From positions 1 through 45,061 of the forward strand of contig PWDW01000023.1 of the NCBI GenBank assembly GCA_003553225.1: 45,061 nt of DNA, given 5' to 3'. Source of the stretch: Halanaerobiaceae bacterium (GTDB lineage: Bacteria > Bacillota > Halanaerobiia > Halanaerobiales > Halarsenatibacteraceae). A model generated the notes under the pieces. That model ran no database searches, had not been told where the DNA came from, and saw nothing but the letters and a program-made list of their open reading frames with translations. Each line of letters starts with the position of its first letter. The stretch's first letter is position 1. The position numbers were made by a program, and so were the translations under genes. This document shows, one piece after another, positions 1 through 45,061 of this stretch.

Positions 1-94
1 AGTTTCTGAATTGAGATATAAATTTTTCTAAAATAGCAGATCTGGTTTTTTTATTGAAATAAATTTTTGAGTTTATCCTCCGGTTATCCCCCGG

Positions 95-1315
95 TTATCC
101 CTCTGAAGGATAATGATCATAATCTTCAACTGAAAGCCTGTTTCCTCTCCGGGCCCACTTGATATCCATTTCTGAAAGGAGCTTTTCTTCCCGATAGGCT
201 TTAATAAGTATATTATCTAAATCCTCAATCCAGTACTGCTGTTTTTGCCGGTCATAATTTTTAATATCCTCCGGATAATCCCTGATTTCACCGGCCGACT
301 CCTGAAATCCATTGATACTTATAGTCTGGGGCAGTGCTGCCTCCGGTCCACAGTAGACAAAGTCTTCTCCTTTGCGGACTGCTTCCAGAGCCAGCCATAA
401 TTTCCGCTTCCTGTTTTTTTCTGGATTCCCATAATATTTTTTGGTGCCATCATTAAATTCAGCGGTTATGGTACCCTGGTTTTCCTGTTCCAGCTCCCCG
501 TATACAACCCGTCCCTTTTCAAATTCAAAACAAAATGTTTCCTGATATCTTTCACGAACACTATGGCTGGCATAATAAAGGAGTTCCAGGTCCTCTTCTG
601 TTTTTATGCGGGTCACTGCAGTATCATAATTTTCTATATCATTGGCCCTGTATAATTCGGCTGTCAGTGAAGAGGGATAACTGCTTTTGTTGATTTCCGG
701 ACCCAGAACGAAAAACAGATTATGTAGATAATGAGCGGTGGCATTATTGGCCACACTGTCCAGTATCCAGTGGCCTTTATCATCCTTTATACGTCCCGCC
801 CAGCTGTTTCGGGCATAATATTCCTGGTCTCTGGGCCAGAGAATTATTGTCCTGGCCCGCAGAGGTCGGCCCAGAACTCCATCCAGAACATCCTGTTTAA
901 ATTTTAGAACAGCTTCACTGTGGGACCACTGATACCCAATATCCAGAAACTCACCGGTTTCATCTCTGGCTTTCTTCATCTTTAGACCATCCTGAACTAC
1001 TGCAGCCAGTGGTTTTTCACAGAGCACACTGCTGCCCTGAGAAAGACAGAAGGTACTCTGAGGACAGTGAAAATGAATGGGAGAAGAAATTACAGCCAGA
1101 TCTGCCTCCTGTTCTGCATAAAAATTTTCCAGCTCAGCATAAAAAGGAATATTTTTTTCGCGGAGTGCTGGATAACTGCTGGCCTGTTCTGCCAGGGGAT
1201 CTACGACTCCAGTAATTTTAAAATCTCGCTCCTCATTTTCCAGCAGTTCATTAACATAACTACCACCAAAACCACCAATACCAACCAGTAAAATAGAAAC
1301 CTCTTTGTTGTTCAT
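95..1315 (-). CDS. Gfo/Idh/MocA-family oxidoreductase
   Basis: Probable NAD(P)-dependent sugar or polyol dehydrogenase of 406 aa. The N-terminus has a Rossmann glycine motif (VGIGGFGGSYV), followed by the family's EKP signature as CEKPLA near residue 100; the C-terminal half fits the Gfo/Idh/MocA substrate domain. I chose the ATG at 1315 because it lies 7 nt after AGAGGAGA; an in-frame TTG sits directly before it. It diverges from hsp20. A candidate promoter lies at 1372-1400. The substrate cannot be read from sequence. The neighbouring ABC importer and a second family member at 22943-23965 hint at carbohydrate catabolism, but that is inference. Confidence 0.85.
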   Translation of the reverse strand: MNNKEVSILLVGIGGFGGSYVNELLENEERDFKITGVVDPLAEQASSYPALREKNIPFYAELENFYAEQEADLAVISSPIHFHCPQSTFCLSQGSSVLCEKPLAAVVQDGLKMKKARDETGEFLDIGYQWSHSEAVLKFKQDVLDGVLGRPLRARTIILWPRDQEYYARNSWAGRIKDDKGHWILDSVANNATAHYLHNLFFVLGPEINKSSYPSSLTAELYRANDIENYDTAVTRIKTEEDLELLYYASHSVRERYQETFCFEFEKGRVVYGELEQENQGTITAEFNDGTKKYYGNPEKNRKRKLWLALEAVRKGEDFVYCGPEAALPQTISINGFQESAGEIRDYPEDIKNYDRQKQQYWIEDLDNILIKAYREEKLLSEMDIKWARRGNRLSVEDYDHYPSEG

Positions 1316-1371
1316 CAAAATCTCCTCTTTTATAGCTGTTTTATGTTTTAAAAAATATTTTTCACGAATTT

Positions 1372-1400
1372 ATTCTATCAAAATTTTATCCAGAAGTAAA
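1372..1400 (-). promoter_or_regulatory. Candidate sigma-A promoter of the Gfo/Idh gene
   Basis: On the minus strand TTTACT (1395-1400), a 17-nt spacer and TAGAAT (1372-1377) lie about 55 nt upstream of the oxidoreductase start. Four or five of six bases match consensus in each box and the spacing is ideal. Confidence 0.5.
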
Positions 1401-1529
1401 TAGAAATAACACCTCTCATAATTTGATTTTCTCTGACTTTGAAAAAAGAAGATTTATTCCGAAAACCGTTAAATTTTGGATTTATTTATCTCTATTGAGC
1501 TTTATCCCGCCCTATTTAACTGATTATAG

Positions 1530-1546
1530 TTTGACCTTCTTTTACT
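1530..1546 (-). promoter_or_regulatory. Candidate CtsR operator
   Basis: TTTGACC-TTC-TTTTACT is the reverse complement of the CtsR heptad direct repeat (A/G)GTCAAA-NAN-(A/G)GTCAAA, with 13 of 14 heptad positions matching. It covers the -35 box of the hsp20 promoter, where a repressor would block RNA polymerase. CtsR control of heat-shock genes is known in Firmicutes; its role here is inferred, and no ctsR gene is in the window. Confidence 0.55.
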
Positions 1547-1559
1547 TTAGAGTTATAAT
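1531..1559 (+). promoter_or_regulatory. Sigma-A promoter of hsp20
   Basis: TTGACC (1531-1536), a 17-nt spacer and a perfect TATAAT (1554-1559) lie about 80 nt upstream of the hsp20 ATG. This is close to the best possible housekeeping promoter. Confidence 0.85.
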
Positions 1560-1582
1560 ATAAATGAATTAAAAAGTAAAAC

Positions 1583-1615
1583 CATGTTCCTCAAAAGTAC
1601 AGGAGCATGTTTTTT
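1583..1615 (+). promoter_or_regulatory. Hairpin plus U-run in the hsp20 leader
   Basis: CATGTTCCT (1583-1591) pairs with AGGAGCATG (1601-1609), a 9-bp stem with one G-U, followed at once by six T. It looks like a weak intrinsic terminator or attenuator. The 3' arm contains ACAGGAG, which recurs in the true ribosome site at 1623-1629, so the TTCCT arm could pair with either. Confidence 0.45.
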
Positions 1616-1639
1616 CAAAAAAACAGGAGGTGACTGATT

Positions 1640-2077
1640 ATGTTTGATATGGTTCCTTTTGGAAGAAGAAGGAGACGTCAGTTAAGTGAAGGTGAGGACC
1701 CCTTTGATTCACTGCTTTCAGATTTCTTCAGTGATGCCGTGGATCTGGCAGATGTAGGTTTCAAAACAGATATTCGGGAGGATCAAGAAAACTACTATAT
1801 TGAATCTGAACTTCCCGGTATGAAAAAAGAAGATATAAATATTGAAATTCAGGATGATAATCTTGTTATCTCGGCCAACCGGGAAGAAACCGATGAAACA
1901 GAAGAAGAAAATTATCTTAGAAGAGAAATAAGAAGAGGTTCTTTCCAGAGGGTATTCCGTCTGGATAATGTCCAGGAGGAAAAAATTGAAGCCGAATATG
2001 ATAATGGTCTGCTGAAGGTTACCATGCCCAAAGCAGAACCAGGAAGAGAAGAAAAAAGAGTTATTGACATTAAATAA
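1640..2077 (+). CDS. hsp20: Hsp20/alpha-crystallin small heat-shock protein
   Basis: ATP-independent holdase chaperone that binds unfolding proteins as an oligomer in the cytoplasm. The 145-aa length is typical. The alpha-crystallin domain runs from about residue 38 to 140, with the conserved ESELPGMKKEDI stretch, the NGLLKVTMPK stretch that contains the family G-x-L motif, and a short acidic tail. The N-terminal arm begins with a run of arginines (GRRRRRQ). AGGAGGTGA (1625-1633) lies 6 nt before the ATG, a full match to the 16S tail. It is a monocistronic unit with its own promoter, CtsR-like box, leader hairpin and terminator, so it is probably heat-induced. Confidence 0.93.
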   Translation: MFDMVPFGRRRRRQLSEGEDPFDSLLSDFFSDAVDLADVGFKTDIREDQENYYIESELPGMKKEDINIEIQDDNLVISANREETDETEEENYLRREIRRGSFQRVFRLDNVQEEKIEAEYDNGLLKVTMPKAEPGREEKRVIDIK

Positions 2078-2143
2078 CTTCTCATCCTGGCTGGTGATGG
2101 GGCTGATATCGGCATGTTCCCCTAACTTCACCCCTTAGACAGT

Positions 2144-2187
2144 GCTTCCCACTCCTGCAGCAGGAGGGGAAGCTTATTTATTTTTTT
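2144..2187 (+). terminator. Intrinsic terminator of hsp20
   Basis: GCTTCCC (2144-2150) pairs with GGGAAGC (2167-2173) and CTCCTG (2152-2157) with CAGGAG (2161-2166), with one bulged A and a 3-nt loop. A T-rich tract follows to 2187. Confidence 0.85.
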
Positions 2188-2230
2188 GTTTGTCTCTGCC
2201 ATTTTATGCCATTTTTTAAAGAATCAGTCC

Positions 2231-3286
2231 CTACACAGCTTCGGGGGCTGCTGACTGCAGGTCCAGTTCTTCCGCAAAATGACAGGCAGCTTTATGATCT
2301 GTTTTTACTTCATTTAGGGCCGGTGTTTCCTCCTGGCATATTTTTTGAGCATATCTGCAGCGGGTATGAAACAGACATCCCTGGGGAGGATCACTGGGAG
2401 ACGGTGGATCTCCGGGCAGTATTATTCTTTCTTTTTCTACCTCCGGATCAGCAATAGGAACCGCTGACAGCAGTGCTTCTGTATAGGGGTGCAGAACATT
2501 ATTTATCAGTTCCTCACCTTCCGCAACCTCCATTAAACGACCTAAATACATAACCGCAATCCGATCTGAAATTCTCTCTACCAGAGAAATATTGTGTGAG
2601 ATAAACAAATAGGTAAGACCCATTTCCTCCTGGAGGTCTTTGAGGAGATTGATAATCTGCCCCTGAATGGAAACATCCAGAGCTGAAACCGGCTCATCGG
2701 CAATCAGAAAATTCGGGTCCAAACACAGGGCCCGGGCCACGGCAATTCTCTGTTTCTGTCCACCACTAAATTTATGAGGATAACGGTTTAGATGGGTGGT
2801 CCTTAAACCCACCTTTTTCATCCATTGTTCAATCTCCTCTCTAATCTGTGTTCTTGATTTTTCTTCCCCATGAAATTTATAGGGTTCTTTCAATATATCC
2901 ATTACACTCATTCTGGGATCAAGTGAGGAATAAGGATCCTGAAATATCATCTGGATTTCTTTTCTTAAGGCCATCAGCTCTTCACCTTCGACTTCAGTAA
3001 GGTCAAACTCCTGAAAACCGTTAATTTTTTCCTGAGGATAATAGTTTATTTCTCCTTCAGTCGCATCATATATCTTTACAATACTGCCCCCCAGGGTGCT
3101 TTTGCCACATCCGCTCTCTCCCACCAGACCCACAGTTTCTCTGCGATTTATAGCCAGATCAACCCCATCAACAGCTTTAATATTACCAACTGTACGCTGA
3201 AAAACACCCCTTTTTATGGGAAAATATTTTTTAAGCCCCTTTAATTCCAGTATAACATTATTGTGTTCTTCACTTTCAGAACTCAT
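2231..3286 (-). CDS. Oligopeptide/dipeptide-type ABC transporter ATPase (OppF-like)
   Basis: Cytoplasmic ATPase that drives uptake by the Opp/Dpp-type permease encoded upstream. The 351 aa show Walker A GESGCGKST at residues 56-64, signature FSGGQKQRIAVARAL, Walker B LIADEPVSALDV and the H-loop SHN. The C-terminal oligopeptide extension carries the GCLFHTRCRYAQKIC cysteine pattern. The ATG overlaps the stop of the OppD-like gene in an ATGA, so the two are translationally coupled. Family knowledge predicts a heterodimer of the two ATPases. This is the last gene of the importer locus. The substrate (peptide, oligosaccharide or nickel) is not settled by sequence. Confidence 0.9.
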   Translation of the reverse strand: MSSESEEHNNVILELKGLKKYFPIKRGVFQRTVGNIKAVDGVDLAINRRETVGLVGESGCGKSTLGGSIVKIYDATEGEINYYPQEKINGFQEFDLTEVEGEELMALRKEIQMIFQDPYSSLDPRMSVMDILKEPYKFHGEEKSRTQIREEIEQWMKKVGLRTTHLNRYPHKFSGGQKQRIAVARALCLDPNFLIADEPVSALDVSIQGQIINLLKDLQEEMGLTYLFISHNISLVERISDRIAVMYLGRLMEVAEGEELINNVLHPYTEALLSAVPIADPEVEKERIILPGDPPSPSDPPQGCLFHTRCRYAQKICQEETPALNEVKTDHKAACHFAEELDLQSAAPEAV

Positions 3287-4347
3287 TTATTATCACTCTC
3301 CTCATACAGCCAGCATTTTACAAAATGACCTGGTTCCGGTTCCAGAAAGGGAGGAACCTTATCTGCTTTTCCGTGCTCTTCTTTATGATCACAGCGGGTG
3401 CTGAAGCGGCAGCCGGCCGGAATTTCAAAAGGATCGGGAACCATACCCCGCACTGTTTCAAATTTTTCTTTCTGCTGGCGTCCCAGAACCGGTACCGCCT
3501 GCAGCAGGCCCCGGGTATAGGGATGCAGAGGGGAATGGTAAATCTCTTTTATAGGCCCATATTCAACTATCTCCCCCAGATACATAACCGCAACTTTTTC
3601 CGCTATCTGGGCTACTACACCCAAATTATGGGTAATCAGCAGCAGGGAGGTCTTATATTCCTCCTGAAGTGATTTTATTAAATCCAGAATACCGGCTTCA
3701 ATGGTTACATCAATGGCTGTAGTCGGCTCATCAGCAATTAAAAGCCGGGGATTACAGGCCAGGCCAATAGCAATTACCACCCTCTGTCTCATACCTCCGC
3801 TGAAGGAATGAGGATAGTCATCTATTCTCTGTTCGGCATTGGCTATCCCAACCTTATCAAGGAGTTCAATACTTTTCTGACGGGCTTCACTTTTCGTAAT
3901 ATCTTTATGACGAAGCAAAATTTCCATAACCTGATTACCTATTGTATAAACCGGGTTCAGAGAACTCATGGGATCCTGAAAAATCATTGAAATCTCATTA
4001 CCCCTTATATCACAGTACTCATCACTGTTTTCTTCCAGTTCTGTAAGATCAAGCACTTCATCATTTCTATGATACAGAATTTCTCCCATAACTCTTCCCG
4101 GGGGTTTAGGAACCAGACCCATTATAGATTCAGCAGTAACACTCTTACCACAGCCGCTCTCACCCACCAGAGCCACACTGGTGTCCTGCGGAATAACCAG
4201 ATCCAGCCCATCCACAGCCCGGACAGTTCCCTCCGGAGTGTCAAAATAAGTTTTTAAATTTTTTAATTCCAGAAGTTTGTCTTTTTCTAAGCTTTTATCC
4301 ATCCTTTTGATTGTATTTTGTCTGCTGTGTTCAGCAGCATCTGTCAT
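3283..4347 (-). CDS. Oligopeptide/dipeptide-type ABC transporter ATPase (OppD-like)
   Basis: Second ATPase of the importer, 354 aa. Walker A GESGCGKSV, signature FSGGMRQRVVIAIGL and Walker B LIADEPTTAIDV are intact, and the C-terminal cysteine region (GCRFSTRCDH) of the family is present. The ATG at 4347 is preferred because AAGGAGG (4355-4361) sits 7 nt before it; a longer reading from TTG at 4386 has no ribosome site. It is separated from the OppC-like gene by 301 nt that hold a MITE-like insertion, so the locus may have lost tight coupling here. It ends in an ATGA overlap with the OppF-like gene. Confidence 0.9.
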   Translation of the reverse strand: MTDAAEHSRQNTIKRMDKSLEKDKLLELKNLKTYFDTPEGTVRAVDGLDLVIPQDTSVALVGESGCGKSVTAESIMGLVPKPPGRVMGEILYHRNDEVLDLTELEENSDEYCDIRGNEISMIFQDPMSSLNPVYTIGNQVMEILLRHKDITKSEARQKSIELLDKVGIANAEQRIDDYPHSFSGGMRQRVVIAIGLACNPRLLIADEPTTAIDVTIEAGILDLIKSLQEEYKTSLLLITHNLGVVAQIAEKVAVMYLGEIVEYGPIKEIYHSPLHPYTRGLLQAVPVLGRQQKEKFETVRGMVPDPFEIPAGCRFSTRCDHKEEHGKADKVPPFLEPEPGHFVKCWLYEESDNK

Positions 4348-4648
4348 CAGAGGGCCTCCTTGTTTAATTTCTTTTTCTGTTCCCAATTTATAAAAACGAT
4401 GTTTAATGTTTTAAGCGATTTTTAAAAACACCTAAAAACACCTAAGAAACTGTTGAAAAACTCCCATTTTTAAATCCCCCCTATAAACCTTGTTGTTAGA
4501 GGGGCATCAATTCCCAAAATACACTTTTTCAGCAGTCTTCTAAAACACCTATAGAAAAATAATGCTCTAAAAACTCCAAAAAAGCAGACTATTTTTCAAA
4601 AATAAATATAATATTACTGCAGAGTAGTTAATAGATTCCTATCATTAT
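4348..4648. other. Gap between permease and ATPase genes
   Basis: 301 nt of AT-rich DNA inside an otherwise tight transporter locus. It contains the MITE-like inverted-repeat element at 4444-4541 with flanking repeats. No convincing terminator was seen, so read-through from permeases to ATPases is possible. Confidence 0.6.
4424..4550. mobile_element. MITE-like element with terminal inverted repeats
   Basis: AAGAAACTGTTGAAAAACT (4444-4462) and the complement of 4523-4541 form imperfect terminal inverted repeats (14 of 19; core ACTG-T/C-TGAAAAA) about 98 bp apart. AAAACACCT flanks both sides (4435-4443 and 4542-4550) like a 9-bp target duplication, and on the left the 10-mer AAAAACACCT occurs twice in tandem (4424-4443). 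There is no coding capacity, so it would need a transposase in trans. Confidence 0.4.
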
Positions 4649-5812
4649 TTACCCTTCATCAGAATAGGGGTCAACCGCATCACGCAGACCATCACCAAGA
4701 AAATTGAAACCAAGTACAGTAACCAGAATGAAAACTCCCGGAATCATCAACCAGGGGTACTGACTGATAGCCTCGAGAGTACTGGCATCATCAAGCAGTA
4801 CACCCCAGCTTATCATAGGGGGCTGAATTCCTAAGCCCAGAAAGCTGAGAGCACTCTCGGCAATTATTAACTGTGGTACGGTTACGGTACCAACCACAAT
4901 AATATGGGTCAGCACATTGGGTACAATATGGCGAACTATTAAATAAGCAGGACCGGCTCCCATTATTTCAGCTGCCCTTACAAATTCGGAATCTCGATAG
5001 GAAAGCACCTTGCCCCGCACCTCCCGGCCCAGAAAAGTCCAGGTTATAAGGGCAAATAACATAACAATACCCATAAAAACCCACATTGCCGGCCAATCTG
5101 CAGGAATAGCAGCACTTAAGGCCATCCATAGAGGCAGCTGAGGAAACATCTGAATTAATTCAGTAAGCCGCTGCAGCAGCATGTCAACCGCTCCCCCGAA
5201 AAAACCGGAAATTGTACCCACTGTGGTTCCCACAATTATTGTTACCAGAGCTCCAAAAATACCAACAACTATTGAGACCCGGCTGCCATAAATTATCCGG
5301 CTCAGCATATCTCTGCCCAGACTATCAGTTCCAAACATGTGATAATTTCCTGCTTCCGGAACTCCAAACAAATGCCAGTCCAGTTCAAAAAGACCAAGTA
5401 CTTCATATTCCCAATCCCGTACAAAAAAATGAATATAGTGTTTTTCTGAAGTATCGGGCTCATATATACGGGCCCAGGTTTCCGGGTCCAGAGTCTGTTC
5501 CATACTGTAAGTAAAAGGACGGAGATGGAAATTTCCCTCTTCATCAATAAAATTTATTTCATAGGGAGGGTGGTAGGCCCGGCGAAGTTCAGTATTTGTA
5601 TGATCAAAGGGACTAAAAAAGGGAGCAAAAAGACTTAGAAGGACCATAAATCCTACAATTAAAAGTCCGGCCCGGGAAAGTCTATTTTTGGTAAATCTAC
5701 GCCAGATACGTCCCCAGTAAGTTTCGACATGAGTTCTTTCTTCCAGTACTTCCTCGGGCTTATCTTCGGTCTGTATATAATTATTCTGCTGTTGGTTGTT
5801 TTGGTCGGCCAT
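4649..5812 (-). CDS. ABC transporter permease (OppC/DppC-like)
   Basis: Inner-membrane permease of the BPD_transp_1 family, 387 aa, longer than the usual ~300. After a hydrophilic N-terminus of about 40 residues, the first membrane segment (LSRAGLLIVGFMVLLSLFA) is followed by a long extracytoplasmic insert of about 90 residues. Then come the typical FGTDSLGRDMLSRIIYGSR entry and five further hydrophobic segments. The EAA-loop region is recognisable around AAEIMGAGPAYLIVRHIVPN. The GAGG ribosome site and 2-nt gap from the OppB-like gene indicate one operon. Long inserts like this also occur in oligosaccharide-type Opp homologues, so the substrate remains open. Confidence 0.88.
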   Translation of the reverse strand: MADQNNQQQNNYIQTEDKPEEVLEERTHVETYWGRIWRRFTKNRLSRAGLLIVGFMVLLSLFAPFFSPFDHTNTELRRAYHPPYEINFIDEEGNFHLRPFTYSMEQTLDPETWARIYEPDTSEKHYIHFFVRDWEYEVLGLFELDWHLFGVPEAGNYHMFGTDSLGRDMLSRIIYGSRVSIVVGIFGALVTIIVGTTVGTISGFFGGAVDMLLQRLTELIQMFPQLPLWMALSAAIPADWPAMWVFMGIVMLFALITWTFLGREVRGKVLSYRDSEFVRAAEIMGAGPAYLIVRHIVPNVLTHIIVVGTVTVPQLIIAESALSFLGLGIQPPMISWGVLLDDASTLEAISQYPWLMIPGVFILVTVLGFNFLGDGLRDAVDPYSDEG

Positions 5813-5814
5813 AT

Positions 5815-6807
5815 TTAATACCTCACTCTCGGATCAATCCAGGCTAAAAGAATATCGGCAAGAATATTTCCGATAACCAGTGTTACGGCCAGCATCATCA
5901 AAAAAGAGCCCGCCAGATACATATCTCTATTGACCAGCGCATTATAAAAAACCGGTCCGGTAGTGGGTAAGTTTAGAACAATACTGCTTACAATTGCCCC
6001 CTGAATCAAAAAGGGTAAAGTCATGCCCAGATACATGATAATAGGCTGTACAGCATTTCTTAGAGCATGTTTCAGGAAAACATAATTAGACTTTAGACCT
6101 TTAGCCCGGGCTACTTTAACATACTGTTCATTCAAAACATCCAGCAGGTTGCTCCTCATGACCCGCATATTACGAGCTGTACCATAGGTACCAACCACCA
6201 CAATTGGGACCCAGATGTGTTTTAGAAAATCAATAAATCGAGCAAAACTCCAATCAGCAAGTATATATTCCGGAGAAAATAGTCCTCCCACATCTCCTCC
6301 AAACCAGACACTGATAATATACATTAATAATAGGGCCAGAAAAAAGTTGGGAATGGATAAACCTAAAAAAGCAATAATGGTAAAAATTGTATCTGAGATT
6401 CCATATTTTTTAATTGCTGAAAAAATTCCAATTCCCCCACCAATAACCACTGAAACCAGGTGGGAGCCCAGAGCTATAACCATGGTCATACCCAGCCGGG
6501 GCCAGATTACTTCCGACACCGGTCGCCGATAGTTAAAAGAAAATCCAAAATCTCCCCGCAGTATAATACCTGAAATCCATTCATAATACTGCACTAAAAA
6601 TGGTTGGTCCAGACCATACATTTCTTCCAGCTGAGCCGCCATTTGTTGGGCATCAGCCTGTGATACCCCAGCCTGGGATGTAATCTGACTTATAAATATC
6701 TGGGTGTAATCTCCTGGTGGTAAATTTATTATCACAAAAGCAACAAAACTGATAATAAGCAGCAGGGGAATCGAATAAAGTATACGTCTTAGAATGTAGC
6801 TGCCCAC
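5815..6807 (-). CDS. ABC transporter permease (OppB/DppB-like)
   Basis: Partner inner-membrane permease, 330 aa, normal for the family. The N-terminus MGSYILRRILYSIPLLLIISFVAF is the classic first segment. About six membrane segments are visible, with the EAA loop at ARAKGLKSNYVFLKHALRNA. The start is GTG at 6807, with GGGAGGG 7 nt upstream. It lies directly after the terminator at 6853-6895, so it is probably expressed by partial read-through from the binding-protein gene. Confidence 0.9.
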   Translation of the reverse strand: MGSYILRRILYSIPLLLIISFVAFVIINLPPGDYTQIFISQITSQAGVSQADAQQMAAQLEEMYGLDQPFLVQYYEWISGIILRGDFGFSFNYRRPVSEVIWPRLGMTMVIALGSHLVSVVIGGGIGIFSAIKKYGISDTIFTIIAFLGLSIPNFFLALLLMYIISVWFGGDVGGLFSPEYILADWSFARFIDFLKHIWVPIVVVGTYGTARNMRVMRSNLLDVLNEQYVKVARAKGLKSNYVFLKHALRNAVQPIIMYLGMTLPFLIQGAIVSSIVLNLPTTGPVFYNALVNRDMYLAGSFLMMLAVTLVIGNILADILLAWIDPRVRY

Positions 6808-6845
6808 AAGTTTTCCCTCCCTTTAGCTTTTAAGTCAAAATGAAT

Positions 6846-6901
6846 AAAAAGAGGGGTTGGCAGTTATATTCAATTATTTTAACTGCCGGCACCCCTTTTT
6901 T
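6846..6901 (-). terminator. Terminator between binding protein and permease genes
   Basis: GGGGT (6853-6857) pairs with ACCCC (6891-6895) and GGCAGTT (6859-6865) with AACTGCC (6881-6887). Both sides have A/T runs, so it could act on either strand; on the minus strand the stem is followed by CTCTTTTTATTC. Its position suggests it limits permease transcripts relative to the binding protein. Confidence 0.75.
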
Positions 6902-6952
6902 TATGTCATACTGGATCTCTATTTAAAATTACCGTAATTGTTTCTGCTGGGC

Positions 6953-8977
6953 TTAGTACTGAGTAGGTACCCGATGCTGATGCTGGGTTTCAATCTGCTG
7001 TGCTGCAGGTGTCCAGATAATTTCCTGGGGCAGATTTCTTATGGTCCAGTGATACATAAACACCGGAATATCCTCGGCAACATTCTGTAATCTATTATTT
7101 ATACCCAGACCGGTCCTGATCTCCATAACCGGTAGAGTATAAAGGTTTTCCGTATACTTCTGATTTACTATTCTCAGCTGACTTCTTCTATCATCTGCAT
7201 CAGGTGTAACCTGGACATCTTCCAGCAGATCCCTGATAGAGGGTTCAAAAGGCAGATATTCTCTTTCTCCATCAGGACTGGCTAAATGATAAGAAGGATC
7301 ATCAGGAGTAATCGGACCAAAAACCTGAGGATAAACATCAGGCAGAACTCTAAAATCTTCCCGATCTATATGAACCTGATAATCTCCGGCATCAATGCGG
7401 GTATCAGCAACTGTGGCTTCCAGGGTATTGATACTCATATCTATGCCCACATCAGCCAGCATAGCCTGAATAGCTTCGGACATATCAACAGAGGTGTCCT
7501 GGTCAACACTCATAATGGCGGTGAAACCAAGATCTTCTCCTGCCAGCACTGTGTCTTCCGGCCAGTTCAAAGTCCCGTCTCCGGTGGTATCTTCAAAACC
7601 GAGATCGGCCAGAATTTCGGATGCTTTTTCCGGATCATAAGGATAGCGGGTTACATCCTCCTCTTCAAAATAAGGGGATCCGGCCGGAAAAGCTCCATAG
7701 GCGGCAGATACAAATTCCGGATCCGGGAATACAGCCCCGGCAATTCCTTCACGATCAATTGCATGGGAAACAGCTTTCCGGAAGTCCAGATCTCTGAAAA
7801 GCTCTCTAAGTGCCCTTTCTTCTTCATCATCTGCTCCTCTGGTAACCGAAAGATTGAATATAAAGTGATACTGAGTATCCATCGGTCCCCAGATAATATC
7901 TATATGGTCTTCTTCTACCTGGGCCTGGCGAACCGTTGAGAATATAGCCGGATTTTCGATATTTGTCCGGTCTCCGGAATCACCTATAAGGTTGAGAGTA
8001 CGGACTTCACCGGATTCTGCTTCCATAAACCATACTTCATCAAGATAGGGAAGCTGATTTCCGGCTTCATCAACAGCCCAGAAATAAGGATTCCGAACCA
8101 TTACCAGTATTTCACCCGGGGCATATTCTATGGGAACATAGGGCCCCAGAGTAGGTACCGGAAGATCTTCCGGAGGTTTAGAGTTTATAAATTCCTCATA
8201 TGAATAATCCTCATTATATTCCGGGTGAATTGGTTCAAAAACATGAGCCGGGGCAATTCCAAACTCATCAACATCCATATTGTTTAAAGCTCCGATGGGA
8301 AAGGGACGTCCAAAATGCCATTGTATTGTATAATCATCAATTTTTTCCAGTTCTGTCACTTCACCACCAAAGGTCCAGGTTCCTTCTCCCGCCACACTGG
8401 GAATAGTGGCGTTTAATATCATATCCTCATAGGTGAAAACAACATCATCAGCTGTAAATGGTTCACCATCTGACCACTTTACTCCTTCCATTAAATTCAT
8501 GGTCAAAGTAGTACCATCTTCCGACCATTCCCAGTCTGTGGCCAATCTGGGTCTTGCTTCCGGAACTTCCATCATCCACATCGGACCCAGATCTACCAGA
8601 CCCTGCTGAACCATCTGATTTATGCCAAAATAGCCCTGAGTTTGGCCGGCAGCCCAGTTCCAGCCCTCAACGGGAACAGCAAATGTATCCCGCCAGACAC
8701 CACCATATTCTCCAATTCCATCTACCATCATAGTTTCTTTGACAACCCGGGGGTTATCCGGCAGTCTTTCAGTAACTGAGGGCAGTTCTCCTTCAGCAAC
8801 CATATCATCAAATGTTGGTGCCTGGTTATATTCCTCCAGAGCTTCATAGGTCCACATCTCATCACCGGTCAAACGTCCTCCCAGCTCACGACTTTCAGCT
8901 GCAGAAAAACCGGCTACCAGAAATAGCATCAGAATCAAGCTTAAGAGGCCTGTTAAAAAATATTTTCGTTTAAACAT
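6953..8977 (-). CDS. Extracellular solute-binding protein, family 5
   Basis: Substrate receptor of the importer, 674 aa. A signal peptide spans roughly residues 1-27 (basic MFKRKYF then a hydrophobic core ending in FSAAES). There is no lipobox cysteine, unusual for a Firmicute, so it may be released or held in another way. The SBP_bac_5 domain follows, with TLTMNLMEGVKWSDGEPFTADDVVFTYE type motifs near residues 155-185. The ATG at 8977 is chosen because GGGGAGGT (8988-8995) precedes it; the longer TTG reading lacks a site. The protein is acidic. Length above 600 aa resembles oligosaccharide or long-peptide binders, but the ligand is not determined. Confidence 0.88.
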   Translation of the reverse strand: MFKRKYFLTGLLSLILMLFLVAGFSAAESRELGGRLTGDEMWTYEALEEYNQAPTFDDMVAEGELPSVTERLPDNPRVVKETMMVDGIGEYGGVWRDTFAVPVEGWNWAAGQTQGYFGINQMVQQGLVDLGPMWMMEVPEARPRLATDWEWSEDGTTLTMNLMEGVKWSDGEPFTADDVVFTYEDMILNATIPSVAGEGTWTFGGEVTELEKIDDYTIQWHFGRPFPIGALNNMDVDEFGIAPAHVFEPIHPEYNEDYSYEEFINSKPPEDLPVPTLGPYVPIEYAPGEILVMVRNPYFWAVDEAGNQLPYLDEVWFMEAESGEVRTLNLIGDSGDRTNIENPAIFSTVRQAQVEEDHIDIIWGPMDTQYHFIFNLSVTRGADDEEERALRELFRDLDFRKAVSHAIDREGIAGAVFPDPEFVSAAYGAFPAGSPYFEEEDVTRYPYDPEKASEILADLGFEDTTGDGTLNWPEDTVLAGEDLGFTAIMSVDQDTSVDMSEAIQAMLADVGIDMSINTLEATVADTRIDAGDYQVHIDREDFRVLPDVYPQVFGPITPDDPSYHLASPDGEREYLPFEPSIRDLLEDVQVTPDADDRRSQLRIVNQKYTENLYTLPVMEIRTGLGINNRLQNVAEDIPVFMYHWTIRNLPQEIIWTPAAQQIETQHQHRVPTQY

Positions 8978-9224
8978 TTTTTTGTTTACCTCCCCATATT
9001 TTTTAAGTCTGGCCAAACACCCAGCATACTATTATTTATTCTAATTAATATACATGTTTACCGCCTCTTATCACCTCCCTTTATAAACAGCTTTCTTTTA
9101 TAACAATAATAAATTATTAAATAATCAGAAATTCAGCCGGTTTAATTTGATAATTGAGCCTGATTTTAATTAAATATCATATAAAACTGTAGGCCAGGGC
9201 ACAAAGATAGGGCTCGATTTTTGA

Positions 9225-9275
9225 TATAAAAACCCCTATCATACCTCAAATCAGAGGCAAATAATAGGGGTCTTA
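9225..9275 (-). terminator. Intrinsic terminator, minus strand
   Basis: ACCCCTAT (9232-9239) pairs with ATAGGGGT (9264-9271), with an inner CCTC/GAGG stem (9244-9247/9254-9257). On the minus strand the stem is followed by TTTTTATATC. It would end transcripts from the URO-D-like gene before the importer. Confidence 0.75.
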
Positions 9276-9429
9276 TAAACTTATTAATATGGATTAAAAA
9301 AATCGTTATACCCAATTTTGTTCAATAATTCAAAATCTGATAAGCGGCTGCCAGGAAATAATCCTGGCTGATATAAGTAAACAGCTCATATTACAGCTTA
9401 TATTAGATTATAAGAATTATACAAAATTA

Positions 9430-9456
9430 TACTTTATTTAAATAATAAATAAAGTA
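9430..9456. repeat. Perfect AT-rich inverted repeat
   Basis: TACTTTATTTA (9430-9440) and TAAATAAAGTA (9446-9456) are perfect complements around a 5-nt centre. No T-run follows on either strand, so a protein-binding palindrome is as likely as an RNA hairpin. Confidence 0.5.
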
Positions 9457-9590
9457 GACAGGTAGTAACGTTATTTCTTTTGTGTTTATATTATATAATC
9501 AATATCCCGAAATGTAAATACCTAAATGGTTTTTTTTTGCTTCCAGCAGCTGCCATGATGTCAGCCGGAGAGAAGTGGGCTTTCTATTTA

Positions 9591-9621
9591 ATTAATCTGA
9601 ATGCTTCATTAATCTGAATGC
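9591..9621. repeat. 14-nt direct repeat
   Basis: ATTAATCTGAATGC occurs at 9591-9604 and again at 9608-9621, a 17-nt period. Function unknown. Confidence 0.6.
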
Positions 9622-9743
9622 ATGTAGGGATACATTTTGGGTTTTCTGCAGATACCAGTATTCAGCAGTAGTTTGGGAAAATAACCATATTTATTATGCA
9701 AAAATTATTGCTGCTCACTGAAGTAGTATTTATCAAAGAACAA

Positions 9744-10820
9744 TTAACCGAATAATTCCTCTTTTTTGTCCAGATAATACAGGTAATCCTCTTCCTTTAC
9801 ATCCGGTGGACAGCGGTGGTCAACATGGGGAATAAAGCCTCCTCTTTTTACATAGGGCACAAGACTCTCCAGATATTCATCTATCTTTTTCGGTCCTGAA
9901 CCAAGTGCCATTTTATCCACCCCACCCATTATCCGCAGTTCTTTTCCATATTTTTCCAGAGCCTTTCCCGGATGTCCGCTGGAATTTACCTCAAATGGAA
10001 ACATACAGTTTATACCAGCTTCCATCATATAGGGCAATATAGGATTTATATCACCATCACAGTCAGTATACCAGATATTAATATCACTCTGATGCAGTTT
10101 TTTTCCTATTCTTTTATATCGAGGAACAACTACAGAACGAAAAAAATCCACCGAGACCAGAGGCCCGCTTTTAAAACAGATATCTTCCCAGCCGGAAGCA
10201 AAATCAAATTCAAAATGGGGCAGCACCTGGTCCAGAAAATTTTCTACCAGAAGACAGCAGGTCTCCACCATATCCTCAACCATATCCGGATAATCATGCA
10301 CAGCATAGGCCAGCCCCTCAAAGGTAAGCAGGTCTCTAATTTTACCAATCATTGATCCACAGTGAACACCCAGGGGATATTCTCTATCTGCGGGATGTTT
10401 CTGTTTTAAAGCCGGGATATCCACCTTGCGGGCCGGATCATCTATCTGCATCCTGTTTTCTTTTATTTTCTCCCAATCAGAAGGTTTTTTTACGGCTGAA
10501 TCCACAAAATGGGGAATGGTTTCATGCTCATCTTTGGGAATTTCCGCAGTCAAGCCCTCCTCATTTCTAATTATCTTTTTGTCCCCGGTTTCCTTGATAA
10601 CTTTATATTCAAAAGCCGGTTCCAGCCAAATATTGCCCCCTATATCAACTATAGGATCAAAACTAAATAATTGTGCTGCCTGATGATTGTTAACTACATT
10701 GTGTTCACGAAACAAATTCCATTTTTTAAAATTCTCCTCCCAGAATCCAAACTCCCTATTAAAACAACGGTCCACAGGCTTATAATTCATCTGATTGTTG
10801 AATCTCTTTCGAGGTGTCAT
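9744..10820 (-). CDS. URO-D/MtaA-superfamily protein
   Basis: Uroporphyrinogen-decarboxylase-fold protein of 358 aa. The start MTPRKRFNNQMNYKPVDR matches the usual opening of the family (MT.RERF...N...PDR). The C-terminus has the typical MGGVDKMAL and HVDHRCPPDVKEEDY stretches. No heme-pathway neighbours exist, so it is unlikely to be HemE; relatives are corrinoid methyltransferases or uncharacterised catabolic proteins. I prefer the ATG at 10820, 5-6 nt after GGGAGG; an ATG at 10856 with GAGGGGG upstream would add 12 residues. A terminator is found about 470 nt downstream. A distant relative sits at 24078-25175. Substrate unknown. Confidence 0.8.
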   Translation of the reverse strand: MTPRKRFNNQMNYKPVDRCFNREFGFWEENFKKWNLFREHNVVNNHQAAQLFSFDPIVDIGGNIWLEPAFEYKVIKETGDKKIIRNEEGLTAEIPKDEHETIPHFVDSAVKKPSDWEKIKENRMQIDDPARKVDIPALKQKHPADREYPLGVHCGSMIGKIRDLLTFEGLAYAVHDYPDMVEDMVETCCLLVENFLDQVLPHFEFDFASGWEDICFKSGPLVSVDFFRSVVVPRYKRIGKKLHQSDINIWYTDCDGDINPILPYMMEAGINCMFPFEVNSSGHPGKALEKYGKELRIMGGVDKMALGSGPKKIDEYLESLVPYVKRGGFIPHVDHRCPPDVKEEDYLYYLDKKEELFG

Positions 10821-11538
10821 CTCACCCTCCCAGGTGGACCTCATCGGTTCAACCATTTGTTTTTAGCCCCCTCAATATAGTTTTTTTATATTCCATTCTC
10901 TTATTTTGATTTCTTAAATCCCTGTTCTATTATTGATTTCTTCCATATCTGTTCTCCAATATCGTATCCTATACCCTTTTCTCTTCAGCCTGGCTCTAAT
11001 CTTTTTTAATATAATCTATCAGACTTTTCCAGTCATCTTCTTTCAGTTATCTGCTCACAGTTATCTTTAACCATCCTGACTTCTTAACTCCCACTTAACC
11101 TCACAGGATTTCCTCTGCAGGAATTCGGTAAAACATCGATTCATTTTAACCCTGTCCAAAAGCAGGAATTTCTCAATTAAAAATCGATAAAATTCTGAAG
11201 AAATATTGTTGAACTGTTCAGGCCTGGCTGCTGCCCAAAACTCTTTTTGTTAACTTTTGTTTTTATAAACAGGAAATATTAAATTAATCCAGAAAATAGT
11301 TAATAGGATATAACTATAAACTGCTTTACTGTTTTATAATGCTTCTTTATAATTATATTAATAATTATGTTCATATTAATTCTAGATTCTTCTATATTCC
11401 AAGACAAAAATATGACCCTGATTAATCATTATCTATAATATTTAATATTCTACATTAATCTCACTTTACCTGCCCATTTTTTTAGTAACATTTATATTTG
11501 TTTACATTTAATAATCTAAAAACTGGAGGAGATAGTAT
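10821..11538. other. Long AT-rich divergent spacer
   Basis: About 720 nt between the minus-strand URO-D-like gene and the plus-strand amidohydrolase gene. CAGTTATCT occurs twice (11044-11052, 11058-11066) and several TATAAT-like hexamers occur near 11330-11400, but no promoter pair with good spacing stands out. No ORF was recognised. Confidence 0.5.
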
Positions 11539-12696
11539 ATGGATGCTGTAAAAGCTGGTACCATCAAAACCATGGGCCCCCAAAAAACAATTTCAGACGG
11601 TGTTATTCTAATCAAAGAAGGTAAAATAACTGATATCGGAAAAGACATTGATATACCACAGCAGGCCCGGGTTCATGAATATCCGGAGGCAACAGTAATT
11701 CCGGGTTTAATTGATGCTCATACTCATGTGGGTATTGGTGAAGAAGGTGTGGGCTGGGAGGGAAAAGACTACAATGAAATGACCGATCCCGTGACCCCTC
11801 ACCTGAGAGCAATTGACGCCATTAATCCTGATGATGAAGGCCTTAAAGACGCCCGGACCAGTGGAGTAACCACGGTAATGATAAGTCCGGGTAGTGCCAA
11901 TATAATAGGTGGAGAAAGCCTGGCTCTTAAAACACAGGGACAGATTGTTGATAATATGGTCATCAAAAATCCGGTTGGGATTAAAGCTGCCTTTGGTGAA
12001 AATCCCAAAAGGGTATATAAGAATAAAGACCAGAGTCCTACAACCAGAATGGCTGTGGCTGCAGAAATGAGAAAAGCGTTCCAGCAGACTGAAGATTATA
12101 TAAACAATAAACAAAACCAAAAAGAAGACAAACCTTTTGAACGTAATATCAAATGGGAAAGCCTGGCCCGGGTGCTGCAGGGTGAACTGCCGTTAAAAGC
12201 TCATGCTCACCGGGCGGATGATATTATGACTGCTATCAGAATTTCCCGTGAGTTTAATTTTGAGTTGACCATTGAACACTGTACAGAGGGACATCTTATT
12301 GCCGATGAACTGAGCAGGGCCGATATTTCAGCGGTTGTCGGGCCTTCCCTTTCAGCCCGCACTAAAGTTGAATTAAAAAAGAGAGATTTTAAAACAACCG
12401 CCGTACTGGCAGAAGCCGGTATTAATGTTGCTGTGATGACAGATCACCCGGTTATACCTGTTGATAAGCTCAATATCCTGGCTGCACTGTCAGCAGAAGC
12501 GGGTATGAATAAAGATGAAGCCTTAAAAACAATTACCATAAATCCCGCCCAAATACTCGGTATAGCAGACAGAGTCGGAAGTCTGGAAAAAGGCAAAGAT
12601 GCCGATCTTGTTGTCCTGGAGGGTGATCCCCTGAGTGTATCACCGGGATTAACCGCTGTTTATATTGATGGTAAACCGGTGGATCTTGAGGTGTAA
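11539..12696 (+). CDS. Amidohydrolase (imidazolonepropionase-like)
   Basis: Metal-dependent hydrolase of the amidohydrolase superfamily, 385 aa. It shows the HxH metal motif in IDAHTHVG, later histidines in KAHAHRADD and IEHCTEGH, the catalytic Asp in VMTDHPV, and the C-terminal composite domain closing with GKDADLVVLEGDPL. GGAGGAGA lies about 7 nt before the ATG. It is one of only two plus-strand genes here and stands alone. Related proteins are annotated as imidazolonepropionases or prolidase-like enzymes, but no histidine-degradation genes are nearby, so the substrate (a cyclic amide or dipeptide) is unassigned. Confidence 0.88.
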   Translation: MDAVKAGTIKTMGPQKTISDGVILIKEGKITDIGKDIDIPQQARVHEYPEATVIPGLIDAHTHVGIGEEGVGWEGKDYNEMTDPVTPHLRAIDAINPDDEGLKDARTSGVTTVMISPGSANIIGGESLALKTQGQIVDNMVIKNPVGIKAAFGENPKRVYKNKDQSPTTRMAVAAEMRKAFQQTEDYINNKQNQKEDKPFERNIKWESLARVLQGELPLKAHAHRADDIMTAIRISREFNFELTIEHCTEGHLIADELSRADISAVVGPSLSARTKVELKKRDFKTTAVLAEAGINVAVMTDHPVIPVDKLNILAALSAEAGMNKDEALKTITINPAQILGIADRVGSLEKGKDADLVVLEGDPLSVSPGLTAVYIDGKPVDLEV

Positions 12697-13182
12697 AACT
12701 AAAATATGGTTCAGCTTTTGGAGCAGAAATTTCAGCCTATAACTGCTCCTGATGGGAACAGACAATACTTTAAAGGCAAGCCAACTGGACTTATTAGCCT
12801 CTGAAACATTATAAGAGCTATCAAGGCCGTCAGATAAACAAAATTGAATTTGATAATCTGAATAAGATCTGAATAAGATAAGAATATCAGAAGGCCACCA
12901 ATCCCAACTGACTGCAGATAAAAATGGTTGAAACTTCGACTGCAGGAAGCTGCTGCATAGGAATTATAACGAAGAACTGCTTAAAAAAATGAATAATGAA
13001 AAAATGCAGCCCCAAATATCAGAGTTGATTTTTTAAAGGTTGTTGATTTAACGGTAATGTTGTAGCCTGGTACTGCAAACCTGGCTCAAAATTAATTTTT
13101 CAACCCAGAAAGCTGTCTAATATTAATATATGGTTTGAATTATCTTGTTAATCAACTTCGGATATTCATCCCGGGAGCGGGC
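12697..13182. other. Spacer with possible decayed coding remnant
   Basis: 486 nt between convergent genes. A 32-codon reading from ATG 12706 (MVQLLEQKFQPIT...) runs to a stop, and a shifted frame continues with coding-like text (HYKSYQGRQINKIEF), followed by a third patch (RKLLHRNYNEELLKKMNNEK). Together they suggest a broken gene, perhaps a transposase, but I cannot name it. An 11-mer ATCTGAATAAG is tandemly duplicated at 12856-12877. A weak hairpin GGAGCAG/CTGCTCC is at 12720-12749. Confidence 0.3.
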
Positions 13183-14028
13183 TTATAAAGGTCCGCTCTC
13201 CTTATTTCCTTCAAGACCCTGAACAAAATTATAAACATTTTCACCCATATGTTCGGCCACATAGCCCCCTTCCAGAACGGCAAACACCGGACAGCCCAGT
13301 TTTCCAATCATACGTCCAATTTTGTAATAACTGGAGGACTGCAGTCCCAGTGAAGCCAGGGGATCCCGGGCAAAACCATCAAAACCAGCCGAAACCGCAA
13401 TTTGCTCAAAATTTCTTTCACTCGTAATCTTCTTTAAAAATCTGTTCATGACTTCCAGGTAATTCTTTTCTTTTGGTTCTTTTTGAAAACGGTGATTATA
13501 GCAGTTATCCTGAATCCTGAGGCCGGTACCCGGAAAAATATTTTTATGCAGAGACATATAGGTTATATCCTGGCGGCCCATAAATATATCCTGGGTCCCA
13601 TTGCCGTGATGTCCATCAAAATCAATAATAAGAGTGGGACGACCTGTTTTCTCAACTGCCAGAGCTATATTGTTAAAATAACAAAACCCTTTTACATAAT
13701 CAGGCCCGGCATGATGGCCCGGGGGGCGCATTAAAGAGAATCTTTCTTTTTCAGCGGCCTTTATCGCCGCTCCGGCCGCGAGCCGGGCATAAAAATATAT
13801 ATTTTTATAATTGGGACAGTCCGGATCAGAAAAGGAATTATTTTTAACCTTCTCTATATGCCCGGGAGTATGGATAAGCTTTAAATCCCGTTCCCTGCAG
13901 ATTTTGGGCTCCACAAAAACTGCTCCTTTTTTTTCAAGAAAATCCACCATAAGTTTTACCCGTTCAGGATTTTCTGGATGTCCCGGTGCCCGGTAATCCA
14001 GACATTTTTCTGAGAAAACAAATTCCAT
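13183..14028 (-). CDS. Histone deacetylase-family (AcuC/AphA-like) deacetylase
   Basis: Zinc-dependent arginase/deacetylase-fold hydrolase, 281 aa. Visible active-site residues are the HH pair of RPPGHHAG (His105-106), zinc ligands Asp138 and His140 in DFDGHHGNGTQ, Asp217 in SAGFDGFARDPL, and the catalytic Tyr in LEGGYV near residue 256. Bacterial members remove acyl groups from acetylpolyamines, acetoin-pathway enzymes or other amides; the target is unknown here. The opening SEKCLDYRAPGHPENPERV is typical. It has its own strong promoter (14114-14142) and AGGAGGG ribosome site, and appears monocistronic. Confidence 0.88.
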   Translation of the reverse strand: MEFVFSEKCLDYRAPGHPENPERVKLMVDFLEKKGAVFVEPKICRERDLKLIHTPGHIEKVKNNSFSDPDCPNYKNIYFYARLAAGAAIKAAEKERFSLMRPPGHHAGPDYVKGFCYFNNIALAVEKTGRPTLIIDFDGHHGNGTQDIFMGRQDITYMSLHKNIFPGTGLRIQDNCYNHRFQKEPKEKNYLEVMNRFLKKITSERNFEQIAVSAGFDGFARDPLASLGLQSSSYYKIGRMIGKLGCPVFAVLEGGYVAEHMGENVYNFVQGLEGNKESGPL

Positions 14029-14113
14029 TTTACTCCCTCCTGAAATTATTTTAAACTTTATCCGGTAATTAATATAATTTACTGCTGTAATTAATATTAC
14101 TTTTTACTAAATT

Positions 14114-14142
14114 AGTATACAATTGTAGAAATTATTTGTCAA
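14114..14142 (-). promoter_or_regulatory. Sigma-A promoter of the deacetylase gene
   Basis: On the minus strand a perfect TTGACA (14137-14142), a 17-nt spacer and TATACT (14114-14119) lie about 85 nt upstream of the start. It begins immediately after the groESL terminator. Confidence 0.85.
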
Positions 14143-14149
14143 TTATATA

Positions 14150-14205
14150 AAATAAACAAAAGGCGGTATAATCCTGATTAAGAGGAATATACCGCCTTCT
14201 CTGCT
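14150..14205 (-). terminator. Intrinsic terminator of groESL
   Basis: AAGGCGGTATA (14160-14170) pairs with TATACCGCCTT (14188-14198); after an A/A mismatch the stem continues with TCCT/AGGA. On the minus strand it runs into TTTTGTTTATTTTAT. Confidence 0.9.
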
Positions 14206-14277
14206 TTGATTCTATTTATCTTGTTTTTAATTTTATCATGGATTTAAATTGGGGTATAAAAGAGCGGGGTATCTAAA

Positions 14278-15978
<1,701 letters not shown>

Positions 15979-15982
15979 TTAT

Positions 15983-16273
15983 TTATTCAAGTACAGCAAG
16001 TACATCTTCAATATTCAAAATAACATATTCTTCATCTTCGATATTTACCTTTGAACCGGCATACTTATCAAAAACAACCAGATCCCCAACCTTAAGGTCA
16101 ATATCAACTTCTTTTCCTACCTGATTTCCCAGCGCAATAATTTTTCCCTGCTGAGGTTTTTTGTCATCGTCTTTTGCGGTGTCGGGAAGAACAATTCCTC
16201 CTTCAGTCTCCTCTTTCTGTTCTTTTTCAACATACTTTACGGCAACATTGTCATTAAGTGGTCTTATTTGCAT
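15983..16273 (-). CDS. groES: Co-chaperonin GroES
   Basis: 10-kDa lid of the GroEL chamber, 96 aa, the standard length. The opening MQIRPLNDNVAVKYVEKEQKEE, the mobile loop ETEGGIVLPDTA (about residues 23-34) and GDLVVFDKYAGSKVNIEDEEYVIL are diagnostic. AAGGAGG lies about 8 nt before the ATG. It is first in the groES-groEL operon, and the leader contains a CIRCE element. Confidence 0.98.
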   Translation of the reverse strand: MQIRPLNDNVAVKYVEKEQKEETEGGIVLPDTAKDDDKKPQQGKIIALGNQVGKEVDIDLKVGDLVVFDKYAGSKVNIEDEEYVILNIEDVLAVLE

Positions 16274-16321
16274 ACCATTAACCTCCTTCTAGATATATAT
16301 TTATTTAACGTCAATTTTTTG

Positions 16322-16348
16322 TTAGCACTCAATTTAAGTGAGTGCTAA
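16322..16348. promoter_or_regulatory. CIRCE operator (HrcA site)
   Basis: TTAGCACTC-N9-GAGTGCTAA is a perfect match to the CIRCE consensus. It lies just downstream of the predicted transcription start of groES, the usual repression position for HrcA. Confidence 0.97.
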
Positions 16349-16362
16349 TAACAACTGTGTAA

Positions 16363-16391
16363 ATAATAACTCACTCTCAAAATAAAATCAA
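16363..16391 (-). promoter_or_regulatory. Sigma-A promoter of groESL
   Basis: On the minus strand TTGATT (16386-16391), a 17-nt spacer and TATTAT (16363-16368) place the start around 16356, about 8 nt before CIRCE. Confidence 0.75.
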
Positions 16392-16505
16392 ATAGCAAAA
16401 CTATCATTAAACTGCAATTATTTCAATTTAACTCTGTTTTAATCCATATTACTCTTTTATTCTCTAAATAACTCTTTTTATGCTGCTATTTTTTAAAAAA
16501 GAAAA

Positions 16506-17861
16506 TCACAGCAGTTCTACCTGCAGACCCCGGTCTTCTAATTTTTGATAACTTTCATCCCTCAGATCTGTACCGGAAAATCCATAAATTTTCTGGGGTA
16601 CAAGCAGAATGTCCGGCTTTAGAGCCTTTCTCTCCTTCAATTTTTTAAGTATATCTCCGGTAGTGAGCAGACCAGCTGCTTTTATATTACCTCCAAAATA
16701 ATGGTTCTCTACCACCAAAAGCTGCAGACACTCCTGAGCCCGGGGTATCTCTTTGTGAACCATTTTAACCAGCTTATCCATCATACCCTCTGCCAGAACA
16801 GAAGTTATCAGTGCTATCTTTGCCGGTTTATATTTATTTACAAGCTGTTGAATGCGGTTTATTAGAAGAGATGAAATATCACTGTGCAGAATAAGGCCCG
16901 GGCGGACCCCGCTCTTTTTATTAATTTTTACTTTTTTGGTCTCTTTATTCTTTTTTGTTATTTTCAGCACCGGATTTTCAGCTTTTTTGAGAACTTTAAA
17001 TTTATCAATCCTGGTCAACAGATTTTTATCCCCGACATCAGCAATAATATCTCCTGTCTGCAGCCCGGCTTTTCCGGCCGGACTATCGGGGACAACACCC
17101 TGAATCCGGGCTTGAAAGTCTTTCAAATATGGGGGCTCTTTTATGATCGGCAGCTTATATTTTTTCTGCAGGTTGAGTACTTCTGCATTTAGTTTTTTTT
17201 CATCTTTTTGTTTCATGGGTTTTAGTTCACCACTGTAATAGCGGGTGATGCCCGGCACAAACACTCTTATGGTCCGGGCACCATGAGTGGACAGTATAGC
17301 GGCTGACCTCTCAAGAGTTTCTAAATAATTTTTCTCTGTGAGGACAATACTGCCATTATAGGAAATATTCTCTTTTTTTAGATAGCTCAGGGCCCTGAAA
17401 ACCGCCTCCGGTCGGGGATCATTCATAATCTCTTTTCTCTTTTGGGGGCTGGCACAATTCAAAGATAGGTTTATCGTAAGTGGTTTTTGTTCTTTTAAAA
17501 AAAATACCAGCTTTTGATCCAGTAAACTGCCGGAAGTAGTCAGCCGGATTTCTTTATCCGGAAATTTGCTGCGCAGGGTCCGCATAACTTCATTAAAATG
17601 GGGATAAAGCAGGGGCTCTCCTTCATTTATTTTACTGGCCGATTCACCAATAGTGACCGGCCCCTGCCGGGGCAGATAGTTTATTAGTTCCTTTACTAAA
17701 CTTTTATCCAGATGACCAAACTGATAGGTTTCTATATCGGGGGGATTCTGGTGATGGCTGCAGAAAAGACAGTTAAGGTCACAAACTGAGGTGAGTGGAA
17801 GAATGTTTTTCTCCTGAACTGTTTTTAACAGCAGATACTTGTGTTTACCTGTTATAACCAT
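16506..17861 (-). CDS. Radical SAM protein with internal PDZ and DUF512-like C-terminus
   Basis: Iron-sulfur protein of 451 aa, function unknown. The N-terminal radical SAM domain has CDLNCLFC (Cys27, 31, 34), the [4Fe-4S] site. A PDZ-like domain follows at about 251-312 (VVPDSPAGKAGLQTGDIIADVG). The C-terminal part from about residue 322 carries VVENHYFGGNIKAAGLLTTGDI, which resembles the ENxFFG...VAGLLTGxD signature of DUF512. In the DUF512 proteins I know, PDZ is N-terminal and precedes radical SAM; here it is inserted between the two. It follows tsaD by 80 nt on the same strand and may be co-transcribed. The next gene downstream is groES with its own promoter. Confidence 0.75.
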   Translation of the reverse strand: MVITGKHKYLLLKTVQEKNILPLTSVCDLNCLFCSHHQNPPDIETYQFGHLDKSLVKELINYLPRQGPVTIGESASKINEGEPLLYPHFNEVMRTLRSKFPDKEIRLTTSGSLLDQKLVFFLKEQKPLTINLSLNCASPQKRKEIMNDPRPEAVFRALSYLKKENISYNGSIVLTEKNYLETLERSAAILSTHGARTIRVFVPGITRYYSGELKPMKQKDEKKLNAEVLNLQKKYKLPIIKEPPYLKDFQARIQGVVPDSPAGKAGLQTGDIIADVGDKNLLTRIDKFKVLKKAENPVLKITKKNKETKKVKINKKSGVRPGLILHSDISSLLINRIQQLVNKYKPAKIALITSVLAEGMMDKLVKMVHKEIPRAQECLQLLVVENHYFGGNIKAAGLLTTGDILKKLKERKALKPDILLVPQKIYGFSGTDLRDESYQKLEDRGLQVELL

Positions 17862-17941
17862 CTATATCTCCTTTTGTTTTTTAATGAAACAGCTTCCCTA
17901 AATTGTTTATAAACTAAGATTTTACAGATTATACAATAAAA

Positions 17942-18961
17942 TTAGAGCCTAAGGCCCGGTTCTGGATTTAAATCCAAAGCGGCAAAATCCCGGTTCAAAA
18001 ACTGATAATAACCGGCAGCTCCAATCATAGCTGCATTATCGGTACAGTATTTCCGCTCCGGGTAAAATAAAGGTAACTTTTTTGAGGTCAGCTCATTTTC
18101 CAGTCTACAGCGAAATTTCTCATTGGCGGCCACTCCCCCGGCCAGCACTACACTTTTCACTTCCATTTTATTTGCTGCCTTAATTACATTTTTTATCAGC
18201 ATATCAAAAACAGTTTTTTGAAAAGAAGCCGCAATATCAGCTTTGTTGATTTTTTCATCTTTCTGCCGCTGATTGTGTACATAATTTATAACCGCAGTTT
18301 TTAGACCACTAAAACTAAAATCCAGGGTATCATCTTTAAATTCAGCCCGGGGGAAATCAACAGCCCCGGAATCACCTTCCCGGGCCAGTTTTTCAATAAC
18401 AGGCCCCCCCGGATAACCCAGTTCCAGAAAACGTGCAATTTTATCAAAAGCCTCACCGGCAGCATCATCCCGGGTCCGGCCCAGTATTTCATAACTTTTC
18501 AGATCTTCAAAATAAAGCAGATCAGTATGGCCTCCTGAGACTGTAAGACAGAGCACCGGAGTCTGAAGTTCGGGATGAGAAATAAAATTGGCATAGATGT
18601 GGCCCAGGATATGATTAACTCCTATCAAAGGCACATCCAGCAAAAAAGAAAGTGTTTTGGCCGCAGATAAACCCACCAGCAAACTGCCCACCAGGCCCGG
18701 TCCACAAGTTGCAGCTACTGCATCAAGCTCTTCTTTATGCACTCCAGCTTGGGCCAGAGATTCTTCGATAACAGGATTAATGAATTCCAGATGTTTACGG
18801 GAAGCCAGTTCAGGTACCACTCCCCCAAATTTTTCATGCAAATCAATCTGAGAGGAAACCACACTGGATAATATATCCAGACCATTTCTGGTAACCGCGG
18901 CCGCAGTCTCATCACATGAAGTTTCCAGGGCCAGGATAAATATATCTTTTTTACAATTCAC
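17942..18961 (-). CDS. tsaD: tRNA N6-threonylcarbamoyladenosine transferase subunit TsaD
   Basis: Catalytic Kae1/Qri7/TsaD ATPase that transfers the threonylcarbamoyl group to A37 of ANN-decoding tRNAs. The 339 aa show LALETSCDETAAAV, the metal-binding HxxxH in NHILGHIYAN (His117, His121), SGGHTDL and the C-terminal CTDNAAMIGAAGYY. The start is GTG, inside the last codons of rimI (11-nt overlap), with AAGGAG 6 nt upstream. TsaB and TsaE partners lie upstream in the same cluster, so the t6A complex is encoded together here. Confidence 0.97.
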   Translation of the reverse strand: MNCKKDIFILALETSCDETAAAVTRNGLDILSSVVSSQIDLHEKFGGVVPELASRKHLEFINPVIEESLAQAGVHKEELDAVAATCGPGLVGSLLVGLSAAKTLSFLLDVPLIGVNHILGHIYANFISHPELQTPVLCLTVSGGHTDLLYFEDLKSYEILGRTRDDAAGEAFDKIARFLELGYPGGPVIEKLAREGDSGAVDFPRAEFKDDTLDFSFSGLKTAVINYVHNQRQKDEKINKADIAASFQKTVFDMLIKNVIKAANKMEVKSVVLAGGVAANEKFRCRLENELTSKKLPLFYPERKYCTDNAAMIGAAGYYQFLNRDFAALDLNPEPGLRL

Positions 18962-19406
18962 ATTCCAGCTCCTTTCTCATAATCAAAGCATCTTCTCTAT
19001 CATTCTGGTAATAATTCTTTCTCTGCCCGACTTCTTTAAAATCAAAACTCCGGTATAATTCAAGGGCTGCCCGGTTGGATTTTCTAACCTCCAGAATAGC
19101 ATAGTCGATACCCTGTTTTCCAGCCCTTTTTAACAGCTCTGCAAGCAGCAGGGAAGCAATCCCCCGGCGTCTATATCTGCAGTCTACAGCTAAATTTGTA
19201 ATATGCAGTTCTTCCATTATCAACCAGCCACCTATATAACCCACCAGGTTTTGATTATGGCTGGCTTTTAAATATATAGAATACATATCATCCTGCAGTT
19301 CCCGCTGAAAAGAGTTAAGGGACCAGGGGGTACTGAAAGATTCCTGTTCTATTTCCATTACCCGGGTCAAATCATTTTCAGTCATTTGAGCAATTTTAAC
19401 AGACAT
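18951..19406 (-). CDS. rimI: Ribosomal-protein-alanine N-acetyltransferase RimI
   Basis: GNAT acetyltransferase of 151 aa, predicted to acetylate the N-terminus of ribosomal protein S18. The acetyl-CoA loop is RYRRRGIASLLLAELLKRA, followed by the RimI-type EVRKSNRAALELYRSFDFKEVGQRKNYY. Placement between tsaB and tsaD is the classic arrangement and supports the assignment over a generic GNAT. It overlaps tsaD by 11 nt. Confidence 0.93.
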   Translation of the reverse strand: MSVKIAQMTENDLTRVMEIEQESFSTPWSLNSFQRELQDDMYSIYLKASHNQNLVGYIGGWLIMEELHITNLAVDCRYRRRGIASLLLAELLKRAGKQGIDYAILEVRKSNRAALELYRSFDFKEVGQRKNYYQNDREDALIMRKELECEL

Positions 19407-19477
19407 AAACTATTCAACTCCGAGAGGTCAATAATTCTACAATAATTTTATATTAATCTTACATTTTTATCTTTGCC

Positions 19478-20173
19478 TCAACTTTTTTTGGGGGTATGGG
19501 CCTTTTTCATATACCGGGGCACTAAATCCTGATAGCTGTCTCTGCAGCCCTTTTTGAGATACTTCTGTCCCAGAAGAGCAGCAGCAGCGCCCCGTGGATA
19601 GTTATGTTCTGGAGGTAGAAATTGAAAATTAAGTTTGGAGTCTTCGAGCAGAGTTCTATAATTTAGAGCCCCATCACCCACCGGATAAAAAAATCCTTCC
19701 GATTTGAATTCTGCCAGTTCTGCAATCAGGACCTCCAGTTTTCGAGCTCTATCGGACCAGTGGCGCTCCAAAAAACCATCCTTTTTTGAAGTAGAAAATA
19801 AAGCGGTATAAACCCTTTGGTTATGGGCATCAATCAGGGGCACAAAATAACCTGAATGATAATTTAATCCTGCTGCCAAAATTTCCAGAGTGGAGAGCCC
19901 AACCACCGGAACTTCCAGAAACTGGGCCATTATCTTAAATGTAGTCACTCCTATACGCAGACCGGTAAAAGAACCAGGTCCCAGGCCCACCGCCAAACCG
20001 TCCAGCTCTTTTTTTTCTACCTGCAGTTCATCCAGCAGATGTTTAATATTTAAAAGAAGACGTTCACTGTGCCGGTGATGCAGATGAAGGTTCACCTCAC
20101 CCAGTATTATATTATCATCAACCAGACCGACAGCTGCTGTATCAGTAGCCGTGTCAACACCCATTACTTTCAT
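19478..20173 (-). CDS. tsaB: t6A biosynthesis protein TsaB
   Basis: Inactive Kae1-like paralogue that scaffolds TsaD and TsaE in the threonylcarbamoyl complex. The 231 aa begin MKVMGVDTATDTAAVGLV and carry GLGPGSFTGLRIGVTTFKIMA, the hallmark stretch, near residues 63-83. The gene starts within the 3' end of tsaE (20-nt overlap) and is separated from rimI by 71 nt. Confidence 0.95.
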   Translation of the reverse strand: MKVMGVDTATDTAAVGLVDDNIILGEVNLHLHHRHSERLLLNIKHLLDELQVEKKELDGLAVGLGPGSFTGLRIGVTTFKIMAQFLEVPVVGLSTLEILAAGLNYHSGYFVPLIDAHNQRVYTALFSTSKKDGFLERHWSDRARKLEVLIAELAEFKSEGFFYPVGDGALNYRTLLEDSKLNFQFLPPEHNYPRGAAAALLGQKYLKKGCRDSYQDLVPRYMKKAHTPKKS

Positions 20174-20672
20174 CTATATCCAACCTTTCTTCAGATAAAA
20201 CATCCAATAACTCCTCAGAGAAAACAGCAGCAAGCTCCTCCGACTGTTCACCGGAAGCCCTAAAAACAATTTTTCTGCTGTTCGAACCTTTATTTTCAAA
20301 ACATATTTTTAAAAAACTTTGTCCGATATATTCTTCGGCAATTGTAGGCCACTCCACGGCAGTAACTCCGGATCTATATAAATAATCGGCAAAGCCAATA
20401 TCTTCCAGCTGACTGCTGTCATCCAGACGATAAAAATCCATATGAAAAAGGGGTAACCGGCCCTGATATTCATTGATCAAAACATAGGTCGGACTGGTGA
20501 TTTTTTGCTCAATTTCCAGTCCCCGGGCCAGGCCTTTTACAAAAACAGTTTTTCCTGCTCCCAGGTCCCCATAAAGCAAAATAATTTGACCTGGCTTAAC
20601 ACTTTTACCCATTAACTGACCAACTCTTTTAGTCTCTTTTTCATTTTGACTTGTAAAAATCAATCTCCCCAA
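20154..20672 (-). CDS. tsaE: t6A biosynthesis ATPase TsaE
   Basis: P-loop ATPase that powers the TsaBD complex, 172 aa. Walker A GDLGAGKT is at about residues 35-42, followed by the conserved KITSPTYVLINEY and FHMDFYRLDD, and the family EWP motif (AVEWPTIAEEY). I start it at TTG 20672 because AAAAGGAGG (20680-20688) lies 7 nt upstream and the length then matches the family; a GTG at 20699, overlapping proC, would add nine residues without a ribosome site. It overlaps tsaB by 20 nt. Confidence 0.93.
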   Translation of the reverse strand: MGRLIFTSQNEKETKRVGQLMGKSVKPGQIILLYGDLGAGKTVFVKGLARGLEIEQKITSPTYVLINEYQGRLPLFHMDFYRLDDSSQLEDIGFADYLYRSGVTAVEWPTIAEEYIGQSFLKICFENKGSNSRKIVFRASGEQSEELAAVFSEELLDVLSEERLDIDESNGC

Positions 20673-20691
20673 CCCGGATCCTCCTTTTATC

Positions 20692-21486
20692 TTATTCACC
20701 CAGCTCTGCTGATCTATCAGCCGCCCTGCTTACAGCACTGATTAAAGTAGAACGCAAAGCCCCCTTCTCCAGTTCTTCCAGTCCGGCAATCGTGGTTCCC
20801 GCCGGAGAGGTAACCATATCCTTCAGCTGGGCCGGATGTTTATCAGTCTCCAGCACCATTCGGGCCGCTCCCAGAACTGTAGCAGCAGCCAGTCGGCGAG
20901 CCTGTTTCCGGGGCAGACCCTTAAGCACTCCCCCATCACTTAGTGCTTCAATTATGGTATACACATAGGCAGGTCCACTGCCGCTCAACCCGGTGACGGC
21001 ATCCATCAGTTTCTCTTCTATTTCGACTGTTTCACCGATTCCCCTAAATATTTTTTGAACCAGCCTGTGATCTTCTTCATTACAATTATCACCAAAACTC
21101 AGGGCTGAAACTCCTGATTTAATAAGGGCCGGAGTATTGGGCATTACCCTGACTTTACGCACAGAAGAAGGTAAACTGGTACTAATTCTATCTATTTTAA
21201 CTCCGGCGGCAATAGAAATCAACAGTTTATCCTCCAGCAGATCTTTAATTTCATCGAGAACTTTCATTAATATCTGCGGTTTTACGGCTATTAAAATTAT
21301 GTCAGCCTTTTTAACACCCACTCTATTATCCTCAATAATACTGATCTCCCCCAGCTTTTGAGAATCTATTTCTTCAGCCCGGGGGTCACACCCGACAATA
21401 TCCTCACCTGCAAAAATATTTTCTGCCCTTATGCCCTGAATAATAGTTGTTCCCATCTGGCCCAGGCCTATAACACAGAGTTTCAT
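20692..21486 (-). CDS. proC: Pyrroline-5-carboxylate reductase ProC
   Basis: Last enzyme of proline synthesis, reducing pyrroline-5-carboxylate with NAD(P)H. The 264 aa show the Rossmann start MKLCVIGLGQMGTTIIQGI, AVKPQILMKVLDEI, VRVMPNTPALIKSGVSAL and the signature GSGPAYVYTIIEALSDGGVLKGLPR. The end TSPAGTTIAGLEELEKGALRSTLISAV is normal. It lies between proA, which is upstream, and the tsaE cluster; no proB is in the window. The tail is somewhat acidic. Confidence 0.96.
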   Translation of the reverse strand: MKLCVIGLGQMGTTIIQGIRAENIFAGEDIVGCDPRAEEIDSQKLGEISIIEDNRVGVKKADIILIAVKPQILMKVLDEIKDLLEDKLLISIAAGVKIDRISTSLPSSVRKVRVMPNTPALIKSGVSALSFGDNCNEEDHRLVQKIFRGIGETVEIEEKLMDAVTGLSGSGPAYVYTIIEALSDGGVLKGLPRKQARRLAAATVLGAARMVLETDKHPAQLKDMVTSPAGTTIAGLEELEKGALRSTLISAVSRAADRSAELGE

Positions 21487-21601
21487 TACATCTCCCCCTC
21501 AGCACAATATTTTTTCTTATTTCACTTTCTATTTGTTTTTACTCTTTCACTACATGTCAAGCATTACGTATAAAAAGGATTATCTTTTTTCCGGGGCTCA
21601 G

Positions 21602-22852
21602 CTATCTGACCTGGCCCTTACCCCGAATAATATACTTGGTGGTAGTTAGTTCTTTTAGGCCCATAGGCCCCCGGGCATGCAGCTTTTGAGTGCTGATTCC
21701 GGTTTCGGCACCCAGTCCAAATTCACCACCATCGGTAAATCGGGTTGAAGCATTAACATAAACCGCAGCCGCATCAACTTCTTCCAGAAAACGGTTGGCC
21801 TTACTGTAATCCTCGGTTACAACAGCCTCTGAATGCATGCTTCCATAGGTAAAAATATGGTCCAGGGCCTGATCAATATTATCCACCACCCGAATAGCTA
21901 AAATATAATCCAGATATTCTTCTTCCCAGTCTGATTCTCGGGCCTCATAAATGTCCGGGATAATATTCCGGGTTTTTTCACAGCCTCTTAATTCCACCCG
22001 ACCGGAAAAACGTTTTTCCAGCTCAGGTAAAAAATCACCGGCAATATCTTCATGTACCAGCAGAGTCTCCAGAGCATTACAGACAGCAGGACGATCCGTT
22101 TTGGCATTATCAACAATATTTAGAGCCATATCCCGGTCAGCTGTACTATCCACAAAAATGTGACAGTTGCCAACTCCGGTCTGAATAGCCGGTACACTGG
22201 ACTCCTCAACAACTCTTTTGATCAGACCGGGTCCCCCCCGGGGAATTAATACATCCAGATATTCATTTAAAGTAAATATGGTTTCCACTGCCCTTCGATC
22301 AGTTGTCTGGACCAGCTGAACTGTGCTCCCGGGAAAACCAGTTTCCCGTAAAACATCAGAAATAATTCCTGTAAGTACCTGATTGGAACGAAAAGCACTG
22401 GAACCTCCTCTCAGCAGAACTGCATTACCGGCTTTTAAGCACAGACCGGCCACATCAACCGTAACATTGGGACGGGCTTCATAAATAATCCCGATAACTC
22501 CCAGCGGAACACGAATTTGGCCCACATGAAGTCCATTGGGCCGCTTCCACATTCTGGTCACCTCACCAATGGGATCTTCCAGACCTGCTATATCACGGAG
22601 ACCTGAAGCCATTTTTTGGATACGCTCTTCTGTTAACTTCAATCTGTCCAGAAGAGCATCAGAAAGGCCTTCCTCCCGCCCCCGCTCCATATCTTCTTTA
22701 TTTATTTTCATAATCCGGTCCCCTGAATTCTCCAGCCTCCGGGCTATACTATTTAAAGCTTCATCTTTCTTTGCTGAGGACATACCGGACAACTGGCGAG
22801 AAGCCTCTTTTGCCTGGCGGGCCTGAGCAGTTACCTTCTCTTTGATTGACAT
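21602..22852 (-). CDS. proA: Glutamate-5-semialdehyde dehydrogenase (gamma-glutamyl phosphate reductase) ProA
   Basis: NADPH-dependent reductase making glutamate semialdehyde for proline. The 416 aa carry VPLGVIGIIYEARPNVTVDVAGLCLKAGNAVLLRGG, the catalytic Cys in TGVGNCHIFVD, and the end GPMGLKELTTTKYIIRGKGQ. The ATG at 22852 with AGAGGGGG upstream gives the normal length; the 18 extra codons from ATG 22906 lack a ribosome site. It stands 115 nt upstream of proC on the same strand. Proline synthesis also serves osmoprotection in many bacteria. Confidence 0.96.
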   Translation of the reverse strand: MSIKEKVTAQARQAKEASRQLSGMSSAKKDEALNSIARRLENSGDRIMKINKEDMERGREEGLSDALLDRLKLTEERIQKMASGLRDIAGLEDPIGEVTRMWKRPNGLHVGQIRVPLGVIGIIYEARPNVTVDVAGLCLKAGNAVLLRGGSSAFRSNQVLTGIISDVLRETGFPGSTVQLVQTTDRRAVETIFTLNEYLDVLIPRGGPGLIKRVVEESSVPAIQTGVGNCHIFVDSTADRDMALNIVDNAKTDRPAVCNALETLLVHEDIAGDFLPELEKRFSGRVELRGCEKTRNIIPDIYEARESDWEEEYLDYILAIRVVDNIDQALDHIFTYGSMHSEAVVTEDYSKANRFLEEVDAAAVYVNASTRFTDGGEFGLGAETGISTQKLHARGPMGLKELTTTKYIIRGKGQVR

Positions 22853-22942
22853 ATAAAAACCCCCTCTGGTTGAAAAAATTAATGATTTTTCCCGGCTCGT
22901 TTTCATTTCACTTTTTTAAACAGCTATTATTCTAAACTAACT

Positions 22943-23965
22943 TCAGCTTACCCTGTATTTTTCCGGGACTTCTCTTATCTTTTCCGTATTTACTCCCATC
23001 TGAGCTATTATACAGGAAGCGGTCATATGCAGTGATAATTGTGTCATTTTACTAAATTTTTCCCGGTAATGGCCCTGGAGCAAAAATTCAAAATACTCTC
23101 TGAAATAGTCATCTCCTGCTGGTATATTAATTTCTTTATCTGCTTTTTGATCAGTACAGCAGTGCACTTTGTTTTTTGATAAATTTGCTTCAATTGTACC
23201 TTTATCTCCAACCACCCTCAGCCAGTCATCTCCATGGGTTGGAGAAGCCTGAGGCCGATGATAATCAAGACTGATTGTTGCATGAGCTCCATTGCTGAGC
23301 TCCATAACAAGACCCACATTATCCGGACAGCGGCCCAGAGAAGCATCGATCTGATTGGACTCCATACCGGTAACTCTATTAAATGTTAAACCGGTAGCCG
23401 CATTAATGAAATCAAGAGCATGAATCCCTACCCAGCCAATTGTGCCCCCCAGTTCTAGAGGGAAATCATCCACCCTGCTTCGATTCCAGGGATATGATTT
23501 GCGGGCATTTACGATTACCGGATTCCCGATAGCCGAAGAATCTACAGTTTCTTTAACTGCTTTTAAATAAGGATGAGCTCTATTATCCAGCAGTAAGAGT
23601 AATTCCCGACCACAGCTCTGAAGAGCTCGATTAAGGTCATCAAGTTCATAAAAATTAGCGGCCACCGGCTTTTCGGAAAGCACACTGCAGCCGGTATTTA
23701 AAGACCTGATAATCGCCCTATTTATATTTTCAAGTCTGGTGCTGACCACAACAGCATCCAGATCAATTTCCTGGAGCATTTTATCATAATTTTCATACCG
23801 GGGAACACTATTATATCTGGAGGGTAGTTCCCAGAATTTTTCCTCTGCATTCACTTTAGCCAGCCCGGCAAGTTTGACCTTCTCAGGTGTGTCTTTTCTA
23901 AACAGGTTTACTACCCGGCTCCCATGGCCCCAGTTCCCTATAAAACCAAGTCTTAATTTCCGCAA
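22943..23965 (-). CDS. Gfo/Idh/MocA-family oxidoreductase (second copy)
   Basis: NAD(P)-dependent dehydrogenase of 340 aa. The Rossmann start RKLRLGFIGNWGHGSRVV, SEKPVAANFYEL (EKP motif) near residue 90 and the substrate domain with LGGTIGWVGIHALDFINAATG are clear. I choose TTG at 23965, 8 nt after AAAGGAGG; the longer frame from TTG 24007 has no ribosome site. It follows the URO-D-like gene by about 110 nt on the same strand, so the pair may be co-transcribed and share a pathway. It is only distantly similar to the copy at 95-1315. Substrate unknown. Confidence 0.82.
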   Translation of the reverse strand: MRKLRLGFIGNWGHGSRVVNLFRKDTPEKVKLAGLAKVNAEEKFWELPSRYNSVPRYENYDKMLQEIDLDAVVVSTRLENINRAIIRSLNTGCSVLSEKPVAANFYELDDLNRALQSCGRELLLLLDNRAHPYLKAVKETVDSSAIGNPVIVNARKSYPWNRSRVDDFPLELGGTIGWVGIHALDFINAATGLTFNRVTGMESNQIDASLGRCPDNVGLVMELSNGAHATISLDYHRPQASPTHGDDWLRVVGDKGTIEANLSKNKVHCCTDQKADKEINIPAGDDYFREYFEFLLQGHYREKFSKMTQLSLHMTASCIIAQMGVNTEKIREVPEKYRVS

Positions 23966-24077
23966 TAAAGGCTCCTCCTTTAATCTATTAGTTAATCTGC
24001 TTATCAAAATATATTTTTAATATCATTTTTTTCATTCTCCTATCATTCTACTTTAGAATATCTTATGCTCAAGTATA

Positions 24078-25175
24078 TTAATTATCATAACGACCGTACT
24101 TTTCCACAGCCCACATATATATCCGAAGATTTTCAAAAGAAGTCCCGGCGGCCACACTCCCGGCCGGAACCTCAACCAGACCTCCATCACCACCCACTGC
24201 TTCGATATCACGAATCACAGTATCAATTATTTCATCAGGTGTACCATCTCTTAAAACCAGTGGCGGAATCTGTCCGTGAATAACAGCATTCGGCATAGCC
24301 TCTCTAATCTCAGCTGGATGCAGATCAGGACCGAAATTTACTCCATTAACCCCCAGCTCTCTGAGGATAGGCATTAAATGGCCCATACTGCTGTCCGAAT
24401 GCTGAAAACGGCTGTCATTTTCTGTTGGGGCAAATTCGGCAAAAATCTTTTCCATAAAAGGAGCACAGTATTTTTCATACTGCTGGGGAGGAAATAAATA
24501 ACAGTTATCATCATTAATTTGATATCCACCATCATTTTCCTGGGCCGTTTTTTCCATTAACACATGATGATATTCAATTAATTTATCAGTCATAATTTTA
24601 AAAAAATCATTCATGATTTTTTCTTCTTCCATCATAAACACACATGTGTTTTCCGTGCCCAGTATACTGGTTGCCATTGTAGCCGGCCCCCGGGAATAAT
24701 TACCACCCAGTTTAAGTTTCTCTCCGGTCATACGTTCATATCGATCTTTTTCTTGCTCCCAGCCCTGAGGAAAAATCTCATTTTCCATATCCAGTTTTTT
24801 ATTACGTTCATTCAGATGCTTAACATCATCAATGGTCTCTACATCTGATTCCAGCCAGGGGGTTCCTCCTTCTGTATATTTTCTTTGAGAACCCATAATC
24901 ACTTCAAATCGTTCTTCTTTAACCCGTCTTTCCTTTTCTGGATAAAAAGTTCTACCCAGCTCCCGGTCGGTTATCTTATTCATTTTTTTATGTATTTTCA
25001 TCCGATATTCCTGATCTTTATAATATTTGATTGTAGAAGAAATTTCCACAGCTTCAAATAAATAATGATCATCAAGCCAGAAACTTAAAGGAACCCTGGG
25101 TTTATCAGTCGAAAAAGGCTGAAAACACTTTTCATTTTCCTGCCAAAACTCCTCCACATCAAGATCATAATCCAT
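24078..25175 (-). CDS. URO-D-superfamily protein (second copy)
   Basis: 365-aa protein of the uroporphyrinogen decarboxylase/methyltransferase fold. The C-terminal half has the usual pattern: FQHSDSSMGHLMPILRELGVNGVNFGPDLHP, then HGQIPPLVL and a final sheet GLVEVPAGSVAAGTSFENLRIYMWAVEKYGRY. The N-terminal half diverges strongly and lacks the MT.RERF opening of the first copy. AAGGAGG lies 7 nt before the ATG. A Gfo/Idh gene follows. The family includes corrinoid methyltransferases, but no corrinoid protein gene is nearby, so its role is open. Confidence 0.7.
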   Translation of the reverse strand: MDYDLDVEEFWQENEKCFQPFSTDKPRVPLSFWLDDHYLFEAVEISSTIKYYKDQEYRMKIHKKMNKITDRELGRTFYPEKERRVKEERFEVIMGSQRKYTEGGTPWLESDVETIDDVKHLNERNKKLDMENEIFPQGWEQEKDRYERMTGEKLKLGGNYSRGPATMATSILGTENTCVFMMEEEKIMNDFFKIMTDKLIEYHHVLMEKTAQENDGGYQINDDNCYLFPPQQYEKYCAPFMEKIFAEFAPTENDSRFQHSDSSMGHLMPILRELGVNGVNFGPDLHPAEIREAMPNAVIHGQIPPLVLRDGTPDEIIDTVIRDIEAVGGDGGLVEVPAGSVAAGTSFENLRIYMWAVEKYGRYDN

Positions 25176-25194
25176 TTTTATCCTCCTTCTAAAA

Positions 25195-25245
25195 TAAAAA
25201 CCACTATCAACCGTTTATACAGTCAATAGTGGTTTAATTATACTA
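25195..25245 (-). terminator. Intrinsic terminator of the hydrogenase operon
   Basis: AACCACTAT (25199-25207) pairs perfectly with ATAGTGGTT (25226-25234). On the minus strand TTTTTATTTT follows. It separates the hydrogenase operon from the URO-D-like gene. Confidence 0.85.
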
Positions 25246-25287
25246 TAAAATTTTGTCAGATTCAAAAGAAAAGACAGGGTGCTCTCC

Positions 25288-27009
25288 CTAATTTTTGGGA
25301 CGTCTCCTGTACTCAGTATGCAGCAGTCTATGAGCACGCCGGCTTAAGGGCTCTTCTAGATAGTCCTCATAAACCTTTTTAATCATCGGGTTTTCATGAG
25401 ATTTCCTTATTGTTTTGGCCTGATCAATACTGCCCAGACCTTCTGCCCTTCTGTCTTTTTTTTCTTTATCAACGGGAAGCGGCTGCCCTCCACCCCCCAC
25501 ACAGCCGTGAGGACAGGCCATAACCTCAATAAAATCATACTCTGAAGTTCCTTCCCGCACATCTTTTAAAAGTTCTCCTGTATTACCCAGACCACTAACA
25601 ATAGCCACCTTAATAGTTCTATCTCCTATCTCAATTTCTTTATCCTGTACTCCAACAAATCCCAGCTCCAGTCTTTCCAGAGGTTCACCGGTCAGCTTCT
25701 CTTTTACGGTCCTTACTGCAGCTTCTGTTACCCCACCTGTAGTTCCAAAGATAGTACCGGCACCCGTGGATTTACCCAGCAGTTCATCATATTCATCTTC
25801 TGGCAGATGATTGAGATCAATCCCAATTTCTTTAATCATTAAGGCCAGTTCACGGGTAGTAAGAACAGCATCAGTATCTTTTAAGGGGCCACCATTTATT
25901 CCGGCTCTGTCTTTTTCAAACTTTTTGGCAGTACAGGGCATAATAGAGACAGTATATATTTTTTCTGGTTTAATACCTGTCAGATCAGGGTAATAACTTT
26001 TAGCCAGAGCAGAAAACATCTGCTGTGGGGATTTAGCTGAAGAAAGATGATTCAGTAAATCAGGATAATTATGCTCGGCAAATTTAACCCAGCCCGGACA
26101 GCAGGAAGTAATATGTGGTAATTTTTCATTACCTTCCAGTCGGGCCAGAAACTCATATCCCTCTTCCATGATTGTCAAATCAGCTGTAAACTCAGTTGAA
26201 AAAACTCGATCAAAGCCCAGCTTCCTCAAGGCTGTAACCATTTTACCGGTCACCACAGTACCCGGCTCCATACCGAATTCTTCTCCCAGGGTGGCCTGAA
26301 TAGAGGGCGCGGTCTGAACAACTACATGTTTATCATCAGCTTCAAGAGCCTGCCAGACATGATAAATTTCATTTTTTTCCACAATTGCTCCCACCGGGCA
26401 AACGGTCGCACACTGTCCACAGTTGGCACAGTTAATCTCACTCTGGGGCAGGTCAAAGGCAGTTGTAACTATAGAATCAAATCCCCGGTTACTAAACTGA
26501 AGAGCTGAAACACCCTGTACCTCTTCACAGATACGGACACAGCGGCCGCACAGTATACACTTATTGGGTTCTCTTTTAAGAGCCGGTCCTGTTTTATCTG
26601 GGGTAATATCCCTGGTCTCACCCTCATATTTTTCTATTTCCCTGGTTCGAATACTTAAATCATGAGCAATTTCCTGAAGTTCACAGGTTCCACTTCTATC
26701 ACAGCCCAGACAATCATTGGGATGATTGGCCAGCAGTAAAGAAACATTTCTCCGCCGGGCCTTCCTGGCCCTCCTGCTCCTGGTGCTAATTTCCATACCT
26801 TCAATAACCGGAGTAACACAGCTGGCCAGAGATCGATTATGGGCTACATCCTCCACTTCACAGACCCGGCAGGCCCCGTGACGGGTAAGATCCGGATGAT
26901 AACAGAGAGTTGGTATTTCTATACCCAGTTTTCTGGCAGCTGATAGTACGGTCGTCCCTTCCGGTACTTTAACCTGTTCCCCATCTATAGTTAAACTAAT
27001 TTCACTCAT
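25288..27009 (-). CDS. [FeFe] hydrogenase catalytic subunit (HydA/HndD-like)
   Basis: Makes H2 at an H-cluster with electrons from the partner subunits. The 573 aa show in order: a 2Fe-2S ferredoxin-like domain (Cys36, 47, 50, 64), the His-Cys3 cluster (His96, Cys100, 103, 109), two 4Fe-4S motifs (CILCGRCVRIC, CANCGQCATVC), then the H-cluster motifs TSCCPGW (301-307), MPCTAKKFE (near 357) and MACPHGCVGGGGQP (near 497). All catalytic cysteines are present. The small-subunit domain is at the end. With the NuoE-, 2Fe-2S- and NuoF-like genes upstream, this fits the electron-bifurcating HydABC or NADP-reducing HndABCD type; cofactor choice cannot be read here. Confidence 0.95.
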   Translation of the reverse strand: MSEISLTIDGEQVKVPEGTTVLSAARKLGIEIPTLCYHPDLTRHGACRVCEVEDVAHNRSLASCVTPVIEGMEISTRSRRARKARRRNVSLLLANHPNDCLGCDRSGTCELQEIAHDLSIRTREIEKYEGETRDITPDKTGPALKREPNKCILCGRCVRICEEVQGVSALQFSNRGFDSIVTTAFDLPQSEINCANCGQCATVCPVGAIVEKNEIYHVWQALEADDKHVVVQTAPSIQATLGEEFGMEPGTVVTGKMVTALRKLGFDRVFSTEFTADLTIMEEGYEFLARLEGNEKLPHITSCCPGWVKFAEHNYPDLLNHLSSAKSPQQMFSALAKSYYPDLTGIKPEKIYTVSIMPCTAKKFEKDRAGINGGPLKDTDAVLTTRELALMIKEIGIDLNHLPEDEYDELLGKSTGAGTIFGTTGGVTEAAVRTVKEKLTGEPLERLELGFVGVQDKEIEIGDRTIKVAIVSGLGNTGELLKDVREGTSEYDFIEVMACPHGCVGGGGQPLPVDKEKKDRRAEGLGSIDQAKTIRKSHENPMIKKVYEDYLEEPLSRRAHRLLHTEYRRRPKN

Positions 27010-27057
27010 TTTTCAGCAGACCTCCTTGGTCAATAAAAATATAAATCTGAGTACCGC

Positions 27058-28860
27058 TCAACCCTGGGTGACTGCATCAACAGGACATGCCTCTTCACAG
27101 GCACCACAGGAGATACATAAATCCTCATCTATAACATATATTTCATTATCCTGGACACTTACAGCATCAACCGGACAGGCACGGGCACACTGACCACAGG
27201 CCACACAACCTTCTTCATCAATCATATAAGCTCCCGCAAGTTCAGGGCAGACTCCCGCCGGACAGTACTTATCTTCAATATGAGCCTCATATTCTTCCCG
27301 AAAATAATTAATTGTACTTAATATAGGATTAGGTGCAGATTGGCCCAGACCACACAGAGAAGTATCTTTAATATGATTGCCCAGTTCTTCCAGCAGTTCA
27401 ATATCACCGGAAGCTCCCTTACCACCACAAATTCTTTCCAGAACTTCCAGCATTCTCTTGGTCCCTTCCCGACAGGGTGTACACTTTCCACAGGATTCAC
27501 TCTGAGTAAAATCAAGGAAAAAACGGGCTACATCTACCATACAGGTATCTTCATCCATAACCACCATACCACCTGAACCCATCATCGAGCCCACTTCCAG
27601 AAGTGAATCATAATCTATCTCTAAATCCAGATATCCGGCCGGGATACAACCTCCGGAAGGACCTCCGGTCTGGACAGCTTTAAATTCATTATCACCAGTC
27701 AAACCACCACCAATATCAAAAATTACTTCTCTAAGAGTAGTGCCCATGGGAACCTCCAGCAGACCGGTATTTTTAATCTTACCGGTAAGGGCAAAAACTT
27801 TGGTGCCTGTGCTGTTTTCAGTCCCTATTGAGTTAAAACTCTCTGCTCCTTTATATATAATATAGGGGATATTGGCAAATGTTTCTACATTGTTTATATT
27901 TGTGGGTTTGTCCCAGAGCCCTTTTTGGGCTGGATATGGTGGTCGGGGGGACGGCATACCTCGTTTTCCTTCAATAGAAGCCATTAAGGCAGTTTCTTCT
28001 CCACAAACAAAAGCCCCAGCTCCCTTTTTAATATGGAGTTCAAAATCAAAACCACTGCCAAAAATATCTGACCCCAGAAATCCGTATTCCCGGGCCTGAG
28101 ATAATGCTTTTTCCAGTCGTTTAATAGCCAGAGGATATTCAGCTCTGATATAAATATACCCTTCATCTGCACCAATTGCATAGGCTCCTATCAGCATACC
28201 TTCAATTATGCGATGGGGATCTCCCTCAAGAATACTGCGGTCCATAAAGGCACCCGGATCACCTTCATCAGCATTACACACAATATATTTTTTATCACTT
28301 TTGGTATTATAGGCAAACTCCCATTTATTGCCTGTCGGAAAACCACCCCCACCTCGACCCCGCAGCCCTGAATTTTTGACTTCAGAAATAACTTCACCGG
28401 GGTCCATTTTAGTCAAAGCTATACCTGCTGCTTCATAACCATTATTAGCTATATATTCATCAATATTTTCGGGGTCAATTTTTCCACAATTAGCCAGTAC
28501 AATTCTCTGTTGTTTTTTATAAAAATCAATATCGTGATAGGAGGGAATCTGTTCTTCGGTAACCGGTTCTCTGTAAAGCAGGTCTTCCAGGACTCTGCCT
28601 TTTAACAGATGTTCCTCTACCAGCTCTGCAATGTCTTTTTTCCCTACTTCACAGTAAAAAACTCCTTCCGGATAAACCACCACAATCGGACCTTTTTCAC
28701 AAAAACCATGACATCCCGTTTCTATAACTTTAATTTCATCAGTTAAATCATGTTGGGCAATCTGGTCTTCCAGCTCTACCTGCAGACTATCTGCTCCGGC
28801 AGAACTGCATCCGGTGCCCGTACAGACCAGAACATGTGAACGATATACTGCATCTTTCAT
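27058..28860 (-). CDS. NuoF-like NAD(P)H/FMN subunit of hydrogenase (HydB/HndC-like)
   Basis: Flavoprotein that exchanges electrons between NAD(P)H and the iron-sulfur chain of the hydrogenase. The 600 aa contain an N-terminal thioredoxin-like 2Fe-2S domain (CTGTGCSSAG, ETGCHGFCEKG), the FMN/NADH module with GLRGRGGGGFPTGNKWEF near residue 167, the 4Fe-4S site SESCGKCTPCREG, and a C-terminal pair of 4Fe-4S motifs (CVACGQCARACP, CISCGACEEACP). This domain set is standard for bifurcating hydrogenases. It is separated by 48 nt from the catalytic subunit. Confidence 0.94.
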   Translation of the reverse strand: MKDAVYRSHVLVCTGTGCSSAGADSLQVELEDQIAQHDLTDEIKVIETGCHGFCEKGPIVVVYPEGVFYCEVGKKDIAELVEEHLLKGRVLEDLLYREPVTEEQIPSYHDIDFYKKQQRIVLANCGKIDPENIDEYIANNGYEAAGIALTKMDPGEVISEVKNSGLRGRGGGGFPTGNKWEFAYNTKSDKKYIVCNADEGDPGAFMDRSILEGDPHRIIEGMLIGAYAIGADEGYIYIRAEYPLAIKRLEKALSQAREYGFLGSDIFGSGFDFELHIKKGAGAFVCGEETALMASIEGKRGMPSPRPPYPAQKGLWDKPTNINNVETFANIPYIIYKGAESFNSIGTENSTGTKVFALTGKIKNTGLLEVPMGTTLREVIFDIGGGLTGDNEFKAVQTGGPSGGCIPAGYLDLEIDYDSLLEVGSMMGSGGMVVMDEDTCMVDVARFFLDFTQSESCGKCTPCREGTKRMLEVLERICGGKGASGDIELLEELGNHIKDTSLCGLGQSAPNPILSTINYFREEYEAHIEDKYCPAGVCPELAGAYMIDEEGCVACGQCARACPVDAVSVQDNEIYVIDEDLCISCGACEEACPVDAVTQG

Positions 28861-28879
28861 CTCCTGATAGCCTCCTTTG

Positions 28880-29245
28880 TTATTCCTCTAGTCTGGCAAT
28901 CGCCAGCTCATCAACCACAGTTCCATTTATTACATGTTTTGCTATTATTTTTTTTACATCATTTGCTTTCAGTTCACCATAAGTTACCCTTTCTTTACCC
29001 GGCAGCTTAACATCCATCAGCGGCTCTTTTTCACACATACCTATACAGCCGGTTTGAGAAATTTTAACATCCAGGCTTCGTTTTTCAGTTTCTTCGATAA
29101 CTGTTTTCATAATCTCCCGGGCTCCGGCCGATATACCACAGGTTCCCATACCAATAATTATTTCCGGCATTTTTTTTTCAGATCTGGTTTTCATATCTTT
29201 TTGTACCTGTTCTCTTAATTCTTTCAATTCTTCAAGTGATTTCAT
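28880..29245 (-). CDS. Thioredoxin-like 2Fe-2S ferredoxin subunit (HndB-like)
   Basis: 121-aa electron-transfer protein of the hydrogenase complex. Four cysteines in GMGTCGISAG and QTGCIGMCEKEP match the thioredoxin-like [2Fe-2S] pattern C-x4..-C...C-x3-C; the N-terminal half is a charged helix. It resembles HndB of NADP-reducing hydrogenases. Its start overlaps the HATPase gene by 14 nt and it ends 19 nt before the NuoF-like gene. Confidence 0.88.
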   Translation of the reverse strand: MKSLEELKELREQVQKDMKTRSEKKMPEIIIGMGTCGISAGAREIMKTVIEETEKRSLDVKISQTGCIGMCEKEPLMDVKLPGKERVTYGELKANDVKKIIAKHVINGTVVDELAIARLEE

Positions 29246-29795
29246 CTTCTTGACCTCCGTAAAGATTTTTTATACCTGATACAATGAATTTTTCCAGCCA
29301 GTTAATAATCTTATTTTCAGCAATACTAACTTCTCCTAACTGACTCTTAATTTCAGCGGTGTGAAGCACAAACTCCTCATTCTGTCTACTGTGTCTGTAT
29401 ACAAGGTCCAGTTCAGGATTCAATTTTATAATTGAAACCAGTGTTGTCGATATATCTCCCAGTGGTGGCCGGTCAATATGATCTTTTTGAAATTCTGCTT
29501 TAATCACCGTTCCTTTTCCTTTTTCAGATGTGATTTTCATGTTTCCCTGACAGCTTTCTGCCGTCTGAGCAAAAAGAGACAAACCAAGTCCCACCCTGCG
29601 GGTCTTTCTGGTAGTAACAAAAGGGTCGGCAGCAGTTTTTTTCTGCTGTTCATTCATACCCCGGCCATCATCTTTTATCTCAATAACCAGTTTGTTTTCA
29701 GATGTCCTGTCCCGGATAATAATCTCTACCTTTTCTGCTGAAGCTCGAATTGAATTCTGAACAATATCCAGAATATGAAGTGATAATTCACGCAT
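29232..29795 (-). CDS. HATPase-domain protein inside the hydrogenase operon
   Basis: 187-aa protein with a GHKL ATPase domain: N-box LDIVQNSIRAS, G1 KDDGRGM and G2 RRVGLGLSLFAQ. It has no phospho-acceptor histidine, membrane segment or sensor domain, so it is not a complete sensor kinase. About 65 C-terminal residues have no recognised domain. It sits between the NuoE- and 2Fe-2S-subunit genes and overlaps the latter, so it is made with the enzyme. Similar ATPases occur in clostridial hydrogenase operons, but their role is not established as far as I know; a regulatory or assembly job is inference. Confidence 0.8.
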   Translation of the reverse strand: MRELSLHILDIVQNSIRASAEKVEIIIRDRTSENKLVIEIKDDGRGMNEQQKKTAADPFVTTRKTRRVGLGLSLFAQTAESCQGNMKITSEKGKGTVIKAEFQKDHIDRPPLGDISTTLVSIIKLNPELDLVYRHSRQNEEFVLHTAEIKSQLGEVSIAENKIINWLEKFIVSGIKNLYGGQEDEIT

Positions 29796-29803
29796 AACAG
29801 AGA

Positions 29804-30358
29804 TTAATACTCATTTAATATTTCCGGTACTTTATCCGGGGTTAAACGCCCATAGGTCCCATCATTGATCATAATAACCGGGGCCAGACCACAGGCTCCA
29901 ATACAGGCCACAGTTTCTAAAGTAAACTTTAAGTTATCAGTGGTCTCACCACTGCTGATACCCAGCTGTTCTTCCATTTCATTAAGAATTTGGCTGCCTC
30001 CCCTTACATGGCAGGCCGTACCCATACAAATTCTTATAATATTTTTCCCCCGGGGCTGTAGATGAAATTGAGTGTAAAAAGTTACCACCCCATAGACTTC
30101 ACTTAATGAAAGCTCCAGAAAATCTGCAATTCTTTTCAAAACTTCTTCCGGCAAATATCCATATTCATCCTGTGCTTCCTGTAAAACTGGGATTAAAAAC
30201 TTTTTTTTGGTTAGGGGGTCGATTTCACTATCCTTTTTTTTCTTTTTCTTTAAATCTATATCAGACTCTGCGGGTACCTGATAATTGTTCAATATCTCTT
30301 CTAAAGGCTGCAGATATTTCTCAATATTTTTCTTTTCATTGTCACACTGACAGGCCAT
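29804..30358 (-). CDS. NuoE-like 2Fe-2S subunit of hydrogenase (HydC/HndA-like)
   Basis: 24-kDa-type thioredoxin-fold subunit, 184 aa. The four ligands appear as CMGTACHVRGG and VACIGACGLAPV; the preceding GYLPEEVLKRIADFLELSLSEVYGVVTFYTQF is typical. I start at ATG 30358, 7 nt after AGGGAGG; an upstream ATG at 30412 adds 18 residues without a ribosome site. An unusual lysine-rich patch (KKKKKKD) lies near residues 37-43. It is the first gene of the hydrogenase operon, behind a perfect promoter and Rex-like site. Confidence 0.94.
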   Translation of the reverse strand: MACQCDNEKKNIEKYLQPLEEILNNYQVPAESDIDLKKKKKKDSEIDPLTKKKFLIPVLQEAQDEYGYLPEEVLKRIADFLELSLSEVYGVVTFYTQFHLQPRGKNIIRICMGTACHVRGGSQILNEMEEQLGISSGETTDNLKFTLETVACIGACGLAPVIMINDGTYGRLTPDKVPEILNEY

Positions 30359-30462
30359 ATAAAAACCTCCCTGTTGATTAATTTTATTAGCTTGTTTTTG
30401 TTGGATATTCATCCTGTTTAAAAGGTGCTGTCCACCATGATTATTTGTTGTTAACAGCTATA

Positions 30463-30480
30463 TAGTTAAATCTTTCACAA
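30463..30480. promoter_or_regulatory. Rex-like operator
   Basis: On the minus strand TTGTGAA-AGAT-TTAACTA matches 13 of 14 defined positions of the Rex consensus TTGT(G/T)AA-N4-TT(C/A)ACAA. It starts about 5 nt after the predicted transcription start of the hydrogenase operon, a repression position. Rex senses NADH/NAD+ in Firmicutes. A partial half-site TTGTTAACA is at 30448-30456. Confidence 0.65.
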
Positions 30481-30491
30481 AGTTCCTGCTT

Positions 30492-30520
30492 ATTATAAAA
30501 CAAATAATCTCTTCTGTCAA
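30492..30520 (-). promoter_or_regulatory. Consensus sigma-A promoter of the hydrogenase operon
   Basis: Perfect TTGACA (30515-30520), 17-nt spacer and perfect TATAAT (30492-30497) on the minus strand. The leader to the first gene is about 125 nt. Confidence 0.92.
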
Positions 30521-30540
30521 CACTTTATCCAGTAATTTTA

Positions 30541-31284
30541 TCATTTTAATAAAGTAATATTTTTCTGTCTTTTCAGATCAGTCATAACCTTCTTGATTTC
30601 TGCAAAAGAAGGCTCTTTTAACATCACTTTCATCTCTTTATTTATTTCATTAAGCCGATGACTGTCTCCATTTTTTATTAGCAATACTTCAGGATATTGA
30701 TCTTTTATGTTCTTTACTTCTGTCCTGCTTTGTATTTCCATAACCGAAAAGTTTAAATCAAAGGGTACAAACCCCAGCTGATATAAAAGGCCATACGCCC
30801 GGTTTACATGGGCGGGAATTACCAGTCCTCCCATATTTCTTACTTTTTTTACAACAGTCCCAATAGAGACCTCAGCTGCTGCCGCAAGCATGTGGTTTAT
30901 CTTTTCTGAATATTGATCATTACTATCCACCCTGACCTGGCTTCCAAAAAATTCTTCCCGGTTCTGCTTATCGGGCAGATGAGCATATATAAATTCCTGC
31001 AGTTTTTTAACCTCTCCTAAATCAGCAAAAAGGCAGATCAAATGAACCTCTTCTCTGGTCTGTACTTCGATACCCGGAATAACCTCAAGGGGCATCCTCT
31101 GAGCCATTTCAAGAGCAACCTTTACATTTTCCGCAGAATTATGATCGGTTATGGCAATAATATCTATTTTTTTCTCAACTGCCTGCTGCACAATATTACC
31201 GGGAGTCATCAGCAGGTCTGCACAGGGAGAAAGTACGGTATGTATATGTAAATTAAGATAATATTTTCTTAATTTACTCACCAT
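30541..31284 (-). CDS. PHP-domain metal-dependent phosphoesterase
   Basis: 247-aa PHP-superfamily protein. Metal ligands are visible in LHIHTVLSPCAD, ITDHNSAEN, IPGIEV and EVHLICLF, then IPAHVNRA and NGDSHRLNEI. PHP proteins hydrolyse phosphoesters; the substrate here is unknown. It is the last gene of the regulatory operon upstream of the hydrogenase and overlaps the DRTGG gene by 11 nt. PHP genes recur beside sensory [FeFe] hydrogenase homologues, so a signalling role is plausible but unproven. Confidence 0.85.
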   Translation of the reverse strand: MVSKLRKYYLNLHIHTVLSPCADLLMTPGNIVQQAVEKKIDIIAITDHNSAENVKVALEMAQRMPLEVIPGIEVQTREEVHLICLFADLGEVKKLQEFIYAHLPDKQNREEFFGSQVRVDSNDQYSEKINHMLAAAAEVSIGTVVKKVRNMGGLVIPAHVNRAYGLLYQLGFVPFDLNFSVMEIQSRTEVKNIKDQYPEVLLIKNGDSHRLNEINKEMKVMLKEPSFAEIKKVMTDLKRQKNITLLK

Positions 31285-31612
31285 TCACACCCAGTTTATA
31301 AAGCAAGCCGGATAATTCAAAAGCAGAAAGAGAGCTGCTGAATAAATTAAGGCCTTCCTTTCTGGCATGTTCACGGGTCTTTTGGTCAACATCAAAATTT
31401 TCTGCTACAATCACCCCTGCTGCACCGGTTAAAAGAGCAACAGCCGCTACATTCTGATGGCCCTGAACTGTAATCCACAGCTCTCCCTCCTTTAGTTTGG
31501 CCATTACATTACTCAGCATGTCGCCGGTATATCCATTTTTTACTTCCTGTTCAAGATTCTCCGCTTCCAGAACTTCCAAATCAAGCTTTGATACTATCTC
31601 TTTAACCTTCAT
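31274..31612 (-). CDS. DRTGG-domain protein
   Basis: 112-aa protein that is almost entirely a DRTGG-type domain, with VKNGYTGDMLSNVMAKLKEGELWITVQGHQNVAAVALLTGAAGVIV near residues 25-70. The start is ATG 31612, with AAAGGGTGA upstream, inside the end of the preceding gene (11-nt overlap); the longer reading is not supported. DRTGG domains are found near CBS and phosphotransacetylase proteins, and their ligand is uncertain. A second, diverged copy is the first gene of this operon. Confidence 0.8.
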   Translation of the reverse strand: MKVKEIVSKLDLEVLEAENLEQEVKNGYTGDMLSNVMAKLKEGELWITVQGHQNVAAVALLTGAAGVIVAENFDVDQKTREHARKEGLNLFSSSLSAFELSGLLYKLGVNGE

Positions 31613-33029
31613 TATAATCACCCTTTGTTTGGTCCAATTCATCCCCAGAATGTACTCCATATGCATCCTTAAACATCTTTTCTTCCGACATTACAGGAGG
31701 CAGCTCCCGGGCCAGATTTGAGATCTGTTCTGCCAGGTTTTGTACTTCCTGTCTCAGCATAAATATACAGTCCGTTCTTTGGGCTTTTCCCTGAACAATA
31801 TCTTCGGCCAGTGTTTCACAATCGGGAGCACCACAGGAAGCACAATCAAGTCCCGGCAGCAGGTCTTTTTCTTCTTCCAGACGGGAAAGTTTATCCAGAG
31901 CCCGATCCATATCGGGATCCAGTTTGCCCCTCTGATCTGATCTGAATGGCCTATCCAGAGAAAAATCATATTCTTCACCCTTCTGATCGGGTGTAATTAT
32001 TTTTTGATTATTTTCTTTGGCTGCTGTTCGTATATTAAATTTAGCCTGAAAGGAATTACATACATTCAAAACTCCACCCACACAGCCCTGGGGACAGGAG
32101 ACAAGCTCAAAATATTTTATACCAGAAATATTGCTGTGGACCAGTTCTGATAAAACTTTCTGTATTTCCTTTATTCCGGATACAGAAAGCACCCTGTGTT
32201 CCTGAAAAGAACCTAAAAGTTTTTCTTCCCCACCACTTTGACCCCATTTGATACCCTGATCGAACACCTCATTTTGTTTTATCTGAGCAGCTGATTTGTC
32301 CTTCTGTTTAGTGTGCGTTTTTTGTTTGTCATTATTTTTTTGTTGTTTTATCACCGGCAGTATTTTTTCATAAATATCATTAACAGCCAGCACCCCATCA
32401 AGATAGCTGGCTTTTTGGCCCAGAGCAAGTTCTAAAGAAGTAAGTTTAGCCGGACAGGGGGTCAGAAAAAATAATCCAATTTCATCACCAGAAATATCAT
32501 TATTTCTTATCAGCTCTTTTCTGGCCTGCTGAGCAGTTGACTCTACAGGAGATTTAAAAGGCAAAAGATGCTCTATTAATTCCGGATATATTTTCTGTAT
32601 GAGCCGGACCGTTACCGGACAGGAAGAAGAAATATAATAATTATCAGCCTGTTTTAAAAATTTAGCTGTTTTTGCACTAAGAGCCTCTGCTGAACGGGAA
32701 ACATTATATATTTCATTAAAACCAAGATCATAAATAGACTGATAGAGTATATCCGGATCATAGAAGTGAGAAAATTGCCCGTAAAAACTGGGAGGAATTA
32801 AAAGCACAGGATAATCATAATCTTTGATATATTCCAGCTGATGAGCCCGGGTATACTTGGCATCATACTCACAGGTTCGAATACATTCCGCACAGTCAAT
32901 ACATAGGTCATCAATAATTGAAGCCTGTCCCTGATGAACCCTGATGGCACGGGTAGGACAATTTTTAACACAATTTGTACAGCCTTCACATTTTTCTTCT
33001 TTTAACTGTACTGAATGCTTTTTTGCCAT
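31602..33029 (-). CDS. Sensory-type [FeFe]-hydrogenase-like iron-sulfur protein
   Basis: 475-aa protein with two N-terminal 4Fe-4S motifs (CEGCTNCVKNCP, CIDCAECIRTCE), a hydrogenase large-subunit-like domain and a C-terminal Fe-S domain (LDCASCGAPDC...C, about 395-421). The H-cluster motifs are altered: TSCCPGW is SSSCPVT (Cys137), MPC is TPCPAK (Cys192), MAC..GC is SCPQGC (Cys312, 316). All four cluster ligands remain, but the proton-transfer Cys has become Ser. This resembles sensory HydS-type proteins more than enzymes, although there is no PAS domain. ATG 33029 follows AAAGGA; the GTG reading from 33059 has no site. It overlaps the DRTGG gene. Confidence 0.85.
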   Translation of the reverse strand: MAKKHSVQLKEEKCEGCTNCVKNCPTRAIRVHQGQASIIDDLCIDCAECIRTCEYDAKYTRAHQLEYIKDYDYPVLLIPPSFYGQFSHFYDPDILYQSIYDLGFNEIYNVSRSAEALSAKTAKFLKQADNYYISSSCPVTVRLIQKIYPELIEHLLPFKSPVESTAQQARKELIRNNDISGDEIGLFFLTPCPAKLTSLELALGQKASYLDGVLAVNDIYEKILPVIKQQKNNDKQKTHTKQKDKSAAQIKQNEVFDQGIKWGQSGGEEKLLGSFQEHRVLSVSGIKEIQKVLSELVHSNISGIKYFELVSCPQGCVGGVLNVCNSFQAKFNIRTAAKENNQKIITPDQKGEEYDFSLDRPFRSDQRGKLDPDMDRALDKLSRLEEEKDLLPGLDCASCGAPDCETLAEDIVQGKAQRTDCIFMLRQEVQNLAEQISNLARELPPVMSEEKMFKDAYGVHSGDELDQTKGDYNEG

Positions 33030-33075
33030 TTTAACCAGTCCTTTATATCTGAAATTCACATTGATTATTAGAATA

Positions 33076-33516
33076 TTATTCTTCAGATGATAATTTTATA
33101 GAAGTACGAACTTCGGTAAAACTATCAACTTCCGTGTTAATCTCCAGGAAATCCGAATATTCTCTTACATTATTTAAACCCATACCGGCACCAAATCCCA
33201 TTTCCCGAACTTTCTCTTCTGCGGTAGAATAACCAGGTTTAAGTGCTTTTTTTACATCCCTTATGCCCGGGCCCCGATCCCGGGCAGTAATTAATATTTC
33301 ATCCTTATCGATTTTTACAACAATTCTACCCCCATTTGAATGTATTATTATATTCATCTCCAGTTCATAGGTAATAATAGCAGTTTTCCTTATTACTTCA
33401 GGAATTATCCCCAGACGGGTGAGAGCTGTTTTTAATTTGCTGGAAACCTGACCTCCTCTGTTGAAGTTTCGGGCTTCAATCTCTTTCTCTAAAATTTTAT
33501 TTTTATTCAAAATCAT
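33076..33516 (-). CDS. Anti-sigma-factor-like HATPase (RsbW-type)
   Basis: 146-aa GHKL ATPase of the serine-kinase anti-sigma type: N-box YELEMNIIIHS, G1 DRGPGI and G2 GFGAGMGLNNVREYSD, ending with a TEV-type strand. It has no membrane or sensor region. It lies between the DRTGG gene and the sensor-like H-cluster gene in one tight operon. RsbW-type proteins phosphorylate or bind protein partners; neither a sigma factor nor an anti-sigma antagonist is in the window, so the partner may be one of the neighbours. Confidence 0.85.
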   Translation of the reverse strand: MILNKNKILEKEIEARNFNRGGQVSSKLKTALTRLGIIPEVIRKTAIITYELEMNIIIHSNGGRIVVKIDKDEILITARDRGPGIRDVKKALKPGYSTAEEKVREMGFGAGMGLNNVREYSDFLEINTEVDSFTEVRTSIKLSSEE

Positions 33517-33526
33517 CGCCCCTTTT

Positions 33527-33883
33527 TTATTTAAAACTTTTGATTGGTTCAGGTTTCACACCGGCCTGATACAAAAGACCACAGCAGGCAAAAAGTGAGT
33601 AGGGGGCTTTATAAAGTGAAATACCTTTCTTTTGGGCCAGTTCTATAGTCTCCTGTTCGGGAGTCTTATTTCTTACAAAGATAACAGCTTTTAGATCAAT
33701 CATTTCTGCTGTACGAACCACCTGGATATTTGTTAGGCCGGTTAACAGTATTGTTTTGCTGCTGGAAAAAGCAAGAACATCACTCATTAAATCGGAACCA
33801 CAAGCTGTTTCAATTTCCAATTCAGGGTTTATCTCAACCAAAACATTCAGGCCCAGCAATTTTTTGGCTTTTTTTATATTCAT
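33527..33883 (-). CDS. DRTGG-like domain protein (first gene of the regulatory operon)
   Basis: 118-aa protein with weak but visible similarity to the second DRTGG gene: ETACGSDLMSDVLAFSSSKTILLTGLTNIQVVRTAEMIDLKAVIFV aligns with its core, and both end in a phrase of the type S.FACCGLLYQAGV versus SAFELSGLLYKLGV. It keeps two adjacent Cys near the end. It begins the operon behind a promoter at 33949-33978, with AAGGTGG before the ATG. Function unknown. Confidence 0.72.
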   Translation of the reverse strand: MNIKKAKKLLGLNVLVEINPELEIETACGSDLMSDVLAFSSSKTILLTGLTNIQVVRTAEMIDLKAVIFVRNKTPEQETIELAQKKGISLYKAPYSLFACCGLLYQAGVKPEPIKSFK

Positions 33884-33948
33884 TTATATCCACCTTACAT
33901 TACATTATTGATATTGTTCTTTTTTGCACAAATAAAAATCTCCATTTA

Positions 33949-33978
33949 ATTATACAGTATAGAACCGGTATTAGTAAA
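33949..33978 (-). promoter_or_regulatory. Promoter of the regulatory operon
   Basis: TTTACT (33973-33978), an 18-nt spacer and perfect TATAAT (33949-33954) on the minus strand, about 60 nt upstream of the first gene and just after the mazEF terminator. Confidence 0.65.
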
Positions 33979-33997
33979 GTGAAATTTTATATTAATT

Positions 33998-34026
33998 AAT
34001 AAAAAAATCCCGGTATAACCGGGATT
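33998..34026 (-). terminator. Intrinsic terminator of mazEF
   Basis: AATCCCGGT (34006-34014) pairs perfectly with ACCGGGATT (34018-34026) around a 3-nt loop; the minus strand then runs into TTTTTTTATT. Confidence 0.9.
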
Positions 34027-34104
34027 GGAAAATTTTATGTAATAAAAATCCTTTATAAATTTTAATTTTTACCCTCTGAACTTTAATGCTTATTCATTTC
34101 ACTT

Positions 34105-34458
34105 CTACAGCTCAATCAGCCCCAGACTAATCTCAATTGCTTCATTGACTTTTTGCAGGGTTTCATCTCCCAGATGGGTTATATGCCTCTGAAGCCTTTT
34201 TTTATCAATGGTCCTGATTTGTTCCAGCAAAATAACTGAATCCCGATTTAATTTACTGCTGTCAGAAGCAGGTATTTCTACATGAGTGGGTAACTTTGCT
34301 TTGTCTATTTTAGATGTTATGGCCGCAATTATTACCGTAGGGCTGTATTTATTACCAATATCATTCTGGATAATAAGTACCGGCCTCACTCCTCCCTGTT
34401 CTGATCCTACCACCGGATTCAGGTCAGCATAATATACATCACCGCGCAGTACCTCCAC
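34105..34458 (-). CDS. mazF: MazF/PemK-family mRNA interferase (NdoA-like toxin)
   Basis: Sequence-specific endoribonuclease toxin, 117 aa, the standard length of the EndoA/MazF type. The opening [30 protein letters not shown], catalytic Arg25 and Thr48 (ITSK), and the end [15 protein letters not shown] are diagnostic. It starts at GTG, 3 nt after the antitoxin gene, with no good ribosome site of its own, so translation is probably coupled. It ends before a strong terminator. The cut site cannot be predicted. Confidence 0.95.
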
Positions 34459-34461
34459 TTT

Positions 34462-34740
34462 TTATTCACTCTCCGCTAAAGAATCTTCATAAAATGACAT
34501 TAGGCGAGCATCATATTCAATTCCTTCATCTGCCAGTTCCCGATTAAGGCTGCTCATTTTTTCATATCCTTTTCGCAGTTCTCTCCTTATCTCCTTTCTT
34601 CTCATTTCTTCAAGATACAGCCTGGTAGCTTCCCGGAAAAAATCACTGCGGCTGCTTTCATCCTGCTTAAGATAACCATCAATTTCCTGAACTAAACTAC
34701 TGGGTAAATTAACAATAACTTCTTTCAAATTATCCACCAC
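34462..34740 (-). CDS. mazE: MazE-type ribbon-helix-helix antitoxin (EndoAI-like)
   Basis: 92-aa partner of MazF. The N-terminal half is a ribbon-helix-helix DNA-binding domain (KEVIVNLPSSLVQEIDGYLKQDESSRSDFFREATRLYL). The C-terminal half, beginning at the RRELRKGYEKMSSLNRELADE stretch, corresponds to the toxin-binding part in EndoAI. Two consecutive GTG codons (34740, 34737) are possible starts after GGGGGG; the second has better spacing. It would also repress its own operon. The tail motif recurs in the small gene at 34830-34982. Confidence 0.9.
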   Translation of the reverse strand: MVDNLKEVIVNLPSSLVQEIDGYLKQDESSRSDFFREATRLYLEEMRRKEIRRELRKGYEKMSSLNRELADEGIEYDARLMSFYEDSLAESE

Positions 34741-34818
34741 ATTACCCCCCGGAAAAATTTGCTTATTTTATTTATACCAGCTGTTTTGGCTGCAGATTAG
34801 CAATTAAAAAAGTAAAGA

Positions 34819-34844
34819 GATGAGACTTTTTATTCAGTCTCATC
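34819..34844 (-). terminator. Terminator overlapping the end of the 50-codon gene
   Basis: GATGAGACT (34819-34827) pairs perfectly with AGTCTCATC (34836-34844), with the TAA stop in the loop. The minus strand continues TCTTTACTTTTTTAATT. It makes the small gene a separate transcription unit from mazEF. Confidence 0.8.
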
Positions 34845-34982
34845 CTTAATCCTGGTTAAATATTCTTCTGCCAGTTTCTGATTCAGAGGTGCCATTTTTT
34901 TATACCCTTCCCTCATTTTTCTGGCAATTCTTTTTTTCTTCTCTTCAGAAATATTCTTATCCCTGCTCAGCCCACTGCTCAT
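34830..34982 (-). CDS. Small MazE-tail-like protein (50 aa)
   Basis: A short gene of 50 codons from ATG 34982 to TAA 34830. AGAGGTGA sits about 4 nt upstream, a TTGACA-N17-TATACT promoter lies at 35032-35060, and a terminator overlaps the stop. The sequence from about residue 20, ARKMREGYKKMAPLNQKLAE, matches the C-terminal region of the adjacent MazE-like antitoxin (RRELRKGYEKMSSLNRELAD): 11 of 21 residues identical, including GY-KM--LN--LA-E. It lacks the ribbon-helix-helix part. It could be a DNA-binding-free antitoxin, a competitor for MazF, or a remnant kept by chance; the intact signals argue for a real gene. Confidence 0.8.
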   Translation of the reverse strand: MSSGLSRDKNISEEKKKRIARKMREGYKKMAPLNQKLAEEYLTRIKDETE

Positions 34983-35031
34983 AAGCTCACCTCTCGGTTT
35001 ACTAATTATCTTTCATTTTTTCTTATAAATC

Positions 35032-35060
35032 AGTATATAATATTAATTTTTAACTGTCAA
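35032..35060 (-). promoter_or_regulatory. Sigma-A promoter of the 50-codon gene
   Basis: Perfect TTGACA (35055-35060), 17-nt spacer and TATACT (35032-35037) on the minus strand, about 45 nt upstream of the ATG. It lies just after the helicase stop codon. Confidence 0.88.
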
Positions 35061-35098
35061 CCCATAATAATACCTATTTGCTGGTGTTTTTCAGCATT

Positions 35099-37330
35099 TT
35101 ATAATTTGTAATAAAGTCCTTTTTCTTTAACATAATCCAGTAAATCCCGATAGGTTTCATGACCGATAATAGTTTCACTATCACCAACAAGAATTAACTT
35201 CCTCCGGGCCCGGGTCAGGGTGACATTAAGCCGCCGCAGGTCCCGTAAAAATCCAATATTTTGCTGATCATTACTGCGAACAAATGAATTAATCACCATC
35301 TCTTTTTCTCGACCCTGAAAACCATCAACTGTATTTATTTCCAGTTCTTCTGAACTGCTGAGACTATTCAAATAATCGACCTGATCTTTATAGGGGGTAA
35401 TAACAGCAATCTGTGCGGGATCCAGCCCCAGCCGCAGTGCACTATCTACAATATCCATTACAATTTCAGCTTCAACTTTATTGTCATAGGAATATGAGCC
35501 AGCCAGTGATCTTTCCCGGGCTTCCATGGCACAGGTGTCCAAAAATACCACCGGATGTTGCGGAACCAGAGCAGTTTCAGTAAAACAATCACTTTCTGCC
35601 GGCATAACACCCAGATCAGCCAGAGTATGCTCCCTAACCTGATCCGCGCTTTTAAGTTTACCCTCATAAAAATGCTGATCGGAAAAGCCCATAATCGTAT
35701 CATGCATGCGATACTGAACCTGCAGCAGTGACCAAAATTCATTACCATGTATCTCATAAAGCCTTTCAAAAAGCGAGCGGCTGAGTCCTTTTTGAGCTGC
35801 CTCTTCATTTAAGACTGTGGGCGGCAGCTGTTTGTGATCACCGATTAAAACAACTTTTTTCCCTTTATTTATGGGGATTAAAGCAGCTGGTTCTGTGGAT
35901 TGAGTTGCTTCATCTATCACTATTAGCTCAAAATTATGTCCTGACATTAATTCTGATCCGGCAGTAGAATTAGTGGCACATACTACCTCAGCTTCTTCTA
36001 TAAGCTCCCGGGCAGCTTTATCTTCCAGACTGTTAATTTTTTCAAAATATCCATCTATCTGTTCCTGTATATTTAACCATTCAGCCATCTCTTTTATTTT
36101 TTCGGGAGGTACTCCCCGGGAAGATTTTCCCTGTTCTGCTTTTCTTCTGATCTGTTCATCACTCATACCCCGGCGCCAGCGCCCCCCGGGATGGGTTAGA
36201 TCGTCCTGTTTGTCCAGAAGATTTTGGGCCTTTTGGCGTAATTTTTGTGCTTTTTTATAATCGGGATGTTCCAGAACCTGATAATCGAGAGTATGCTCCC
36301 TCAGCAGGGGGGTTACTCTCAGAGGATGTCCAACCCTTAAAACCTGAACTCCAAAATCGGCCAGTCTTTCCACCAGATTATCCACAGCTATATTTGAATC
36401 AGCAGAGGCCAGTATATCCAGCCCCTGTTTTATACCCTGATTGATTATTTCAATGGCAGTTACGGTCTTTCCCGTACCCGGAGGACCCTGAATTAAATAA
36501 AAATCTTCAGCCTGCAGTGCCTTTTGAACAGCTCTTTTTTGTGATTCATTTAATTTTTCATCAGTCCATTCTTTGACTTCAATCTCTTTGCTGCTCCATC
36601 TAAGATCCCGTAAACCCAGCAGCCTGTCTTTCATTTCATCCTGTTTTTTAACTTCATCAAGTGCTTCCAGCATGCGCTGATAGGTAATATCATTTACATA
36701 AAGATCCATTCTCAAACCTTTTCCATAAACAAAGGAATCAGGATTGTTGTCAAAAACAACCGTCAGGGAATATTTTGTTTTTTCAGCAACTGTTCCGGTC
36801 GGATTATCATCAGCCAGGGGTTTATTTTTACTTATCATCACCAGGTCACCAACACTTATTTCCGTTTCCGGTAGTTTTTCTCCGGCCTGCTGGCGAAGAA
36901 ACTTAACCATTGGTTTATTTCCAAAAGCTGTTCCTTCATCTCGACCTTTAAGGTGAAGCACAGCCCGACCTTTTTTTTCTCTTTCCCTGGGGCTTAGTCG
37001 TTTAATTTCCAGTTCATGCTGTTCCATTTCTTCTATACGTTCCAGCTCAACAAGTTTTTTATATTTTTTGATATAATCTATAATCTCTCCATCCACCAGC
37101 TGTTCCTTATCCCGGGGATAAACATTTACTTTGATACCCCCAATTCTATTTCCATCCATAATATTTACAACTTTTTTAGCAACTTTATCCTTGATTTCTA
37201 CCTCAGCTTTTTTTTCTTTGATATCAATTTTACCAATATCATCACTGGCAATCTCTGCTTCATTTATAAAAGCTCCCACAATATCTCCCGGTCCAATTTC
37301 ACCATTTATATCGGTAACTATTAAATCCAT
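35099..37330 (-). CDS. SF1 (Upf1/IGHMBP2-like) helicase with DbpA-like N-terminal domain
   Basis: 743-aa superfamily 1 helicase. Visible motifs: Walker A IQGPPGTGKT, motif Ia ADSNIAVDNL, Walker B VIDEATQSTEPA, motif III GDHKQLPPTV, QYRMHDTI, and the C-terminal DGFQGREKEMVINSFVRS and LTRARRKLILVGD. Residues 1-80 read like the DbpA RNA-binding domain of DEAD-box helicases (IGPGDIVGAFINEAEI, then DIGKIDI, then a GIKVNV strand). That suggests an RNA or RNA-DNA substrate, by inference. The ATG at 37330 has GGAG 6 nt upstream; an upstream GTG at 37375 overlaps a strong AGGAGGTGA and would add 15 codons across a perfect hairpin. Confidence 0.82.
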   Translation of the reverse strand: MDLIVTDINGEIGPGDIVGAFINEAEIASDDIGKIDIKEKKAEVEIKDKVAKKVVNIMDGNRIGGIKVNVYPRDKEQLVDGEIIDYIKKYKKLVELERIEEMEQHELEIKRLSPREREKKGRAVLHLKGRDEGTAFGNKPMVKFLRQQAGEKLPETEISVGDLVMISKNKPLADDNPTGTVAEKTKYSLTVVFDNNPDSFVYGKGLRMDLYVNDITYQRMLEALDEVKKQDEMKDRLLGLRDLRWSSKEIEVKEWTDEKLNESQKRAVQKALQAEDFYLIQGPPGTGKTVTAIEIINQGIKQGLDILASADSNIAVDNLVERLADFGVQVLRVGHPLRVTPLLREHTLDYQVLEHPDYKKAQKLRQKAQNLLDKQDDLTHPGGRWRRGMSDEQIRRKAEQGKSSRGVPPEKIKEMAEWLNIQEQIDGYFEKINSLEDKAARELIEEAEVVCATNSTAGSELMSGHNFELIVIDEATQSTEPAALIPINKGKKVVLIGDHKQLPPTVLNEEAAQKGLSRSLFERLYEIHGNEFWSLLQVQYRMHDTIMGFSDQHFYEGKLKSADQVREHTLADLGVMPAESDCFTETALVPQHPVVFLDTCAMEARERSLAGSYSYDNKVEAEIVMDIVDSALRLGLDPAQIAVITPYKDQVDYLNSLSSSEELEINTVDGFQGREKEMVINSFVRSNDQQNIGFLRDLRRLNVTLTRARRKLILVGDSETIIGHETYRDLLDYVKEKGLYYKL

Positions 37331-37340
37331 AGTATACTCC

Positions 37341-37364
37341 GGACCTTTATTACCATAAAGGTCC
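37341..37364 (-). promoter_or_regulatory. Perfect hairpin in the helicase initiation region
   Basis: GGACCTTTAT-GGTA-ATAAAGGTCC, a 10-bp perfect stem, lies between a full-strength AGGAGGTGA (37372-37380) and the ATG at 37330. If the stem forms it brings the strong site close to the second GGAG and the ATG. Confidence 0.5.
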
Positions 37365-37527
37365 AGAACAATCACCTCCTGAATTACATAAAATTTATCG
37401 GAAACTGCAGAATATTTTATTGAATATTTTATTAATTGATATATTCCACAGTAATATATTCACAGTTAAAACTAATATTTTTCTTTTAATGGTATCTCTT
37501 CCCGAGCAGAACAAATAATATTCCTGA

Positions 37528-38079
37528 TTACATTTCCGTTTTTCTGTTCTCCCTATCCTGGAATACTTTGCTGCCTACTGCTTTTTTTTGGTTCTGGTAT
37601 TTACCACAATAAGGATTTTCAGCAGTTTTATCCATCTTAGAAAACACAAGCTGACATATCCTGCGTCCGGCTACCAATTTAATAGGAAGCCGGTTGGCAT
37701 TATACAATTCCAGAGTGATTTGGCCGGCAAATCCGGGATCAACCCAGCCTGCATTTTGAATAAACAAACCCATCCGGCCTATTGAACTTCGGCCCTCCAC
37801 AAAAGCAGTTATATTTTCTGGAAGCTGGATATACTCCCTGGTAGCTGCCAGCAGAAAAGAGTTGGGAGGAATGACAATTTCCTGTTTCTCAATACTATGA
37901 TATTGAATCTCGTCTTCCAGAGTCATCACTTCCATCATATTTTCATCTATTTTGAGAAAACTGTTACCAAGTCTTAGATCAACTGAAGCCGGCTGTATCT
38001 GTTTTCGGGCCAGAGGTTTAATTATCAGTTTATTATCTTCAATTAATTCCTTTAAAGTCCTGTCCGATAATATCATCAT
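37528..38079 (-). CDS. dcd: dCTP deaminase
   Basis: Deaminates dCTP to dUTP (or to dUMP in bifunctional forms) for thymidylate synthesis. The 183 aa match the family: MILSDRTLKELIE at the start, IQPASVDLRLGN, the conserved VEGRSSIGRMGL and WVDPGFAGQITLELYN with the catalytic Glu. GGAGC precedes the ATG; two ATGs are adjacent (38079, 38076). It overlaps the HPr-like gene by 41 nt. Confidence 0.95.
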   Translation of the reverse strand: MMILSDRTLKELIEDNKLIIKPLARKQIQPASVDLRLGNSFLKIDENMMEVMTLEDEIQYHSIEKQEIVIPPNSFLLAATREYIQLPENITAFVEGRSSIGRMGLFIQNAGWVDPGFAGQITLELYNANRLPIKLVAGRRICQLVFSKMDKTAENPYCGKYQNQKKAVGSKVFQDRENRKTEM

Positions 38080-38353
38080 AACGCTCCTTTGAGCTGCACA
38101 GGTTTTTCTTCATATATTTTTTCATCCTTCTGAAGGCTTCATTCTCATCAGGGCCATCAAACACTAATTTTATTTTCTCTCCCTGACCTACACCCAGTGA
38201 AAGAACACTTATTATGCTCTTGGCATTTACTTCCTGTTTGCCAAAAACAAGTGTTATTTCTGAATCAAACTGACTTGCCAGATCAACAAATTTTGCTGCC
38301 GGTCGAGCATGCAGACCGGTAGCAGCTTTAATTATAAACTCCTCTGTCTTCAT
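38039..38353 (-). CDS. HPr-like phosphocarrier protein with C-terminal extension
   Basis: 104-aa HPr-fold protein. His15 in TGLHARPAA is the EI phosphorylation site and Ser46 in AKSIISVLSL is the HPr-kinase site, so it could act both in PTS transfer and in catabolite control. Family members are about 87 aa; here about 17 extra residues (SSKERYDDIIGQDFKGIN) overlap the start of dcd by 41 nt, suggesting the extension arose by loss of the old stop. No PTS enzyme gene is in the window, so it may be a Crh-like regulator. Confidence 0.88.
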   Translation of the reverse strand: MKTEEFIIKAATGLHARPAAKFVDLASQFDSEITLVFGKQEVNAKSIISVLSLGVGQGEKIKLVFDGPDENEAFRRMKKYMKKNLCSSKERYDDIIGQDFKGIN

Positions 38354-38363
38354 AAAAAAAACC

Positions 38364-38813
38364 TCAATTCTCAGCCATCTTTTTTATTACATCCGCCCGG
38401 GTAACAATACCAATCAATTTATCATCTTCTATAACCGGAATTCTATTTATATCTTTTTCTACCATCAAAGTTGCAATCTCATCTATAGAAGTATCGGGAT
38501 CAACTGTAATAACTCTTTTGGTCATTAAATCCTGTACATCAACGGCAATAAATTTTTTAAACTCTTCTCTAAATTTACGTGGACTTTCAAGATAAATTAT
38601 CCCATCCAGAATATTAATATATCCGGGGGAGTTTAATCTTTTCTTTTTCATAATAAGATCTTTTTCCGTTACAATTCCCAGCAATTTATCATTCTCTACA
38701 ACCGGAAGTCCACTTATTTCATGTTCACTCATTATTTCAGCAGCTTCCTCCACACTTGTTTCGGGAGGTATAGTAACCACATCTCTGGTCATAATATCTC
38801 TGGCTGCTGTCAT
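38364..38813 (-). CDS. Protein with two CBS domains
   Basis: 149-aa protein consisting of a CBS pair, separated by an insert of about 20 residues. Both repeats show the usual pattern (TAARDIMTRDVVTIPPETSVEEAA ... GLPVVENDKLLGIVTEKDL; then VQDLMTKRVITVDPDTSIDEIA ... RIPVIEDDKLIGIVTRADV). CBS pairs bind adenosine ligands such as AMP, ATP or c-di-AMP, or SAM, and act as energy sensors. ATG 38813 is used, after AAAGGGGTG; a GTG at 38822 would add three residues. It lies 10 nt before the HPr-like gene. Confidence 0.9.
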   Translation of the reverse strand: MTAARDIMTRDVVTIPPETSVEEAAEIMSEHEISGLPVVENDKLLGIVTEKDLIMKKKRLNSPGYINILDGIIYLESPRKFREEFKKFIAVDVQDLMTKRVITVDPDTSIDEIATLMVEKDINRIPVIEDDKLIGIVTRADVIKKMAEN

Positions 38814-38863
38814 AAATAACACCCCTTTATATCTTATTTTATTGCTGGTTTACATACTGCTGA

Positions 38864-40411
38864 TTAAAGTAATTTTTTTAAAACATCGGGTATAAAATCA
38901 ATTATATCCCCGGCAGTGAGTCCCGGAGCTGACTGCTCCTTTGAGCCAAGTTCTCCGGCCATACCGTGCAAATAAGGACCAAGTACTGCTGCATCACCAC
39001 AATCAGCACCCTGAGCAACCAGACCCGCAATAATACCTGTCAGCACATCACCACTACCCGCTGTTGCAAGCCCCTGAGTTCCGGTAGGGTTAATATATAG
39101 ATCACCGTTCGGATGCCCAACAGTGGTAGCCGCTCCTTTCAAAACCAGATACACACCATGTTCTGAGGCAAATTCACGGGTTAGAGGTATACGCCGGGAA
39201 CTAACAGAGGAGATATTTATATCCAGCAGATTAGCCATTTCACCGGGATGCGGTGTCAGTATTGTCGGATTATCACGTGTAAGCAAAAGTTCAGGAGCAG
39301 AAAGTTCATTTAGGGCATCAGCATCAAGGATCAGCGGTATCTCAGCTTCTTTTATCAGAGTCTCAACAATATAATTTACTTCCGAGCTGCGGCCCAGTCC
39401 CGGTCCTACAGCCAGTACATCATAATCTTTTTCAATTTTTTTAATCCGGGGAAGAGCTTTACGGCTGATACCCTGGCTGTCATCAGACAGGCCCTCGGTA
39501 AGCAGCTCGGGCCGGTAACCGGCAGCTGTGGCCTGTATACTTTCCGGAATACCAAGTTTGACCAGACCGGAACCAACTTTCAAAGCCGCCAGTCCGGTTA
39601 AACACGGAGCTCCCACCATACCGGGAGAACCTCCAATTACACCCACACGTCCAAAGGTGCCTTTATAGCCTTCAGCCGGTCTATCAGGAATTAGATTTCC
39701 AGCCTCTCTGTCACTTATACTAAAGGTCCTGACCGTTACCTGATTTGTTACTGAACCGGGCAGGCCTATATCGATAATTTTTTGTTTCCCGGCATATTCT
39801 ACTCCCGGGTATAAACATAATCCTGTTTTTGGAAAGGCCATTACAGCAGTATAATCAGCCTGAAGAGCACCACCTAAAACTTCACCGGTTCTACCTGAGA
39901 TACCTGAAGGGATGTCAAGGGAAAAAACCAAACTGGATGAACTGCGGTTCTTTTCTATCAAATCAATAACTTCAGCCACTGCACCTCTTACTTCCCCCTT
40001 TATTCCGGTACCTAACAGGGCATCAACAATAAACTCCCTTTCTTTAATTAAATTTTTTACCTCGGCATACTTCATATCAGAAAAAGTGAATAAATTTATA
40101 TTCCTCATTTTACAGAGTTCATAGTTAGTCTGTGTTACTTCACTGAATTTGTCGGGAGTTCCGGTTAATATGACCTTAATATCAAAATTCCACATATCTA
40201 AATAACGGGCTACAACCAGACCATCCCCACCATTATTACCGGTATGACAAAAGATTAAAGCCCGGGGTTTCATATTTTTTTTCCGCTGTACTTCACAAAT
40301 TAAATCAGCTGTACTTCTTCCAGCCTCCTCCATCAAAAGAAGTTCCGGAAAACCCTTATTTACGGCCAGCTGATCTATTTCCTGCATTTCTTCTGGAGCT
40401 AACACAATCAT
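38864..40411 (-). CDS. nnr: Bifunctional NAD(P)HX epimerase / ADP-dependent dehydratase
   Basis: Repairs hydrated NAD(P)H. The 515 aa combine an N-terminal YjeF_N epimerase (NnrE: MEEAGRSTADLI, CHTGNNGGDGLVVARYL, DALLGTGIKGEVRG) with a C-terminal ribokinase-like dehydratase (NnrD: GRVGVIGGSPGMVGAPCL, LDADALNEL, LTPHPGEMANLL, GSGDVLTGIIAGLVAQG). Both halves are complete. It lies 17 nt after acpS in the same direction, the usual acpS-nnr arrangement. Confidence 0.96.
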   Translation of the reverse strand: MIVLAPEEMQEIDQLAVNKGFPELLLMEEAGRSTADLICEVQRKKNMKPRALIFCHTGNNGGDGLVVARYLDMWNFDIKVILTGTPDKFSEVTQTNYELCKMRNINLFTFSDMKYAEVKNLIKEREFIVDALLGTGIKGEVRGAVAEVIDLIEKNRSSSSLVFSLDIPSGISGRTGEVLGGALQADYTAVMAFPKTGLCLYPGVEYAGKQKIIDIGLPGSVTNQVTVRTFSISDREAGNLIPDRPAEGYKGTFGRVGVIGGSPGMVGAPCLTGLAALKVGSGLVKLGIPESIQATAAGYRPELLTEGLSDDSQGISRKALPRIKKIEKDYDVLAVGPGLGRSSEVNYIVETLIKEAEIPLILDADALNELSAPELLLTRDNPTILTPHPGEMANLLDINISSVSSRRIPLTREFASEHGVYLVLKGAATTVGHPNGDLYINPTGTQGLATAGSGDVLTGIIAGLVAQGADCGDAAVLGPYLHGMAGELGSKEQSAPGLTAGDIIDFIPDVLKKLL

Positions 40412-40428
40412 CCTTTTTCACTCCTCAT

Positions 40429-40821
40429 TTATTCCCCAGTCCTGCCTGCTGTGCCCATTACCTGAGCCAGAGCATAATCATTCTCATGTGATAAGCTAAT
40501 ATATATTTTATTAATCTGCATTGCTGTGGCTGTATTTAAAACTTCTCCTGTTAAATTTACTGAAGGTTGTCCCTGCTCAGAGGACAGTATTTCCATTTCC
40601 CGCCAGGAAACACCACCGGAGAGACCGGTACCCAGCATTTTTAAAATAGCCTCTTTTGCTGCAAATCGAACCGCAAAAGAATCGGCTTCTTTTTTATAAC
40701 TGCGGCAGTATTCAATCTCCCGGTCTGTATACACTCTCTGTAAAAACTTATCTTCCCAGCGATTGATCATTTTTTTGATGCGGGGGATATAAACCAGATC
40801 AACTCCCAGACCTTTTAGCAT
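40429..40821 (-). CDS. acpS: Holo-[acyl-carrier-protein] synthase AcpS
   Basis: Transfers phosphopantetheine from CoA to ACP. The 130 aa show the two metal motifs: GVDLVYIPRI with Asp8 and FAAKEAILKMLGTG with Glu57, plus SLSHENDYALAQVM near the end. GGAGC lies 8 nt before the ATG. A -10 TATAAT at 40889-40894 with TTGCAT at 40912-40917 may be its promoter. It heads the acpS-nnr unit. Confidence 0.96.
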   Translation of the reverse strand: MLKGLGVDLVYIPRIKKMINRWEDKFLQRVYTDREIEYCRSYKKEADSFAVRFAAKEAILKMLGTGLSGGVSWREMEILSSEQGQPSVNLTGEVLNTATAMQINKIYISLSHENDYALAQVMGTAGRTGE

Positions 40822-40888
40822 GATTTTAGCTCCTTTGTCACTTTTCCCTGCCGACAGTCACTGAAACCATTTTTTTGCTACCATATTC

Positions 40889-40917
40889 ATTATAATTTAA
40901 TTTAGCGGTAAATGCAA
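40889..40917 (-). promoter_or_regulatory. Candidate promoter of acpS
   Basis: TTGCAT (40912-40917), 17-nt spacer and TATAAT (40889-40894) on the minus strand. The -35 overlaps the last bases of a 12-bp hairpin (40913-40924/40939-40950) with one mismatch. Confidence 0.5.
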
Positions 40918-40980
40918 AGTCCGGACTCTGATTTCAGGCCGGACTCTGCATTACTTAACATGTTTTTTTAAACCCCTAAA

Positions 40981-41075
40981 GACTTAATCGTGAACCGCTC
41001 CACCTAATACGCAGTTTCGATGGAGTTTTCTTTGGCCAATTTCGATAAAGAAAAACCCAGCTATAAGATTAAGTC
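40981..41075 (-). ncRNA. Candidate structured RNA upstream of acpS
   Basis: GATTAAGTC (minus strand, closing stem, 40981-40989 with 41067-41075) encloses two hairpins: TTTCTTT/AAAGAAA around 41030-41053 and CTCCA/TGGAG around 40999-41025. Both hairpin loops begin with UCGAAA-U/C-UG, and a third copy, CCGAAAUUG, lies beside the closing stem at 41075-41083. I do not recognise the fold. Confidence 0.4.
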
Positions 41076-41134
41076 AATTTCGGCAAATTATTTTATCCTC
41101 TTTCTACAAATTTTGAAGAAAAGAACTTGATTTT

Positions 41135-42952
41135 TTATTCTACGGTGACACTTTTGGCCAGGTTCCGGGGCTGATCAACATTACAGCCTCTTTTTAATGC
41201 CGTATAATAGGCCATAAGCTGAAGCGGAATAATGGTCAACACACCGGAAAAAATTCCCTCAATCTCAGGTATATTGATAATATAATCTGCCTCCTCAGCA
41301 ACATTTTTGACATCAGAATAAGTCACCGCAATCACCTCGGCACCTCTGGCCTTAACTTCCTTAATATTACTCATCATTTTATCCAGGATCCCTTTCCTGG
41401 TGGCAATTGCAACCACCGGAACTCCCTCTTCAACCAGGGCCAGGGTACCATGCTTCAGCTCACCGGCAGCATAAGCTTCGGCGTGAATATAGGAAATTTC
41501 TTTTAGTTTCAGCGCCCCTTCCAGAGCAAGTGAATAATCGGTATTTCGGCCAATAAAAAATGCATGTTCACAGTTCTGGAAGCGATCAGCAAGATGTTTA
41601 ACCGTCTTTTCATTCTCTTCTATTACCCGTGAGGCCAGTTCCGGAAGACAAAGAAGATTTTGGAGCATCTCTTTCCCTTTGGATTCCGAAATTATGCCCT
41701 CCTGTTTACCCAGGAAAAGACCCAGCATGTAAAAAGATGTCACCATAGCTGAATATGCTTTTGTAGAAGCTACAGCAATTTCTGGACCTGCCCGGAGGTA
41801 TAATACCTGATCTGCTTCCCGATCAATACTGCTGCCCACAACATTTGTCAGGGCCAGAACCCGGGCTCCTTTTTTCTGGGCCAGACGCAGTCCGGCCAGT
41901 GTATCCGCAGTTTCACCCGACTGACTGACCACAATAACCAGTGTATTTTCTCCCAGAATAGGGTCACTGTATCTAAATTCAGAGGCAATATTGACCTGAA
42001 CCGGAATTCGGGTTAATTCTTCCAGAACATATTTACCCACCCGGCCCGCATAGCTGGCCGTACCACAGGCCACAATTTGAATATCATCAATTCTTTCGGG
42101 AAATGCAATTTCTGTTAGATCAATTTTGCCGGGTGATACTCTATTTTTCATAATTTTTCGCAAAGCATCCGGCTGCTCATGAATTTCTTTCAGCATATAA
42201 TGTGAATAACCATTTTTTTCAGCCATCTCGGCATCCCAGTCCACTTCAAAAATATCTTTATTAATCTGCTGACCACTGCTGTTAAAAATATTTATTTCTC
42301 CGGCTGAAACTTCCGCTATTTCACCATCATCCAGAATATAAAAATCATCAGTAAATTCAAGAAAGGCGGGTATATCTGAAGCTATGTAATTTTCACCTTC
42401 AGCACCCCGACCTACCACCAGTGGACTGTCCTGACGAACCGCAAATATCCGCTCCGGCTCTCTGCTGTACATAACAGCCAGAGCATAGGAACCCACCAGT
42501 TTTTCCACCACTTTTAAAATAGCATCCCGTAAATCTCCATTATAATATTCACTCAGCAGGTGGGGAATCACTTCTGTATCAGTTTCTGAGCTAAATTGAT
42601 AACCCTTGTTTTTCAGTTCTTCTTTCAATTCCTGATAATTTTCAATAATTCCATTATGAACCACTATAAACTGCTGTTTTTCATCAAAATGAGGATGAGA
42701 ATTTCTATCAGAAGGCCGTCCATGTGTTGCCCAGCGGGTATGGCCTATACCGGTCTTCCCCTCCAGCATACTGGATTTGAGTTTTTCTTTTAATTTATCA
42801 AGTTTTCCCTCTTTTTTAATTACATCAATTTTATGATCTCTACCCACTGCAATGCCGGCAGAATCATAACCACGGTATTCAAGTTTCTGCAGTCCTTTCA
42901 TCAAAATAGGTGCTGCCTTTTTACATCCGGTGTAACCAACAATTCCACACAT
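41135..42952 (-). CDS. glmS: Glutamine-fructose-6-phosphate aminotransferase GlmS
   Basis: Makes glucosamine-6-phosphate from fructose-6-phosphate and glutamine. The 605 aa have the N-terminal glutaminase with nucleophile Cys2 (MCGIVGYTG), HTRWATHGRP and the EN..E motifs, then two SIS sugar-isomerase domains (VACGTASYAGRVGKYVLEEL, VVSQSGETADT, GRNTDYSLALEGALKLKEISY) and the end PRNLAKSVTVE. It starts at ATG after AAAGGAGG. Upstream lies a glmS ribozyme and a promoter, so expression is controlled by the product. Confidence 0.98.
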   Translation of the reverse strand: MCGIVGYTGCKKAAPILMKGLQKLEYRGYDSAGIAVGRDHKIDVIKKEGKLDKLKEKLKSSMLEGKTGIGHTRWATHGRPSDRNSHPHFDEKQQFIVVHNGIIENYQELKEELKNKGYQFSSETDTEVIPHLLSEYYNGDLRDAILKVVEKLVGSYALAVMYSREPERIFAVRQDSPLVVGRGAEGENYIASDIPAFLEFTDDFYILDDGEIAEVSAGEINIFNSSGQQINKDIFEVDWDAEMAEKNGYSHYMLKEIHEQPDALRKIMKNRVSPGKIDLTEIAFPERIDDIQIVACGTASYAGRVGKYVLEELTRIPVQVNIASEFRYSDPILGENTLVIVVSQSGETADTLAGLRLAQKKGARVLALTNVVGSSIDREADQVLYLRAGPEIAVASTKAYSAMVTSFYMLGLFLGKQEGIISESKGKEMLQNLLCLPELASRVIEENEKTVKHLADRFQNCEHAFFIGRNTDYSLALEGALKLKEISYIHAEAYAAGELKHGTLALVEEGVPVVAIATRKGILDKMMSNIKEVKARGAEVIAVTYSDVKNVAEEADYIINIPEIEGIFSGVLTIIPLQLMAYYTALKRGCNVDQPRNLAKSVTVE

Positions 42953-43092
42953 TCTGTTTATACCTCCTTTAACGAATATATGTTCGCCCTCTAAATAAAT
43001 TCATTACTCCATTTTTGATCTGCTATTTTTAAAAATTTACCCTCGTAATTTTTCTCCTGTTCTTCTCTTTAAGCCGATAATTACTTACCGAA

Positions 43093-43215
43093 TTTAAAAA
43101 AGAACTCAGGCCCGGAGAAAAGGACCGGGGATACCCGCCGAATAATCGATAATCCCCACCTCGTCAACTTAAACAGCTGGCGTCCCTGTCTAAGTTCAGG
43201 CGCTTAAAAACAAAT
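43093..43215 (-). ncRNA. glmS ribozyme (glucosamine-6-phosphate-activated)
   Basis: The minus strand reads TTTAAGCGCCTGAAC, then a P1 strand pairing AACTTA/TAAGTT, then GTTGACGAGGTGGGGATTAT and CGGCGGGTATCCCCGG, which match the conserved glmS ribozyme core (AGCGCC.GAAC; GUUGACGAGG.UGGGG; UCGGCGG...CCCGG). The self-cleavage site is predicted between 43204 (A-1) and 43203 (G1). A GGTCC/GGGCC stem follows the core. In this class glucosamine-6-phosphate acts as cofactor and cleavage lowers glmS mRNA. Distance to the glmS ATG is about 140 nt. Confidence 0.93.
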
Positions 43216-43265
43216 AACCATCAACTTCTGATTTAAACACCCCCTTTATTCTGGTATTGTTTATT

Positions 43266-43293
43266 ATTATAGCATAATTATCCTTAATTACAA
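43266..43293 (-). promoter_or_regulatory. Candidate promoter of the glmS leader
   Basis: TTGTAA (43288-43293), a 16-nt spacer and perfect TATAAT (43266-43271) on the minus strand. It would start transcription about 55 nt before the ribozyme cleavage site. Confidence 0.65.
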
Positions 43294-43436
43294 ATTTCAC
43301 AAAATCAAGTTTTCTTTCAGGCTTTTGGAGAACCTATTTGACCTCACCGGAAATTTTTTCTTTTTATAGCCTCAATTGTTTCCTGATTATATATAAACAA
43401 ATTAATTAAATAAATTATTTCCTTCCTGAAGCTTTA

Positions 43437-44783
43437 CTAACCCAGCTCCTCTTGTATCACGGCAGATAGTTTTTCTTCCCAGAAAGACAGTTTTTCCGGT
43501 TCTCTTCCTTCCAGAAGAATTCTGATAACGGGCTCAGTCCCCGAAGCCCGAATAAAAACCCGGGCCTCATCCCCAAGTTCCTTTTGAGCCTGACTGATCA
43601 TATTTTGTATTTTTTCATTATCCGACCAGCCTTCTTTTTCTTCTACTTTCACATTGGCCCTTTCCTGAGGCCACTCTTTCATACAGCCGGCCAGCTGATG
43701 AAGTTTTTGATCACGTTGATCCATAACTTTCATTACTCTCAAGGCAGTTAACAGCCCATCACCTGTGGTATTATAATCCAGAGAAATCACATGACCCGAT
43801 TTTTCACCACCCAGATTATAATCATTATTAAGCATCTCTTTTAGAACATACTTATCACCATTTTTTACGATTTTTACACTACCTTCATTTTCTTCAATAA
43901 CTTCTCGTAATCCCAAATTGCTGTAACGGGTAGTTACCAGAACATTATCTTTAAGACTATCTCTATCTATCATATCCAGGGCCAGAACGGCCATGATTTT
44001 ATCTCCATCAACAATCTGGCCCTTATGGTCAACCAAAAGCACCCGATCTCCATCACCATCATGAGCAATTCCCAGATCAGCTTCATGATCCAGTACCACA
44101 TCTTTTATTTTCTCCGGAGCCGTGGAACCACAGTCCACATTAATTTTTCGGCCATCAGGTTCACCATTAATAACCACAGTTTTTACCCCCAGCTTTTTGA
44201 GCACCCGGGGGGCGGTGTAATAAGGTGCTCCGTGAGCACAGTCCAGTACAACTTTAAAATGAGAAAAATCAGTCCGGGGAATATTGGCCAGAAAATTTAT
44301 ATACTCTTCACGTAAATTTTCCCTGCTCTGTTTGCTGCCAATCTCCAGTGGACCTAAATTGCTGAGAGTATCCTGTTCATTAAAAATTAGCTCCTCCAGT
44401 TTTTCTTCCTGATCATCGGAAAGTTTATAGCCCCGGGAGTCAAAGATTTTAAGCCCATTGTCTTCAATAGGGTTGTGGGAAGCTGATATCATGATACCCC
44501 CTACAGCTTTCTTTTTACCGGTTAAATAAGCCAGCCCCGGGGTAGGGATAACTCCCAGCCGGTAAACATGGACTCCGGTAGAAGTAATGCCCCCAATCAA
44601 AGCCGATTCCAGCATATCTCCTGACAGCCGGGTATCTTTACCTACCAGGATAACCGGATTCTCCTCACTGTTAAAGTTCTTGAGATAATAACCTGCAGCC
44701 CTTCCTATCTTTAAAGCCAGTCTTCCCGTAACCTCTTTATTGGCCACTCCACGCCCCCCATCAGTCCCAAATAGTTTTCCCAC
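43437..44783 (-). CDS. glmM: Phosphoglucosamine mutase GlmM
   Basis: Converts glucosamine-6-phosphate to glucosamine-1-phosphate for UDP-GlcNAc and peptidoglycan. The 448 aa show phosphoserine motif GIMISASHNPIEDNG, metal loop DGDGDR, sugar loop GGEKSGHV and phosphate loop RASGTEPVIR. The start is GTG 44783, which restores the usual opening (M)GKLFGTDGGRGVAN; AAAGGAG lies about 10 nt upstream. An in-frame ATG at 44804 precedes the ribosome site and is not favoured. The common GTDGVRG is GTDGGRG here. No cdaA-ybbR genes follow upstream within the window. Confidence 0.96.
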   Translation of the reverse strand: MGKLFGTDGGRGVANKEVTGRLALKIGRAAGYYLKNFNSEENPVILVGKDTRLSGDMLESALIGGITSTGVHVYRLGVIPTPGLAYLTGKKKAVGGIMISASHNPIEDNGLKIFDSRGYKLSDDQEEKLEELIFNEQDTLSNLGPLEIGSKQSRENLREEYINFLANIPRTDFSHFKVVLDCAHGAPYYTAPRVLKKLGVKTVVINGEPDGRKINVDCGSTAPEKIKDVVLDHEADLGIAHDGDGDRVLLVDHKGQIVDGDKIMAVLALDMIDRDSLKDNVLVTTRYSNLGLREVIEENEGSVKIVKNGDKYVLKEMLNNDYNLGGEKSGHVISLDYNTTGDGLLTALRVMKVMDQRDQKLHQLAGCMKEWPQERANVKVEEKEGWSDNEKIQNMISQAQKELGDEARVFIRASGTEPVIRILLEGREPEKLSFWEEKLSAVIQEELG

Positions 44784-45061
44784 TAACAAATCACTCCTTT
44801 TCATTTTTTATATGTATTATCCTTCTGCCTGTAAAGTATAGTAAACCTCAATTATAATTTACCGAAGTTCCTCCGAGAAAGCTCCGCTGATGTTAATCGG
44901 CGGGGATGAATCGGTATTGAGCTTGAAAAAGGCAAACGTATGTGTCATTATCATAATATAAGTGAATATTGGGGGTTGTTGCAGCTAATCCCCTGCAATG
45001 TAAAATATTCAGGGTGATAGCTGAAACTGCATTGGGTTATATCTGCTTGCTGTGCAAGCAT
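44784..45061. other. Right edge upstream of glmM
   Basis: 278 nt with no ORF. A nested plus-strand hairpin (44847-44921) and a small terminal palindrome TGCTTGC-TGT-GCAAGCA (45044-45060) are present. No confident glmM promoter was found. Confidence 0.5.
44847..44921 (+). other. Nested plus-strand hairpin structure
   Basis: CTCAAT/ATTGAG (44847-44852/44916-44921), ACCGA/TCGGT (44861-44865/44911-44915) and CTCCGCTGA/TCGGCGGGG (44882-44890/44897-44905) nest in one another. The inner stem contains two G-U pairs that are valid only on the plus strand, so the RNA, if any, is plus-sense. It resembles the palindromic right end of IS200/IS605-type elements, but no tnpB or tnpA gene is present. Confidence 0.4.

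Follow-up and report, generated by a model that had tools for sequence, protein, structure and literature searches.

A group D [FeFe]-hydrogenase of a Halanaerobiaceae bacterium lies in a conserved cassette of DRTGG, HATPase and PHP genes

The [FeFe]-hydrogenases of group D (M2e) are described, in three papers (PMC8163306, PMC10407848, PMC13104023), as having N-terminal clusters, a C-terminal Cx2Cx4Cx16C motif and no PAS domain; C299 is lost, a hydroxyl residue occupies M353, and two glutamates, E252 and E289, are specific to the group. 'D M2e' genes without PAS are also listed in PMC3561251. Group D is further characterised by low turnover, high H2 affinity and a stabilised Hred state. The turnover of H2 by its representative TamHydS, from T. 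mathranii, is low but real, and D265, which forms the outer end of the proton path proposed there, is called "well conserved" without being group-defining (PMC10407848). According to PMC13104023, H2 reduces the H-cluster of TamHydS and one N-terminal cluster and alters the secondary structure, but leaves the C-terminal cluster in its oxidised state. The location of group D genes near kinases and bifurcating hydrogenases is already in print (PMC8163306, PMC3608648, PMC3561251; nearby kinases in general terms in PMC3608648, PMC3561251 and PMC3492117), and Land et al. name two neighbours of TamHydS, a HATPase and a regulator of the 'AraC family'.

We analysed a 45,061-nt stretch of Halanaerobiaceae DNA (contig PWDW01000023.1), referred to below as the window. 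The hydrogenase gene under study and its parts are as follows.

31602..33029, minus strand: HydS, [FeFe]-hydrogenase of group D (M2e), taken to begin at ATG; its longest ORF opens at GTG 33059
32859..32993, minus strand: N-terminal two-[4Fe-4S] ferredoxin domain of HydS, residues 23-67 (Pfam 4Fe-4S dicluster)
32073..32807, minus strand: H-cluster domain PF02906 of HydS, residues 85-329 (Pfam E 1e-25)
32622..32624, minus strand: Ser146 codon of HydS, at the column of CpI C299 and TamHydS A137
32226..32228, minus strand: Glu278 codon of HydS, aligned with TamHydS E252, a residue of the proton relay published for group D
31761..31859, minus strand: C-terminal Fe-S domain PF04060 of HydS, residues 401-433; Cx2Cx4Cx16C formed by C406, C409, C414 and C431

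The ATG at 33029 is better supported as the start than the GTG at 33059 because AAAGGA lies upstream of it and homologues start there too. Residues are numbered from the GTG (P0001), which adds 10 to the numbers of the original prediction. That prediction held that Ser replaces the proton-transfer Cys while the four H-cluster ligand cysteines remain, and both statements were confirmed: the motif reads S144-S145-S146-C147-P148, with S146 at the CpI C299 column, and the ligands are C147, C202, C322 and C326 (137, 192, 312 and 316 in the earlier numbering). Equally correct were the TSCCPGW motif reported for HydA of the neighbouring operon (25288-27009) and the combination of a C-terminal Fe-S domain with no PAS domain, as Pfam found PF04060 at residues 401-433 and no PAS in HydS. 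The AlphaFold2 model (pLDDT 86.5) had its best fold matches among [FeFe]-hydrogenases (CbA5H, DdH, HydABC, CpI), and a PDB sequence search gave a single distant match, HDCR HydA2.

Window HydS is a group D (M2e) [FeFe]-hydrogenase of the class of T. mathranii HydS. The TamHydS anchor was picked by published residues, of which one locus (L121/L146, genome G318) matched 24/24 at exact positions against 11 for the runner-up. In a tree of 66 rows (LG+C20, 446 columns), all 34 group D rows, including window HydS and the TamHydS-type row L146, formed one clade with support 100/100, separate from the 11 rows of group A, the seven of group B and the 14 made up of group C and its sigma-54 relatives. 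The phylogenetic comparison with groups A, C and D thus placed HydS with the TamHydS-type protein and not with group A. The group D residues are present as T200 at M353, E278 at E252 and E318 at E289; S294 stands at the D265 column, so the D is not kept there. Among 148 non-redundant group D sequences, each of at least 380 aa, the M353 column holds T in 89 and S in 56, the E252 column E in 141, the E289 column E in all 148, and the D265 column D in 112 and S in 29. Group A was ruled out by the lost relay Cys, T at M353, the separate clade and a TIGR02512 score of 64.8 bits (cut-off 405.95); group C (M2f) was ruled out by the lack of a PAS match and the position outside the C clade. The suggestion that HydS might be a distinct sensor type was not borne out, as the lack of PAS together with a C-terminal Fe-S domain is what PMC8163306 and PMC3561251 give for group D / M2e. 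Of the putative sensory type, the protein class stood, as group D; the sensor role remains a proposal, TamHydS being a slow but active enzyme (PMC10407848).

Proteins of another architecture were found in genomes of relatives, where an H-cluster domain and PF04060 are joined in one protein with an entire sigma-54 activator, HTH included. Four contain PAS (L247, L249, L250, L251) and two do not (L255, L263); they keep the ligand Cys (SSACP or STACP, GPC, CxGC) and are sister to the histidine-kinase-type group C in the 66-row tree. A paper search found no paper on a sensory hydrogenase combining sigma-54 and H-cluster domains. These fusions are possibly one-protein H2-responsive transcription activators.

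The serine itself was found to be common. All ten rows of the alignment of relatives have S at the Ser146 column, so chance or a sequencing error does not account for it. At the C299 column, 88 of the 148 group D sequences have Ala, 55 Ser, three Thr, one Gly, one His and none Cys. Among the best 80 of 312 loci, 28 of Halanaerobiia type have Ser and 50 have Ala; the Armatimonadota-labelled L073 has Ser and L063 has Gly. When the D rows were placed on a FastTree phylogeny built with this column masked, Ala and Ser/Thr interchanged at least nine times. Because of these counts and exchanges, Ser at the C299 column is an ordinary alternative to the published Ala and by itself not diagnostic; the repeated interchange likewise rules it out as the mark of a new sensor class. 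Ser146 probably stands in for Ala as a small residue next to the azadithiolate, and Glu278 and Glu318 would form the proton relay of HydS.

HydS is the third gene of a cassette in the order DRTGG1, HATPase (HATP1), HydS, DRTGG2, PHP, all on the minus strand. The other elements are listed here.

34006..34026, minus strand: terminator-like hairpin and T run between the cassette and an upstream MazF-like gene
33949..33978, minus strand: promoter-like TTTACT-18-TATAAT upstream of the cassette (consensus match only)
33527..33883, minus strand: DRTGG1, DRTGG-family protein of 118 aa, assigned through its family (no Pfam match of its own at 1e-3)
33076..33516, minus strand: HATP1, SpoIIAB/RsbW-like HATPase with N, G1 and G2 box residues kept
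31274..31612, minus strand: DRTGG2, DRTGG-domain protein; ATG at 31612, 11-nt overlap with the HydS stop
30541..31284, minus strand: PHP phosphoesterase, His/Asp/Glu set kept; overlaps DRTGG2 by 11 nt

DRTGG2 matched PF07085 with 33.5 bits (cut-off 25.2), and its model (pLDDT 92) matched the folds of 3l2b, the DRTGG of a CBS-pyrophosphatase, and 2ioj. The window copy of DRTGG1 had no PF07085 match at 1e-3; its counterpart in L146 scored 29.8 bits against the same cut-off of 25.2. Because the N/G1/G2 box and the His/Asp/Glu residues are kept, HATP1 and PHP both look catalytic. HATP1 falls short of the curated spIIAB model (44.3 bits, cut-off 135) and also resembles RsbA, while the PHP family matches models of nucleoside-bisphosphate phosphatase and RNase RNM, both below cut-off. 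Pfam found neither a STAS or sigma-factor gene nor a DNA-binding domain in the window cassette. A MazF/PemK-like toxin gene lies directly upstream (34105-34458) and occurs at many Halanaerobium loci too, and the only Rfam match in the window was a glmS ribozyme (43049-43215, minus strand, 99.3 bits).

We assessed the conservation of the cassette across 159 loci, reduced to 151 by merging those with identical C-terminal 250 residues of HydS; L225, with a split HydS, was left out. The first 80 were the best 80 of 312 and are biased toward close relatives, and the 80 added comprised 70 of about 143 matches listed, sampled stepping down, plus 10 others. The set drawn from the phylum of G063 overlaps the set of relatives, and duplicates were merged. 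A single profile catches both DRTGG genes, which were told apart by position; a HATP1 ORF above 255 aa was counted as carrying DRTGG1, which affects L163 (verified by Pfam), L164 and L170 (both by reading the sequence). All four partners were present at 122 of the 135 non-redundant loci with room on both sides, and at 70 of 72 such loci among the best 80 of 312. Singly, HATP1 was found at 141/143, DRTGG1 at 136/143, DRTGG2 at 139/142 and PHP at 133/142 non-redundant loci. Exceptions included two loci without HATP1, three without DRTGG2 and four that otherwise have the cassette with no detected PHP (L167, L171, L172, L175). The downstream partners are missing at L062 and L168, the upstream partners and PHP at L181 and L191, and DRTGG1 at L052, L178, L180 and L190; at L162 HATP1 is the only partner.

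The TamHydS-type locus L146 has the complete cassette followed by hyd genes. Its HydS is directly flanked by a HATPase and a 111-aa DRTGG protein, the latter with no DNA-binding match in Pfam. We infer that the 'AraC family regulator' reported beside TamHydS is this DRTGG protein, with L146 not proven to be T. mathranii. In searches by neighbourhood terms and locus tags the DRTGG/PHP cassette did not turn up as described anywhere, although two papers beyond their scope, Calusinska 2010 and Greening 2016, are likely to be relevant and may describe it. No link between DRTGG and hydrogenases appeared in the titles and abstract openings retrieved. HydS itself is a further group D protein; what the literature searched does not describe is the cassette and its fusions.

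Co-occurrence was measured in one draw of 348 Bacillota genomes (the phylum of G063), with E-value thresholds of 1e-60 for HydS, 1e-22 for HATP1, 1e-30 for PHP and 1e-190 for HydA A6. HydS was detected in 135 genomes, HATP1 in 147, PHP in 135 and HydA A6 in 244. Both HydS and HATP1 were present in 133 genomes, HydS only in two, HATP1 only in 14 and neither in 199 (phi 0.907); for HydS and PHP, the counts were 127 with both, eight and eight with a single one and 205 with neither (phi 0.903). The control pair, HydS and HydA A6, was far looser (both 125, HydS only 10, HydA only 119, neither 94; phi 0.391), so that HydS follows HATP1 much more closely than HydA (0.91 versus 0.39). As the genomes are related and not independent, Fisher p-values overstate the association and phi is used descriptively.

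Several cassette members are fused. In L166 and L174 HydS continues into a DRTGG domain after PF04060, the position of PAS in group C; other fusions are DRTGG-HATPase (L163), CBS-HATPase (L154, L202, L218) and PHP-HATPase2 (L182), all by Pfam. A few kb upstream of the D cassette, L166 and L174 also encode a group C HydS as a single chain, H-domain-PAS-HisKA-HATPase (by Pfam on L166 and by reading the sequence of L174). Twenty further regions were taken from genomes having one cassette family without HydS, or a second copy, and 12 of them are HATP1 loci without HydS, clear of contig ends. HATP1 carries a CBS pair in seven of the 12 (L227, L229, L230, L231, L232, L233, L243) and none in five (L234, L235, L236, L239, L240), compared with CBS-HATP1 at only three non-redundant loci among those with HydS. 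The order DRTGG-HATP1-DRTGG-PHP-HATP2 minus HydS was found in five of the 12 (L227, L229, L231, L232, L243). Cassettes without HydS adjoin MreBCD in L243 and in L244, which also lacks HATP1 (both read from sequence), so the module is not limited to redox genes. In L226 and L228 HydS is present, broken into two ORFs, as also in L039 (Halanaerobium polyolivorans), reflecting a pseudogene or an assembly error. A DRTGG1-HATP1 pair lies beside Rex and an NfnA-like gene in L235 (both confirmed) and, by like layout, in L240.

Downstream of the window cassette lies the operon of a bifurcating hydrogenase.

30492..30520, minus strand: sigma-A-type promoter of the form TTGACA-17-TATAAT, upstream of the hyd operon (12/12 consensus match)
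29804..30412, minus strand: NuoE/HydC-like subunit of bifurcating hydrogenase (Pfam, NCBIfam-type profiles)
29232..29795, minus strand: HATP2, histidine-kinase-like ATPase within the hyd operon (domain profiles)
28880..29245, minus strand: HndB-like 2Fe-2S protein (domain profiles)
27058..28860, minus strand: HydB-like, NuoF-type subunit (by eye and family profile)
25288..27009, minus strand: HydA, NADH-dependent [FeFe]-hydrogenase group A6 (NCBIfam 815 bits, cut-off 765)

Among 60 gaps between PHP and NuoE, 14 score 11-12 of 12 for a sigma-A promoter, mainly in Halanaerobiia. A Rex operator ahead of hyd was rejected, the best match having two mismatches and the window holding five matches against 5.7 expected. 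HydA/HydB genes were found in the stretch at 113 of the 151 non-redundant loci (80 on the same strand, 29 on the opposite strand, four on the same strand with an RnfC-like gene). An RnfC-like gene lies downstream at 11/151 loci, seven of them without Hyd. NCBIfam confirmed RnfC in L058, L218, L219 and L230; the other assignments are by profile score. Neither was seen at 14/151 loci despite more than 6 kb downstream, and 17/151 were too short. Bifurcating HydAs often read TSCSP (L146_A, L065_A, L148_A, L177_A, L186_A, L089_A, L111_A, L001_A and A. woodii HydA1, 7q4v), putting Ser at the CpI ligand C300 column, unlike the TSCCP of window HydA. The maturase HydG was not found in the organism's own assembly (G000) although two HydA and HydS are present, and no HydF lay above cut-off there (best 108 versus 325.6 bits). 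HydG exceeded the cut-off in 11 of 21 genomes of the relatives search, and its absence from G000 with that of HydF is perhaps an assembly gap.

We consider it probable, at roughly 0.6, that group D HydS supplies the H2/redox signal to a dedicated signalling module. Its place in group D, the conserved cassette, the co-occurrence, the fusions, the cassettes without HydS and the adjacency to HydABC and Rnf argue for this. H2 would reduce the H-cluster of HydS and one N-terminal cluster and thereby change the shape of the protein, and the C-terminal Fe-S domain may hand the signal to DRTGG2, which would take the place of PAS in group C. The hand-over is proposed to be conformational and not redox because H2 alters the structure of TamHydS without oxidation change at its C-terminal cluster (PMC13104023). 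DRTGG2 would then shift the kinase activity of HATP1, which would also receive an adenylate signal from DRTGG1 or CBS and be opposed by PHP as phosphoesterase, and the output might tune Rnf or the bifurcating hydrogenase. We weakly favour protein-level control over transcription because none of the window cassette proteins showed a DNA-binding domain in Pfam and a consensus promoter of its own precedes the hyd operon. Against the signalling module we count the slow turnover of TamHydS, HATP1 scoring below the spIIAB cut-off with no STAS or sigma partner in the cassette, cassettes missing PHP, HATP1 or DRTGG2, cassettes with no hydrogenase nearby (e.g., beside MreBCD), and the maturases HydG and HydF not found in the own genome assembly.

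The likeness of HATP1 to SpoIIAB and RsbA, with catalytic residues kept, would also suit a partner-switching system in which HATP1 is an anti-sigma factor and serine kinase, and a sigma factor that transcribes hyd or rnf is released when HydS and DRTGG2 act as the switch. We regard this as unlikely, given the score below the curated cut-off, a cassette with no STAS or sigma gene, and sigma-A-type promoters at hyd (12/12 in the window and the 14 of 60 gaps noted above). About as doubtful is a nucleotide second messenger, whereby PHP would hydrolyse an adenine-type nucleotide bound by DRTGG or CBS under gating by HydS: the metal-binding set and sub-cut-off phosphatase and RNase matches of PHP, the CBS-HATP1 fusions and the fold match of DRTGG2 to a CBS-pyrophosphatase regulatory region speak for it, but of the 142 loci with enough downstream sequence, 9 have no PHP.

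Somewhat less probable still is that HydS is no sensor and works as a slow catalytic hydrogenase or redox valve that its neighbours regulate or assemble. TamHydS does turn over H2 (PMC10407848) and the published proton-relay glutamates are conserved, but the published rates are low and the neighbours have signalling-type domains. Moreover, cassettes without HydS retain DRTGG, HATPase and PHP, which are thus not mere helpers of HydS, and DRTGG is fused at the PAS position.

Beyond the signalling role itself, a wider proposal is tentative, at slightly under even odds: group D would be the H2-input plug-in of a widespread unnamed Bacillota module (DRTGG, SpoIIAB-like HATPase, DRTGG, PHP and a second HATPase) that takes in H2/redox by way of HydS and adenylate status by way of CBS/DRTGG, integrates the two and controls ferredoxin-NAD enzymes (HydABC, Rnf). 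DRTGG would replace PAS as transducer, and it would follow that the gene annotated as an AraC regulator beside TamHydS encodes a DRTGG protein. The conserved partners and fusions are concrete candidates for how the putative group D sensor passes its signal on. If the proposal holds, fermenting bacteria would measure H2 inside the cell and pass the reading to the very enzymes that choose between H2, NADH and ion pumping, with a bearing on H2 in the gut and rumen and on biohydrogen.

Among known systems, TamHydS is the closest, sharing with window HydS the domain order, Cx2Cx4Cx16C, the absence of PAS, the loss of C299, the M353 hydroxyl, the E252/E289 equivalents, the position beside HydABC, the clade and the cassette. 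Identity to the L146 protein is 38%, and window HydS differs from TamHydS in S146 for A137, H42 for R32, S294 at the D265 column, V320 for L291 and A411 for S384. Group C / M2f HydS of the Thermotoga maritima type also has N-terminal clusters, the H-domain and PF04060, with C299 often lost, but it contains PAS, in many cases followed by a kinase or another output domain, and forms its own clade. The group A6 HydA of the window shares the H-domain fold and ligand Cys, whereas it keeps the relay Cys, M353 and M497, has a NuoG-like N-terminus and belongs to another clade. SpoIIAB/RsbW kinases share their fold family and ATP-site residues with HATP1, which differs in scoring below the curated cut-off and in having no STAS/sigma partner seen in the cassette. 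Finally, the CBS-DRTGG region of family II pyrophosphatase (3l2b) resembles the present system in the DRTGG fold and in combining CBS with DRTGG, whereas DRTGG here is solitary or fused to HATPase or HydS, without the pyrophosphatase.

Follow-up and report, generated by a model that had tools for sequence, protein, structure and literature searches.

It is an open question whether DNA binding and toxin binding have to be united in a type II antitoxin, and so is the way in which cells set the threshold of activity of a chromosomal MazF; a locus in Halanaerobiia, a class of salt-loving, oxygen-avoiding bacteria, may bear on both. The stretch of DNA analysed here (the window) comprises 45,061 nucleotides of contig PWDW01000023.1 from a Halanaerobiaceae bacterium and contains, next to mazEF, a short open reading frame (ORF) that a first-pass annotation of the sequence had singled out. 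According to that annotation, the frame is an intact 50-codon ORF with a Shine-Dalgarno site, a TTGACA-N17-TATACT promoter and a terminator spanning its stop codon, and it shares 11 of 21 residues with the MazE tail while having no ribbon-helix-helix (RHH) domain. The question is what such a gene, hereafter mini-MazE, could contribute beside a complete toxin-antitoxin pair.

All of these elements were recovered in the window (Table 1). The terminator stem of mini-MazE consists of 10 pairs, contains the stop codon and folds at -15.3 kcal/mol (z -4.9). Since no sigma-70-like site between this terminator and mazE passed the promoter scan in the window, transcription of mazEF may here depend partly on read-through from the mini-MazE promoter. 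The helicase at the head of the gene order belongs to the IGHMBP2 family, and its N-terminal part matches the DbpA RNA-binding domain (54 bits); a helicase of this family neighbours mini-MazE in most families of the class, though not in f7.

Table 1. Coordinates of the mini-MazE and mazEF locus in the window, and of tail-only frames in genus g38 (positions within the respective loci)
Feature	Position	Strand	Basis or remark
Helicase	35099-37375	minus	first in minus-strand gene order, followed by the mini-MazE ORF, mazE and mazF
Promoter of mini-MazE, sigma-A type, TTGACA-N17-TATACT	35032-35060	minus	promoter scan, 11/12 matches
Shine-Dalgarno site of mini-MazE, AGAGGTGA	34987-34994	minus	GAGGTG-like sites precede the start in most relatives
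Mini-MazE gene, 50 aa, ATG start, tail-only MazE homologue	34830-34982	minus	ORF, alignment, conservation, predicted helix 13-49
Intrinsic terminator with T tract	34804-34845	minus	stem at 34818-34845 overlaps the mini-MazE stop codon
mazE, 92 aa, weak RHH domain and MazF-binding tail	34462-34740	minus	weak RHH_1 match
mazF, endoribonuclease toxin, 117 aa	34105-34458	minus	clear PF02452 member, E 7.5e-39
Tail-only frame of g38, L049	about 1697-1922	minus	MazE tail motif only
Tail-only frame of g38, L115	1447-1657	minus	MazE tail motif only
Tail-only frame of g38, L116	1512-1734	minus	MazE tail motif only

The relationship to MazE is confined to the toxin-binding part. Residues 11-40 of mini-MazE align without gaps to residues 43-72 of the neighbouring MazE with a BLOSUM62 score of 82, whereas 20,000 shuffled versions of mini-MazE scored 61 at most, and 12 of 22 core positions are identical when counted by eye (IARKM...LAEE in mini-MazE, IRREL...LADE in MazE), which comes near the 11 of 21 of the first-pass annotation. 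The MazF-binding motif of the MazE C-terminus, GY-xM-x-LN-xLA, is present. No RHH (CopG-like) DNA-binding domain was matched in mini-MazE, whose 50 residues leave no room for one and whose alignment spans only the MazE segment given above. It is a paralogue of MazE conserved beside the same toxin gene, as expected of a second antitoxin. The AF2 model consists of a single helix, with pLDDT near 90 over residues 11-40. When the mini-MazE profile was compared with PDB, the phage protein AimX (8anv, E 3.7e-5) and EndoAI, the MazE of B. subtilis (4me7, E 0.008), were both matched over the toxin-binding region, and a third match was weak and irrelevant. Similarly, the model of S. aureus MazE (NF041459) matched 25 of 37 mini-MazE proteins at E <= 0.1 (best E 4e-10), the score of the window protein (20.9 bits) lying far under the equivalog cutoff of 108 bits. 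The position equivalent to M14 of AimX holds M or L in all mini-MazE proteins and that equivalent to Y18 always holds Y, while M21 corresponds to M or to a different hydrophobic residue; the window protein has M23, Y27 and M30 at these positions and K29 in place of E20. Column counts from the mini-MazE alignment merged rows of identical name and were therefore read only alongside the list of motifs.

A scan of contigs with the single mini-MazE protein returned no matches, and a profile built from alignments was used instead; because alignment A1 was too diverse, the narrower alignment A2 served for the pattern search. The first-pass annotation had named lack of conservation in close relatives as a result that would speak against its proposal; the opposite was observed. 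Mini-MazE was found by the profile in 45 of 59 Halanaerobiia genomes, representing 25 of 30 genera and 8 of 11 families, and was missing from families f4 (contig edge), f6 and f10 and from genus g4. The next gene downstream of it is mazE in 43 of these 45 genomes and mazF in G008, and in G027 it stands at the end of a contig; in every relative it sits at the chromosomal mazEF locus. Outside the class, about 193 sampled genomes were searched with the profile, which matched MazE tails in most of them, nearly always once per genome and, among the matches listed, nearly always in frames of at least 84 aa. No second short copy of the MazE tail was found in this sample; one genome gave a second match, which was weak and fell within a frame of 192 aa. 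In genus g38, also outside Halanaerobiia, a stop-to-stop frame of 70-75 aa with the tail motif overlaps mazF; a full MazE was not seen there, and the tail-only frame seems to replace it. A phage or plasmid origin of mini-MazE was considered and rejected, as tblastn gave no match in phage or plasmid records. A scan of viral contigs yielded pattern matches with no confirmed relative, and Rfam returned only a sub-threshold chance match.

Both the protein and its expression signals are conserved. Pairwise dN/dS values of mini-MazE between species of the same genus were mostly 0.1-0.4, which demonstrates purifying selection. A promoter with at least 11/12 consensus matches precedes the gene in 37 of 44 loci (0.5% of shuffles), and a terminator lies over or just after its stop codon in 38 of 45 (1.2% of shuffles), with one further terminator, in G008, seen by eye. 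The ORF recurs throughout the class in the same place and with the same promoter and terminator, which is more than chance would produce. In the f1 genomes G001, G004, G006, G007 and G002, mini-MazE has no terminator and runs straight into mazE, and the ORF is kept. Conservation of the C-terminal 'DET' found in many mini-MazE proteins need not be a protein feature, since the 5' terminator arm encodes these residues. The MazF site UACAU was not seen in the mini-MazE mRNA against 0.6 expected, numbers too small to inform on depletion.

The likeliest reading of these observations is an accessory antitoxin. Judging from sequence, mini-MazE is probably a real small-protein gene for a tail-only MazE that acts beside the complete one as a feedback-free inhibitor of MazF. 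The protein would fold as one amphipathic helix, the M/L-x3-Y-x2-M face of which enters the groove of the MazF dimer; filling of the groove would block RNA binding, as is the case with the C-terminal helix of MazE and with AimX. Because mini-MazE lacks a DNA-binding domain and has a near-consensus promoter and its own terminator, we infer that it is transcribed separately and may supply a steady pool of inhibitor outside MazE-MazF autoregulation. Such a pool would compete with MazE for MazF, buffer the toxin and raise the threshold of its activation, so that most Halanaerobiia probably hold a second, separately produced brake on this RNA-cutting enzyme. A counterpoint is that cells with an intact MazE would seem to have little need of another antitoxin.

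Alternatively, the short ORF with its promoter and its stop-spanning terminator might be a regulatory leader, namely an attenuator of mazEF read-through in which the peptide sequence is secondary. The frequent overlap or adjacency of terminator and stop codon would suit this role, as would the window, where no promoter was detected between the terminator and mazE. However, selection acts on the mini-MazE protein, a separate promoter with at least 11/12 matches precedes mazE in 18 of 44 loci, and some f1 genomes with no terminator still keep the ORF, all of which makes an attenuator improbable. Still harder to sustain is the notion of a functionless, decaying duplicate of mazE, which could account for a tail-only fragment beside its parent and for the families and genus without it, but is contradicted by conservation, that is, by an open frame in 25 genera, low dN/dS values and conserved signals. 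The window protein further matches the Pfam family Lambda_CIII at E 4e-4, below the curated cutoff, and could on this basis be a protease inhibitor like lambda CIII, with its amphipathic helix acting as a decoy for FtsH; as only 2 of 37 mini-MazE proteins match Lambda_CIII and 25 match S. aureus MazE, this explanation is hardly credible.

Certain lineages raise a different possibility. The MA-LN--LA segment is lost from the mini-MazE proteins of genus g2 and degraded in those of g11, the gene being under selection in both; constraint is strongest in the helix before and around GY (pN/pS 0.12 in g2 and 0.27 in g11), compared with values of 0.39 and 0.70 for the LN--LA part. With this decay, binding of the toxin may not be what mini-MazE does in all lineages, and in these two genera either groove binding alone suffices or another partner exists. 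Four g2 copies (L018, L026, L032 and L034) have no LN--LA, form one unit with mazE in which no terminator is present, and are under strong purifying selection. It is conceivable that mini-MazE acquired another partner over time, or had one from the start, the GY helix binding a different groove and MazF binding being an ancestral property that was partly kept. Besides the relaxed tails of g2 and g11, the two partners of AimX, which also binds phi3T_93 (PMC10769878), would be in line with this view. On the other hand, the tail part is tightly constrained in f7, f8 and f11 (pN/pS 0.14-0.22), mini-MazE never leaves mazEF, and G008 retains it after the loss of mazE; another partner is unlikely on this evidence. 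In G008 (L012, C19, minus strand), mazE has been deleted, about 250 bp being missing between the mini-MazE terminator and mazF, and at most a short piece of the MazE end may be left. The MazF of G008 is full length, the GVRPV and AAIT segments included, and the genome yielded no further match resembling MazE. These features, from one draft genome and one locus, are consistent with mini-MazE serving as the antitoxin in G008. Reciprocal decay of the mini-MazE and MazE tails, hinted at by pN/pS in a few lineages, was rejected at the genus level (Spearman 0.14, p 0.53). In addition, when compared by ungapped profile with MazE from outside the class, the RHH part of mazE from L039, L046, L033 and L051 reaches only very low scores, the tail being kept, and DNA binding by MazE may have been lost in these lineages.

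Returning to the accessory antitoxin, a broader and more tentative proposal is that the whole class might split the functions of a type II antitoxin: the full MazE would repress and neutralise, and a constitutive tail-only MazE would set a feedback-free threshold for MazF, with MazE replaced in some lineages (G008) or a second role acquired after the loss of LN--LA. Mini-MazE would then be a conserved natural construct with the toxin-binding part only, apparently expressed outside the autoregulated operon, which would make the two functions genetically separable.

The first-pass annotation had proposed that the toxin-binding function of MazE seems to exist alone in a separate transcript and had known of no described case. 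The former part stands in so far as a conserved tail homologue that has no DNA-binding domain carries the signals of its own transcription unit; the latter does not, as AimX (PMC10769878) and the MazE of S. aureus are precedents. The principle of a tail-only MazF inhibitor or of a second antitoxin is not new, as S. aureus MazE, AimX and SpoIISC illustrate. The 5.39 million open papers searched, to which subscription journals largely do not belong, contained no mention of Halanaerobi- together with mazEF, and none of the titles and abstracts listed for additional MazE-type antitoxins describes a conserved chromosomal gene for a tail-only MazE that forms a unit of its own next to a complete mazEF. 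What appears new is that an accessory tail-only MazE, its function being predicted, is kept by most of one class beside a complete mazEF.

Among known systems, S. aureus MazE (NF041459) is short and, like mini-MazE, has a MazF-binding tail and no RHH domain; however, it is the only antitoxin there and is co-transcribed with mazF, whereas mini-MazE accompanies a complete MazE. The S. aureus arrangement, with the sole antitoxin directly before mazF, is seen only in G008, while mazE intervenes in 43 of 45 genomes. The S. aureus mazEF operon is not autoregulated by MazE (PMC4885055). In B. subtilis, the C-terminal helix of MazE (EndoAI/NdoAI, PDB 4ME7), to which mini-MazE is homologous, blocks the RNA groove of MazF (PMC6562991), but EndoAI also has an N-terminal RHH domain for dimerisation and DNA binding, which mini-MazE does not. 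SpoIISC of spoIISABC is likewise a second small antitoxin for one toxin that arose by duplication (PMC6562991); its toxin is unrelated, and since SpoIISB and SpoIISC are both short, DNA and toxin binding are not split between them, in contrast to mini-MazE. Mini-MazE also resembles AimX of Bacillus phage phi3T / SPbeta (PDB 8ANV), a small protein that shares the MazF-binding region of MazE in one homologous helix, binds and inactivates MazF with an affinity exceeding that of MazE, was modelled on MazF through the same residues as the MazE tail, and loses binding when M14 is changed to D (PMC10769878). AimX is a phage product from the arbitrium operon, which is under antitermination by AimR, whereas mini-MazE is chromosomal, lies beside its own mazEF and has its own promoter. 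This points to a chromosomal counterpart of the phage strategy, in which a small MazE-like protein inhibits MazF.
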